This document shows, in pieces, positions 1 to 64,000 of a stretch of 64,000 bases of DNA. Numbering within the stretch: the stretch's first letter is position 1; the number at the start of each line of letters is the position of its first letter. This DNA comes from Capillidium heterosporum. Lineage: Eukaryota > Entomophthoromycota > Entomophthoromycetes > Entomophthorales > Capillidiaceae. The translations under genes and the position numbers were made by a program. A model generated the notes under the pieces. The model did not search any database. It saw only the letters and a list, made by a program, of their open reading frames with translations, and was not told the origin of the DNA. The stretch covers positions 248,001-312,000 of the forward strand of contig WBMQ01000013.1 in assembly GCA_016630905.1 (NCBI GenBank), read 5' to 3'.

Positions 1-279
1 GATCTAGTTGAAGTGTATCAGAAAAGTCAACTGTGGGGTATGGATGATCTAAGTGCAGTAGTTGAAAAGTTCTTGATCTTCAAATGTGATATAACGAACC
101 CATTCCAAATTTTGGAGTACTGCTACGCGAACGATATTAGAAATGAGCTTTACTTTCAAACTGATTAGCTGTGTTAAAGCCAATTTTAAGGAGCTGGTCT
201 CCAAAGAGGAATATATGGCAAATTTGGAAAGCCTTCTTTCCAGCTACTTTCTTAAGGTCTTTGATGATCTGATGAGTTG
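1..279 (+). pseudogene. C-terminal piece of a BTB/POZ-BACK protein, cut by the window edge and frame-broken
   Basis: The first frame opens at base 1 (DLVEVYQKSQLWGMDDL...CDITNPFQIL) and aligns with the BACK-like C-terminus of the MATH-BTB protein at 35222-36329 (DLIEMYRKCTMWGIEEL...CDFTNPIKIL). It hits a stop near 165. The match resumes one base out of frame (SCVKANFKELVSKEEY) and ends at the TGA near 277-279. Dropping one T from the TTT near 154-156 joins the two halves. It is either a decayed copy or a real gene with an inserted base. The 5' part lies outside the window, so BTB identity rests on the paralogue alignment. Confidence 0.6.
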
Positions 280-834
280 AATGTAATAAAGTTATACTTT
301 TAGTGGTTTTTTATGATAAATTATAACTCTAGTTTGGATAATCGTATTTTGAGATTTGGAAATCATATAGGACAGTAGTATTCTGCTACGAATGTTGATA
401 ACGGTTGATAGTCTATTAGAAATTGGGTATTCAGCTATATAATAAGGTAGAGCAATGTTAAAGGTATAAATTTACAAGATGTAGTTCTTTTCATAAGGCT
501 TCCTGGGCATTTGATCCAATTATTTGGATTATTTATATTGGCCAAGGTTTGTACTTTAAATAATTAGCTGTCTTATTGAGGGCAATATCCCAACTTTAAA
601 CTTTTAATTTTGACTTTAACTAGGTGAAAAAGTAGCTCATTGCCTCCAAACTATACTGTATTTTTATTCCTCCAACTATATTGATTAAAGTATTTAGTTT
701 ACATATTTTCTACTGATAGTTAAGAAATGCTTTTGTAAAATCGTAGCTTTAAGTTTAAATATTTTGTTCTCTTGAAATACTTTATTGAGTCAAGGCATAA
801 AGAGTGTATTAAATCAAATTCGTAAGAGTTCTCA

Positions 835-1626
835 TGTCATCGTCTGAATCCAAGGAATCAAGACTTGAGAAATTCAAATGTTGTAGTAGAAAAAACAGTT
901 CTAAGTATATTAACGAACTCATTCTAAAGGAGATTATGTACTTGGGTAACTTTTATATATGATTATATTGAAATTTAGAATATGTTTGGCATCCCAAGTT
1001 CAAAAATTTGAGCAGGTTTGTATTTTGTTTTACAATAAAGAAAGACTACTCCTATACCAAGAGTCCAACCCTAAGCTTCAAATCATTCTTCAACAACAGT
1101 TCATGTCCAGATATCAAGCTTCAGTGTCATCACCATGGAGGAGATCGAGAGCTTGCTGATGTAGACAGTTTGATCTATGTTCATAAAGCAATTTTAGCTT
1201 ACTGAATCAACTATTTTAAAGAGATGTTCGAAGCTGGACTGGATGAAGTAGCTGCAAGGACTACTATAGTAAAAAATATGTCTTTTAATAGCTTCAAGGT
1301 GACTATAAAGTTCTTATATACGAGGAATTTCGATGTTGATTTTCTAAGGTCAGCTACGTTTGGGGATGTAGCTGAGATTCATCAGTAAAGGATTATATGA
1401 GAGTTTCAAGAGATGGTCAAAATATTTTTGATATTCAAATGTACTTAGTTTAACTTAGTTAAAAATTTACGATACTGCTTAGATAACGATGTATGAGCTC
1501 TATGCGCTAGCTGCTGATACTATCAAATCTAATTTTGAAGAGCTAGCTTCTGAGGAAGAAAATAGCACGTTCTTAGAAGATTTTTGGGAATGTACTGAAA
1601 GATTCTTTGGATTGAATACATTATAG
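835..1626 (+). pseudogene. Degenerate BTB/POZ gene copy
   Basis: Reading 1008-1400 gives a BTB-like string (YVHKAILAY, stop, INYFKEMFEAGLDE, then NSFKVTIKFLYTRNF) that matches the intact MATH-BTB gene at 35222-36329 (YAHKAILIL, VKYFDEMFKADLNE, ENLKEIIGFIYTRSL). In-frame stops fall near 1202-1204, 1387 and 1396, and several more frame changes follow. A tail like the BACK region (ELYALAADTIKSNFEEL) ends in TAG at 1624-1626. An ATG at 835 could be the old start. The number of lesions makes this a true pseudogene rather than sequencing noise. It lies next to another broken copy at 1-279. Confidence 0.7.
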
Positions 1627-2259
1627 GTGTGTTTTATAATAATATATACTATGTATCTATAAATTTTAACTGTAATGTAATGCTTTGTTAAATCAAAGCC
1701 AATATTACTTTATTATTTAATATGGTCTTTCTCATTATTCTATATCTTCGAATATACTGTATTTATAATTGAAATGGTCGATAACATTGCTATAAAATTA
1801 TCTGATGTGACAAAGATATGGAGCTGCCTGCTATAAGTTTATTTATAACGATGGTTTGCTTTGAATCAGCTTTGAAATTGGATTTTGGTGGAACTCAACT
1901 TGGAAATCAGGTCAATTAAATCAAAAGCTATCCCCCATAATATATTTCTTGAACAAAGCACTCTAATTCGTTTAAAATTTGATTAATGGAATCCTATTTA
2001 AGACCAGATTTGTGGACCTTTAAAAGGTAAGCTTTCTGTCTACTTACCCGTAGTGGCCAAGTAGATTAACTTTCAACCAACAAATATACACCAACTAAAT
2101 TCGATCCAGGTACAACTTTTGAAGAGTGAGAACAATCAGTTTCTATTTAAAGTTGCTCATTTACCAGCCATTTGCATTGATAATTAGGTTTCAACTCATT
2201 TTAAATTACACCCTTTGCTGTATTTGAATGTTTACTAAAACACATTTGTAGTTATAGGA
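1627..2259. other. Intergenic, no gene seen
   Basis: AT-rich sequence between the decayed BTB copy and GET2, with no supported ORF or RNA gene. The last 200 bases should hold the GET2 promoter; no clear TATA box was identified. Confidence 0.5.
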
Positions 2260-3350
2260 ATGGAAATCGATACTCGAGAGCCAATTTCTTCTAATGAGAG
2301 GACCAGCCGTGAACGAATACTGCGAAAGACAGCAGCAAGAAACAGAAGGATCCTTGCTAATGGGGAAGACCGTATTAAACGAATTTTAAATGTCACCGCA
2401 AATAACGAACAACCAACTGAAGTCAAGAAACCTGAAATAAAGCAAGAACCGTTGGTCGTCAAAGAAGAAGCACCTAGAGTTAGAAGACGTTCCGCCATAC
2501 CTAAAGCTGAAACCTCCAATTCCAAATTGAAATCGCAAATATGTAAGCATTCTTTTTATTTTTAATTAATCTTCCATTAGCGACCCCAAACCTCACTACT
2601 GAAACCCAATCGTTACCATACATAGAAGGCTTGGAACAACCTCTCAATCCCCTACTTGACCTACTAAAATCGCAAACCTATAACTCCGACTCTGAGAATA
2701 GCGACGTGGTATCGGAAAGCGAAAAGAACGCCATTATCTTAGAAAAGCTTCGATACGTTTTCAGAAATGCTACCTCCAACTGTAGTTAATATTTTGAAGA
2801 CGTCTATCGAAAAGAAAGGGCAATCCAACCAACCACTAAAAACAAGCGCTATCGACATACCTGAGAGCTACGAAAATAGCCTACTCCGAAAGTTCAACAT
2901 CAGCCGATTTTTCCTCGTCATCCTTATGACTTTGACTGCGTTAATATTCCCGCAATCTGAAGAAGGTGTAGTATATGTCGAATTACCGGTAGTAGGACTT
3001 ACAGTAAGTTTGTTCAGCAATCGAACTCTCTCAGTATACTTTTACTAACGTAGTTTTAGCAACCAACCCATATATTCGTTACCGCCCAACTTATGTTTGA
3101 GACCTTTCGATTAGTCTTCCATGAGCGTTTATTTGAAGTAAGTACATGCTTGATACATTTGCCTAATCCTACTTTATCGAAGGGTCAACATTCCAATAGT
3201 ACAACGCGCACCGAAACTATGAACCCGTTCGCCCATTACTACTTTTTCCTACAAGGGTACTCGATCGCCCTTTCCGATTTACTAGACGATTTGGCAATCG
3301 CTATAATTATCGTTGCTCTCTTTGGCGTATTCGAGCATTATCTCTTTTGA
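2260..3350 (+). CDS. GET2: GET2/CAMLG-like subunit of the tail-anchored protein insertion receptor
   Basis: Predicted exons: 2260-2542, 2581-2708, 2743-3003, 3060-3137, 3183-3350 (about 305 aa). The N-terminus is a basic SRERILRKTAARNRRIL helix followed by NGEDRIKRIL, which is the Get3/TRC40-binding signature of Get2 and CAML. Three hydrophobic C-terminal segments follow (FLVILMTLTALIF; VVYVELPVVGL plus the next exon; AIAIIIVALFGVFEHYLF), as in the family. In the known pathway the ER-membrane Get1-Get2 receptor takes tail-anchored proteins from Get3. The second intron (2709-2742, 34 nt) is shorter than the others and has no clear branch site. The alternative is continuous coding with one extra base near 2743-2766; both options keep the downstream frame. 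Confidence 0.8.
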
Positions 3351-4279
3351 GAGTTTCATTACTTTTGAAGCGCTCTAAATTTGGTATTCTTCAAGGTATG
3401 CCAACTACGATATACTTATATATATTCGTATATAGTATCGAAGTTCAACATTCCGCGACTTAATGTTTTCAAAAACTACAAATTACACTTTCAACTCTTA
3501 TAAATAAATTCTCGATATACCTCTGCTTAAACTCAGATTATGTTATTATATAGCCTAATCTTTAACACATGAATTTAAATATTAACTATATATTGAATTT
3601 GCTTTATATTTCAAGGTCGATAAGTAATTAAAAACTCTATTTTGGAAAAGCATATCTTTAAACTTTGCAAGTGCCTATTTTAAGATAGTTGGCAACTTTT
3701 GACTTTTTGTAGGTACTTGGTGGTACTATATCATCAATATGGTAGGTGATACCTATGCTATAAAAGTGATTTGAAGTCCTATAGTATTCACTGCTTTAGC
3801 TATGATAGGGACAAAATTAGTATAATAATTGCTTTAGCACGTAGCTTTACTAAAAAGAGCTATATAAAAATATGAAGTTTACTATAGATATAAATCTAAA
3901 TTAACTTTTTAATAAACCATTAAAGATAAAATGGTATACTAAGCTTGCCTATTCACATTATTGTAATAATACTATTTATATAAACGCAGGCTAAATTCTG
4001 ATAGATTTGAATATACTAAAATAGTAAAGATAATCTATTTACAAAATTATATTCCTCTTAAATATTATAGACTTTATAAGTAATGAAAATTTCATTCCCT
4101 AGAATGGAGCTTAACATATAAATATAAATTTTAGTAAGTGAGAGTAGTTAGAGATTATTGTAGTTGCTATAGGGGTTTTCGAATAGAACAGAGACTAAAC
4201 ATCATGGCTATCTGTTAATTAATATAAATACTACTTTCTTTAAAAGAAGCTGTATTCATATAGTTTATAAAAACAAAAG
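3351..4279. other. Intergenic, no gene seen
   Basis: Very AT-rich stretch between the ends of GET2 (plus) and the flavin-reductase-like gene (minus). The two genes converge here, so it should hold both 3' ends. No open frame of interest. Confidence 0.5.
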
Positions 4280-5012
4280 CTATTTATTGCTAGAACCATT
4301 GGCATCTTTTAACATATAGCTGGTAGGAGCTTTCAAATATGATCTATTCCCATAGAGTAGTCCCACCCTACCTTCATTATCTATAGATTTAGCTGTATAC
4401 GTTGTCTTTATAGGTTCTACAACCCAAATTTCGTGGTCGGCAACCAATAAAACTTTATGAATTTTGCATAGGAAGCTAACTATAGATTCAGGTAAGTATG
4501 GTATCCCAATCTCTTCATCTTTGACAAAAATTTTCTCGATATCTTGACCCTCAAATGCAGATTTAGGTTTCGATAACAAAGTGGCGACTTGGGCTTGTGA
4601 GGTAGAGAGAGTATTTATCGAACATAGTTTCGCTTCATGGAGTGCTGTTGAGAAGGAGGATGGTAGACGCACGTTGAATGTAAGCAAGGGTGAAGGAGAG
4701 AGGGATAGACTGGTGACTGAAGATACAGTTATACCATTGAAGCCTTGACTTCCTTTACAACCTATGATGTGAACTGGAAATAGAAACCGTATTAAACTAA
4801 CAAAATATTTGAAGCAGATATTTACCTGGATGGGTAATTAGACTTAGGGCTTCTTTAACTTCATTAATTAGATCTTTGTTTGTACTGCTTGAAAATCGTC
4901 TATCTGTTGAATGTTGGAATCTAAAGGCTGTAGTTGGAACACTACAACTAATTCTATATGCTACCCTAATTGAAAAAGTCGGTCTCAATAAGGACCTGTA
5001 TCTGAATAACAT
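4280..5012 (-). CDS. Mitochondrial flavin-reductase-like (FMN-binding split barrel) protein
   Basis: Two exons on the minus strand, 5012-4826 and 4773-4280, joined in phase 1 (about 226 aa). The first 45 residues are rich in Arg/Ser/Thr and look like a mitochondrial presequence. The body carries the hallmark of flavin-reductase-like domains: ITHPV, then FNGITVSSVTSLSLSPSPLL and FNVRLPSSFSTAL (FMN-binding split-barrel family). Related fungal and animal proteins are poorly characterised; FMN-dependent reduction is the family expectation, not shown here. It is divergent from eIF3i, with 155 bp between the two start codons, so they probably share a promoter. The ORF running antisense across 4876-5196 is a shadow. 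Confidence 0.75.
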
Positions 5013-5167
5013 CGAAGCTTTAAGTTGTGAGTCTGTAAATTTTTTGAAGAAATTTGGGCCAACTAATCAACTGAGCCTTCAACTCCAATCAAAAATTTAT
5101 TTTGGTTTTGAATTAGAAGCTTCGTCTTGTAAAGAACTGAAAGAACTCCAAACTATAGAACATCAGA

Positions 5168-6458
5168 ATGGTAAATTTTTAATGGCGCCAATTTAAATAT
5201 CGACATGTTATGAATTCAGCGTCCTATATTACTGCAAGGTCACACCCGTCCCCTTACTCAAATCAAATTCAACCGTGAAGGTGACTTGTTATTCACCGTT
5301 GCCAAAGATAAGGTAGCCAGTGTCTGGTACTCGCACAACGGTGAACGTCTAGGCACCTACACCGGACACCAAGGTTCTATCTACACGGTCGATGTCAATA
5401 GTAAGCTTTGTTTCATTTACTATATATTAATGAATTGTAAAGAGGAGACTACCATCTGCATAACCGGTTCAGCCGACAACACCGTCAAGCTTTGGGAAGT
5501 CAGTACCGGTAAATGTATCTTTACGTGGGAATTGGAGACCGCTGTCAAGAGGGTTCAATTTTCTGAAAAGGACGATAAAGCATTGATGGTAACTGAGAAG
5601 CAGATGGGTTTCCCAGGTGGTATTACCATCTACAACATCGATGAGAAGGCAGGCTCAAACCGTAACGTTTGATTTGAAAAAACATTCTAAGCGACACTTT
5701 GTTTAGAGTCCATCAGCCCTATCTCGACTATTATCAATCCCAGTGACCCGGCCAAGAAGTTTACGGTGGCTGCTTGGGCTGGTTTCGACAAGTTCTTGTT
5801 AGTTGGTCACGTAGACGGTAGTATCTCGAGCATCGACTGGCAGGTAAATTGGATTTTTTAGTTCTATATTGATTATTTCTACAGACTGGCGAAACTTTGA
5901 AAACCGTTAAACCACATACTGAGCAGATTACCGATATCCAGCTTTCCGAAGACAAAACCTTACTTCATCACCGCTTCCAAGGACAAGGAAGCTAAAGTAA
6001 GCAGCTTTTTACCTAATTGAAACTTATGTATCATCTAGCTTATCGAGACCACTACCTTGAACGTTCTCAAATCCTTCTCCACCGATACCCCCCTCAACTC
6101 GGCTTCCATCACGCCTATCCAAGAATTTGTAAGAAGTCTACTTTCACACCCAACTAATATTTTTTAAATGCTAGGTCGTCGTAGGTGGTGGTCAGGAAGC
6201 CATGAGTGTAACTACCACCTCAGCTCGCCAAGGTAAATTCGAATGCCGATTCTATCACAAGATTTTAGCTGAGGAGCTGGGCCGACTTAAAGGCCACTTC
6301 GGTCCTATTAACACTATCGCCGTGCAACCTACCGGCAAAGGGTAGCCCTTTTTTGAAATGTACTTAACTAACTGTCTTTTAGCTTTGCCAGTGGTGGAGA
6401 AGATGGTTACGTTCGACTGCAACAGTTCGACCCCGATTACTTCAAGTTCAAGATCTAG
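5168..6458 (+). CDS. TIF34: Translation initiation factor eIF3 subunit i (WD-repeat)
   Basis: Eight predicted exons: 5168-5170, 5220-5400, 5443-5661, 5707-5843, 5885-5996, 6039-6128, 6175-6341, 6383-6458. The start codon is alone in exon 1. The product (about 327 aa once one base is discounted) begins [19 protein letters not shown] and shows [49 protein letters not shown] and [18 protein letters not shown] at the end, which is the Tif34/eIF3i order. It is a seven-blade WD propeller that binds eIF3b and eIF3g in the scanning complex. An extra T at 5960/5961 (between DIQLSEDKT and [12 protein letters not shown]) puts exon 5 out of frame. Because the factor is essential, sequencing error is the likely cause. 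Confidence 0.92.
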
Positions 6459-6778
6459 AGTCGATAAAGCTATTGGTAATTATGGCTTCTAAAATTTATA
6501 CTTGAAGCTGTGTAATTTGTCTTTAGTTTTCATTACTTTTATAGTTGGCTTGGAATCTAGCTAAGATGGGAGTAAAATACTGTTGATGAAATTTAATGTA
6601 GCTAGGACATATTTTTTTACATGTTTAAATATAGCATATTATATTTATTTAAAAGCCATTTATTTTAATGATTGGAGAATTAAACTTTTAATGTAATAGC
6701 AACATTATCTTTTAAACACATTGACTATTTTTTAATATGTAAACTTTAGAATCCCAATAAAGTTGCCAAATATGCTTA
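6459..6778. other. Intergenic, no gene seen
   Basis: Short AT-rich gap between the convergent ends of eIF3i and the fragment at 6779-7237. Nothing recognisable. Confidence 0.4.
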
Positions 6779-7237
6779 TTACAAGATTATCGAAGAGCAA
6801 CTAAAGCAAATAAGCATAACCATTGGTGGTAGAGCAACATAGCAGCATTTGATCATCCTTTCTACCATTTTGTCAGTAACGGTAGTTTGAAAGGAGATAT
6901 CGGTTGCTGTTATTGAGTTTGTTAACTTAGAATAGATATGGTAGCAGTACTTTTTGAGGACTTGGAAGCAAAGGACTACTAGCATGTGTAAATCGGTTAT
7001 ATAGTCGAACAAGCCATTGGCAACAGTATTATTTTCTTTGATGTAGGACTTTATAAACTGTATAGCTGCTGTATGGATGAACTCTGCTATTTACATACAT
7101 TATTTGATAGATAATATATTCAATACCAGTTAGAATTACTATGTAAATGTGACTGATTATGAAAGCAAGGTAATGTAGTGAAGGCTTAGATGAAGATTGG
7201 ACTAAGCTCGCCACTTTGATGGAAGAACTTTGGATGA
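6779..7237 (-). pseudogene. Two-exon fragment, possibly the tail of a fungal transcription factor
   Basis: On the minus strand an exon 7237-7127 (frame KPSLHYLAFIISHIYIVIL) can be joined through a 40-nt GT-AG intron (7126-7087) to 7086-6779, giving AEFIHTAAIQFIKSYIKEN, NGLFDYITDLHMLVVLCFQ and a TAA stop. The splice restores one frame, which argues that the segment was coding. The alternation of short hydrophobic helices (LHYLAFIISHIYIVI, then an AAIQFIK helix) recalls the C-terminal region of Zn2Cys6 transcription factors, but no zinc cluster is visible upstream and I cannot follow further exons beyond 7237. It may be a remnant or the end of a gene I could not resolve. Confidence 0.35.
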
Positions 7238-7579
7238 CTGAAGCTCAAGGTTTATTTGCTCTTAACAACTTCATTTTCCTGCTTTAGATATCAATAAAGC
7301 AGACTGAAACTAGAATTTGGATTGCATCTTGGTTGAATATATACGTCGCTGTTGAAATACTGGGATTATTTGTACCTCTAAGTTACTTTGCTAATAGAAA
7401 GGAGATTACTTAAAACCATTGTATTCAAATTTATTCAACCCATATATATATACTCCCATTTTAATTCAACGCACCAATAAAATCTAAGTGGTGTCCCAAA
7501 TTGTATACGTCAACTACAAAAACAAGCTATAAATTTAGCTTGAACTACGCTTTAACTCCAAATTCTTTTCTAAAGTACC
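7238..7579. other. Unresolved stretch upstream of the PDI-like gene
   Basis: No open frame is supported. On the minus strand it may contain degraded upstream exons of the 6779-7237 fragment. On the plus strand it must hold the promoter of the PDI-like gene starting at 7580. Confidence 0.35.
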
Positions 7580-8008
7580 ATGTCCAAGTAAGCCTATTTA
7601 CATATTCTTTGCTACAACTCTAAACCTAGGTTAGAACCCACCTCTACCCTTCAAAAAGATAATGACGATATCACTATAGTAGATGCCGACAATTTCGACT
7701 CTATTGTATATGACAAGCATAAAAACGTCTTACTTGCTCTCTACCTTCCCGGAACTCAAAGCAGCGACGACTTGATAGCTCTTTATGGTGAGCTCGGTTA
7801 CTACTACAAGGACGACAAAGATATCGTCATCGCCAAGATGAAAGTATCGGAAAGTAGCACACCCAATAGTATCAAAGATAAGATCACCAACTTCCCAACG
7901 GTTCTACTAGTCCAAGCCAATACCAACGAGGTCGTCGAATTCGGAGAGGAATTTTACTTTCAAGCCTTCTGTTCCTTCCTCGACAAAAATATTAGAGGTG
8001 GCCTTTAA
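7580..8008 (+). CDS. Small thioredoxin-fold, PDI-like protein without the CxxC active site
   Basis: Exon 1 is 8 nt (7580-7587, MSK split), followed by a 42-nt intron and exon 2 7630-8008; 128 aa. The sequence follows a PDI a-type domain closely: NFDSIVYDKHKNVLLALYLP, IALYGELGYYYKDDKDIVIAKM, then ITNFPTVLLVQANTNEVVEFGE and FCSFLDKN. Where PDI has APWCGHCK this protein reads LPGTQSSDD, so both redox cysteines are gone. There is no signal peptide and no KDEL-type tail (it ends RGGL), so it is predicted to be cytosolic or nuclear and not a disulfide catalyst. The cis-Pro before the last strands (FPT) is kept. A binding or chaperone-like role is possible; function unknown. Confidence 0.7.
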
Positions 8009-10041
8009 GCTGATCATTACTAGAAGTTGGTTAAAAATATATCGAGGAAGATCTCGTCAAGCCGGAATCTTTACCAAGCTCCAAATATGTAACTCTACCA
8101 CACGAAAATATAATTTGTATAAGCAAATCAATTAAATTTAACAGTATTTTTGATAAACTCGATATCAAAATTAAAGTTCCAAAATAAGGTTAAATGAATA
8201 TTTTTATATCAGATAGATGAATATTTTAACATTCAGTGTGGCGTACAAGTGCTTTGGGAATCTCAGGATACCATCATGAATCAAAATATAAAGTGCAGTC
8301 AGCATATTTTACAAAATTTGTACCCACTACCTATCCAAGTAACTTCTAAAGCTTCTAGAAGTTTACTCTTGGGAACATCTTAACCCAAACCTTCAGCAAC
8401 ATCACCTATCCCACAAAGTCGCTTTTAGAGAAGCCTAAATGGATTTACCACCTTCGCTAAGCTATTTTATACACAGCACCTCAAATCTTCAGTCAAGAAT
8501 TCGAACTAAACTACAAAAGGTTATCCTTAACGGCTTGTCATTTTATACTCGCCACCAGCTGAAGAAATGGCTAGTATATAAAAATACAAGGCAAAGGAAC
8601 TTGAATATAAACTTCAAACTTTATCTTTATGCTTTCCAATGATGCCTGTAATAGCTTTCAAAAAATTTAACTGGCTTTTAATTTTTAGAACTATCAATAC
8701 AGTATATATATGCTCTGCAGTGAATATCCTGGTGTTATAAGAGTATTAAATAAACTATCTCGTGATTTGAACTTTCCAAAGAAAATGCTAGTCTAATTTT
8801 ATTCTTTTACAATTTTAGATGTTAAAGATAGTGATATAAATGTCGAAAAGCAGATCGTCACTATCGAAAGTGAGGGAGCTGAGACCGAAATCTTTAAAGC
8901 TATCAAGCATATCAGTAAAGTCACTAGAAATAAATTTTATTGACATCACTATAATTATAGTGATTTATTGTGGTACAAGTTTATCTTTTGTATTGGCAGT
9001 TGATTCCATGTATATACTAGTTCTTTGTACTTTGTACATAGCTTTTATAAAGGGCATTTTGTTGGCATTCGAAGTTAGTTCAATCTACTATTCTTATCAG
9101 TATAGCTAAAGATCAATAGAACTAAATATATAGTATTTTAGCTTGATATTTTAAAAACTATATCCTAATTATTATTCAATCACTCGAGTATATTGGATGT
9201 ACGATTTTGCCACTTTTAAGGCCAATAGATCTATATCGATTGCTAGAACATACTCTTATTAACATAGATAGCCTTGAGCCCACTCTTCATTCAATGATAA
9301 ATAATCAGCTAGGAAATGCTGCAACATTTAAAAGTGAACTTCAGTACTCAAAAAGAAGCCTTTTAGTATATGTTTTACCACCAAAATTGTTCCCTTTTGC
9401 CTTCTATTAATGAATCAACAAAATAGATTTGGATCTTGCAGTCGGTAAAAATGAAGTCACAGTAAATATGTATCAGCAGATTTCTTTATATAGTCAATAT
9501 TTTACTAAATTTAGGCACAGTATACTCTTTTTTATCAACCACTAACTACAATCGGAAAAGTAGTCATCATCTTCATCTGTTATGAAAGATATAGGTTGAA
9601 ATTTTCGAAGCTATTAATTTAAGGATTTATACGTTGCCATCTTATAAATATATGTATTAAAATTTAAAATAGAACCCTCCACTTCATCTACTCAAGCAGC
9701 TTATCTGCCATTAGTACCGGATTATAAAGATTAAACTTTGCTATGTTTGAGCTTACTACAAATTAATAAATCAACAGACGTGATATATTGAATTAATTAT
9801 ATCCAATTGCTCAATGATTATATAGTTGGAGTTTATAGGTTGTTTCCAAAAACATATACAAAATAAAAATAAAAGCATTTTAAAAACGTTCAGTATAAAC
9901 TTTATAGCTCTGTTGCTTAATCGAAATGCTCACTGCACCTACATTTGAAAATAATAGGGCACAATGGACTGAAAAATACCCAAGATATGCAAACCATGTG
10001 GTAGAAATGATCACTAAACTACTATCTGTTGAAGTTCATCT
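8009..10041. other. Long gene-poor stretch
   Basis: About 2 kb of AT-rich sequence. Short ORFs at 8439-8642, 8840-9109 and 9207-9410 were read; none shows a recognisable family, and their composition is that of random AT-rich sequence. The hydrophobic run in 8840-9109 could be a remnant of a membrane protein, but nothing supports this beyond composition. Confidence 0.45.
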
Positions 10042-11028
10042 TCACTCATTCTTATTACCATTATTGACCAAAAACGGCAGTTTAAACGCCTTCTCCAACT
10101 GCTTTATCTATTTATACAAAAATATCTAAGTACATACTTCAAAATAAACTACCTTTTTCTGTCCAAATCCAGGGCACATCTCTAAGTTGTGGACGTCAGC
10201 CTTGACCATCTTCTTAAAACTGGTAAAATTGTTCAACAGGATGGAGGTATCGGTCTTGTTGATGGTCTTTATTCTACGCAATACCAACTCCAACTTTTCA
10301 ACCTCGGTCCTAGTTGGATCGTAAACCTGCTTCAATCCCTCAACATTGGTATTGGCACTCAGCTTCAATACTTCCAACATACCACCAGCTTCACTTTCAC
10401 TCCAGCATAGGACGAGCCCCAAGTTTTCGGTACCTATAGTAAACTTGTGCATCTCCAAGAGATACCTTTCGAAATCTTGGACATCAACTTGACATAGGAT
10501 AATGAGTTTACGGTAGGGGAGTTGGTTGTTTCCACTAGTCTTGAGTTTGTTGACCCTAGTGTAGATGTAGTCGGGGTGCAGCTTGTGGTACTTTAAGCTG
10601 AGGAAAAGGCATGCTATACCTTGGTCGATGACGTAGTCGGGAAAGAGGGTGGTATCTGGGTTAGTTGCTTCAACAAAGGCCCAAGGGCATTTTTTGAGAT
10701 GTTGCAGTATAGGGTTTCCGTACTGGCAGGGATTTACTTTTATGGATTTGGAAGTGAAGGTTGACTTGAGTTGAGCTGGGATTGGAGGTTGGGTAGATGA
10801 GATTTCTGGAATTGGACTAGTAGCTGAGGCTGGTGTTGGTTGGTCAAGTTTTATGGACTTGGCTGAAGTATCCTGGGTAGGAGAAGCTTCTCTTTGTTGA
10901 GTTATACAATCCACTTGCTCTTGTTGTGTTTTTTCCTTTTCAGCTTCCTGCTTGCGCTTCAGATGCTGGTAGAAGAGATTGGCGTTGGCTTTTGGTTTGG
11001 AGTTGCTCTCGTTGATTTTATCAGACAT
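10042..11028 (-). CDS. ERCC1: ERCC1/Rad10-type structure-specific endonuclease subunit
   Basis: Exon 1 runs 11028-10153 and exon 2 10107-10042, joined by a 45-nt intron; about 313 aa. I chose the second Met (MSDKINESN); an in-frame Met lies nine codons upstream at 11055. The central domain has the Rad10 signature (SIKVNPCQYGNPILQHLK, DYVIDQGIACLFLSLKYHKL, IILCQVDVQDFERYLLEM, LVLCWSESEAGGMLEVLK) and ends in tandem helix-hairpin-helix motifs (NKTDTSILLNNFTSF; MCPGFGQKK, then IKQLEKAFKLPFL from exon 2). In known biology it pairs with XPF/Rad1 to cut 5' of lesions in nucleotide excision and crosslink repair; ERCC1 itself has no nuclease residues. The N-terminal 100 residues are low-complexity Gln/Ser/Pro. 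It is divergent from RPC31. Confidence 0.9.
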
Positions 11029-11364
11029 CGTTATTTTGGTGCTTATTAAGTACACTATCAGAATATTTTACTGGTGAACAAGGGCAGCTGTATGCTTCTA
11101 TTTTCAAAAATGCTCAACATAGACAAGAAAATTTCCAATACATTGCCAGTTTGAAATTTGATTTCTCGCAGCATCGTTGCCTGTATTTTCACTTATGCAA
11201 CGTTATTTATTATTGACCCAAATTTGCAGTTTTATAATAGCTTTGAAGTTGATCAAAGCAAGTCAAGTGAAATTTCAAGTTACAACCAACGAAATGTCAA
11301 AATATTTTTTGTTCTCATCGAACGAAATATCAACTGTTTGTACAACTCCAACTCATTAGCTACA
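11029..11364. promoter_or_regulatory. Shared divergent promoter region, ERCC1/RPC31
   Basis: The 336 bp between the two start codons must hold both promoters. No individual element could be assigned with confidence. Confidence 0.4.
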
Positions 11365-12207
11365 ATGTCACGAGGTAGAGGTAGAGGTGGAGGACGTGGT
11401 GGAGGTAGGGGAGGTAGCAAAGCAGGGGGAAATCCAGCCTACGCTTTGAACGGTACAACTGATGGGGAGCTCAACCTGCTTAGTATGAACGAATCGAAAT
11501 TAAGCTTCCAGGTAATTCAAAAGTAGATGTTTACGTTTTAAAATCATATACTTCTTGTTTGCAAATTTGTTGACATTTTTCAAATAATTAGCCTCATGGT
11601 AATCAAACCTTCTTTGAACTCGACGACGAGGACAAAGCTACTGCTTATACCTACAACAGTCTTTTGAAAGCCTTCGTCAACTCCAACTCCTACTTGAAAC
11701 CACCTCCCAAGCCTAGGGATATCGAACGGTACACCGATAAATACTTTTACCCCGAAGGTGGTGATGGTACCCAAGCTCAAGGGTTATCTCATATAACGAC
11801 GAAATTGGATATGTTCCCCAAAGAGTTACATGAAATCGTCAGCACTAAGCGAACCATCCGACAAAGTGACTTTTTGTTTTTGCCTAAAGCTTACGATTGT
11901 AAATTTAGATAAACCAATGTCCGACATGGCTGTTAAAAAGATGCTGTCTAAAGCTACCGACGAAGTAACTATTTTATTGGGACTATAGTTAATTTTATTT
12001 AGATGGTGAAGGATGGGGGTGTCAATAGTAATGATGAGGAAGAAGAGGAGGCTGAGGAAGAGGAGGAGGAAGATTATGATGAGGAAGGGGATTATGGTGA
12101 AGATTACTTTGACGGCGGAGAGAACGACTACGACGAAGACGATGGTGGAGGTACCTTTTGCTTTTTTATTTAGATTCTAATCTACTGTAGACGATAACGT
12201 ATACTGA
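11365..12207 (+). CDS. RPC31: RNA polymerase III subunit RPC31 (RPC7)
   Basis: Exons: 11365-11511, 11592-11964 (with one extra base), 12003-12150, 12191-12207; about 227 aa. It starts with the Gly/Arg-rich MSRGRGRGGGRGGG block typical of RPC31/RPC7, has the conserved core (LKPPPKPRDIERYTDKYF, then MFPKELHEIV) and ends in a very acidic tail (EEEEEAEEEEEED, DYDEDDGG, then DDNVY). In Pol III this subunit belongs to the RPC82-34-31 heterotrimer used in initiation at tRNA and 5S genes. The frame breaks near 11898: AYD is followed in the +1 frame by VNLDKPMSDMAVKKML, so an extra T in GATTGTA is the simplest reading. A 43-nt intron (11866-11908) would also restore frame but would remove plausible core sequence. 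Confidence 0.85.
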
Positions 12208-13108
12208 GATCAAAAGTTTACTGCCATAGAGTTAAGACCCTCTCTTGGTCTGTGAGAAATATAAGATTGTACCTTATAAAATGAGAATATATTACTCGGC
12301 TTATAGTTTTTTGTAAAATATCGATGACTTGTATAATTATATTTATAAACTCTATCGAGTCATAGTACATATAATTAAATAAGTAGCTATCTTCAACTAT
12401 TTATTTATGTCAGATCTGGAAATATAGTATGTATGCGATGTTAAATAATTTAACAAATTTGGTCTACTAAAAGGTTGACATAGTGTTAGTTGGCACTTTT
12501 TGCAGTATTAAATATACTTTAATATGGTTATACTAACTAATGAGCTTATATATGCTACTTGTACTTGAAGGTTAGCATCATTGTTATTCTACTATATCTA
12601 TAGTATACTAAAGTATAGTGTTTTTTAAATATAGGCGATTTTGTAATTAAAATTGAACATTAGTTCTCTCAACCCAATTATACTTTTAAATATTTTTTAC
12701 AAAAGTAAAGTTAGTATAAGATTAAAGTAAAAGAATGTCAATATACACAATTTGATATTCTTTTCATATTTCCCAAGTTCAGCATATATATATATATATT
12801 GTTTAGAAGGGTATTTAGTATGATTTCTAGATTTTATGAATAGATTCTCAAGGGATCAAAACTGAAATTCACCCCAATTTAGTTCTAAAAGGTACATCTC
12901 AATCTCAATCTACCAATAAAAGCTATTAAATTCAGAATGTGCCAGCATCTATTGGACATGGAGCCAAACTGACCTTATACCTAATTCTGTTTTAGCCCAT
13001 GACAAGTTCCATTTGAAATCGCACCTTAGATTTAATCAACGATAATCTAAAAATCTTGAGTACAGCTTGCCTTGTAAATAGCACATACCTCACAGACACC
13101 TTTGGAAG
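12208..13108. other. Intergenic with an AT dinucleotide run
   Basis: 900 bp of AT-rich sequence containing a (TA)n microsatellite of about 15 nt near 12785-12799. The last 150 bp are less AT-rich and probably form the 5' UTR and promoter of the phosphatase gene. No gene seen. Confidence 0.5.
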
Positions 13109-15410
13109 ATGAGTCAGAACTATAACTACAACCAAAATAGCGGCGGTTATAATAACAACAGCGGCTATAACAGCAATAGCAATCAGTACAATAGTGGATA
13201 CAACAATCAAAACAACAGTGGGTATAATAACAACCAGAACAATAGCGGATATAATAATAATGATGGGTATGGTAGCAACAACTACGGTAACCCCAACAAC
13301 AGCTCAGGGTACGGAAATAATAACTATGGAAATAACAACAACCAGTACCAAAACCCATCTGGCCCTCAGTTCCCCACGCCTCAACCTTTCAACATGAACA
13401 ACGCCTACAACTACCAGGGTGGAAATCAGCCTGGTATGCCTGTTCCTGGAAACACTTATAACCAAAACTACTCTCCCAACAACAACTACAACAACCAAAA
13501 CCAAAATTACAACCAGAATCAGAATCAGAACCAAAGCTTTGGAGTACCCCAGTATACTCCACAATATGCTCCCAGCTTCCCTGAACCCAGTCAAAACTAC
13601 AACAACAACCAGTTCCAACAGCAGCAGTTTACAGTTCTACCCTTCCCTACCCCCAACCAGAACCAAAACCAACCTCAGAACTTCAACAACAACTTTAACC
13701 AGTCGAACTTTAACAGCGGCGGTAGTGGTGGGGCAGAGTTAGGTAAGGTATCAGGACCATTCTTACGCTTCAAGGACGTCGATCTCAATCAGAACTTGTA
13801 CTTTGCAACTGTCCTTTTAGTTGCCTTAGATGGGAAACCAGTCCCCTCACTCCAACTCTTCGACGGCAATAACAACAACACTATCCAAGCCCAACGTCTC
13901 GACAACTTCAAGGAGGCCGTATTCTACCGTTATGAGCTCACTATCCCCATAACCAATCAGGAAAAAAAGGTTGGTTACAAGCTGGGTAACAGCAAGCTGT
14001 ACGAGTTCTTCATACCAGCACGCGATGCCACCTGGCGTTGGACCTTCTTCAGCTGCAACGGGTATAGTGATGACGTATCTATGGAAGCACGTAAGGAGTT
14101 TGGCGGGCCCAACGTGTTGTGGAATGATCTTCTGCAACGCCATAAGGAATCTCCCTTCCACTGTATGGTAGGTGGTGGAGATCAGCTGTACTGCGACGAT
14201 GTGTTCAAGATCCCATCGTTGAAGGCCTGGTTGGACATCCCCAGTCGGAAGGAACGTGATGCGGTTGTGTTCACTAGCATGGTAGAGGATGAAATCCAGG
14301 ACTATTACTTCAACAACTACGTAGAGTGGTTTGGTCAAGGCTCTTTCAACGAGGCTGCTGCCATCATCCCCTATTCGATGGTCACCGACGACCATGACAT
14401 CTTTGACGGGTTCGGGAGCTACCCCGAGCGCATGATGAACTCCCCGTTCTTCCAAGGTAAATTTTACGTTTTTAAATCTAACTGACATCTGTAAAGGCAT
14501 CTTCAAGGTAGCCATGCGCTTCTTCCTGCTGTTCCAACACCACACGACTAGTAACGATGCACCAAACCAAGGCTATTTCGGAGCCAAATCCTACTCCTGG
14601 TTGAAGAAGTTCGGTCCCCACACTGCCATCCTTGGCGTCGACAACCGCAGCGAGCGTAGTATCACTCAGTGTCTCTCTGAATCCAGCTACGAGACCTTGA
14701 TGCGCAAGCTGTATCAGGAGGTTCCCAACACCTGCAAGCACCTTATGGTCATCTTAGGTATCCCTATCGTCTACCCACGCCTTTCTCAGGCTGAAGGTGC
14801 TTTGAGTGGTTTGGCTGTCGTCCAACACAAGCTCAACATCCACAAGCTGTTACACAAGACGGGTGCCTTTGCCCAGATTGTCAATCAGTTCGGACAACCT
14901 GAGCTACTCGATGACTTGAACGACCATTGGACTGCTGCCGACCATCTCAAGGAACGTCATCAGTTTGTATTGCGATTGCAGGGTTTCGCCCGTGATAGAT
15001 CCATTAGAGTCAGTTTCTTGGCCGGTGACGTGCATTTGGGTGCGGCTGGCTACTTTTACAGCGACGGCAACCCGATGCCCATCATCAACGACCACCGCCA
15101 CATGACTCAAATCACCTCCAGCGCCATCGTCAATCACCCACCCCCTGACATGGTAGTAAAGATGCTGCACACCAATGCCCAGAAATATGAGCTGGACAAC
15201 TACACGGCCGAGGATATGTACAAGCTGTTCGAGAAGGATGTTGATGGTACCAACTTGGGAGGCAGCAATAAGTGCTTGAATAGACGCAACTGGTGTGGTG
15301 TCTACCAGGATCGGGATTCGGGTAAGGTAAGGTTTGTTATTTACGTTGAGAAGAAATCCCATGATGGATGTGTACCTTACGAAGTTTTGGTGCACCCGTT
15401 GCAGGTTTAA
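13109..15410 (+). CDS. PhoD-like metallophosphatase with an Asn-rich prion-like N-terminus
   Basis: Exons 13109-14456 and 14497-15410 (40-nt intron, phase 1); 753 aa. Residues 1 to about 205 are almost pure Asn, Gln, Tyr, Gly and Pro with repeated NNSGYNN units. The remainder is a PhoD-type phosphatase: MVGGGDQLYCDDV (metal-binding GGDQ..D), YSMVTDDHDIFDGFG and FLAGDVHLGAAGYF (GDVH) are the expected metal and active-site motifs. Fungal proteins with this architecture are mostly uncharacterised and predicted cytoplasmic; no signal peptide is present here. The gene is long, clean and relatively GC-rich, so probably well expressed. Several large antisense ORFs across it are shadows. Confidence 0.85.
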
Positions 15411-15755
15411 GGGCGAAATAAATTGGACTTTTTTAAGGCTTGAGTGCTTTTTATAGTAGCTTGGCTTTTTCCATTGCTTTCTACGATGAAAATTAATAAT
15501 AAATATATATTAGTGGTATTATGATAATGCTTCTAAAATATATTATTTATTAATTTATAGACTATAGTCAAAATCCAAATTTAATTATAGATTAGAAGCT
15601 TCAAAGTTTAAAATCTGAGAAATAGAGTTCTAAAAGATACCAACCAAAACACGCTACAGCTACTTTATTTAACAAATAGGGGAGAGTAATCGATACTAAA
15701 ACTCTATTAATTATTCAATTGAAACTTTTTACAAATAATCCATAACTCCAAACTC
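15411..15755. other. Intergenic between convergent gene ends
   Basis: AT-rich gap between the stop of the PhoD-like gene (plus) and the stop of TAPT1 (minus). Nothing else seen. Confidence 0.5.
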
Positions 15756-18318
15756 TCAAGGCACCCTGGATTTGAATAGAGAGAATCTATCCACGGTCTT
15801 CAAAGTCAAATTGGCCGGCCTGTACAAGTCAATCTTTTCTGAATCAGCCAACTGGTTCTTGACTCGATTTAACTCCTAATTGAAAGAATAATGAGTTAGA
15901 TGTTTCCACTTTATGAGATGCAATTAAGGCTACCTTGAATTTGGAAGTGGAATCAACCTTGGATTGGGCAATATCAGCAATTTCACGGTCAAAGGCCCCA
16001 CCAGCAGCTGAAATTCTCGAGTTGGCGTACCGTAATAAGAATATACCCAAGAGGAGCTTGACTAGGGTGAGGCTAGAGACTCGGCATTAGTTTTTTTACT
16101 TATTATCAAAATGTTTTACCTGACGAATACCAAGATCCCGGTAGCAACCCATAACACCGTATTGGAATTCAAGATCCCAAGGCAATTTTGAAAGAACATA
16201 AGGATCGACTTTACTACTTGAGCTACCCAAAGATGAGTACTCAGTATGAAGTTTATAAATTTAGAAGGCAGGGTAACTAGATCCAAACTATCAACAGCTG
16301 TCAGGAAGTGGTGAATCAGGCTTGAAAAGGTAAACTCGTCCCACAGTAAGAACTGCTGCGCTACAAACGACTCCAAAGTTTGGAGAAAGTTACCGTACAC
16401 ATGGTGGACAAAGTTGAAAATAGTGGTAGGCAAAGTCTCCAACCTAAAGAGGAGCAGGTGAATGGGGTATCCACGCATACCCAGCAGCTGCATAACTACT
16501 CTTATGATCTAAATTGAAAAGTGTAAACATTTCAAAGTAAGTAGCTATTTCTATAAACTAAAACTCACAATACAAACCAGCGGTAAAATAGATAGACCTA
16601 ATCTTCGTGCAACGACAGGGGATTGGTCGATAAGCATCTAAAATAAAAACTAGGTGAGTGCTCTGTACTCATAAATATATAAAATTTAAAAGTACCTGGT
16701 TTGTCTTGAAGTGTGACTTGGATACAAGTCGAGTCGGCGACGTCGTCACCAGATCTTGGCATAGTAAGTCTAAATATCTATCATAGACGGTAGGTCGAAT
16801 GTGATTGAACTTAGTAACGAATCCATGTTTGATCCAGTCGACCAAAATTTCACACACCAGTACCAAAACAGCAGGGCTTAGCATGAGGCCGACAACACCA
16901 GTCAATTGGTTAGGGACTAAATTGCGGAAGGCTTTGGGTAAAGCTGATAAATCGGGTGCCCCTTCAGCCTTCGGTCCACATCTGCACGGTGTTGCGTAAT
17001 GTGATGGCCGACAAAAACAATGTCAGTTGAAACCGCTCCACAATGTCGGCACACGCTAGCTGGAAGAGGTTCTCTCGTTCAAACTTCTTGAACACGGAGC
17101 CCTTTATTTCGATGAACTGGTTGGACATTAAAAGTGACAGTAAAGAGTCATTGAAACTGTTGACACTGACGTTCAAGGCCATCATCTGGTAGAAAAGGAC
17201 TATAGTGTGGGTAGGGACATAGATTACGGCCGCTAAGAATTGAAAGAGGGGACGTAATGACCGACTGTGCGAATGGGGGTAACCCAATGTGACATCAGCT
17301 AGGTAGGTGTTCAACAGATCCTGGCCTAGCGAAGCTAATAAGCGGTCGAAGATTTCTAGCATGTTGAAGATGACGTACAGTTTTACCATCGACTGGCCAC
17401 GGACCGAATGGTACAGTCGCGATAGGTCGAGGTAGCTCAACAGGATGCAGGTTATTATTATGAGGGCAGGCCCTAATTAAATCGCATTTCTGGTTGGTGC
17501 TTAATCTATTACGACAAAATATAAATTATTTCGATTAGAAATATGAATTTTAAGAGAAAAGGGGAATTTACCTTCGCCTCGTAAAGGGAGAGACTGTAAA
17601 CGAAAACAAGGTTATAGCTATTCTGAAGGGTAGGATGGTAAAGTAGTACAATACGCTATTGATACATACACAGCATCCGAATAAGATGAACTAATTTGAA
17701 ATTAATTTAAAATATCCTTGTAAAGCTAGAGAAAAAAGAAGCTAAAATTACCTTTTCAAACTGACGTGGTATAGTAAAGAAGTTATAGATACGTTCCCGC
17801 TTGACCTCGTACTCGGGGTCGTACTCGCTTGTTTCCAATTCAGCTTTGAAATAGTCAAGTATATTGATAAACCCCAAGTTTTTGGTAGCTTCATCTTCTA
17901 ATTCCTTTTCAATGGTATCGCAGCCTTTATTTAAATCATCTGATCGGATATCCTTTGCTGTAGTGGTAGTTGTTGGAAAGGCGAAAGGTTCGGTTGAATG
18001 TTGAGTGTGAGATGGCTGGGAATGGGAATAGGTTTTACCTAAAGTTGATTCGTCGGTCTCTACTTCGACTCGAAACTCCCTTCGAAAGCCATTCTTTAGC
18101 ATTGTATCTACAGATGGTGATTTTAGGCTGGATTGCTTACAATCAATTTCAGCTTGGATGTTGGTTTCGACCTGTAAGTTGTTGATTCTATTTATATGCC
18201 CATTTCCATAGTTACCATTCCCGTTAGTTACCTTAGGTAGGCTCTTATCCTTATCTCTAGATAAGTTTTCCACTTTGCCTCTACAGCTCGCTACCTTCCG
18301 GTTCTCCTTGCTCTTCAT
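15756..18318 (-). CDS. TAPT1: TAPT1/EMP65 family multi-pass membrane protein (three frame interruptions)
   Basis: Seven predicted exons on minus: 18318-17752, 17690-17572, 17505-16696, 16637-16569, 16508-16120, 16061-15934, 15875-15756; about 732 aa. The first 140 residues are low-complexity. Family signatures follow: YEVKRERIYNFFTIPRQFEK, INSVLYYFTILPFRI, YLDLSRLYHSVRGQSMVKLY with VIFNMLEIFDRLLASLGQD, GSVFKKFERENLFQLACADI, and ILVDWIKHGFVTKFNHIRP. Known members are ER or early-secretory membrane proteins; yeast Emp65 works with Slp1 in ER protein quality control. Frame is lost by +1 at 17464-17466 (CCC/GGG), near 16975-16978, and at the exon 5 donor 16119-16120 (GG). Removing one base at each restores frame, splice phase and family sequence throughout. 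Probably sequence error; otherwise a pseudogene. Confidence 0.82.
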
Positions 18319-21184
18319 TTATAATTTGGGAGTTGGAATTCTTGGGAAAATGAGATTTGCAATTGGAGGTGTACTTTGTCCGATAACCTAAGTTGTTCAG
18401 GAGTTTTGACTGATGAAATAAGCTTGCATTGTGGAATCAGGTTTTGAAACGTAGCTTCTTTGACTGGTGATTATAAATTGTATTTCCTTACATATCAAAA
18501 TCTTCATTTATCAACTTATAAGCTTAGATTACATAACTAGTTTCAACTTATATCAGATGAAAATATAGCGACTATGTCTTATAAAGTTGATATACCTCAT
18601 TTAGTTGGCTTTGTATTGATAGATAAGCCTTGGAAAAGATCAATTAATCTTCTATAATTTAGGAAAACTAAAATAAGTATATTCTATCGTGTTTTCTATA
18701 TCAATACTGTAAACCATATGATAAAAAAGAGCTGTTAAATGTTGTTAATAGGATCTAATGGCATCACATTTTCAAAATCACAAAGGAGTAAGTAAAGTTG
18801 GTAACATCAACAATCTGACTTGAGTGCCTTTATAGTTTTAATTTAAATGAACAATTTTACGTATCATTTCCTTATATACTTTGTTTTATTTTTAGATCAA
18901 TCGTTACTGATGTTTTATTTTAAAAAGCATCCCCTTTATACATTTGACCATCTCTGTCCCGAAATAACGTTTATTAGGGTAGTAAGCTTCTCTTCTGCTG
19001 CCAAATTTCAGATTGCAGATCGTTTCGATTACTGCTATTTTTAATAGCAATACTTTACCTGCTTTAAAATTTTAATGTGCTTATGTTTATACTAATATTG
19101 TGCCTAGAGCCTCAAATTAGCCTAAAAATTGAATATAAATGTGATTTTGGGCTATAGGTTAAAAATAGTGGACATCCCTATAAAAATGTGCCAATTTCAA
19201 TTTGGATCTAAAACATTCTTTATCGTACCACTTATCCTAAAACTAAATATCGTATTACTGCAAATAAAGTTTATGTTTTCTGGGAAGAGAATTCTGAGAC
19301 ACTGTATTATTAAATATATATGGATATGAAGCTTGGAGTGAAGTAAATTTAGCTAGTTCACTGAGTGTAAGGTTAGTAGATTGATAGTTGATTATTTAAT
19401 TATAACTGATATTCAACTAATATAATCAAACCTAATAAATCTACAAATTATATATATATTATCATATGGGATTGATAGTTATAATGGTTAGCATATATCT
19501 AACTCTTTATTAAATTTTTCTAATAGATTCGAATTATATATATGAATAGAAATAAACAATTTTTTGTATACATTTGTTAATTGAAGTAATTAATTATATA
19601 TATGGTACCGAAAATAAGGCATTTTTATGGTATTTTTAAAACTCTTGATTTCCCATAAATAGCTAATCATCCAACTAATTAATATATATATGTTACCGCA
19701 TTTTTATTCTTATAACCGTATATATCACTCAATACTTTTTTGAATATATATATATATACCAATCGCTATAGCCACCGATTTCATATGTTGACACAAAGAT
19801 TTTGATATTTCACAGATTTAGTGACTGGCTGTAAATCCTACCTACTTTATACTTAAATCGATTTGTCACCTATAAAGCTTTCATAATTGATAAAAAATTA
19901 CCTATATCCCCTAAAGATTAGTAAGGACAAGTTAAACAATTGATCCTTTGATAAACTTCTAATTTCCATCTAACTTTCAATAGGAAAGGAGAATACTTAC
20001 ATCTAAAGTGAAATGAAATTGTGTATACTACTCTACACAGCTTTTATAAATAGAGTAGTACTCATATAAGGACCTGTTACTCTATAGATTTCTAAATTCA
20101 ATATATGGGGAGAAATGTTTGAGCTTAAACAGTCCCATCTCGAATCTCTTTATGACAGCCTTTTTAATATTCTTATATTAAATTCATTATTCAACAAATG
20201 AAATTTCTATATTTAAAAATCGTTGAAATTTGTTGGTCATCGAACACTCCTCCCCATATTTAGTATAGGTGAGGTAGGAGTAACTGTTCAGAATATCCAA
20301 ATTCCAAAAATTCAAGCTGAAATGTATCACGCTACCAAGCTTTGAGGATAGGACACCACCTTGCCCTTTTTATTCAGGCTTAATTTACCAAAAGATACTT
20401 TTATCTACGCTTATTTATTGGTTTGGAAAGGCTTGTACAACGTTACCTTTTAAGGCGAATCCAAAACTAGGCCCAAGTTATAACGCAGCAGAGCAGTATC
20501 TCTAATAGTTGCACTAAAATCTGCAATTGCAGGCTTTGATCAAGAACAGGCACTTTCGAACATATAGGATTAAAAGGCGTGCCATAGATTGTGCATCAAA
20601 TCAGATGGAAATCGATCTGTCGGGAATTCCCAGACCAATGAGCTGCATAATTTGATGACTTCGGTAAGACCTAAATTTGGATGTATTCCTTTTACTTGTT
20701 TAAATGTTTGTCATGTATTGGAATCTACAATACCAAATTCTCCACCAAGCATGACTAATTTAGAATTTTAAGTTTAAATAAGCAAACAGCCTATCATTCT
20801 AGGAATAGTAGGCAATTAAATCAGTTGTACATGTAAAATATTGAATGCAGTTTTGGACTGGCATCGTAGATTTTAAGCCACAAAAGTATTACTTTGTTCA
20901 GTATTATTTTGGAATATTGTACATGCTCAATTAGAAAAAATTCCAAAGTAATGCTGAATAGAACAGTATTTAAGCAATGAGACGCAGTTAAATTTGCTAC
21001 TCGATTACCTTCCATTGGTCTATACGATGAAACATTGTGTTAACATTGGCAAATCTAGGCTCAGCTGCATATTTGGATAACTAGCTGTTTTAACAAAAAA
21101 TTTCAGTTCAGCTCTATGACCCAAATCTACAAACTTTCATTTTTTATAGTAATACCATTATTATCCAACATTACAAGCGTAGAT
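18319..21184. other. Long AT-rich gene-poor stretch
   Basis: About 2.9 kb without a supportable gene. The segment 19380-19770 is especially AT-rich with repeated TATATATG/TATATATA runs. ORFs at 18847-19044, 19129-19329 and 20589-20771 lack family resemblance. The first few hundred bases should contain the TAPT1 promoter and the last few hundred that of the C2H2 gene. Confidence 0.5.
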
Positions 21185-21772
21185 ATGGATCAATTCAGCT
21201 ACAATTACATTTTAGAAAGTAATCAGACTACCTATATAACTGTCGACTCAGACGGGAATCAAATACCTACTCAATATACCTCCACCGACCCCGATATCAG
21301 ATCGGAACAACAGCTCAATTTATCAACACAAACAGAAGCTAATGTTCAAGCTCCAATCCGCACTAACTCAGCATCCAACATTCCTACCACCAGCACTTCC
21401 ACTACAATAGGTTTACCTTTGATTTCACCTTCTCTACCCAATATCGTAATACCCAGACTTCGACCAAGTAAAATACCTAGTGAACCTTCGGCCCCAATTG
21501 TCCATTGTAGGTATTGCCATCAATCGTTCAGTCGACAGAATTCGTTGCGACGGCACGAAGCTCTACACAATGGCGCTAAACCTTTCCACTGTGTTCCTTG
21601 TGGTAGACAGTTCTCAAGGAACGATATCTTCAAACGGCATAAGAAGTCTAAGCGGTGCAGAACTTTGACTTCAAGAGGCACCTGGATCTACTATGACGGT
21701 CAAGGTGCGATGGCTGAAGGTATATTTACTAATAATGACAATCACAGTGGAACTGAGGACCTTCAAAATTGA
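21185..21772 (+). CDS. C2H2-type zinc-finger protein, probable transcription factor
   Basis: 195 aa from the Met at 21185 (MDQFSYNY). An in-frame Met at 21116 would add 23 mostly hydrophobic residues and is less likely to be the start. The N-terminal half is rich in Ser, Thr, Pro, Asn and Gln, as in many fungal activators. Two fingers lie near residues 107-155: CRYCHQSFSRQNSLRRHEALH is a standard C2H2 unit, and CVPCGRQFSRNDIFKRH followed by KKSKRC forms a C2HC unit. The linker between them (NGAKPFH) resembles the TGEKPF linker, so the pair probably binds DNA together. Sequence specificity and targets are unknown. No neighbouring gene suggests a pathway. Confidence 0.75.
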   Translation: MDQFSYNYILESNQTTYITVDSDGNQIPTQYTSTDPDIRSEQQLNLSTQTEANVQAPIRTNSASNIPTTSTSTTIGLPLISPSLPNIVIPRLRPSKIPSEPSAPIVHCRYCHQSFSRQNSLRRHEALHNGAKPFHCVPCGRQFSRNDIFKRHKKSKRCRTLTSRGTWIYYDGQGAMAEGIFTNNDNHSGTEDLQN

Positions 21773-23198
21773 CTTTTATTAGCTGCAAGTAAGCTTTTTG
21801 TTGTTTTACACTTTTGTTTTACTTTGGTACTTTTTTACCAATTATTTTGCACTTTAGTTTCAATACTTTGCACATTTGTTGTATTCTATTATTCGTTTTA
21901 ATTTTGCCGCTAGTTTTACTTTTAATTTATTCTAAATATGTACTTGCTTTCTATAATTAGATGTACGATAGGTGCTTGAAGTTCGAGACTCGCCTACAGC
22001 TTGGTACTAAGTTTTGCCAAATAGCCCTAGCATTTGTCGACATAATTTTGCTATTTGATTGCTATCTAACTGTAAAATTTTTAGCATGGTTTCGATTGAT
22101 TGGGCGATATATTTCGATATTAGCGTTTAGTAAAGTTTATATTGAATGATGTAGGTTTCAGCTTACTGGTAAACGGAGACGCTGTTAAGGAAAACTAAAC
22201 TCCGATTGTCAAAGTTGAACTCAAAGTGGAAACTATTAAGATTTAATAATGGAAGATGAATTTAAAAAGTACAAAAATAAACTGCAACCCATTCATTTGC
22301 GGTAGTAGAGTGTTTTACACAAATGCCTTCTCTATCTTATGGACTTGAAATGTGGATAGGAGTGTTGATTTTTGCTAGTAAAATTATGGATAGGAATCTA
22401 CCAAGTACATTTCTTTTAGTACCTGCAAATTTTTAGTTCATTAATTTGTTCAAAATTGATTAAACTATAGCTTCCATTTAGCTTACATATAAAAACAGTC
22501 AAGGAAAGCTAATTAAGCCGGCTTTTCGATAGTTCAAAATAGCAGATTTAAAGTTACTGTCATGATCCTGGGTAGCTGGTGGAACTAAATTGGCTACTTG
22601 TTGGGATATAGATGATATGGATGAAGTACAAGGGTGAAAGTTTACTTGAGAGTCCAAGAAAATCACAAACTATAGTAAAATTAAAGTATAGAATGAGTAG
22701 TAAAAGTTTATAAAGTTGTTGGAAATGTTGTTGACACTATTGAAACTATAGGTTTAGCTATAGACAGGCACCTACTTATACCTTTCATAATATGGAGTTG
22801 GATGAAATCGATGATGTATTATTTAAATCTAAAACTCTTAGGTTGTAAGTATGATAATACAAAAACCAGTTGCTTTAAAAGTGATACAAATATTATTTTG
22901 GCATGGACTTGTGTTCAAAGTCCTTGATTGAAAGTTGAGTAGACAGTTGTGTCACTGAATGAAACCAAAATAAATATAAATAAACCTTTGGAGTTTTCCA
23001 GAAGGTTGGTGAAAGTGAAAGCTAAAGATAAGCTTATAACCTAACAGGTAATGAACTTTCGTTGATTGCAGTTATTTTATATAAAAATTTACAAGGAGGT
23101 ATACGACCACTGCCTATAAAAACTAATAGCAAAACCAAAGCCATAATCCAAATACAATTCAACTCAAATTTATAAATATAAAATCCACCTAACATCAA
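21773..23198. other. Intergenic, no gene seen
   Basis: AT-rich sequence between convergent gene ends. The ORF at 21961-22149 has no recognisable content. Confidence 0.5.
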
Positions 23199-23815
23199 CT
23201 ACAAGAGGGCCAATACAAAGTAACTTTCGCCCTCAGGGACCGACTTCTCCTTACCACCGTAACCAAAAGTTAACCCGTGGCTCCAGCTGGGATGCACCTT
23301 GCCAATCTGCTCTCCACCACTAAAGGGGAACTTTCCGATGAAAAGCTAAAATGAAAAATAGAAACATAAATACACTGGCTATAGAAATAAGGTAAATTAC
23401 CTCGGAACCGTCCTCCTCGTTACCAGCTTCCAAAGGGGTCCAACCACGTGGCGTACACTGGCCCTTGTTTTCGATCCATCTAAGTTGGGCTGCGTTACCG
23501 CATAAAACAAAATACTCTTTGTAGAAATGTTCTTTATCTAATGATGAATTAGCTATTATTAATAGTGACGAATATGTACCTCCGTAAGGGATGTAACAGC
23601 CTTTGAGGTGAGGACCAGCTTTCCCAATGTGTAGACCACCTTTGTGGAATTGCCTTTGCATAAAGTTAAATTTGAATTTGAAATTTCAAAAAGTACCTGC
23701 AGATGTACAGAGGCTGACCGTTGGATTCACGACCACCTTGGACGGCGTTAGGGGGGATCGAGCCATCGGTGGCCTTGATCCAAGTGAATTCGGGTTGAGA
23801 GGCGGAGTATCTCAT
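23199..23815 (-). CDS. DM9-repeat (DUF3421) protein
   Basis: Four exons on minus: 23815-23697, 23653-23580, 23537-23401, 23345-23199; 158 aa. Start chosen at MRYSASQPEFTW rather than the Met 17 codons upstream. The chain shows DM9 motifs: WIKATDGSIPPNAVQGGRES, GQPLYICRQFHKGGLHIGKA, GPHLKGCYIPYGG; then a second diverged repeat with WIENKGQCTPRGW, LEAGNEEDGSELFIGKFPF, GEQIGKVHPSW and FGYGGKE. DM9 proteins of insects and molluscs act in the cytosol or in haemocytes, and some bind mannose-type sugars. No signal peptide is present, so a cytosolic lectin-like role is the best guess. All four exons join in frame with no lesion. Confidence 0.82.
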
Positions 23816-26175
23816 TATAATCTTGTGATAAAAAATAGAAAGTCTTAAGTTGAGATAAAGCCGCATCTCCTTAGCTTTATAGTTGGCTATGACATCACCT
23901 TTCCAAGTATTAGTTCAATTAATGATTCTTTTTATGACGTGACCAAATTTTTATAGGCTGCTTGAAAAGAACTTTCTTGAGTTAGAATGTCGACAAGAGA
24001 TGGAATTGAAAATGATGCTATCTTTATTTAGATTTGATAGAAACCTCCACATAGATTATCACTTGCGATATCGATTAGAAAATTTGGTTGTTGGCATGGA
24101 ATGGATAATTCTACTTCCTACAAAATAGGGAACCACCCAATACAGTTCAATCTCAATAGCTCTACTAAATTGTAGTAAAAATAAAGACGAACATCAATAT
24201 ATTGATAGTTTTCCTTTTCTAGTGGGTGAGCAATGCATTTCAAAGACAAGCTTTTTTCACAGTATAGTAAGTAATCTTCAGCCTTTTGAAATTTTCTGCA
24301 TTTGCATGAAAAGTTTTAAACTATAGGTATATCTTAATGGGTTTTGTTAAGTTTTGTGCAATTGTGTAGGTTAAAGATCATTAGTTTAACGTAACTAACC
24401 ACCAAACCTTTGCTATCCTTTTGGTAGCTTTTTCTTTTATTAAACATTGTTTAAATTTACAGTAAATTGTTATTTTAAAGGGCTATATATATCAAATCTC
24501 ACTAAACTTTCAAGTAAATATTATGCATATCAACTGAAGTCCTTAAACTCAATCCAATTCTTTCAAGTGAATTTATAGCTATATTGGGAAGTATAGATCA
24601 AGCTATTTTAATTAACGAAATCTTTAATGATAAAAGATTAAATAAGTTGCTGCAGTGCATTCCTTGTATGTTTTACTTCTAGTCGCTACACATATATTCG
24701 TATTTAACACCATATTATCGAATTAAAAAGTTTGTATCTATCCAAAACTAATAATATTTTTATACCAGTTAGTACAGGATATAGAAATATAGAAAGTAGG
24801 GCAACAAATAAAAACATGGCATTCCATTTAAATATAAAATTTTAACATGAAGCTTCTATTTTTTCAATCTAAATAGAAACAGAAGGTATATTAAATTTTG
24901 GTAAGATTTATTAGAACCAACTACTTGATTACCTTTTTTCTACTTCTTATTCCCACTTTCTTAAGATAAAGGGATATTTTTGGCATTAGGTTAAAAGTTA
25001 GTGTTGATAAGCTCAAGTGCATTCACCTACCTTCGCATATGCTTTCCTATATTATCGGTGCTGTTCTCACTATGGTAAACAGAGATGACGGTATATTATA
25101 TTCAGTTGGAAGTAAATTTTCTACTTGAACATTTTGAAGAGATAACCACAGATATTCTGTTCCAAATAGAGATCAGCTTCCTAAGCGCAGTTAATCCAAG
25201 TAGACTTGATGCTATCCTTCTACAACTAGGGGGTCACTTCCTCATACCTGGAGATTAAACCAGTCAATTATGGCAGTTAAGTGCAAAATACCAAATCTTG
25301 TGTAATGGATATCCCAAGAGATGTAAAATGCAGCCATAATTTACACTTTGCCTTTAATAATGGAACTAAAAGTATAGACAGTGAGTTCAATTATATTAGA
25401 GTTAGTTTTGAGTTCATATTGGTGTCAAAGTGAAAGTTAGTGAGGCTGCAAATATAATAGCGATCATTTGATGGCATGGTGTTTTCCAATTCAACTTAGT
25501 TTTCAGTTTTTATAGTACATCTAAAATAAGCACGGTAGCTATAGGTGATGTAGCTTTAAAGTTTTATTTAGAGCAACAAATCAGACATCTAACTTAGCAA
25601 GGAAGCTAGGTAGCAATGTTCAAAACTTTACTATCAATGTACTTTTAGATGGGTAGTACTGTATTGTAGATGTAGCGTGTTGGGCAATGATATATCCAGA
25701 TTTCAAATGCCTTCACATCCTACCTAGGGTTTTCACTTTGTAAACTCTTAATAAACTTTTATTATGCGGTTTTTCAAAATGAGAATTCTACTTTTGAAAA
25801 AATATTTTTGACTTCTGGAAGTTTTATATTGAATTTGGACCTATTGTATCACCATTTCAATTAGCCTTTTATCAAATCTATCAAATTTGATTCAAAGTCT
25901 TTGACAGTGATGAGTTGGTTACTAACTGAGATTTGGGCAAGTTGACTTATGTCAAGTTTGAACTATTTCATAAATAAATCTTGGATTATAGAAAACCTAA
26001 TTTAATAATAGCATCGGTATTTTAGTTTCCAGCTAAACCTAAAAGTATCGTATTAACTTGGTTTTATAGGATTTGCTTTCAAGAAACGTCAAACTAACAC
26101 CTATCAATTTCTAAATTATCCGAGCTACGATAAACTTAGAAAAATGTAAAGTTGACTAGCTCAATTCTTTTCAAA
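23816..26175. other. Long AT-rich gene-poor stretch
   Basis: About 2.4 kb without a supportable ORF on either strand. No repeat, RNA gene or regulatory element was recognised. Confidence 0.5.
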
Positions 26176-26894
26176 ATGGCCAGCAAACATCAAAAGCTAC
26201 GATTCAAAAGCGAACTTAACACCATTAATAAACTTTTTACGACTCTTATAGACATAGAAGATAGATTTAACGACACCTTACACAGCATAGAAAGCAAAAT
26301 AGACTCAATAGTAAATTTAAAACTGCAAATCGATAATACGATCGACTTTTCATCAAGTACATTCTAAAATATAATTAATTTACTAATCCTCTATATACTT
26401 TAGATTCGGAAATGAAGCTTTTTTCAGACAAGCTAATACTAGATAGATCAAAAATAAATAACTTAATAGGTCAGCAACGTCAGAAATTAGAACTCTTGTT
26501 AACCAACTTAGTTGGCAAAGCTTCCCATTTCAAGGTTTTAATTCAACAGGTCGATAAGCTAAAAGTTTATTTAAACAAAACTATATCAAATGCCAACGAC
26601 AAAAATTCCAAAATATACTTCGACATAATAAATGTACTAAAGCTAAACGACCAACAACAGTTAAAGTACTTGGAAAGTTTATTGGAGTATTACAACACCT
26701 TCTATAGTATAGTAGTTAAGGAGATTTTGTCGATAGATTATAAGACTGACTTGTCAATTAGGCTATTGGAAGAGAGTATAGAGAACAATGGCAAACTAAG
26801 TATGTTGAAAACCAATAAAGATAGGTGTATCCAAGATATGAAAGATTGGTTGTTTCAATACAAAGTCGTTGCAGCATCTTTAACTTCCGATTAA
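26176..26894 (+). CDS. Helical, coiled-coil protein, possibly AIRIM (C1orf109)-like
   Basis: Exon 1 26176-26356 (start MASKHQKLRF; another Met eight codons upstream) and exon 2 26404-26894, joined in phase 1 through a 47-nt intron. The product is about 223 aa, almost entirely helical with heptad-like Leu/Ile spacing and no membrane segment. The order of helices, with a C-terminal YLESLLEYYNTFYSIVVKEI / LLEESI region, loosely resembles AIRIM/C1orf109, the AFG2-interacting ribosome maturation factor (…MLEWLQDIERHYRKSYLKRK). That match is weak and by eye only; generic coiled-coil similarity is an equally good explanation. Confidence 0.5.
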
Positions 26895-27584
26895 ATAAAA
26901 GTAAGATCTATACATTTGTATTTTTATTTTAGATTTATTAAATTTTCTGCTGCTACCTATCAAATTTAACTATGTTTGAGATAAAAGTTTCAGGTTTAGC
27001 TCGTCAAAAGTATTATTAGAAATAGTAGCTTAAATTAAATTTTCTTCTTGACTTAAGTAGATATAGATCACCTTATTGATAAAAAATTTACTAAAAATTT
27101 ACTACTTTCAAGTATTGGTTTCATGGCAAGGGCATATTTATAACTTGTCTCCGGTCTTAAAACCTATAGTACAGTTGCTTAACCTTAAATTAGTTTGAAA
27201 ATTCATGGTTCAAGTAGCTATCCTCGTTATGTATTTTCTGAATTGGTTGTTGTAGCTTTGAATTGAAAAGCCAAATAGTTTAAAATTTTAGACCCATAAA
27301 ACTCAGTTGAAATAGGAAAGGTAACGGCATGGTTTTCTATTCAAATTTAAAATAGAATCAGTTTTTTATAATGTAAATTTGATTCCATAGTTTACGATTT
27401 GAAGCCTATTTAAATAAACTTTTAAATTATACTATCACCTAAATATGTATTCTGTGAAATCTATATTATAGAACCACAACTCTAATAGTTGTATTTAGCT
27501 TAAACTAGAAAATGGATGCTGAATATCTATGAAAAGAACATCATGATTACTATCAAATTTGACCAACTTTTTGTAAAACTATAA
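26895..27584. other. Intergenic, no gene seen
   Basis: AT-rich sequence between two small genes on the same strand. Nothing supported. Confidence 0.4.
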
Positions 27585-27893
27585 ATGTTGGCAAACTTAG
27601 GACTGAGATTTCTTACAAATTTAAAAGAAAAGAGTACAATCGAATTTCAACAACCTTCGAAGATAACTATAATGACTTGCGAAACTTTTAAAGCTGAGCT
27701 TGTCGGTATCAACAATGAATCTAAGAGAATAGAAATAGAGTTAGATTCCACTAAGCTAAACATCCACTACAAAACCAATAAGTGTAAAAGTAAGAGTTTT
27801 AATAAAGTTACTAAACAAATGGCATTCCTATTAGTAAATATAGCCAATAATACAAATAATATATATATAGTAACCTATAAAGATAGCTTATGA
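27585..27893 (+). CDS. Small hypothetical protein
   Basis: An uninterrupted 102-residue ORF that begins MLANLGLRFLTNLKEKST and is rich in Lys, Ile and Asn. It carries short alternating strands (ITIMTCETFKAELVGI, RIEIELDSTKLNIHYKTNK) and a basic stretch (CKSKSFNKVTKQ). I do not recognise a family. Base composition is like the surrounding AT-rich DNA, so it could be spurious. The open frame of over 300 bases in such AT-rich sequence, ending just before the inverted repeat, is the only support. Confidence 0.35.
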   Translation: MLANLGLRFLTNLKEKSTIEFQQPSKITIMTCETFKAELVGINNESKRIEIELDSTKLNIHYKTNKCKSKSFNKVTKQMAFLLVNIANNTNNIYIVTYKDSL

Positions 27894-28199
27894 AATTCGT
27901 CAGGCATATTAAAAGCGAAAAAACCCTGCAGTTATCTCACTGAAAGCGAGGCCAAAAAACTTCAATCGTAAAGTTACTTGAGAATGTAGCGTTTTATAGT
28001 AAAGCTAGCTAGGCGGTACTTTAGTTTCCAAGTATTAACTAGGCTATTGATCTGCTTGTTCTGAGTTTTAGTATCTAGATTCGATATATTTCCTTGTATT
28101 ATTAATATGTTTAAAATACAATGTATCCGAATTTAAAGAGGAAGGGAGATCTTTGGATTTACAATTGATATTTTAATAAGGATACTTTTATGAAGGATA

Positions 28200-28680
28200 G
28201 CATTAGGCTGCCTAAAGTTCGATTGTAGAGGAGTTAAAGCTAAGGACATTAGTGGTGTTGAAGAAGAACAGTTTATCAGCTCACATGAAGCTGCTGCTGA
28301 GACTGCTTCTCTCTACTTTAAGGCAATGTTCAAGCCTGGTATGGGTGAAATGGAAACTGATGCCATAGTGGTCGACGATAGCAGGTGCCGGAATCAAAAT
28401 AATAGTTGGGTACATATATGTCAACAAAAGCAACATCGACCACATCAAAGACATCCAAAGTCATTGAGATATAGGCTGTGGCAGCTTGAAGATGTATTGG
28501 TCACATTTCATAGAACTAGTGTATCTTCTGAAGCTGTTTCAATCATAAATTGCGCGGTCCATTATAGAGCGGGAGGGAGATGTCGAGGAATGTGAACAAC
28601 AGGCGATTTTTCAAGGGCTGCTCGAGTGGCTTTTTGATCTACACCTTGCAGACTTTAACTGGAGTGTAGAATGCAGACAT
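28200..28680 (+). pseudogene. Decayed BTB/POZ gene in the left repeat arm
   Basis: From about 28212 the plus strand reads LKFDCRGVKAKDISG..., SSHEAAAETASLYFKAMFKP, GMGEMETDAIVVDD, then in another frame AGIKIIVGYMYVNKSNIDH. These align with the BTB domain of the intact gene at 35222-36329 (VYAHKAILILNVKYFDEMFK; KEIIGFIYTRSL). In-frame stops and frame changes follow, and no start codon is evident. The mirror copy at 38486-38966 has the same lesions, so decay preceded the duplication of the arms. Confidence 0.6.
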
Positions 28681-28942
28681 AATAAACTAAATCTGTAGCT
28701 AAGCTATAGTTGTATGTTCAGCTGTTTATCCACTCGAATCTATACAGTGGGAACATAAAGGATGTACATGCTTTTGAACAAAGCACTTTTGGTAAACTGA
28801 GAATATAGCCAAGTTTTGTACCAGCTAAAGCAGAAAGGTAAATGAGCATCGTAGTATAGCTGAGGGTTAAGTTCATTATAAACAAAAGGCATCTTAAACA
28901 TACAGGCATTTTATTCAGCAAAAGATCTATAAACAACCCAAA

Positions 28943-30641
28943 CTACTCTACAGCCTCCTCCTCACCACCGCTATCACCACCGAATCCAAATGAAAACCCA
29001 ACATTCGATTCCTCAACCAACTTCTTCCAGCCTTCCTTACTCTCAAAGTTATGCTCGCACTGCAAAAACGGCTCTAAGTTCAACTTGCCATACGACTCCT
29101 TAAAGCATTCGTAGAGGGATCCATTCTTACAATTGAAGCCAGAAACCTGGTCCGCCTTCTCCTTCAGGAACTTGAGCACCAGCCCCAAATTACTCTCCGA
29201 GACGAAGTTTTGGGTGACGGCTATGCTAAACTCCAGGTTGACGACGAGGTGCCACCAGCCCGAAGGCACAAATATAATCTCCCCTTCGTTACATATACCT
29301 TCGACCGGCCTTAGGTGGACAGGTAGATTCTTGGACTCCTTCAGTATTTTCCGAGTCTCCATGTAGTAGTTGAGGTGCCATTCCATAATAGAAACGGGGG
29401 CCGTCACCTCAGACGCATCCGAATTGGTAAATATGCCAGGTGGTTGGATATGGGGCGGGAACAAGATCCACTTTTTCTTGCCTTTGATGACGGCATTCCA
29501 AGCTGAAGTCGCATTGGGGTCCTTGTGGAACGTGGAGCCGGAGCGTTCGGGGCCAATAATTAGCCATCGAAAGTCGGGTCTACTTGTACCTAGGTGTTGG
29601 AAGAGGTCGCTAGCAAAGTATTGGGGGACGTTGTACTGCTGTTGGAGTTTAGGGCATACGATGGGGAACTTTTTGTCAAAGAGGTATAAAGGGGATTCGT
29701 CGGTCTGCTGGTTGGAGTAGCTGATGTATTGGGACAGCGTTGCATCTACCGCCTCTGCTCTAAACTTGGTGGAGCCGTAGTCTTGAAGTAGGCTATCTAA
29801 GTTCCAAGTTTTGTAGGCTTCCCAGTTGGTTACGACATCGGTCAAAATTACCGGAATGTTGGGCACCTCGTAGTCTTCGATAAACTCTTGCAAGCTTAAA
29901 CCACTTCTACGTTCGATGTTGTCCTTGCCTACAAAGTTTTGGAAGTTTAAACTGGTATAGAGCCAAGGTTGGAACATGTGGTCGCTATATACGTAGCTGG
30001 CTTGGATGGGATACTTGTGCAGCTTTTCGACTTTCCATATCCTCCACCTTGTACTGTTGAATTAAATAGCTGATTCTCCAAGACACTTTAAAATTTAAAT
30101 CATCCTTGTAGTCTTGTAAATACTTTTCCTTCCAAAAATCTTCGTAGTAGCTGATAGTGTAGAGCACTTGGCTTACCCTTGCTAAATTGACAATGTCAAG
30201 GGTTGGCAGAAACTCTAATATTTGGAAGATAAGTTGGTCCGATAGCTTGTTTAATTGACCTAAACCTACCTTGCGCCTATCTACAAAGTCTCCATTCTTT
30301 TTGTCTATGTAGTAGTTGCCTAAAGGCTTGATACCTAGTGGGTGTGGCTTCAAGCTATCACTGTTGTCGTTGGTGCCCTTGCCTCTGTCTAGCTTCGGTG
30401 AGGTCTCAGTCGATGGCGTGAACCTGACTTTCTTCCTATCTCCTTGTGGGACCTTTTCGTTATCTAAAATACTGTCTCCTGTCATCTGTGTTGGATTTCG
30501 CTCTTGAAGATCAAAAAGTTTTAGCTTTGGTTCCTTAAAATCTTTTCTTAAGTTTGAAGTGCCAATCCTATCAGAAACTATTGCACCATAGCACCATTTC
30601 CATTTTATGATTATTTGCAATTGTTTCTGACCAGAATGCAT
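28943..30641 (-). CDS. F-box / JmjC-domain (JMJD6-like) protein, left copy, one frameshift
   Basis: 1,699 bases, one more than 566 codons; 565 aa once the extra base is removed. A basic, low-complexity N-terminus is followed by an F-box (about residues 131-172: LNKLSDQLIFQILEFLPTLD) and a JmjC domain in the JMJD6 style. The iron ligands are visible as HKD (His372, Asp374) in FHKDPNATSAWN and a distal His (about 464) in VPSGWWHLVVNLEFSIAVTQ. Such enzymes use Fe(II) and 2-oxoglutarate to hydroxylate or demethylate proteins; the F-box suggests coupling to an SCF ubiquitin ligase. The extra A is in GGAAAGTC (plus 30032-30034); the right copy has GGAAGTC. The tail is acidic (GGEEEAVE). Confidence 0.82.
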
Positions 30642-31167
30642 TATTTCAGTCCAAAGTCTGTTTATTCTTTCACTTCAGAGTTATTCAACCGCCGACCCTT
30701 TTACTCAAATATTTTTGTTGATATTTCCTTATACTATCCAATAAATTTCCTTTTAAAGGCTTATTAAAATTCGATTTATATATGTTGATATTCAAAAGAA
30801 GCGATTAAATAGGAACCTTGAAGTAGAAAAATTGCTATTGGAAACATAATTCCACAGAGCAAGAGAGTATATTCTTTATATCTATACCAAACTGCAAGAA
30901 AACTGCTTGTCGTAAATGAGTTTAAAGATAAATGAGTCCGACAACAGTATACATCTAAAATAATAGTCAAAAACAATTTAGAAAGCCAATGATGCTAGTA
31001 AGATGGAAATCACTAAAATTAACCAACATCAAATTTAAAGTACAAATGAACCAATTAAATCATCCAATTTTCTTTATAGGAATCATGACACTGGCTTTAA
31101 TCAAAATTTTCAAAACTAACCTAAATTTTCAAAATATAGAAAAGGAACAAGTAGATATATAAGGAGG
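30642..31167. promoter_or_regulatory. Divergent promoter region, F-box/JmjC left copy and ELM1-like gene
   Basis: About 525 bp between two outward-facing starts. The repeat arm ends at about 30753, so the left F-box/JmjC copy keeps only about 110 bp of upstream sequence in common with the right copy. The rest is unique. A TATATAAGG string precedes the ELM1-like start by a few bases (31155-31163). Confidence 0.4.
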
Positions 31168-32831
31168 ATGTTAAGAATAACAAAACTTACCAACTACTCA
31201 ACAATAGCCAAAAGTTACAAACATAACAACTTCAAAGTTCTAGTAGTTAGTGATAACATCGTCGGAAATGAAACTAGAAGTTTAAGTTTAGCCAAAAAGC
31301 TGGTAGGGCGAGAAGGGAAGCTAACCGTTCAATATATTAAAAGTATACCAGGTAATTTACATTATTATAATTTATTTATTGACATTTAAATATTAGTTAT
31401 AGATTGGCTACCCAACTTTTTAAAGCCATTTGTTGTAAATGCATACTACAACTTTATAAAGAATAAAGGTATACTTTATATGTTTTGTTTTATTATACTA
31501 ACGCCATATAATTTAGAGAATCTACCTTTATTTTTGACACCTTCAAAAGATAAAGCTAACCAAGGAGATGGTATAAAGTTCAAGGAAGTAATAAGCAACG
31601 ACTTTGATTTTGTTATCGGATGCGGTAAAGGTACAGTGATACCAATGCTGACTTTACGTAAACTGTCCAAACAACCTTTCTACAGTAACGTTTTTAAATG
31701 TTTCATTTTTAACCATACGGTTCACAACAGTACAAATTGAACATCCCTATTTACCCTACAAGTTTTTTGACTCGGTAGTACTACAGAAACATGAGCTATT
31801 GAAATTAGGTAGATTTTATTGACAACATGGTTATTTATTATCCTGTAGCCCATTTAGGACCTGTACTTTCTCAACAGAAGAACACGATAATAACACAAGT
31901 AAATCCACATTTATAAGCTATCGACATTACTAACCTTGAAAAGTTGGCACTGAATCAGCTAACTGAACAAACCTTAATTTCCAATCAGCCCAGCCCCATC
32001 TTCAACAAAAATGTGTATAAACCAGAACCCAAAGGAATAACTTTAGCTGTACTGATAGGAAACATGGATTTCTCCAACTTTACCTACTTAAATAGTCACT
32101 GCCAAAAGTTAACTGAAGATTTGGAAGTATTGTAGTGCTATTTATCTTTATACTTATATTTTTGCCTTTTAAAGTTATTGGTTAAGCAGTTTAAAACTAA
32201 AGTGCTGATAAGTTATTCGGAAAGAGCACCCGATTCAGTAATGTTTTATATGTCACAATAGCATTAACATTGTTGATAGTTTAAAGATCTAGTAGATAAA
32301 AAAGTGGCATTGTAAGGTCTAAAAATGTATATTTCTAACCGTGTCACTAGGTTACAAGAACAAGGGTATTTAATTTTCAGCCCAGGTCCACTGCATACAA
32401 CCAACTGGACGAGGGCTCAGTCCTATCAGTACTATTTGACTGTACTAGATGTATCTACCCATATTGCTGTGCTTGCTGGATCCACCAACCTTATATCGGA
32501 GGCATTATCGACTCGGTAATCCACTCTTATTTTAGACACTTGCTAACCTCAATCTTTAAAAATTAGTAAGCCAGTTTATCTAATCGGTAGTGATCAAAGT
32601 CGTAAAGACAATTTTACATTCAAGCAGCGACTCTTCAAAAACAATTGGGCACGACCCTTCCATGTAAGTAAACGGTATGTCAGTCCTGGCGATCCCTTAA
32701 GTTTCCTGGGCAGGCATCCTGATTTTGTATCACTTTCCAAGAGCTTTGGGGACGAAGAAGTTGCCAAGGTCGTCAACAAAGCGTTGGAATTGAAGGCAGA
32801 TAGGGACGATAAACTGAAATTAAACAAATAA
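31168..32831 (+). CDS. ELM1-like mitochondrial fission protein (DUF1022 family)
   Basis: Ten predicted exons: 31168-31351, 31397-31434, 31519-31684, 31731-31808, 31849-31898, 31944-32126, 32175-32237, 32280-32311, 32351-32515, 32567-32831. All join in frame to give 407 aa. Family hallmarks: VLVVSDNIVGNETRSLSLAK near the N-terminus, DFVIGCGKGTVIPMLTLRKL, then IQIEHPYLPYKFFDSVVLQK, and near the end AGSTNLISEALSTRKPVYLI. These are the blocks of the ELM1-like/DUF1022 family, which has a nucleotide-sugar-transferase-like fold; in plants ELM1 recruits dynamin to mitochondria. Fungal members are little studied. The first 20 residues are basic and hydroxylated and may target mitochondria. The gene is undamaged. 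Confidence 0.8.
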
Positions 32832-32844
32832 AAGTCTAAGCGTT

Positions 32845-33479
32845 TTATTGTATGGTTCTTAAATAAGCTTCCACCCAACTCTGGATCTTTTCTACGTTCT
32901 GCTCCATATCTTCGACTGTATTGGAAGGTAGACTTAATATTATATCGTTATCGTAGGACTGATAGGCTTCCTCCTTAACTACCATAAAAATTTCACATTC
33001 CAAGTTTTCGGTTATCTTCTTTTCGCTGTAGTCTCTTTAGTAGCAAAAAATTAAATGTTAATAAAGTTAAATCATGTTTTAAATGCACCTCTTCTTTAAC
33101 CGGTTGTATAGGATGCTGTTCTCAGTTTGAAGAACGACTACCAAGTTAAAGTACCTTTCGGGGAAAAGTTCACAACTGTGGAAATCGACCACCTTGTTCC
33201 CTGTCTTGATTATCTCTTCCATCTCATCTAAAAACTTTTTATAATAAAGCAAAAGTTAATAAACAGAGAAATGAATGAAAAATGGCACTTTACCTTGTCG
33301 TCATTTAGAATGTAAGTATCAAAAGCTTCATCGTACCCGTCATGCAAGTTGTTGGACTTTATCAGCTCACTGCAGTTGATATGCTCGAACCCGGTGGCTA
33401 AAGCTACCATTTCGGCCAAAGTCGTCTTACCAGTACCAGGGGTACCAGTTATAAGTATATTGGGGAACTTATTGGTCAT
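32845..33479 (-). CDS. AK6: Adenylate kinase isoenzyme 6 (FAP7/hCINAP family)
   Basis: Three exons on minus: 33479-33294, 33234-33089, 33034-32845; 173 aa, the usual family length. The P-loop is NILITGTPGTGKTTLAEMVA, followed by HINCSELIKSNNLHDGYDEA, the NMP-site region VVDFHSCELFPERYFNLVVV, and the LID-side LKKRDYSEKKITENLECEIF. FAP7/AK6 is a nuclear kinase and ATPase needed for 18S rRNA maturation through Rps14. The gene converges with the ELM1-like gene (14 bp between stops) and is divergent from AP-2 sigma (170 bp between starts). Confidence 0.92.
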
Positions 33480-33649
33480 CTTCTACAATCTTGAAAATTA
33501 AAAAGGAATTGTGGTTTAAATTCGAAAGCCACAAATGGGAATTTGGAAGGACCAATCATTTTGGCTTCAACTTTACATTTGTAAGCTTACTCAGAAGCAC
33601 AACCTAATTCACCTTTACATTTTCGTTCGAACATAATCCAGCTAAAGTT
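33480..33649. promoter_or_regulatory. Compact divergent promoter, AK6 and AP-2 sigma
   Basis: Only 170 bp separates the two start codons, so the promoters must overlap. No element was assigned. Confidence 0.35.
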
Positions 33650-34221
33650 ATGGTAACTATATATATTTGAGATGGAGCAGCCAGCTTATACCTCCAAAAT
33701 AGATACGGTTTATCTTGGTACAAAACCGACAGGGCAAGACGCGATTGAGCAAGTGGTATGTCCCCTACGAAGATGAAGAGAAAATTAAGTTGAAAGGAGA
33801 GATCCATAGACTGATAGCACCTCGAGACCAGAAACATCAGTCCAACTTCGTCGAGGTACCCTTTACTTTCCTTCTACCGACTTTAACTTTTATTTTATAG
33901 TTTAGAAATCATAAAGTTGTATATAGAAGATACGCTGGTTTATTCTTCTGCTTCTGTGTAGATAGTAATGACAACGAACTTGCATACTTGGAGGCTATTC
34001 ATTTCTTTGTCGAGGTTCTAGATGCCTTCTTCGGTAACGTGTGTGAATTGGACTTGGTCTTCAACTTCTACAAGGTAACTTTTAATTGAGTTTAATAATG
34101 TGCTTATTTTGTGCTGTAGGTTTATGCAATTTTAGATGAATGCTTTTTGGCTGGTGAAATTGAGGAAACTTCCAAATCGGTTGTACTAGCGAGATTGGAT
34201 CACCTAGATAAACTGGAATAA
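33650..34221 (+). CDS. APS2: AP-2 clathrin adaptor complex, sigma subunit
   Basis: Exons: 33650-33652 (the ATG alone), 33703-33855, 33901-34074, 34120-34221; 143 aa, one more than the human protein. The sequence is a full longin-type small subunit: [110 protein letters not shown]. In AP-2 it helps bind dileucine cargo at the plasma membrane. NFVEFRN and the spacing fit sigma-2 better than sigma-1 or sigma-3. All junctions are in phase. Confidence 0.93.
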
Positions 34222-35221
34222 TTTTATTTATCTTTTCTCTTCCTTTGTGCTTCCTATGTCTTCGAAGAGTAGGAAACTAGTTCCCCAAAATTTAGGTTCG
34301 AAGTGGGTTAGATACACTTATAAAGCTATTGGTCCCAATGTCGTGTTGTCCTTTGTTGTAGTTAGTTTTACTTGAGATTACTATTTACTACTATAATATC
34401 CTTGTTATGAAACTATCATATATGTTAGTAAGGAACACCTTTTCTATCACTTTTATTTGACAAATAAGACTGTATTTTGAGCAGCTGTATAAGTATTTTA
34501 TTTTGATTACCAACCCAATCTATCACAGACACACCCATCAATCTTCATACAAGTAATACGACAACATAAGTTGACGAGCTGGATGACAATAGTATCTTAG
34601 AATGGTAGCAGCAGATCTTTCGCTTTGTTTACCCGGCTTAGATACTCATACATATACCCTTCAACTTAATAAGATAGAGGATCTATTTGAGTCTGGTGTA
34701 GGAACGCTCATAACGCTCGATGGTGGCTGATATGGGAGATTTACAGCACAATGCTTGGCGTCAGCCTACACTCTTGTCCCGTCATAGTGAGTTTAATTGT
34801 AGAGCTAACTAAAACTCAACTCAACACTACTTAACCTAGAAGTTGGATAAAGTATATACGGAGATGTGAGTCATAGTATAGTGCTCGGTCATATATGCTA
34901 TGTTGTTATATGGGAACTTAAAGCAGTTGATAAATCTACTTTATATGGTGTTCTAAATCCACAAAGTCTATAGAAGTATGGTAGCTGAAGCTCTCAAAGC
35001 TAAAATTTTAAAAGTATAAGCATATATATGAAGTTTGTTGACTTTTACTTCTAAATGCACACCCAGAGAAACTAATCTAATCTAATCTCTTGCTCTATGT
35101 AGTTATGTTTCTAGTAACAATTTTCTACTTAGCAAGATCCTCCATATCAAGATTCATATTTAATCGCTTCCTTTTAGATACTAACATATATGAATCAAAT
35201 AAAACAAACTTTAATAAGCCT
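34222..35221. other. Intergenic, no gene seen
   Basis: 1 kb between the convergent ends of AP-2 sigma and the MATH-BTB gene. A less AT-rich patch at about 34600-34800 shows no sustained frame. Nothing supported. Confidence 0.45.
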
Positions 35222-36329
35222 TTAAGGTGTGGTTATCAAATCCTCTAAAACAGCAATATAAAATTCAACAGGAAGGTTTCTCAAGTAATCCATATTCTCT
35301 GAGATAAGTGTTGAGTTTACAGAGGAAGCCTTTAACTTGTAACTTGCATGTCGATGAAGTGAGCCTTTTATATCGTATTCGTAGCAAAGGTATAAGATCT
35401 TGATGGGGTTTGTGAAGTCGCATTTGATAACCAAGATATCCTCTAGAATCTTACACAGCTCTTCAATTCCCCACATAGTACACTTCCTGTACATTTCAAT
35501 AAGATCATCGGCCGTAGCCCCATGTACAAATTCTTTGCCAAGGCTTCTAGTATAAATGAATCCTATGATTTCCTTGAGATTCTCAAATTTGATATCGTCG
35601 ACTTTGATAAGTCCAGTTGTCGCTTCATTTAGATCTGCTTTGAACATCTCATCGAAATATTTGACGTTGAGGATTAATATTGCCTTATGGGCATATACTG
35701 TCTGCATATTATCTGAAAGCTCACCTTCTACTTTAACTGAGTTCATACACTGAAATCTTAAATCGAAGTTCTCAGGATTGTTAAACATTCTGCTAAAGTT
35801 AGAAAGGTGATTAAATTTGGTAGAAACTTTGGATGAGACTAATGCATGTAGATTAAAGCTCAACGAGAGCTTATGTACATTAGAGCCTATGAAAGAACTA
35901 TCGTATTCTAAATGTTAGTGCATTGAAGTATAAAACTCACCAAAGTAAGAAAGGTCATCTAAAATTGAGCCCCTGTCTGTGTGAGCTGATTTAGCATCAG
36001 GTAAGCTACTATAAGAACGTGATATTCTATATCGGTCATTCACTTGACCACAGCTACAAATGACATGCATTGTAGGATCAAGTGTACTCTTGACAGCTAG
36101 ATAAACGTAAAGTATATCTTCCTTGAATGAAAAAACTACATTATCTTGAATTTGATTCACATTTAGCAAAATACATACTAGTAAAGGTTATTAAAATAAA
36201 TAAACTAAAATTACATGTATTATTAATGATTCTAGAATAAACATCAATCCAGTAATTATCAATTTTCCAACTTCTCTTAAGGTAGGTAGTGGTGCAATTA
36301 TGGGGAATACTTATAGAAACTAAAGTCAT
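35222..36329 (-). CDS. MATH-BTB-BACK protein, probable cullin-3 adaptor
   Basis: Exons on minus: 36329-36215, 36177-35941, 35907-35222; all in phase, 345 aa. The N-terminal 130 residues look like a diverged MATH/TRAF domain (RSWKIDNYWIDVYSRI; FSFKEDILYVYLAVKS). The BTB domain lies at about 165-245 (VYAHKAILILNVKYFDEMFK; FENLKEIIGFIYTRSL), followed by a BACK-like helical tail (MYRKCTMWGIEELCKILEDI). MATH-BTB proteins normally link substrates to Cul3 ubiquitin ligases. This is the only intact BTB gene in the window; four broken relatives lie at 1-279, 835-1626, 28200-28680 and 38486-38966. It sits in the core of the inverted repeat, divergent from the right F-box/JmjC copy. Confidence 0.72.
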
Positions 36330-36524
36330 TTGTGCTGAAGCAGATCTATTTTCGAAAGCTTAAAGTATAGATGGGTTGCTTAAAAATGTATAGACCTGAA
36401 AATACTTTAGACAAAGGAAATTTATTAGATAGTATAAGGAAATATCAACAAAAATATTTGAGTAAAAGGGTCGGCGGTTGAATAACTCTGAAGTGAAAGA
36501 ATAAACAGACTTTGGACTGAAATA

Positions 36525-38223
36525 ATGCATTCTGGTCAGAAACAATTGCAAATAATCATAAAATGGAAATGGTGCTATGGTGCAATAGTTTCTGATAGGA
36601 TTGGCACTTCAAACTTAAGAAAAGATTTTAAGGAACCAAAGCTAAAACTTTTTGATCTTCAAGAGCGAAATCCAACACAGATGACAGGAGACAGTATTTT
36701 AGATAACGAAAAGGTCCCACAAGGAGATAGGAAGAAAGTCAGGTTCACGCCATCGACTGAGACCTCACCGAAGCTAGACAGAGGCAAGGGCACCAACGAC
36801 AACAGTGATAGCTTGAAGCCACACCCACTAGGTATCAAGCCTTTAGGCAACTACTACATAGACAAAAAGAATGGAGACTTTGTAGATAGGCGCAAGGTAG
36901 GTTTAGGTCAATTAAACAAGCTATCGGACCAACTTATCTTCCAAATATTAGAGTTTCTGCCAACCCTTGACATTGTCAATTTAGCAAGGGTAAGCCAAGT
37001 GCTCTACACTATCAGCTACTACGAAGATTTTTGGAAGGAAAAGTATTTACAAGACTATAAGGATGATTTAAATTTTAAAGTGTCTTGGAGAATCAGCTAT
37101 TTAATTCAACAGTACAAGGTGGAGGATATGGAAGTCGAAAAGCTGCACAAGTATCCCATCCAAGCCAGCTACGTATATAGCGACCACATGTTCCAACCTT
37201 GGCTCTATACCAGTTTAAACTTTCCAGAACTTTGTAGGCAAGGACAACATCGAACGTAGAAGTGGTTTAAGCTTGCAAGAGTTTATCGAAGACTACGAGG
37301 TGCCCAACATTCCGGTAATTTTGACCGATGTCGTAACCAACTGGGAAGCCTACAAAACTTGGAACTTAGATAGCCTACTTCAAGACTACGGCTCCACCAA
37401 GTTTAGAGCAGAGGCGGTAGATGCAACGCTGTCCCAATACATCAGCTACTCCAACCAGCAGACCGACGAATCCCCTTTATACCTCTTTGACAAAAAGTTC
37501 CCCATCGTATGCCCTAAACTCCAACAGCAGTACAACGTCCCCCAATACTTTGCTAGCGACCTCTTCCAACACCTAGGTACAAGTAGACCCGACTTTCGAT
37601 GGCTAATTATTGGCCCCGAACGCTCCGGCTCCACGTTCCACAAGGACCCCAATGCGACTTCAGCTTGGAATGCCGTCATCAAAGGCAAGAAAAAGTGGAT
37701 CTTGTTCCCGCCCCATATCCAACCACCTGGCATATTTACCAATTCGGATGCGTCTGAGGTGACGGCCCCCGTTTCTATTATGGAATGGCACCTCAACTAC
37801 TACATGGAGACTCGGAAAATACTGAAGGAGTCCAAGAATCTACCTGTCCACCTAAGGCCGGTCGAAGGTATATGTAACGAAGGGGAGATTATATTTGTGC
37901 CTTCGGGCTGGTGGCACCTCGTCGTCAACCTGGAGTTTAGCATAGCCGTCACCCAAAACTTCGTCTCGGAGAGTAATTTGGGGCTGGTGCTCAAGTTCCT
38001 GAAGGAGAAGGCGGACCAGGTTTCTGGCTTCAATTGTAAGAATGGATCCCTCTACGAATGCTTTAAGGAGTCGTATGGCAAGTTGAACTTAGAGCCGTTT
38101 TTGCAGTGCGAGCATAACTTTGAGAGTAAGGAAGGCTGGAAGAAGTTGGTTGAGGAATCGAATGTTGGGTTTTCATTTGGATTCGGTGGTGATAGCGGTG
38201 GTGAGGAGGAGGCTGTAGAGTAG
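36525..38223 (+). CDS. F-box / JmjC-domain (JMJD6-like) protein, right copy, one frameshift
   Basis: Mirror image of 28943-30641 with the same 1,699-base span, again one base too long. Here the frame is correct through MEVEKLHKYPIQASYVYS, where the left copy is broken, and is lost 85 bases later: AAACTTTCCAGAAC (37218-37231) against AAACTTCCAAAAC in the left copy. After that the JmjC half (37273-38223) is open and carries HKD and SGWWH. Combining the two copies gives one complete 565-residue protein. The gene is divergent from the MATH-BTB gene, with 195 bp between the two starts. Confidence 0.82.
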
Positions 38224-38485
38224 TTTGGGTTGTTTATAGATCTTTTGCTGAATAAAATGCCTGTACGTTTAAGATGCCTTTTGTTTATAATGAACTTAAC
38301 CCTCAGCTATACTACGATGCTCATTTACCTTTCTGCTTTAGCTGGTACAAAACTTGGCTATATTCTCAGTTTACCAAAAGTGCTTTGTTCAAAAGCATGT
38401 ACATCCTTTATGTTCCCACTGTATAGATTCGAGTGGATAAACAGCTGAACATACAACTATAGCTTAGCTACAGATTTAGTTTATT

Positions 38486-38966
38486 ATGTCTGCATTCTAC
38501 ACTCCAGTTAAAGTCTGCAAGGTGTAGATCAAAAAGCCACTCGAGCAGCCCTTGAAAAATCGCCTGTTGTTCACATTCCTCGACATCTCCCTCCCGCTCT
38601 ATAATGGACCGCGCAATTTATGATTGAAACAGCTTCAGAAGATACACTAGTTCTATGAAATGTGACCAATACATCTTCAAGCTGCCACAGCCTATATCTC
38701 AATGACTTTGGATGTCTTTGATGTGGTCGATGTTGCTTTTGTTGACATACATGTACCCGACTATTATTTTGATTCCGGCACCTGCTATCGTCGACCACTA
38801 TGGCATCAGTTTCCATTTCACCCATACCAGGCTTGAACATTGCCTTAAAGTAGAGAGAAGCAGTCTCAGCAGCAGCTTCATGTGAGCTGATAAACTGTTC
38901 TTCTTCAACACCACTAATGTCCTTAGCTTTAACTCCTCTACAATCGAACTTTAGGCAGCCTAATGC
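38486..38966 (-). pseudogene. Decayed BTB/POZ gene in the right repeat arm
   Basis: Mirror of 28200-28680. It carries the same broken frames, with two residue changes in the readable part (W to R and I to V near the segment N-NNS-VH-CQQ). It is too damaged to encode a BTB domain. Confidence 0.6.
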
Positions 38967-39048
38967 TATCCTTCATAAAAGTATCCTTATTAAAATATCA
39001 ATTGCAAATCCAAAGATCTCCCTTCCTCTTTAAATTCGAATACATTAT

Positions 39049-39787
39049 GCTCTATACTAATTAATGTCAATTATGAATATACATTTACCGTAGAATGTAA
39101 TGTTTTTCAAAAGCCTTACTGCCAAGACTACCTTAGCTTAACTTCATTGAGATAATCGTAAGACTTCATCACCTTCATACGCAACTTATTTTCAAGTAAT
39201 CATTATAGACTATACTACTCTTTCTTTTGAGATTATCCACTATATTTTCTAATACAAACATTATACTATCAGTAACTTAATAATAGCTTTTGTTACTTTT
39301 GTGACGATTGATCTTGTAGTAAATATTTAACTTAGTACATTGAAGTCTGCTTCCATCTTCCTAGGTTTGGCGTCGATACCGACAATTTCTATCCTCAAAG
39401 ATTTTGATAGGCATTTGGCAAAAGCTTGCAAAGAATGATGTTGTGCACGCCTATCCTTAACTCGGTAGATATTCCTGGGAATACATCTGTTAAAGCATAC
39501 GAAATTCTCTATAACTATGGTTTTTATGCTACATTTGATAGAGAAATGTTTAGAGAGTTTTATGATTTGGAGATAACTTCAAGATTTAATAACAGTCAAG
39601 GAACAAGCTAATTATTGTTACAAATATTTGCCAGCTTTACTTATAAAACTGTTTGAATTTTATCGACGAACTGGGCCTAATTTTTGGGCTTAGTTCTTTC
39701 GCATTTCTAGTGAATAAGTTTATCAGATCAAAAGTTTAAACAAGCTTCACTTTTCAACTCAAAAACTCAACAAATTCACCAGACATA
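39049..39787. other. Intergenic with one weak ORF
   Basis: Between the right repeat arm and TAH18. An ORF at 39426-39611 (61 aa, MQRMMLCTPILNSVDIPGNT...) has no recognisable family. It may be a remnant or chance. The 3' part should hold the TAH18 promoter. Confidence 0.4.
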
Positions 39788-41880
39788 ATGAAGGATAGTC
39801 AACTGAGACCGAAAGATGACATAACGATACTCTACGGCTCCGAAACCGGTTACAGTATAGAAGCTTGCGAAAGGATAAGGTTAGAGCTCTATAAGAACGG
39901 TTATCAAATTGTGGAATTCTGTAGTATGGATGAGTTTAACAAAGTAAATATATTCTTATTTAACAATTAACGGTATTTAATTTAGAACAAGCTAACCGAC
40001 ACTTTAACTATAATATTTGTATGTTCGACTTGTGGTGAAGGAGACATCCCCAACAACATGAAGGTAATATCTATTACCAATATCCATATTTACATTGTTA
40101 GAAATTCTACAAAAGCCTGTTGAAAAAGGGATTGCCCAACGACTTACTGACCAACTTAGATTTCACTGTATTTGGGTTGGGTGATAGCAGTTACCTCTAC
40201 TATAACTTCAGTTCCAAAAAGCTGTTTCGAAGACTGGTACAGCTGGGTGGCAATCCTATAATCGATAGAGGTGAGGGAGATGACCAACACTACCTTGGGT
40301 AAAATTTGTATTTATTTTGTTTATTCATCTTTCATACAGGGTAGAAGGTGGTTTAACCCCTTTTATAAATAATTTGATAACTAATTTAAATGAAAAGTTT
40401 AATGTCAGTAGTCTCAATAAACAACCTAAAACTAGCCTACCAGGACCAAGATACAGTCTGGTAGAAACTAATGAAATGGAATTACGGCCTAATAGTATAA
40501 GCTTTGGAGAAAGTTGGATCGATGCCAAAGTTTTAAAGAAGACGCAGCTGGTCAAAGATATCGAGAATAAGGAGACGTTCCTATTGAAACTGCAGTGTTT
40601 AGACCATATACAGTAACGTTTACTTTTAACTACATCTAATAGATTTTGTAGCTATGAACCTGGCGATGTCGCCAGTATCTACCCCTTCAATGACGCCGAC
40701 GATGTAGAAAAATTTCTAACTTTGTTAAACCTACAGGACAAAAAGCATACTTACTACAAACTTGAAATTCAAGATAATGGTAACTCATCCTAACAACCAC
40801 CATATTCATCTCCTTTACTCTAGCATTTAACCTACCCCATCAGCTCGCTCATCCAATCCAACTTTTCCAACTAATCCAACGTTACATCGACTTGAAACGA
40901 ATTCCCAACCGAGTCCAGATCCTCTACCTAAGTATGTTTACTAACTTCACTCTACATAAGGAAAAGTTGGAATCCTTCATCTTACCAGAGAACTATGACG
41001 AATATTTGAGTTACGTAGTCAAGCCTCGACGTACTCTGCTAGAAATTCTTTACGACTTCAACACCATCGACTTCAATTTGAATTACCTATTCGAATGCTT
41101 TTCGTTTATTCAACATCGCAAGTATTCGATCGGTAGTTACTTTGATTCTTTATACCAGACCGAAGAAGATACGAGGAATTGTTTGGAAATTGCAGTCGGT
41201 ATTGTCAACTACAAAACGGTACTTGCTGAAAGGAGGATGGGATTAGCTTCGAAATATGTTAAACATCTGGATGAAGGTAACTTTACTACTACTATACATC
41301 ATATTTATTTTATCTTCTAGACACCCAAATCCAAATCCAAATCTGCAAAGGCACGATGCTACTACCGCCATCCCAACAACCCATAATAATGATTGGCCCG
41401 GGATTAGGCGTCTTACCTTTTAGGGCTTTCATCCACAAGCGTATCCAGCAAAACAACTTCAACAACTACCTCTACTTCAGCAGCTGGTATTTGAACAAGG
41501 ACCAATACTTTTACGACGAATTCTCAACCTATCACAACGACAACAAGTTACACTACAGGTTTTCAGGTTCACGTCAGATCGAAAATAAAAAATCCTATGT
41601 CATGGATTTGATGCGCCAGGATGGTGAACTTTTGGCCGATCTACTGGTCAACAAGGAGGCATATATTTACGTTTGTGGGTAATATTTTTTATTTGCTATT
41701 CTCTCTAATGTTCTGTTCGTTTATTGTAGTTCAAGTGGTAAGATGCCTAAAGATATACGAAAGACTTTTGTTGAAATTATCGATGCCTACTTTAGTAAGC
41801 TGGATGGAGAGACTTTTGTTACCAATATGGTTAAGGCTAATAGATACCAACAGGAAGTAGTGGTAAAATTACCGATGTAA
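39788..41880 (+). CDS. TAH18: NADPH-dependent diflavin oxidoreductase (TAH18/NDOR1)
   Basis: Eight exons: 39788-39943, 39986-40063, 40102-40298, 40340-40612, 40652-40779, 40824-41276, 41321-41678, 41730-41880; all in frame, 597 aa. The N-terminal flavodoxin domain shows ITILYGSETGYSIEACERI, FVCSTCGEGDIPNNMK and FGLGDSSYLYYNF. The FAD domain shows YEPGDVASIYPFND and the HRKYSIGSYFDS motif. The NADP domain shows MIGPGLGVLPFRAFIHKR and IYVCGSSGKMPKDI. In the known pathway it passes electrons from NADPH to Dre2 for cytosolic Fe-S cluster assembly. GPGTGVAP is changed to GPGLGVLP, and the usual Cys-Arg after the third strand is replaced by SSWYLNKD; both are mild departures from the family. Confidence 0.92.
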
Positions 41881-44393
41881 TAAAGATATAACTAGTTCTT
41901 ATACTCATTGATTTTTGAGTCGAAACTTTAGTTTTTTAACTTTATGCTGAAATAGCTAAAGTTTGTAATGATACTATAGTTGTTTTTCATTCTTTTAATA
42001 GATTAACTTGAAACTATAGTTCAATCTATTTTATCTACAATATTGCTTTGGATACACTGTTATATTTTCAAACAACCTATACCACTAATATGCCAATACT
42101 GTTAGTTTAGAAAAGCTTGTGTTAGTTTTCCCAATTCCTTGGCCATTTTTCAATGATAGCTAACCCATCTCTATTTTGTATTTTGTAGTGATGTTGCAGT
42201 CAAGTTATGAGGCTCTCGTTTAAGTCCTCTATCACCTTTGAATTTCCATTCCTATCTATGATATTATTGAATAGGTCACTTTAACTTCAACTTTCCTAAC
42301 CTAAAGAAAAGTATCCTATCCAAATGATATAAAAGTTTATTGGATGTTCTAAATATACTTCATTTCAAAGGACTCTCTTCATCTATAACTCCTTTGAGAA
42401 TGTATTACAAGGATATCGCAAAATTAAAACCAACGCAAGCAATTTTAAGCTTCTATCGTACAATTGTAATCGTACCTATAAAGCGGTATACAAGTTCACA
42501 TACAATAAATCTACTGGAATTCCTGTAACTTCCTTTACTTGGCAAATATATATTTAATCCCGACTGCAATCCATCTTTTATAACTTTATATAATATAGAG
42601 ATCCAAACTCCGACTGCCAGAAACCCCTTCACATCCCACTAAAAATTAAGCCGAAACTGTCTTATACTCCTTTTATTTTCTATAGAGTCCATACTTTCCA
42701 TCTTTGATTACTGCGTTTATAATATTAGAATGGTATATAGGGTCTTTTTTAAAAGGATAGACTCCCAAAATGCCTACTTGAAATTTATCGGACATCTGCC
42801 AAAGGATGAGAGTACATACCTGTCATCAAAATTAATAAAAGCGATTGGTTTACAAGAAATAATATCTTTGATGTAGGTGGCATATTAATAGAATATTTCT
42901 ATTTATTACTGCTGGTGATACAAGTTCCAAGTCTAGTTTTGCTATCTGGTACCCGCCAAAGTAAATATATCCAAAACCAGATGTTTCAATTGACACAGTA
43001 TTAAAAATAGATTCTTACATACCAAAACTAATTTTTTATATCGGATCTACTGTCCAACAATCGATCCAAAGTATATTCCTAAACTCTAGTTGCAGAATAC
43101 TCACCTAGCATCCACATATTGAATTAGTTTGATGTTGAGTATGGCCTCCAGCTATTAGATCCTTCTCATAGTGCCGAGCCACCAGTTCAAATATACAGTA
43201 TTTATATTACAAAGAACCTTTTCAAGATATTCGTAATTATCAATTGAAAGTTCGTCTTCAATCCTATATATTTGCTTAGAAATAGGTAGATACTTGTGTA
43301 AAATTTGATTGTAGAGGCCTCTACCAATTTTCTCATAAGAGTAGTAAAGCAATTTATAATCCAGCTTTACAACTGAGTAGTAGAAATTCAACGTAGAACT
43401 TAGTATGAAATAGGTCAGGATCCTTGATTGAATATACTGTTTTTGAAGATGATATAGGTGCCTTGTATTATAAATTGAATTGTAGCTTTGGATGTACAAT
43501 GGCTTTAATTTAGAGTAGGCCGATATACTTGGTGGAGTGAAAAGTTATCAAGTTGATGTATATGCCCTGATATATACTGTAATAAATTAAAGGTGTTCTA
43601 GATAAAATAACATTTTCAATACGTGGCAACTTGACCTCCGTAAATTACAAATTCTTAATAAAGAAGTGGATAGCAAACTTGTTTTATAAAACAACTTTAT
43701 ATAGGAGAGCTTATAGGTTTTAAGCACTTGGAAGTATTTTCTAGATGCTAAATAGATATGTAGGTACCAAAATACTTTTACTTTAGTACTCAATTTCAAA
43801 TCGTATACTTTTATTTGTAATGTAGATACGACTTCAACCTACAACAATCCTCATCCTATATGTTGTGAGCACTATCCTAAACTACATTGGGCTACAACAT
43901 AACCATCCCATAAATTTTAAAACAAAGTTGCTACTGCTACATGCCAAATTAAAGTTATAATCTAGTACTCGTAGTATCTCATTTTGGTTTAATAGGTTTA
44001 CTTCGGGCATAGTTTTTACCCTAGCCTATTTATAAAACTATCAACCAGCTACAAATCAAAACTAGGCACCGAGTGTATAGGTCGGAATATCGGATCGAAC
44101 CATCACCTCAGTAAAGTTGCAACGTAAATCCGACTATTCTATTCTACTTTATACAAATCCATTTGACCTAACTTGGCAAGTTTGTCTTCCATCAAAGTAA
44201 TGTGACTCTGTTTACGATTACTTGGGAAGCTATTTTTAATTTTACAAAGCTTAGTTGCAGGTGATGAAAAGTTGAAATAAGGGTATATAAAGACCGAAAA
44301 CAACGTTGAAGCGCTTAAATTTCATATCTATCCTTCTCTACCAAAGACATTCCTCCACTCTTATCTCTTTTATCAAAGTAAAGCTATTCTACC
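41881..44393. other. Gene-poor stretch with weak ORFs
   Basis: About 2.5 kb. ORFs at 42340-42528 (plus), 43155-43499 (minus, 114 aa, rich in Tyr and Leu) and 43587-43799 (minus) were read. The 114-residue ORF is long for such AT-rich sequence but matches nothing I know; it may be a relic. Near the end lies the promoter of the small gene at 44394. Confidence 0.45.
44281..44295 (+). promoter_or_regulatory. TATA-box-like element
   Basis: GGGTATATAAAGACC stands about 110 bases upstream of the ATG at 44394. The match to TATAWAAR and the slightly higher GC flanks make it a reasonable TATA box for the small gene that follows. Confidence 0.45.
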
Positions 44394-44606
44394 ATGTTGA
44401 CCAAACCTCAAATCCAAGTCCAAATCCCCAACTTTGATTACTCCAAAGCTAACATCGACTTCAACTTGCCTAGTATTGATACAGCTGATGCTCATTTCCT
44501 CAAGTTCATGTTAGAATCCATGCCTCCTAAACAGAAGTCTTGGAGCACTTCAAGAAGAATTAGCAAGCCCAAGTTTAACAAACTTGCACCAATACTGGAG
44601 GCTTGA
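44394..44606 (+). CDS. Small hypothetical protein (70 aa)
   Basis: ORF MLTKPQIQVQIPNFDYSKAN... ending KFNKLAPILEA, with a TATA-like element upstream, a Pro/Thr/Ser/Lys-rich composition and third-position choices (TTC, AAG, CTC, ATC) like those of the well-expressed genes here. No signal peptide, membrane segment or known domain. I do not recognise it. Its coding-like codon use contrasts with the surrounding AT-rich DNA. Confidence 0.5.
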   Translation: MLTKPQIQVQIPNFDYSKANIDFNLPSIDTADAHFLKFMLESMPPKQKSWSTSRRISKPKFNKLAPILEA

Positions 44607-45888
44607 TCAACTTCTATGACTCTATCTGCATTGTACAATTTTAATTAAAGTTTCTTTTACCTTTGTTAAGCCTTTTATTATTCTAGTATATATAGTTTCT
44701 TGTAATTCATTGAACTAATATTTTAATTTTAAGCTTGTAACTATAGCTTTTTATATCAAAATATAGCAACTGCATAGACCCATGTACTTGGGTGATCTAA
44801 GAGCTATAATTGAAGTTTAAAATGGGAGGATCAAATGAACATTTATTGATATATAGCTTAAAGTATAGTGTTGGTTATGTTATATTGAGCAAGTATTTTT
44901 GTGTTGTTACTTACAATCGTAAATTGCAACTGGAGCAGGAGGTTGCAATAGCTCGAGTTATTATAAGCTGATGGATGATAAATCGAACCCCTTGGTAGAA
45001 GGGAAGGACATTTATTGGTATCTCCAAGCATTTTGAGTCTAAGCGGTCATGCATTTTAGGAAGGTCAGTAACTTTGGTTGAAATTATTTGAATACAATTG
45101 ACTTGGAGATGTAACATTGTTGGTCTAGTTTTATGAAAATCAAAGGTGATAGCTCGAGTTGTTTTAAACATAGTATATTTCAAGGCGTAGTGTTGATATT
45201 AAAAATTCAATAAAGTCATCAAGAGTAAATTGGGCTGGTATGAATTGCCTCACAGTGATAGTTGAAAATCTGGTATTAGTTGAAACCATGCTATTCGGTT
45301 GTCTATCGACTGAAAATTTGATTACAGTGCAGCTGCTTTCATTATTCCTTATTTCAGCATATGTATAAAGGTTTATGAATATTATAAATGACATTTCAAG
45401 TAATTCATATACTACAATAAAATATATGCGTTATATTGATGCTATAAATGATTTTGAATGATATCTGTCCTAATGAATATATAAGCTGTATAAATATTTT
45501 ATTTTTATTGAGCTAGCTACATACATATATAAAGGGCTATATGACTTTAATACATACATTTCCGTATTTAAATACATACATTGTTATCTTCAATGAATAT
45601 TTGTCTACCCATTCAGTCACCTAAGCTTAGCGTATGGAATTATTTCTCATTAATAATAGTGGTTTGGTACGGACATTTGATAGTTTTACTTGCATCGAAA
45701 GTTTGAATTATCTCAGTAACTTTAGGTGAACTTTACCAATTTTTCAACTGAATTGTAAAACGAGGTATCCGCCTGGAACCAAGGTCTCGGACAGAGCGAA
45801 AAGTTAGATAGTTGAAGGGACGACACCTACAAACTGACCAACCTAGTTTCCAAATCCTTAGCTGATAGTTTTACCAACTATTGTCAAA
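44607..45888. other. Intergenic, no gene seen
   Basis: AT-rich sequence. Two minus-strand ORFs at 44911-45183 and 45164-45394 show no family and are probably chance. The last 250 bp should contain the IQGAP promoter. Confidence 0.45.
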
Positions 45889-48800
45889 ATGGCCAATCCA
45901 AGACCCATCTCCACCAACCTAACCAAACTGACGGCGGGTTCTGAAATCAAGGTACTGGCCGACAATCCAAACTTGGTTACGCCTGATTCCAAAGAAGTTT
46001 CAGGTAACTGGCAACTCACTTTAAATGATTTATGGCTTTACTTGCCTGTACTACTTTTACTTTTGGTTTGTGAATCCACAAATAACCGATACATTCAGGT
46101 TTACATGGGCGTCATAGGTTACAAAAATCAAAGGAAACTCCAAGAAATGCACGCTACTTACGAACTGGTAGTTGGGTGGACATTGAGCGCCAGAATATGC
46201 AAGCTTATGAATACCTCTGTCGTGTTGGAGAAGTGAAAGAGTAATATTTTATATTTTAGTTTATGCACCTTTTACTTTGCGAAATGTACATTTAATAACT
46301 AAACATGTTTATATTTAAGATGGATAGAGAAAGTCATTGGAGAAAAGATAGCCGATATCGCTGATTTGCATGAAGATTTAAGGAACGGAATTGTTTTAGC
46401 CAAGTTGATGCGAAAGTTCAAGCCTGGGAGTGTAAAGAGAATATTCGAGGTAAACTTAGACATATTTACATTAATTGAGCAACAATTAATTTATTTGAAC
46501 TCTAGGGCAAGAAGTTACAGTTTATGCACTCCAACAATATAAACTATGTATTCGATGCCATTGATGTCCTAGGCCTACCCGAAAATTTCAGGTTCGAATT
46601 GACCGATTTATACGACCGTAAGAACATCCCCAAAGTTATCTACTGCCTACACGCCCTCTCACATCTACTGTATAAGCGTGGACTTGCACCTAGCATCAAC
46701 AACTTAGTCGGCCACTTGCAGTTTAACGACGAATTATTAGTTATAACGCAGAAACAGCTCGATAACTCGGGGGTTGCCCTCCCTGCCTTCAAGAATGTGC
46801 GATCGCAACTTGCTAGGGAACTTAACGAACCAGTTACTAAATCTTTTACTGAGATAGGTATATATAGCTGGCTTGAATATTAGATCACTTATTTTGAATA
46901 TCTTAGATTTAAATACCCAGATGGCTACTTTCCGTAAATTCCAGGCTATCGCTCGTGGTAACTTGACTAGGAAAGAGTGGTTACAGCGTGATGAAGCTAT
47001 TGAACCTCATGCCTTACAAGTGCAAGCTCTATGCCATGGAATCCTGTCACGTAAAGCCTACCAGCTGAAACTAAAGAAGCTTAAAGAATCCGAAACTATC
47101 TTTAAGAATGTAAGTTATTTTACTATATATTCTTTATCAAGTTGCCAACTCATTATTTTAGCTTCAAGCACGTTCTAAAGGATATATCTACCGCACTGCC
47201 TACGCCGAGAAACTGCTTGAGGTAAAGGAGCAATCTTCAAAGGTTCCACAACTAGTGGCCCTATGCCGTGGCCATATCAGCCGGCAAAAGTTTAAAGAAA
47301 CCAAGGCAGAAATCATCAAAGTCAACAAGCTGGGCAACATCCCAGCACTGCAAGCTGTGTGTCGTTCTGTCATTGCTAGGCGCAGTCATCAACAAAAGCT
47401 AGATTCTCTAAAGACGATCGAAAGCCAGGGTACTATTCAATCCTTGCAAGCTGCTTGTCGATCGAAAGTTACTCAGAAGATTTACCAAGCCAAGCTCGAC
47501 AGGATTAAGACTTTAGAAACAAGCCATAAGGTTGGAAATTTACAAGCTTTATGCAGATCTGTCATCAGCCGCAGAAGCTTTACCGACCAAACTGCGCTTA
47601 TTAAAAGCCAAGCAGTTCCTATCAGTCAACTTCAGGCACTCTGTAAAGGCAAACTTACTAGAGACAGATTCAAAACCGTTCAAGCCGAACTCAGCGTATT
47701 CTCTGAACCTGTCACCAAATTACAGGCTTTGGCTAGGGGTCGCATATCTCGACAGCATATGCAGAGTTCGTTCAACACACTTGCAGCACAAAACGACCAG
47801 ATATCCAAGCTTCAAGCCCTATGCCGAGGCGCTATCGTCAAAAAGGCCTGGAATGCTCGCCGCAAAGCTCTCGAGAATCATTCGAGCAATGTAACGAAGA
47901 TGCAAGGTCTCGCCCATGGGATACTGACAAGAAACCGTTGGACGAGCTTACTTACCGATCTGTCCAATCACGAACCAAGCATCACAAAGTTGCAGGCCAT
48001 TGCACGTGGGTACATTTCACGTAAAACAGTTTCCGTCAAGATGGAGTATTATCAGGCCCATGAACCCACTGTTGTGAAAATCCAGGCTATATTCAGGGCA
48101 AAGATGGCGAAGCGGGCATACTACGAAGTTGGTAAGTGATTTAACTATTTAAAGATACTGTGCATAACCTAATCTAAATACATATTTTAGCTATGAAAAG
48201 CGATCCACCGGTTTCAGCTATGCGCAACTTTTTGCATCTCCTAGACGACAGCGAAGCTGATTTTACAGCCGAACTGGAGCTAGAAAAACTACGCCAGCGT
48301 GTAGTTCGGACCATCCGTGAGAATAAGATGGCTGAAGTCGAGCTCAACGACCTCGACATCAAAATCGCCCTTCTAGTCAAAAATCGAATCACCTTGGATG
48401 AAGTAGTAAAGTCGTCTAGGGGCCTGTTTAGTACCTCTAGCAAGCGTCACAGCGGGTTCAGCGCTGATGGTAGCTCCTTTGGCATGCATGGCTCCTCCTC
48501 CTCAACGCATCTGGCCGGAATGGGAGGATTCTCTCTCAAGGGTCTGGATCGCGAATCCCGTTCCAGGCTCCGTAACTATCAGCATCTCTTCTACTTGCTA
48601 CAGACCAACCCTACCTACCTAGCCCGACTACTCGTCCTAAACAAGGGACATATGGGTGACCGTAGCAAGAAGTTTATTGAGACTATCGTTTTGACCCTAT
48701 TCAACTTTGCCCAGAACAAGCGTGAGGAGTACCTGCTACTTAAACTATTCAAGGTATTTTTATCAAAATTTCAAAAGCATTAATTGAAACCTAGCAATCG

Positions 48801-51009
48801 ATCGAGGAGGAGATTAACGGGGTTAACAAGATTGAAGAATTTCTGCGTGGGAACCCAGTCTTCATCCAGCTGGCTGTCCATTACAACCGTGGTGCTAAAG
48901 AACGCAAGTACCTACGCGACCTACTCCAACCCATCATCAAGCCCATCCTCGAGGATCGTGACCTTGATTTGGAGACCGACCCAGTCTGCGTAAGTTATCA
49001 ACTCTAAACCCAACAAACTAATATACGTTTTCAACTGTAGATCTACCGTGGTATAATAAGGGACGAAGAGTCTAAAACTGGTACCAAGAGTAAGCGAAAA
49101 TATAACGTCAGTAAGCAGTCCGCTTTGAACGATCCTGATACCAAAGCTGCCTTCATTAAACGTACATTTATCTCTTTTCCCATACTAATGCTTCAATAGA
49201 CTTGCAACAGCTACGTTCGCTTACGTCGGAGGTAATCGATGCCATTCTCGCCTCCCTCGATTCTATGCCTTATGGAGTTCGTTACATTGCAAAGGAGTTG
49301 AAATCGGCTCTTATAGTAACGACTATTAACAGTACTTTATTAACCAATTTCTAGGCCAAGTTCCCCAACGAGCGACCTGCCACGATCATCAAAGTCGTAG
49401 GACATCTGGTGTACTATCGTTACATTAATCCTGCTATAACGTAAGCATATGCTTTTATTCAACTTTAACATTTTATAGGGCACCCGAACTATTTGATGTC
49501 ATCGAAACGGTTATCAATTCGATCCAACGAAAGAATTTAGCCGAGGTAACCATATGTACTACGCTAAAATACCAACTAACCCGTTAAAAGGTGGCCAAAA
49601 TGCTCAATCAAGTATCCATGGGCAAGCTGTTTAGTGACGAAAACATATTCCTGCAGCCCCTCAACAACTTTATCGGATTCACTGCTGAGAAGTTTGCCCG
49701 TTACTTTGAAGCGGTAACCGAGGTTGAGGAACCTGAGATTCACTTTGACATTGACGAGTACTTGGACCAAGTCAACACCCGCAAACCTACTATCTATATC
49801 TCTTATACCGAGATCATAAGCTTACACAAGTTGATTGCCGACAACATCGACCTTTTGACGACTGATGAAACCGACCCCATCCTCAACGTGCTCAAGGAGT
49901 TAGGTGATCCACCCCAGCTTATGAACTTCGACGATAAGGCTTTAGGTAGAGAGATAGCATTAGTTCTAAGCAACCCGGCACCGCCTGATCAGACTCAGGC
50001 CGAAGAGGCCCAGCAGATCTTCTTAGAAACGAAGCGTCAGGTCCTGTACGTCATCAAGATCCAATCAGGGACAACCCTTCTCGAGATCCTCAAGAAGCCT
50101 GTTACCGATGAAGATGAGATCAAATACGCCCAGATCTTGGACGAAGAGATCGCCAGAGCTACAAAGAACAGCTCCTCCACCTCAGTGACGTTGACCCCCG
50201 ATACTCCAAATACACCAACCGTCAGCTTACATGCCCCCTCCCACTCCAAATCCAGCTCTGTTGAGCTGTTGACTAACGACTTTTTGGCCAATTTGCGAAG
50301 GTAATTGATCCCTCAAAACCATTACTAACTTTTAAATAGGTTGACTTTACTGCAGCTCAAAGAGCACATCCTCAAGAACATGCAGGACCTTGAAAAGGAA
50401 AGTTTAGTCAGTGAGGAGAACGGATATCAAGCTATGGTCAACGCCATCGCCAAGGATATCAAGAACAAGCATCTGCGCCGCCAGCAACGTACCGACGAGT
50501 TCCGTAAGGTGCGTTTGACTTTGACCAACCTCAACGATGCCTCCAAGTACCTATCCGAGCAGAAGGCTAGTTACCATGGCTACATCTCCACCTGCATGAC
50601 CAACCTCAGGGCTGGTAAATCCAAGACCAAGCATCGTACGAGACCCTTCTCCAGACAGTACTTCCACATCAAAGGATTGGAACGTAGTGGCAAGATGCCT
50701 AAATTCGGTAGCTACAAGTACGGGGCTGATGTCCTATATCAGCGTGGTATTTTGGAGTCCATTGCCAAGTTGGACCCCTCTGATTTTGGAAGGATGACCT
50801 TGACTATTTCTAGTGATGAGATGGGGGTCTTCCACGTGGAAGCTGCATTGTTAGGAGTCAAGATACCGGGCGCTAATGTTGAATTAAGATTTGACGAGCT
50901 GCTGCAAGCGCAGTTCGATAACATCCAGTCGTTGTCGTTGTTCGACGATACCGTTAAAGTTAATGTCAACTTGCTGTTGTATTTGATTAACAAGAAGTTC
51001 TATACGTGA
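45889..51009 (+). CDS. IQG1: IQGAP-family Ras-GAP-like scaffold (Rng2/Iqg1 type)
   Basis: Fourteen exons, all in frame, 1,479 aa: 45889-46003, 46099-46240, 46320-46449, 46506-46857, 46907-47109, 47162-48131, 48191-48753, 48795-48989, 49041-49161, 49200-49315, 49355-49440, 49479-49545, 49591-50300, 50340-51009. Order of domains: calponin-homology (about 85-200; WIEKVIGEKIADIADLHEDL), a run of about 13 IQ-like motifs (about 250-635; e.g. LQALCRSVISRRSF, LQAIARGYISRK), a RasGAP-related domain (about 790-1080; LQTNPTYLARLLVLNKGH, GHLVYYRYINPAITAPELFD) and the RasGAP C-terminus (KGLERSGKMPKFGSYKYGAD). Fungal IQGAPs bind actin, myosin light chain and calmodulin and build the cytokinetic ring; the GAP domain is normally inactive. 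Only exon 1-2 (95 nt) uses a longer intron. Confidence 0.93.
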
Positions 51010-51352
51010 TGAGATGGAGATTATGATATTAATTCTAATAAATTTATTATATGTATTTGTGCTTTATGTTTGAAGTAGCTAATTATGAAGTAAGTAGTTG
51101 TTGAGAGAAAAGTTTGTTAAGATATATGTCTGTAGTATAAGGTTTCTTAAAAATAGACAAATACCAAAGCTAATCATCAAACAATAAACATACCTATAAA
51201 TATTTTAAAGAAAACTTTATATGCACTTTATTTTAAAGAGGACTTGAAAACTCAATCTTACTATTGGAGTCCCTAAACGCTGCAAACATTAATTAAATTA
51301 AAACTACTCCAACTTACTTTACCTATAACTATTTTCAACATTACCCTCTACT
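51010..51352. other. Intergenic between convergent ends of IQGAP and ELL
   Basis: About 340 bp of AT-rich 3'-flanking sequence shared by the two genes. No further feature. Confidence 0.5.
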
Positions 51353-53062
51353 CTACTCGAGCTCCCGTTCCAACCGCTTAACCTCGTTGTATAGTGCCGA
51401 GTACCTGCGATGCAAATCCGTAAGCCGATCCTGATTAGCTTTGGTGGTAGCTTCATAGGCCCTCTCCTTAGCATCAACCAACGCCTTACCACGCACTTCA
51501 TTGACAAGGGTTGTGTGCATCTCTAGGTACCTAGCCTGCTCTGAGCGCAACGTCTTATCCAACGTACTGAGTTCGTACCACTTGGTGTAATAAGTGCCCT
51601 GCAGCTTGGTTTTCTTGGCTTTGGAGTTAGGGTTAGGGTTGGCAGGTATACCGTTGATGTTAGGTGCCTTGGTCGTAGGCTTGGAATCAGGCTGTACTAA
51701 CTCAAGGATGATGCTGTCAACATCTTCCTGCTTGGCTTTGGGGTGGGGACGGTTGGTGTGGCGGGTGTCAGCCGATTTGGATTGGCGGACCATGGCTTCG
51801 CTATGAGGTCGAAGCTTACCATTACGTGCACTGGTAGTAGGTTCATGTATATCATCAGAGAGTTGTGATCGGATGGGTTTACTGGAGCTGGCGTCTTCAG
51901 TCGCTTGGAACTTGGTCTGGCGCTCACTACGTCGATTGGGGAGTTGGGACCGGCTAGGGGCACTCTTAATGGGATCACTCGGATTATGAGTTTCGGTTCG
52001 GGGGGTACGCTCCCGCTTGATGGGTAGCCTTCCAACAGGGTTCATGGGTCTCTCGATATGGGTGCTCGTATCAGAGGAGTTGGTGGGGCCTCTGGACCTG
52101 TGGATGGGACGCACCGGTTCTTTGAGGGGAGGCAGTACCGACGAACCGGATGACGTGTGGCTTTGGTCGTTTAAAGATGCGTTTGAACTGGTCTTGTTGA
52201 CTTTTTCAGGTAACACAGGCTTACTAATAGTTTCTGGGTTAGTACTACCTTCCTTCGACCTGTAGGTGTTGAATGGCAATAGAGGTAAAATGGCGTTCCT
52301 CCTAGCGTCATCTTCCGCTATCCCTAGAAGGTTAAAGCCAAGGTGGCAGTTCATAGCAACCTTCTTCCGCTCGTTTTCAATGTAGCTGGGCCAATTAATA
52401 TCAACTTTGAGCAGCAGGTCTCTCTTCAACTTACATATCCCATCGGCTACAGTGGCAACTTCGTTGAGGGTTTGCAGAAAAGTGGAGGATTTGACATTGA
52501 CAACTTGTTGTAAAAACTTAACGTTCCAAGTCCCCAAAGCAAGTAGCTGAATAAGATCTTGGGTGTAAGATTGGTTAATTGGGATGGGTACCTCGTGATT
52601 CTTGAGGAAGACTTCAGGAGTTGTGTAGTTGAATTGGTCGGCCCGTAGCGGCTTAGGTTTCTTGACTACCTTCCTTGGTGCGTTCCTAGCCTTCTCCTCC
52701 TCTTGCTTAGCTTCCTTTACTGCAATTTCATGGGCTGCCGCCATCAACTCCTTCTCCTTAGCTGCCTTTGTTTTACGTTTCGATAGAAAGTCGATGCGGT
52801 AGTTGGTATTGGCTTCCCCCACCACCTTACTCTTGCTACCTTCTGTCTCTACAACTAGACTGGGGATGCTGCTTCTTGATTTGGTGAAATTATACTCGTA
52901 GTCACCAAACGTTATCAACTTGGCATCTAAGTTGAGGAAGGCATCTACATCCTCGCCATTTCGCAGTTGCTTGAGTACTTCATCGGGTAAAACGATCCTA
53001 CCAAAGTCCACATGGGAGTTGTCAACTTTACCGTAGTATACTTGTTCTTGCATTTTAAACAA
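51353..53062 (-). CDS. ELL: RNA polymerase II elongation factor ELL
   Basis: A single exon of 569 aa (MFKMQEQVYYGKV; the Met at codon 4 is an alternative start). The N-terminal domain (about 1-270) matches ELL: a barrel-like start, then a winged-helix-like block (YTQDLIQLLALGTWNVKFLQ, QVVNVKSSTFLQTLNEVA, VDINWPSYIENERKKV) equivalent to the LLLRLQKDG...WPGY region of animal ELL. A long Ser/Pro/Arg-rich linker (about 280-470) follows. The last 80 residues form a coiled coil (YTKWYELSTLDKTLRSEQARY...VKRLERELE) in the place of the occludin/ELL domain. ELL speeds Pol II by suppressing pausing within the super-elongation complex. The C-terminal domain is short for the family. Confidence 0.78.
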   Translation of the reverse strand: MFKMQEQVYYGKVDNSHVDFGRIVLPDEVLKQLRNGEDVDAFLNLDAKLITFGDYEYNFTKSRSSIPSLVVETEGSKSKVVGEANTNYRIDFLSKRKTKAAKEKELMAAAHEIAVKEAKQEEEKARNAPRKVVKKPKPLRADQFNYTTPEVFLKNHEVPIPINQSYTQDLIQLLALGTWNVKFLQQVVNVKSSTFLQTLNEVATVADGICKLKRDLLLKVDINWPSYIENERKKVAMNCHLGFNLLGIAEDDARRNAILPLLPFNTYRSKEGSTNPETISKPVLPEKVNKTSSNASLNDQSHTSSGSSVLPPLKEPVRPIHRSRGPTNSSDTSTHIERPMNPVGRLPIKRERTPRTETHNPSDPIKSAPSRSQLPNRRSERQTKFQATEDASSSKPIRSQLSDDIHEPTTSARNGKLRPHSEAMVRQSKSADTRHTNRPHPKAKQEDVDSIILELVQPDSKPTTKAPNINGIPANPNPNSKAKKTKLQGTYYTKWYELSTLDKTLRSEQARYLEMHTTLVNEVRGKALVDAKERAYEATTKANQDRLTDLHRRYSALYNEVKRLERELE

Positions 53063-53900
53063 CTCTGTCCACTTGTCTTGTATAGGCTTTACAGATATGA
53101 GATAGCTTTTAATATGTTTTAGATGCCCGTTTTAGTAGGGTGGCCAATTACAAACTGGTAAAGTTACGAATGATCTCCTAGCGATTTAACCAAAGATGCA
53201 AGTGATGATTAGCCTAGAATATGGAATCCGAAAGTTCCGAAAAATTAGGTTGGTGAGACAAGGGAGAGGAGCTACTACCTACAATATTGACTTTTAAGGA
53301 AAAGGGACGGCTAGCTTTAACACTAAAGTACAAAAGTAGGTTATGGGCCACCTGTTTTAAGGACCTATAGGTTTAGCAAAATTTACAGCTACGTTAAGCT
53401 TGGCTATAAATCAACTTTATCAGATCAAGCTTATGGAGGCACGTAAAGCTATAAGCTATAGGGAACAACAGCTGGCTTGTGGCTGGACTTTTCATTTTAT
53501 CGGTTTACAAAGTACCCTTCCCTTGTGGCAGGTCTTTTGGTTAGTCAGGAATAGGATTTATACTGTATTAGAGTCCTTGGGGGTTTTTGATCCCAGGTTA
53601 GAGTAATCCTGCAAATATAGTATAGGGGAAGGGAGCAAGGGACAAAAACTAAATCTTGAAGTCTCTATGCACTTACCACCTATATTTTGCACCAATATCT
53701 AAACAAACTATATCCTCTAGTTGATCAATCTAACCAACTATTAAGATTTGATCCAAGTATCACCTACTAAAATATAAAACCAGTTTCTAAATAAACATTG
53801 TGCTTTATATAAATTAGGAATATATAGTAAAGTTATCAAGAAACAAGAATATAAAAAAGCAGTACATTTTATTCCTCTTCCGGTAGAAAAGACACTATGC
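53063..53900. other. Intergenic with one 68-codon ORF
   Basis: An ORF at 53400-53606 (plus; MAINQLYQIKLMEARKAISY...) is protein-like in composition (a Trp-containing amphipathic stretch and a basic helix) but belongs to no family I recognise. It could be a small gene or an exon of one. The rest is AT-rich spacer. Confidence 0.35.
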
Positions 53901-55196
53901 TTAATACGCGTACTCGGTAGGCGAAATAGAAGCATCGGAAGTAGCAGTTACTTCACCAACGCCGGAGCCTGAGGCTGGAGTTGAAGAAGTTGGGGTTACC
54001 GAGGTTACGTTAGACTCAGTCTTACTAACCTCTTTGGCACTAGTACTTTGACCAACTACACTTCCACCACTTGTAACACTGATGCTAGCACTACTAACTT
54101 TGACAGATTCTGTTACAGAGGGAGTTGCAGTCGATTTGATACAAACTTCGTCGAAAACTTCACTGAAGAGATAGGCGTGCTCGACACGGTTCAAATACAA
54201 CTGGGGGAGGCTATTTAAATCCTCATGCTTTAAACCGACAAACTTTTGTACGCATTTAGTACAAGCGACATCAATTAACTCTTGCAACTTGGCCTTGGGC
54301 AACAGCTTGATGAATTTTCGTGTCTGTAGAGCTTGTGTCGCATTCAACTTGGGTTGATAGACATCGACTTTACTATCAGAGGCATTTACAGCCGGGGTAA
54401 GTAAAGTTAGGTTGAGGTTGATCAACGTGGAGCCCAACTTCTCATAGGTTTGGAGACATCGATTGGCACTATCATCGACACCTTCAGCTTTGTCCTTTTT
54501 ACCCTTTTGGAAACCATGCAGTGGCTCGTCGACTTGGCAGTTCAAACTAGCTAGATGCTTACTACCCCAAGCGTTGAATGCCAACAGTGGGTTCAAGTCG
54601 ATGATGGTACTGTTGAAGTTGCTTTCATCGAGGCACAAATAGTCAATGAACTGGCTGGTAAGGATCGATATATCCAAACACTCTTCCTTACAGATGGTGT
54701 CCAAATTGGTGAAGTACAGTCCAGTCTTGACGTAGCATTCGGCGAGCTTGGGGAAAAACCTATCGATCAGCTTCAACCCGAACTTACACTTGTAGCCTAT
54801 GTTACCTAAAGGCTTTATGAATGTGAACGCACCAGGTAAATTATCCTCAGGGATTGTTTCGTTGACGCTCGTATTGGTTGGCATGGGACTTGGGGCTGGC
54901 TGGGGTTGGGAGGAAGTGGGAGTTGAAGTTGCAGTAGGGGTCAAGCTACCAGACATTGAAGGACTTAAATTCAGATTCAAGTTGGAGGGGGCTGAAGTGA
55001 TCAAACTGGAAGCTGAAGTAGCGGTTGGCTTGGAAGTAGTTGCACTGGCTTTAATGATCTGTATGGTAGAGGAAGTGCGCATGTACATCAACTCGTAGTG
55101 GACCTTGACTTTGGCGTTGTCGCTGCTAGCAATTGGTTCCGCCCAGCGTGAACCAACTAACAGAGCTAATATTAAGTTTATAGTTTTGAAATTCAT
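53901..55196 (-). CDS. Secreted Ser/Thr-rich protein of unknown function
   Basis: A single exon of 431 aa. Residues 1-19 (MNFKTINLILALLVGSRWA) form a signal peptide. Residues 50-115 are Ser/Thr/Pro-rich and probably O-glycosylated. A core of about 240 residues holds ten cysteines (e.g. KCKFGLKLIDRF, ICKEECLDISILT, DVACTKCVQKFVG) and several Asn-X-Ser/Thr sites (NATQAL, NASDS, NSTI, NLTLL). A second Ser/Thr/Val-rich stalk ends EYAY, without a hydrophobic tail, so no GPI anchor is predicted. The even cysteine count suggests a disulfide-stabilised extracellular domain, perhaps cell-wall associated. I do not recognise the family. Confidence 0.75.
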   Translation of the reverse strand: MNFKTINLILALLVGSRWAEPIASSDNAKVKVHYELMYMRTSSTIQIIKASATTSKPTATSASSLITSAPSNLNLNLSPSMSGSLTPTATSTPTSSQPQPAPSPMPTNTSVNETIPEDNLPGAFTFIKPLGNIGYKCKFGLKLIDRFFPKLAECYVKTGLYFTNLDTICKEECLDISILTSQFIDYLCLDESNFNSTIIDLNPLLAFNAWGSKHLASLNCQVDEPLHGFQKGKKDKAEGVDDSANRCLQTYEKLGSTLINLNLTLLTPAVNASDSKVDVYQPKLNATQALQTRKFIKLLPKAKLQELIDVACTKCVQKFVGLKHEDLNSLPQLYLNRVEHAYLFSEVFDEVCIKSTATPSVTESVKVSSASISVTSGGSVVGQSTSAKEVSKTESNVTSVTPTSSTPASGSGVGEVTATSDASISPTEYAY

Positions 55197-56807
55197 ATAT
55201 GTATATCGTATAATTAACTCAAGGTAGTGGTAGTTGGTGTCAAGGTTGTATTAGCTGGTTGATCCTTCGCTTTCTCGAAAAATTAAGGGTATTAGTCACA
55301 GACTAAAAGGTAAAGGTAGAAGGATAGGAATTGAAAGATAACAAAGTTTTGAAAAGGCGAATAGTAGTTAAAGTATAGGGTCCATCATCTCTATCTTCTT
55401 GATAGTATCAATAGTATTAGGCATACTTCTCCAATATAACGTTTGGGCATCACCTAGCGATTTGGGAGGTTTTCAAATTTAGTAGCTCGGGTTTGAGCCA
55501 TTTAATTTCTTTGCGTTCTAATCGCTACCTATACATAAACCGCTCATTCATACAAAATACTTTCATTACACCTACGTATTCAGCTATTAGTAGCAGCAGC
55601 ACTATGCTTTTAATATATATGTTGGGTCTTGTAGTTTATATATGAATTGCTCTAAATACGCTAAATCTAATTGCGTACAGTAGGCTATTTTTGTAGCTAA
55701 TATTTGAAAGGTTCCATTTTAGATTATGTACTGACCCAACACTGCACTAATATGTATCGGCCAAATAAACACTGATATTTCTCTAAATATATTGGTGGGT
55801 GATACAAACCCTTCAATAACTTGAAGCTTTAAATTTGATGCAATCTATCAATCCTATATGCTATAACAACATGAATTTTCCAAATCTACAGCACAGTTTC
55901 ATGCCTGATGTTATTGATTGGAAAACACAGAATATAAAACCAAATTATCACGGCTTTATAAATAGATTTATAAAAACTATTTATTAAATTATAGAGTAGA
56001 TGCATGTATACCCCAAAAGCTATCAATATATATGTTACTCTACAAATTTCCACTCATTACTAAAACAATTTACTTGAGGTATGTAGAACCAAAGCTAACT
56101 TGAAGTTGAAAGTTTGGTTCTACCTATAGCAGTTTTAAACTTCACTTTAGTACTAAATATGCCTGTATCTAGATATAACTCCATATGTTTTCAATGGATA
56201 GTTAACTTTGGTACTAGACCTACTACCTTTTACCTAGCCATATTTTCATATCCATAGATATTAGAGCCAGGCCGTATAAATAAGATGAAGAAATTACTGG
56301 GTTAATCTTAACAACGTCAACACCATTTGCAAAATATGAACTAAGTACTTTACATTTGTAATTTTAATACATCTCCATCTACCTTGGAAATTAGAGTCGA
56401 TGTTGACTAGCAGTAGTTAAGTGTATTCTACCTTCGATAAAATGTAAGGTGCCAGGCTTAGAAGGTGAGCACGTCTAGGAAATATTTATACGGCTAGTTG
56501 TATATGAAATAGGATAGTTGCAAAAAGCTGTCAAATCTATTTGAAAATATACCTTGACGAAAATTGGTAAAGAAATCAAAATCATAGTTGTAAAAATTAA
56601 AAACTCGAACTAAGTTTTCGTCCATCACTAAACTTGCTCTGTAGCAGATATTAAATTTGTAAACATCAGTGTAAGCGCCTTCACCTCTCCATTTATTAAT
56701 TGCATTAAACAATTCCAGCCTAAAATCAACTTTCAGCAGATCAAAATAGGAATCTGGGAATCCATCTAAGTCTAAAAGCTAAATGTCTATTCCAACCATC
56801 TGCCAGA
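55197..56807. other. Intergenic with one possible remnant
   Basis: The minus strand from about 56779 to 56494 is open (FPDSYFDLLKVDFRLELFNA, then INKWRGEGAYTDVYKF, ending FIYN), just downstream of the cytochrome b5 gene. It has no start of its own upstream and no known family, so it may be an exon of an unresolved gene or a relic. The rest (55197-56490) is AT-rich and holds nothing recognisable. Confidence 0.4.
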
Positions 56808-57766
56808 CTACCCTTCCACTAGGAACCCAACGACACATTCCTTCAGGAGTTGTTCGACGTTGACCCAGGGATGTACCTTATCTAAAAACTATGTCACCAC
56901 TTTTCTATAAAATAAAATTTACTGTAAAGTTCGGTAGCATCCTTACCAGCCCCACGCATCAGCTGCTTAACCCCTTTAAAATAAAAAAAGTAAAGTTAGC
57001 TATCATTCCAAACCAAAAACAAAAGTTTACCTCCCGGATGAAATTTGGCATAATGGGTCAAGTTATAGACTTTACCTCGTATAGCACACCACACATCACC
57101 TTGCGTATTATGTCTCTTAATCTCATCTAAAGTTATGCGACCTATACTATCTACTCCCTAATTTTAAAATTAGCTACTAAAAATGAATGAAAATGAATGT
57201 ACCCTTAAATCTGTACCCGAAGTAGTTAGTCGTGCCCAATCTAAAGGCGAGTATCCTGGTTCGAGGGCGACCTTGTTGCGCACTTTACCAGTTTTGACAA
57301 CTTGGGGACCGTTGGGTAATGGGAATATGTTGGGTTCTAATAGGAGAGATTTTAAAAACAACAATTTAGTAGTTGTTTTAGAGCTATAGTAAGAAATTTA
57401 CATACCTTTAGTAGGTTCCTTTAGAATTTTGGGTTGGAAGTTAGAGTAGGGGGATAAGAAACTTTTGTTGGTCTTGGATTCTGATGTATTCTTCGATAAG
57501 TTAGCAGGTGGTTCTTGGTAGCTAGTTTGAACTACTTGAGGACCGTTCGAAGGTTGAAGTAAGTTTACAGCTGATGTTTGTAGAAAGTAGGATATTTGAA
57601 TAAATATGTTGAAATTGAAATAATTACCATTGGTGGGTTCCCTAAGAATTTTGGGTTGGAAGTTGGAGTAAGGGGATACAAAGGAGCTGGTAGATTTAGC
57701 TTCAGAGTCTACTTTGTCGTTCAGAATTGAATTTTCATCGGTTATATTGATCTGAGGTTGGTCCAT
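56808..57766 (-). CDS. Cytochrome b5-domain protein (IRC21 / CYB5R4 N-terminal type)
   Basis: Six exons on minus: 57766-57628, 57570-57406, 57336-57203, 57157-57031, 56973-56923, 56881-56808; all in frame, 229 aa. The C-terminal half is a cytochrome b5 fold: RNKVALEPGYSPLDWARLTT (the lead-in typical of CYB5R4 and Irc21), ITLDEIKRHNTQGDVWCAIR, NLTHYAKFHPGG with the first haem His, and VHPWVNVEQLLKECVVGF with the second haem His. No reductase domain and no membrane tail, so a soluble electron carrier is likely. The N-terminal 100 residues hold a repeated motif (SPYSNFQPKIL) split by introns, which looks like an exon duplication. Confidence 0.85.
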
Positions 57767-58515
57767 GAGTTGCTGAAGTTGAAACTGGGTGAGAAATAAG
57801 TTAGCCTTTTCATCGATTTTTCAAAGATAATCTACTTTTTGTGACATTCGGCTTTACTATACAACTTTGCTTAGAAATTCATTAAATAAAAGCGAAAGCA
57901 AAGGTGAACAGTTTCTAATTCTTGAGGGAATAAAGTTCAAGTTAAGGGCACAGATATTTAGAATAAGCTTGCATCAAAATGGAAATCAATTTAGACACAA
58001 ATAGTTAATATATTTGGCTTGAACAGAGTTTTTGATAAGCTAACTGTTAAAGATCATACAAAATGGCAACAATTTGAAAGGTGGTTGAAAAACTGATGTA
58101 TATATAATTAAACTGCTTTTGAATTTAGGAATTAACTATAGTAAACTAAAATATGGGCTAGTATATAAATTTTCTGTAAAATGAGCCTACATTAGATTTC
58201 TATTAGGTCAAGGCAGCAAAGTAAGATTGACTACAATGTATTTTAAAGTACAGTTGATGTAACTATATTTAATTAAAAGATAGGTCGGATCTATGAGCTT
58301 GGGTTAAATCAGCCACCTTTGATGCTGAGGCAATGTCGTTAACCCAATACTTATACATCAATAGTAGTATACTCTTAATCTCATCACTTACACAATCTAT
58401 CGCAACTAAATAACCATAAACAACTAATAAAACTACAACATCATCTATCAGCTTATAAAAGCCAGTTTTATTACAGCATACCTACTACAACTCTCTACAT
58501 AAAACTACTATCAAC
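57767..58515. other. Intergenic, no gene seen
   Basis: AT-rich sequence separating the cytochrome b5 gene start from the 3' end of the first GPCR gene. Nothing supported. Confidence 0.45.
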
Positions 58516-59544
58516 TCAAGTTAAATACCGCTCCCTAAACCCATTCCAAGTAACTACCAAAGTATCAGAAATGCCCGTATGTAAAACTAACAAAAACACT
58601 GGATTGACAATAGCCAACAAAAAACTAGAGATCGTAGGTACATGTTCGGTCCACAATTCCTTATACTCAACTCCATCTAACTTAAAATACATAAAAGGCT
58701 CGTACATCCCCACCACAATAGTAGGTACAATCAACACAACATAAGTGAACATAGTAACTAGAGCTCTAGTGAAAAAAGACTTACTGAATGTTGACATGAC
58801 ATCTTTAGATTGTTGTTTCGCAGCTGAACTATTGGAAAATCGTAACTGGGATGAAAAGATATTACGTTCAGAGCTCCTGCAATTCTCACTTATCCCATTA
58901 ATCTCATGTAAAGAAGTTGAGCTTAGTTGGGTCTGGTATACCATCAGATTGGTCTTTACCTTTTTGAACAACAGCACCAATTTAATGTAACAGTACAGCA
59001 TGGTTACCAAATGTACACTCAACATAACTAACAAAACAAAGTACCACAGCTCACCAAAAACATTCACATTGTATTGAACCATACATACCATTCCATTCTG
59101 GCTTAACTTATAGTTGTCAAATATAGCCGCAAAAGTCGCAAATACCAGCCCTATAAAAAAATCAATCCCTATCAAAGTATAAAAAGTTGTCAAGGACCAA
59201 GAAGACTTTTTGATAACTTTGTTGAACTTTTCCAAAGCAGAAACAGCTATCATACCACTGGTGAAGTAGGGGATCATGGTATGGATGATGCCTAATACTT
59301 GGCAGTTGGAAGAGTCGGGATTGGCTAACCAGTTGAAAGGTAGACTTAATTTCAAGGCTATTTGGATTATAGTGAGGATGGGAGTTATCAAGTCATATAT
59401 AGTAGTTATAAATAGGATACTAAGGCTCTTGTTGCGGTCCTTTGTGGTGGATTTTAATTTGTAGATGAGGTATATGACTAAAAGGTTGCAGAGAAGGCTT
59501 AAAGTTGCTAGGACTAGGGCTATCGTTTCGAAAGTGGTTGACAT
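58516..59544 (-). CDS. Rhodopsin-class (family A) seven-helix receptor
   Basis: A single exon of 342 aa with seven hydrophobic helices at about 8-30, 42-66, 85-107, 118-140, 162-188, 262-285 and 303-328. Class A hallmarks are present: Asn in TM1 (LLCNLLVIY), Asp in TM2 (TTIYDLITP), a Cys at the top of TM3 (SNCQVLGI) with a partner Cys in loop 2 (MVCMVQY), an E/DRY-position motif ALEKFNKV, Pro in TM6 (VLIVPTIV) and NP in TM7 (NPVFLLVLH). The third intracellular loop is long and Ser-rich. The ligand is unknown. It lies 1.9 kb from a divergently transcribed paralogue at 61420-62415. Confidence 0.85.
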   Translation of the reverse strand: MSTTFETIALVLATLSLLCNLLVIYLIYKLKSTTKDRNKSLSILFITTIYDLITPILTIIQIALKLSLPFNWLANPDSSNCQVLGIIHTMIPYFTSGMIAVSALEKFNKVIKKSSWSLTTFYTLIGIDFFIGLVFATFAAIFDNYKLSQNGMVCMVQYNVNVFGELWYFVLLVMLSVHLVTMLYCYIKLVLLFKKVKTNLMVYQTQLSSTSLHEINGISENCRSSERNIFSSQLRFSNSSAAKQQSKDVMSTFSKSFFTRALVTMFTYVVLIVPTIVVGMYEPFMYFKLDGVEYKELWTEHVPTISSFLLAIVNPVFLLVLHTGISDTLVVTWNGFRERYLT

Positions 59545-61419
59545 ACTTCTTTGTTGCGACTGCTGCTGTAAGGCACTATCGTTTTATCCAAGAAGTTTTA
59601 AAAGGAACTTCATTAAATCTATTTAAATGTCTATTTGGTGTTCCGAATTGCCAATTTTGTATTAAGAATGGGCACCATTCTAAACGACTGTTCCTTCTTA
59701 TGGAAGTTGAATTCTACCTTTCAACTTCGTATAGTATTACCTAAAGTTAACCAGAAACTCCAATACCTGCTTCTAAAAAGATGTTCCAGGTAGGTAGTGC
59801 AGTATTTCCGTCCTGTTTATAGATTGGATGGATGAGCTCTACGATAGGAGTTTCTAGTAACTCCGTCAAACAAAATACGTAATAGACAAGCCCAAGTGTA
59901 ATTAGATGGACAGGTACTTGCAAAAGAATTTATAAGTTTATATTGTTTGGAATGGACAGATTTTTACAAGTTGGAATACGCAATAAATTATAAATGCTTC
60001 AAGTGCATTTGGAATCAAGAGTTTCTACATCTTTTACTGGATGTCTTTAACAAATTTATAAGGCAATTTATATAGGTTAAATTGTATATCCTTTTTGTAC
60101 ATCGGGAAGGTATTACTTCATTTCCAGCTCCAATTACTAAAGTACAGTATTGAATTCTAGATCAAAGTGTAAATATTCTATTTATAACAATTTAGTTCAA
60201 GGAACTCCAACCTTTTACAAGAAATACTGATACAAAATTTAGTAACGTATACATTCCAAGAAAATCGACCTAATTTAAAGGCATTTAGTAGCACTTTGTC
60301 GTAATAGTTGAAATCGAATAGCGTAAATTTATCCTACTTGTGAATTCGACTTGTAGAGTGGTTTCCTTTGACGTAAGCAGTAGATGTTAAAGAATATAGT
60401 TGCAAAATTTAAACTGATATAGGTTATTTGCCTCTTATAATATATTTAAGCTGGACTGTCCTTTTGTAGTCTTCATTTAAATCCAGCTTGCTACAAACTA
60501 GCTCAAATTCGACACTGCCTTTCTTAACTTGAATTGTAGCACTTGGCAATTAAAAGTACATCACCTTGTAGGAGAATATTGGTCTACTTTGCTTTTACTG
60601 GGCTGAGCTTTTGACATTCAACACTATAGAAATTGCGAATTTGAGTTATGGATATGCCATTGTAATTTCAAAAGTTAATTGATTTGGCTTGCCGTTTCAA
60701 ACTTATTCCTCAAGCTGAATCGTATCAATCGATAGAGCTGAACTGGGGTACTATGTTCAAGTAGTCTTATTCTGAAACTAGTAACCGGGCACTAAACCCA
60801 GCTTTTCAAAATCTACCTCTCAAAAGGTTGTCCTAAAACCGAGTACCCCTTTCAACAATGTTCATCTCAGCCTTCCATTAACCCGAACCTAATAGATTAC
60901 AAAAGATGGGATAGTGCCTAGCAGCCAATAAGCTTTCAAGGTTTAAACTGTCGCCTGCTATTTCCAATACTTCATCCGATCTCAACTACCCTGTAGAAAT
61001 CAAAAGTACGGCTTGCATTTGAAACTAAAACTCTACCTAAACTTTATCAGTATAAATTACCGAATTTGGATAAAATAGGGATAGCCATCTGTTCTATATT
61101 CCAGTTCCTAAGTTTACTTTATGCAAGGTCGAGAAAAATGAACTGGTTCCGGACTTATTAGCTAAATCTCCCATCAAAATTTTGTTACAAGAGCTGGAAG
61201 GAAAAGCCTAAATTTCGAATATCAGCTTTTTGTCTTTATTTCTTCTCTTCTCTTTTAAATAGCTATATTTTCGCAAGACGAACTGCAACTGTACATATAT
61301 ATCTACATACTACTTACCTCCAACTAATATTCCGACTTGTACCATAGCGAAGCTTTAAACCCAACTTCAATAAAAAACTTTAAAAGTTCACCTACCAACA
61401 TACAGCCTCAACCCTAACG
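59545..61419. other. Spacer between the two divergent GPCR genes
   Basis: About 1.9 kb, presumably containing both promoters. A stretch at about 60760-61030 is less AT-rich than its surroundings but has no sustained reading frame. No feature assigned. Confidence 0.45.
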
Positions 61420-62415
61420 ATGACTCCCTTAGAAGTAATAGCCCTACTACTAGCTATCCTCAGCTTACTCACCAACCTTTTAACAATCTACCTCATCCTC
61501 AACTTGAACTTTGATCCCAAAGACCGCAGGTTAAGCCTCTTAATCCTCCTAGTAACTACTTTCTACGACCTCGTAACGCCAACGCTAACCCTATTCCAAA
61601 TAATTTTCAACCAGAGTTATGACTTCAACTGGCTGCAAGCCTCAACCTTCAACTGCCAAGTCGTTGGTGCTGTACAAACAATGGTCCCTTACTTTACTAG
61701 TGGTATGGTGGCTATAGTCGCATTAGAACGGTACAACAAAGTCTACCAAAAGAATTGGACCCATACCTTTTTCTATACCATCATATTAATAGATTTTGTA
61801 ATTGGGATCGTGTTTTCGACATTGGCAGCTAGCTTCAGCAACTTTATGATGACTTGGAACAATACAATTTGTATGATCCAGTTCGATATCAACGTCTTTG
61901 GGACAATGTGGTACTTTATTTTACTGGGTATGTTGCTTTTGCATACAACGATCATGGTCTTCAGTTATACAAGTATATTTTTACTTTATAGGAAAATCAA
62001 GCGCAATTTGAATAGGTACCAGTCCAAAGTCCACCTGCACGTCCAAGAAAGTTTTACTATTGATCTCAACCTCAACAATTCCAAATCTATCCAAACTATA
62101 CCCTCCTACAACACTGTCAACCATAACTCCGACTCCAAATGGTTTACCACTAGTTTCTTAATCCGAAGTTTAATCCTTATAGTTACCTATATAGTGCTAG
62201 TCGTACCTACCATAGTAATATTGGTGTACTTACCTTTACAGTACTACCAATCAGAGGGGACTTACATTGGGGCGTACTGGACTTCTATGGTACCACCTAT
62301 ATCTATATTTCTGTTAGCTACTATTAATCCACTATTCTTACTGCTGTTGCACAGTGGTATTTCGAACCAACTGAGCTGTACTTGGACCAAGTTTAAGAGG
62401 CGATGGGGGTTTTAA
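61420..62415 (+). CDS. Rhodopsin-class (family A) seven-helix receptor, paralogue
   Basis: A single exon of 331 aa, clearly related to the receptor at 58516-59544 along its whole length (for example PYFTSGMVAIVALERYNKVY against PYFTSGMIAVSALEKFNKVI). It has seven helices; Asn in TM1 (LLTNLLTIY), Asp in TM2 (TTFYDLVTP), the TM3/loop 2 Cys pair (FNCQVVGA; TICMIQF), the motif ALERYNKV at the DRY position, VVPTIV in TM6 and NPLFLLLLH in TM7. The ERY is closer to the animal consensus than in its partner. Loop 3 is shorter and Asn/Ser-rich. It probably signals through heterotrimeric G proteins; the ligand is unknown. Confidence 0.87.
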   Translation: MTPLEVIALLLAILSLLTNLLTIYLILNLNFDPKDRRLSLLILLVTTFYDLVTPTLTLFQIIFNQSYDFNWLQASTFNCQVVGAVQTMVPYFTSGMVAIVALERYNKVYQKNWTHTFFYTIILIDFVIGIVFSTLAASFSNFMMTWNNTICMIQFDINVFGTMWYFILLGMLLLHTTIMVFSYTSIFLLYRKIKRNLNRYQSKVHLHVQESFTIDLNLNNSKSIQTIPSYNTVNHNSDSKWFTTSFLIRSLILIVTYIVLVVPTIVILVYLPLQYYQSEGTYIGAYWTSMVPPISIFLLATINPLFLLLLHSGISNQLSCTWTKFKRRWGF

Positions 62416-62626
62416 GCATAGTATCTGTTAATAGCATATTCAATAAATATTTTATATATTTACTATTTTTCAAATCGATATCGAGTTCAACTATTTAGCT
62501 ACATACTATATTACTATACCCATCCAACTTATGCAAAGTGTATACAAACCAAAAAATACTGTTAAAAATATCAACATCAAAAAATGTATACCATCCAATT
62601 TATTGCTTACAAAATGCTATCAAAAG
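62416..62626. other. Short convergent intergenic gap
   Basis: About 210 bp of AT-rich 3' sequence between the second GPCR and the secreted-protein gene. Nothing seen. Confidence 0.5.
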
Positions 62627-63064
62627 TTAATTTAGATGCCTCGCTTTGAGGAAGTTTGGGAGATCGGTGCGTGGAACTTTCTCCAACTTCTCATAGTTTT
62701 CAACTTGTTTCACCTTTTGGACTTCAGCGTACTTAGGGCGTGGGTTTATCCACCCTTTACGGGCCAGACTATCCTTTAATATATTGGTAAGCTGCCCTTG
62801 GTAAACTGATGCACCTGGCTTGGAGTTATCCTTCAGTGGGAAGGTGCGCTTCAACAGGGAAGCTAGGTTGAAGAGGGTGCTACTGTGATCCATATCGCGA
62901 ACTCCAATGCTATTTTGAGCTTGAGAACGCTTGTTCAGGCTGTTAATTACTGGGTTACTGGAGCCAATATGGAATCGAAGTTGGTTGGGAGCATGGCTTT
63001 GACTTTGAAGGTAGAAAGCTGAAGCCAAGGTAAAATAGAGGAATGGTAAAGTGAAAAGGTTCAT
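62627..63064 (-). CDS. Small secreted protein with dibasic sites
   Basis: A single exon of 145 aa. Residues 1-17 (MNLFTLPFLYFTLASAF) are a signal peptide. The mature part is hydrophilic, without cysteines, and contains two Lys-Arg pairs (45-46 in SLNKRSQ, 72-73 in LLKRTF), as expected for kexin cleavage, which could release a 26-residue central peptide. The C-terminal half is Lys- and Glu-rich. I recognise no family; it is too divergent to call a pheromone or effector. It converges with the GPCR at 61420-62415. Confidence 0.65.
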   Translation of the reverse strand: MNLFTLPFLYFTLASAFYLQSQSHAPNQLRFHIGSSNPVINSLNKRSQAQNSIGVRDMDHSSTLFNLASLLKRTFPLKDNSKPGASVYQGQLTNILKDSLARKGWINPRPKYAEVQKVKQVENYEKLEKVPRTDLPNFLKARHLN

Positions 63065-64000
63065 ATTGACTTCAAAATCTCAAATCTCAAAAGTATACTT
63101 ATGCGAGCTGCAGCTACCATCTTAAGTACTTCTCCATGGCATCCTTTAAGCACTAAATTGGTGGAGGATTCAGCACCATTTTCTGGCAAGGTTTATCCAC
63201 ATAAACTTGGAAACCTCTAGTCCTAGTGCAAGCATACCTTGCTTTTTGTAATAGAGAACGGACTTAACCTACTTTTGGTTAAAGCAAATATTCCAAAATA
63301 CAGCCAAGTTTATTTTGGAATCTTTACTATCAAGACAAGTCGGTGATTCGATATCCAACAAAGCTTTGAATTTTAGGCAGTTGGTAATATATTCCAAAAA
63401 TATGGGCTATATCTTTATAAAGTTATATTAAATGAGTAAGGTAGACGCTTCAGTTGAAGTGCTCTATATATATAGCGGTATTCAACCTGAAAGATATAGC
63501 ACAAAAGTTTTGAGCGAATTTCATCAAAGCATGCTAAATATTCAAAGCTTATCGTGCAGATATTATGTGAATGCAAAAGTTGAATACCGCTAGTGTAGAT
63601 AGAATTCTACAGAACTGTTATTATCAAAGTTTACGTCAGTATAAGTTTGCTTCAATGTCCATTTTACTTACCCCACCTTCTTGAACTGCACTATCACTCA
63701 GGATCCTGTACAAACAGTAGGAACTTCAGCCCTTAATTTGGTAATACGGTACTCATCTTAAAGGCCAAGCTCCTTTGTAGCACCCAAGCACTTGTATTAC
63801 AACATTCCATATTAGTATTCCAGTTGATAAATCTGTAAACTCCTTGATCCTCTGATCCTTCATACACTTCATCTGTCAAACTACTCCGTAATTAGATGCC
63901 CAAAAGTACCGACTTTAACTCATTTGAAATTTTTTGGTCAACTAGATGTCTTGGACTGCTATACCTAGGCTTGATAGCATATACTATCCAAATAAATTGA
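63065..64000. other. Intergenic to window end
   Basis: A 54-codon ORF at 63432-63593 (MSKVDASVEVLYIY...KVEYR) is too short to judge. It contains a 14-bp inverted pair, 63473-63486 (TAGCGGTATTCAAC) and 63579-63592. The rest shows no frame. The last 500 bp are less AT-rich and could belong to a gene outside the window. Confidence 0.4.

What the first reader, a model, noticed from the sequence alone, without database searches (positions are those of the whole stretch)
28118..39048. Large, nearly identical inverted repeat (2.64 kb arms, 5.66 kb core)
Arms 28118-30753 and 36413-39048 are reverse complements with only scattered differences. Each carries a whole F-box/JmjC gene and a decayed BTB gene and ends about 110 bp upstream of the JmjC start. 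The core holds four genes (ELM1-like, AK6, AP-2 sigma, MATH-BTB). Such a structure can flip its core by recombination between arms, or arise by palindromic duplication; it could also be an assembly artefact. No transposase or terminal repeat explains the boundaries.
Basis: seen in the sequence. Interest (0 to 1): 0.75.

Follow-up and report, generated by a model that had tools for sequence, protein, structure and literature searches.

The report
Old fungal inverted repeat, recently homogenised
A fungal chromosome carries two mirror-image copies of a 2.6 kb stretch that look new but sit inside older, decayed mirror-image gene copies, so this is probably old duplicated DNA kept alike by copying between the arms, an arrangement that in yeast and mammals can flip the DNA in between.

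Summary
Confirmed: window 28120-30753 and 36413-39046 are reverse complements, 99.62% identical over 2635 columns (8 substitutions, 2 single-base length differences). The search of the 29.5 Mb assembly found no other copy. The interpretation needs correcting: the arms look like the homogenised middle of an older, larger inverted duplication. Just inside the arms, 30753-30873 mirrors 35079-35225 (86.7% of ungapped columns, 28 gap columns of 148), a stretch that on the right starts at the stop codon of the core BTB gene. Just outside, both flanks hold a BTB-family N-terminal exon in mirror orientation (67.5%). Both sides read BTBx, F-box/JmjC, BTBy; the left BTBy is reduced to its downstream end. 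Gene conversion of the middle is the best explanation; a one-off recent copy is the main rival. Flipping of the core is inferred, not shown. A second inverted repeat, on contig C3 (8.4 kb arms, 21.9 kb core), has the patchy identity expected of gene conversion. Closest known case: the Saccharomyces chromosome XIV flip/flop region. Each JmjC copy has its own frameshift. An assembly artefact is unlikely but not excluded without reads.

The parts
28120..30753 (+). left homogenised arm: decayed BTBx (BTB domain 28212-28394 and a weak C-terminal match 28535-28657, + strand) and F-box/JmjC gene (- strand)
36413..39046 (-). right homogenised arm, reverse complement of the left arm, 99.62%
28943..30674 (-). 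left F-box/JmjC gene, split over two overlapping frames (ORFs 29985-30674 and 28943-30061)
   Evidence: (Cupin_8 86.6, JmjC 51.8, F-box 24.4 bits)
36492..38223 (+). right F-box/JmjC gene, split over two overlapping frames (ORFs 36492-37259 and 37219-38223); its length difference lies about 90 bp from the left one
30753..30873 (+). remnant of the downstream end of a left BTBy gene, mirror of 35079-35225
   Evidence: not found in the 19 other BTB loci held; shuffle test
35079..35225 (-). stop codon and downstream region of the right BTBy gene, mirror of 30753-30873
35222..35914 (-).
27585..27893 (+). left BTBx N-terminal exon, outside the arm
   Evidence: family matches on C42 and C38 lie just upstream of BTB matches
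39193..39385 (-). decayed right BTBx N-terminal exon, mirror of the left one (45% over 51 aa; 102 of 151 ungapped DNA columns)
28005..28078 (+). 74 bp sequence in the left outer flank only, 85% like C12:763036-763109; 41 bp from the arm end
30874..35078 (.). single-copy core: ELM1-like, AK6-like and AP-2 sigma genes
   Evidence: Mito_fiss_Elm1 65.2 bits; AAA_18 110.7 bits, AK6 name recalled; AP-2 sigma, up to 92%

Best explanation
An old inverted segmental duplication put mirror copies of a BTBx - F-box/JmjC - BTBy cassette on either side of a small core (ELM1-like, AK6-like, AP-2 sigma). Later the left BTBy coding region was lost and a 74 bp sequence entered the left outer flank. Ectopic gene conversion between the arms then copied one arm's BTBx-JmjC middle onto the other, so the 2.64 kb between these two length differences is 99.6% identical while the ends of the cassette keep their older divergence. 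Shown: the mirror order of remnants, the contrast in identity, and a second inverted repeat in this genome with patchy identity. Inferred: gene conversion as the copying process, JmjC having been part of the old duplication, and occasional crossing over that would flip the core.
For: Inner mirror remnant: 104 of 120 ungapped columns identical, 28 gap columns, absent from the 19 other BTB loci held, above all 200 shuffles (77.0 against at most 33.7 bits). Outer mirror remnant of a BTB N-terminal exon: 102 of 151 ungapped columns, 45% over 51 aa, above all 200 shuffles (36.5 against at most 31.9 bits). The exon-to-BTB gap differs by 83 bp between sides, 74 of which are the left-only sequence. 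Three of 10 arm differences lie within 50 bp of an arm end (P 0.005). C3 repeat: 28 of 5479 columns differ in one part and 295 of 2776 in the other, with a 377 bp identical run inside the diverged part (longest in 2000 permutations 100).
Against: The outer similarity is at family level: a C42 BTB gene matches the left exon about as well (69% over 97 bp), so it does not prove that the two outer exons are sister copies. Inner and outer remnants differ in divergence, which one duplication event does not predict without further assumptions. The longest difference-free run in the arms (1039 bp) is not unusual (P 0.07), so the arms themselves show no mosaic. The C-terminal end of BTBx, which makes the inner remnant a second gene, rests on one weak match (26% over 50 aa, E 0.003 in a small search). 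No relative's genome could be compared.
Confidence: 0.6

Rival explanations
1. Recent one-off inverted copy: mirror-image BTB loci already existed, and one repair or template-switch event recently copied BTBx-JmjC from one side to the other, ending by end joining at the left BTBy stop codon. The 0.3% divergence is then the age of that event and nothing is ongoing.
For: Sharp ends; the inner junction falls at the BTBy stop codon with short matching sequence (CCTTT against CCTTAAAGG); no mosaic within the arms.
Against: BTBx-JmjC-BTBy order seems mirrored on both sides, so JmjC need not be new on either; differences gather near the arm ends; the C3 repeat shows patchy homogenisation in the same genome.
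Confidence: 0.28
2. Assembly artefact: the second arm was created by a mis-joined or chimeric read or by misplacing a haplotype.
For: No reads or depth were available; small contigs C9, C10 and C13 of this assembly share near-identical stretches.
Against: The arms differ at 10 places; diverged mirror remnants continue beyond both ends, which a mis-join of one arm would not create; core, left flank and right flank each have one full-length place; the core is not palindromic as in a hairpin read.
Confidence: 0.08
3. Mobile element with long terminal inverted repeats that carries host genes.
For: Two long inverted segments around a core.
Against: The arms were found at two places only; no transposase family among the 7 peptides scanned; the ends lie within or beside BTB genes; the core holds housekeeping-type genes.
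Confidence: 0.02

Closest known systems
Saccharomyces chromosome XIV flip/flop region with Centroid genes (PMC9731477; outline, abstract and 12 passages seen)
   Same: Two multi-kb, gene-bearing, near-identical inverted repeats around a core; arms homogenised, gene conversion proposed as the mechanism; arms carry members of a fast-evolving gene family.
   Different: There the core is 24 kb, both orientations are seen in many strains and homogenisation is shown on a species tree. Here the core is 4.2-5.7 kb, one assembly is known, the genes differ (BTB and F-box/JmjC) and homogenisation is read from diverged flanks.
Human inversions mediated by inverted repeats (PMC3961182; 12 passages seen)
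   Same: Inverted repeats recombine and inversions recur between and within species.
Sclerotinia sclerotiorum MAT inversion (PMC3574095; outline and abstract seen)
   Same: A fungal core of similar size (3.6 kb) between inverted repeats made of a duplicated gene part.
   Different: Repeats are 250 bp, the locus is a mating-type locus and inversion segregates 1:1; no mating-type gene was seen here.

Membership tests
Flip/flop region between homogenised inverted repeats | two multi-kb, near-identical, gene-bearing inverted repeats around a single-copy core | tested here: met
Flip/flop region between homogenised inverted repeats | arms more alike than the age of the duplication predicts | tested here: inconclusive
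   met by the internal yardstick (99.6% against 86.7% and 67.5% remnants), but a one-off copy into mirror BTB loci would look alike; no species tree possible
Flip/flop region between homogenised inverted repeats | both core orientations exist in the species | not testable with these tools
   no reads or other strains held
Centroid gene family (yeast) | arm genes are Centroid homologues | not tested
   arm genes are F-box/JmjC and BTB by Pfam and by matches to BTB loci; no Centroid comparison made
Transposon with terminal inverted repeats | transposase and multiple insertion sites | tested here: not met
   two places only; no transposase among 7 scanned peptides
Fold-back (hairpin) palindrome | arms meet at a short spacer | tested here: not met
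   5659 bp of unique core between the arms
F-box/JmjC proteins (JMJ22/JMJD6-like) | F-box plus Cupin_8/JmjC domains above Pfam cut-offs | tested here: met
   on the two ORFs of one frameshifted gene scanned apart; JMJD6 the best solved structure; JMJ22 name from rows

The most novel reading that the evidence does not exclude
BTB gene clusters of this fungus seed a class of recombining inverted repeats (at least two, on C5 and C3), so that the orientation of the housekeeping genes between them toggles in populations. At the focal site the only close F-box/JmjC copies in the genome are two, broken at different places, so exchange between arms could reversibly change whether a working copy is present.
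Probability: 0.08. Interest if true: 0.7.

Novelty: new member of a known kind. Interest (0 to 1): 0.4.

Why it matters
It is a likely early-diverging-fungus example, with a second one in the same genome, of inverted repeats that look newly made but are old and homogenised; the identity of such arms then does not date the duplication. It makes inversion polymorphism testable outside yeasts with a simple PCR design and points to gene-family clusters (BTB) as possible seeds.

Tried and rejected
Mobile element: rejected on copy number and gene content. Fold-back palindrome: rejected on core length. A second haplotype of this locus in the assembly: no second full-length place of arms beyond the pair, core, or about 6 kb of each flank. 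The two 20 kb queries listed no near-identical copy but did not list the query's own place either, so I do not rely on them. My first model, one left BTB gene interrupted by JmjC, was dropped because the arm's BTBx relic has its own C-terminal match before JmjC (one weak match). Equal exon spacing with an intact paralogue was considered and dropped once the 74 bp sequence was found in that gap. In one search the exon finder returned a peptide for 4 of 11 BTB loci only; 7 gave none. Gene order in relatives through contig lengths: the AP-2 sigma search (120 of 402 rows shown) listed no row named as entomophthoralean, so it said nothing. JmjC protein against plasmids: 5 records, distant, uninformative. 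tRNAs and RNA families in the window: none found. Paper searches (listings of 5 to 12 papers each) showed the yeast and Sclerotinia cases and nothing on this kind of locus in this group of fungi; that does not show absence from print. Correction on checking: an earlier count of the longest identical run in the C3 repeat and of its gaps was redone with exact coordinates, and one search is the one used.

Full report
WHAT IS THERE. Window 28120-30753 and 36413-39046 are inverted copies, 99.62% identical over 2635 columns with 8 substitutions and 2 single-base length differences. The window is C5:248001-312000 of an assembly of 29.5 Mb in 44 contigs; a DNA search of it with the left arm found these two places only. 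The core and 6.1 kb and 6.5 kb of the left and right flank have one full-length place each; the left flank also has 13 short matches elsewhere. The organism is a fungus. The best relative of the JmjC protein is from Neoconidiobolus thromboides, 52%; that it is entomophthoralean is my inference, and the AP-2 sigma list shows other fungi on top.

GENES. Each arm holds an F-box/JmjC gene (Cupin_8, JmjC and F-box on the two ORFs; JMJD6 the best solved structure). In each arm the gene is split over two overlapping frames; the two length differences lie about 90 bp apart. Sequencing error is possible. In the C3 repeat described below, 5479 ungapped columns of nearly identical arm show two gaps (19 and 2 bases) and no single-base gap, so stray single-base errors between repeat copies are not the rule there. 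Other JmjC matches in the genome are partial (46% over 89 aa at best, on C41). Each arm also holds a decayed BTB gene, BTBx: the BTB domain matches three BTB peptides (E 5e-5 to 4e-7 in a small search) and a C-terminal stretch matches one of them weakly.

THE ARMS SIT INSIDE AN OLDER MIRROR. Right inside the left arm, 30753-30873 matches the reverse complement of 35079-35225: 104 identities in 148 columns with 28 gap columns, 86.7% of the 120 ungapped columns. On the right this stretch begins at the stop codon of the BTB gene of the core, BTBy. Of the 34 other BTB matches, 19 were held as loci; none shows it. The left side thus seems to keep the tail of a BTBy gene whose coding region is gone. 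Outside the arms, 27585-27893 resembles sequence just upstream of BTB matches on C42 (two) and C38 (one), and its decayed mirror lies at 39193-39385 (45% over 51 aa; 102 of 151 ungapped DNA columns). Both matches exceed all of 200 shuffles of one partner in blocks of three bases: 77.0 against at most 33.7 bits inside, 36.5 against at most 31.9 outside. The outer match is at family level, since a C42 BTB gene matches the left exon about as well (69% over 97 bp). From the end of the N-terminal match to the BTB relic is 322 bp on the left and 239 bp on the right; a 74 bp sequence found only on the left, 85% like C12:763036-763109, accounts for most of the difference. Both sides therefore read BTBx - JmjC - BTBy towards the core, and the single-copy core is ELM1-like, AK6-like and AP-2 sigma.

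MECHANISM. A duplication that differs by 0.3% in its middle and by 13% and 32% at its two ends is what homogenisation by gene conversion would leave. The inner limit of the 99.6% zone falls on the left BTBy loss, and the outer limit lies 41 bp from the left 74 bp sequence. Three of 10 differences lie within 50 bp of an arm end (P 0.005), but the longest difference-free run (1039 bp) is not unusual (P 0.07), so the arms alone do not show patchy conversion. The same genome holds a second inverted repeat, met through the BTB search: C3:639444-647868 against C3:669738-678170, 8451 columns, 95.8%, core 21.9 kb. Its identity is patchy: 2402 identical bases in a row, 28 differences in 5479 columns over 639599-645079, then 295 in 2776 over 645080-647868 with a 377 bp identical run at 646205-646581 (longest in 2000 permutations 100). 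That supports patchy homogenisation in this genome. Its outer end abuts a diverged copy of a dispersed element, so its origin may differ. Crossing over between the C5 arms would invert the core; whether this happens was not testable. Inner and outer remnants of the C5 repeat differ in divergence; either conversion reached the inner end for longer, or the outer, decayed exons are older paralogues.

COMPARISON. The nearest known case is the Saccharomyces chromosome XIV region: 4.2 kb inverted repeats, 97.6% identical in the reference strain, homogenised, a 24 kb core in both orientations, gene conversion with occasional crossing over proposed as the cause (PMC9731477, passages). Human inversions at inverted repeats (PMC3961182, passages) and the Sclerotinia MAT inversion (PMC3574095, abstract) are alike in principle. 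The present locus meets the structural tests. Homogenisation is met by an internal yardstick only, and orientation polymorphism is untested. It resembles a flip/flop region in anatomy; that it flips is not shown.

VERDICT. New member of a known kind; moderate interest.

Noticed in passing
G000 C3:639444-647868 and C3:669738-678170 (L040-L043): A second large inverted repeat carrying BTB genes, 8.45 kb arms and 21.9 kb core, with patchy identity.
   Followed up: partly
G000 C3:637687-638728 (L040:1687-2728): Dispersed element of about 1.04 kb with at least 35 near-full-length matches (86-91%) among 132 listed; a diverged inverted copy ends where the C3 arm begins.
   Followed up: no
G000 C9, C10, C13 (L047-L050): Small contigs share near-identical stretches: 99.975% over 4000 bp (C9/C10) and 100% over 3000 bp (C9/C13), so they are redundant contigs or large duplications.
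   Followed up: partly
window 24270-24375: A dispersed sequence of about 100 bp with 11 matches (74-87%) elsewhere in the genome; no Rfam family in the window at gathering scores.
   Followed up: no
window 58516-59583 (-) and 61384-62415 (+): Two ORFs that look like related seven-helix receptors in opposite orientation (judged by eye, not tested).
   Followed up: no
window 1-153 and 1071-1499; C5:239585-240262: Further BTB genes or relics within about 37 kb of the left arm: the locus sits in a local BTB cluster.
   Followed up: partly
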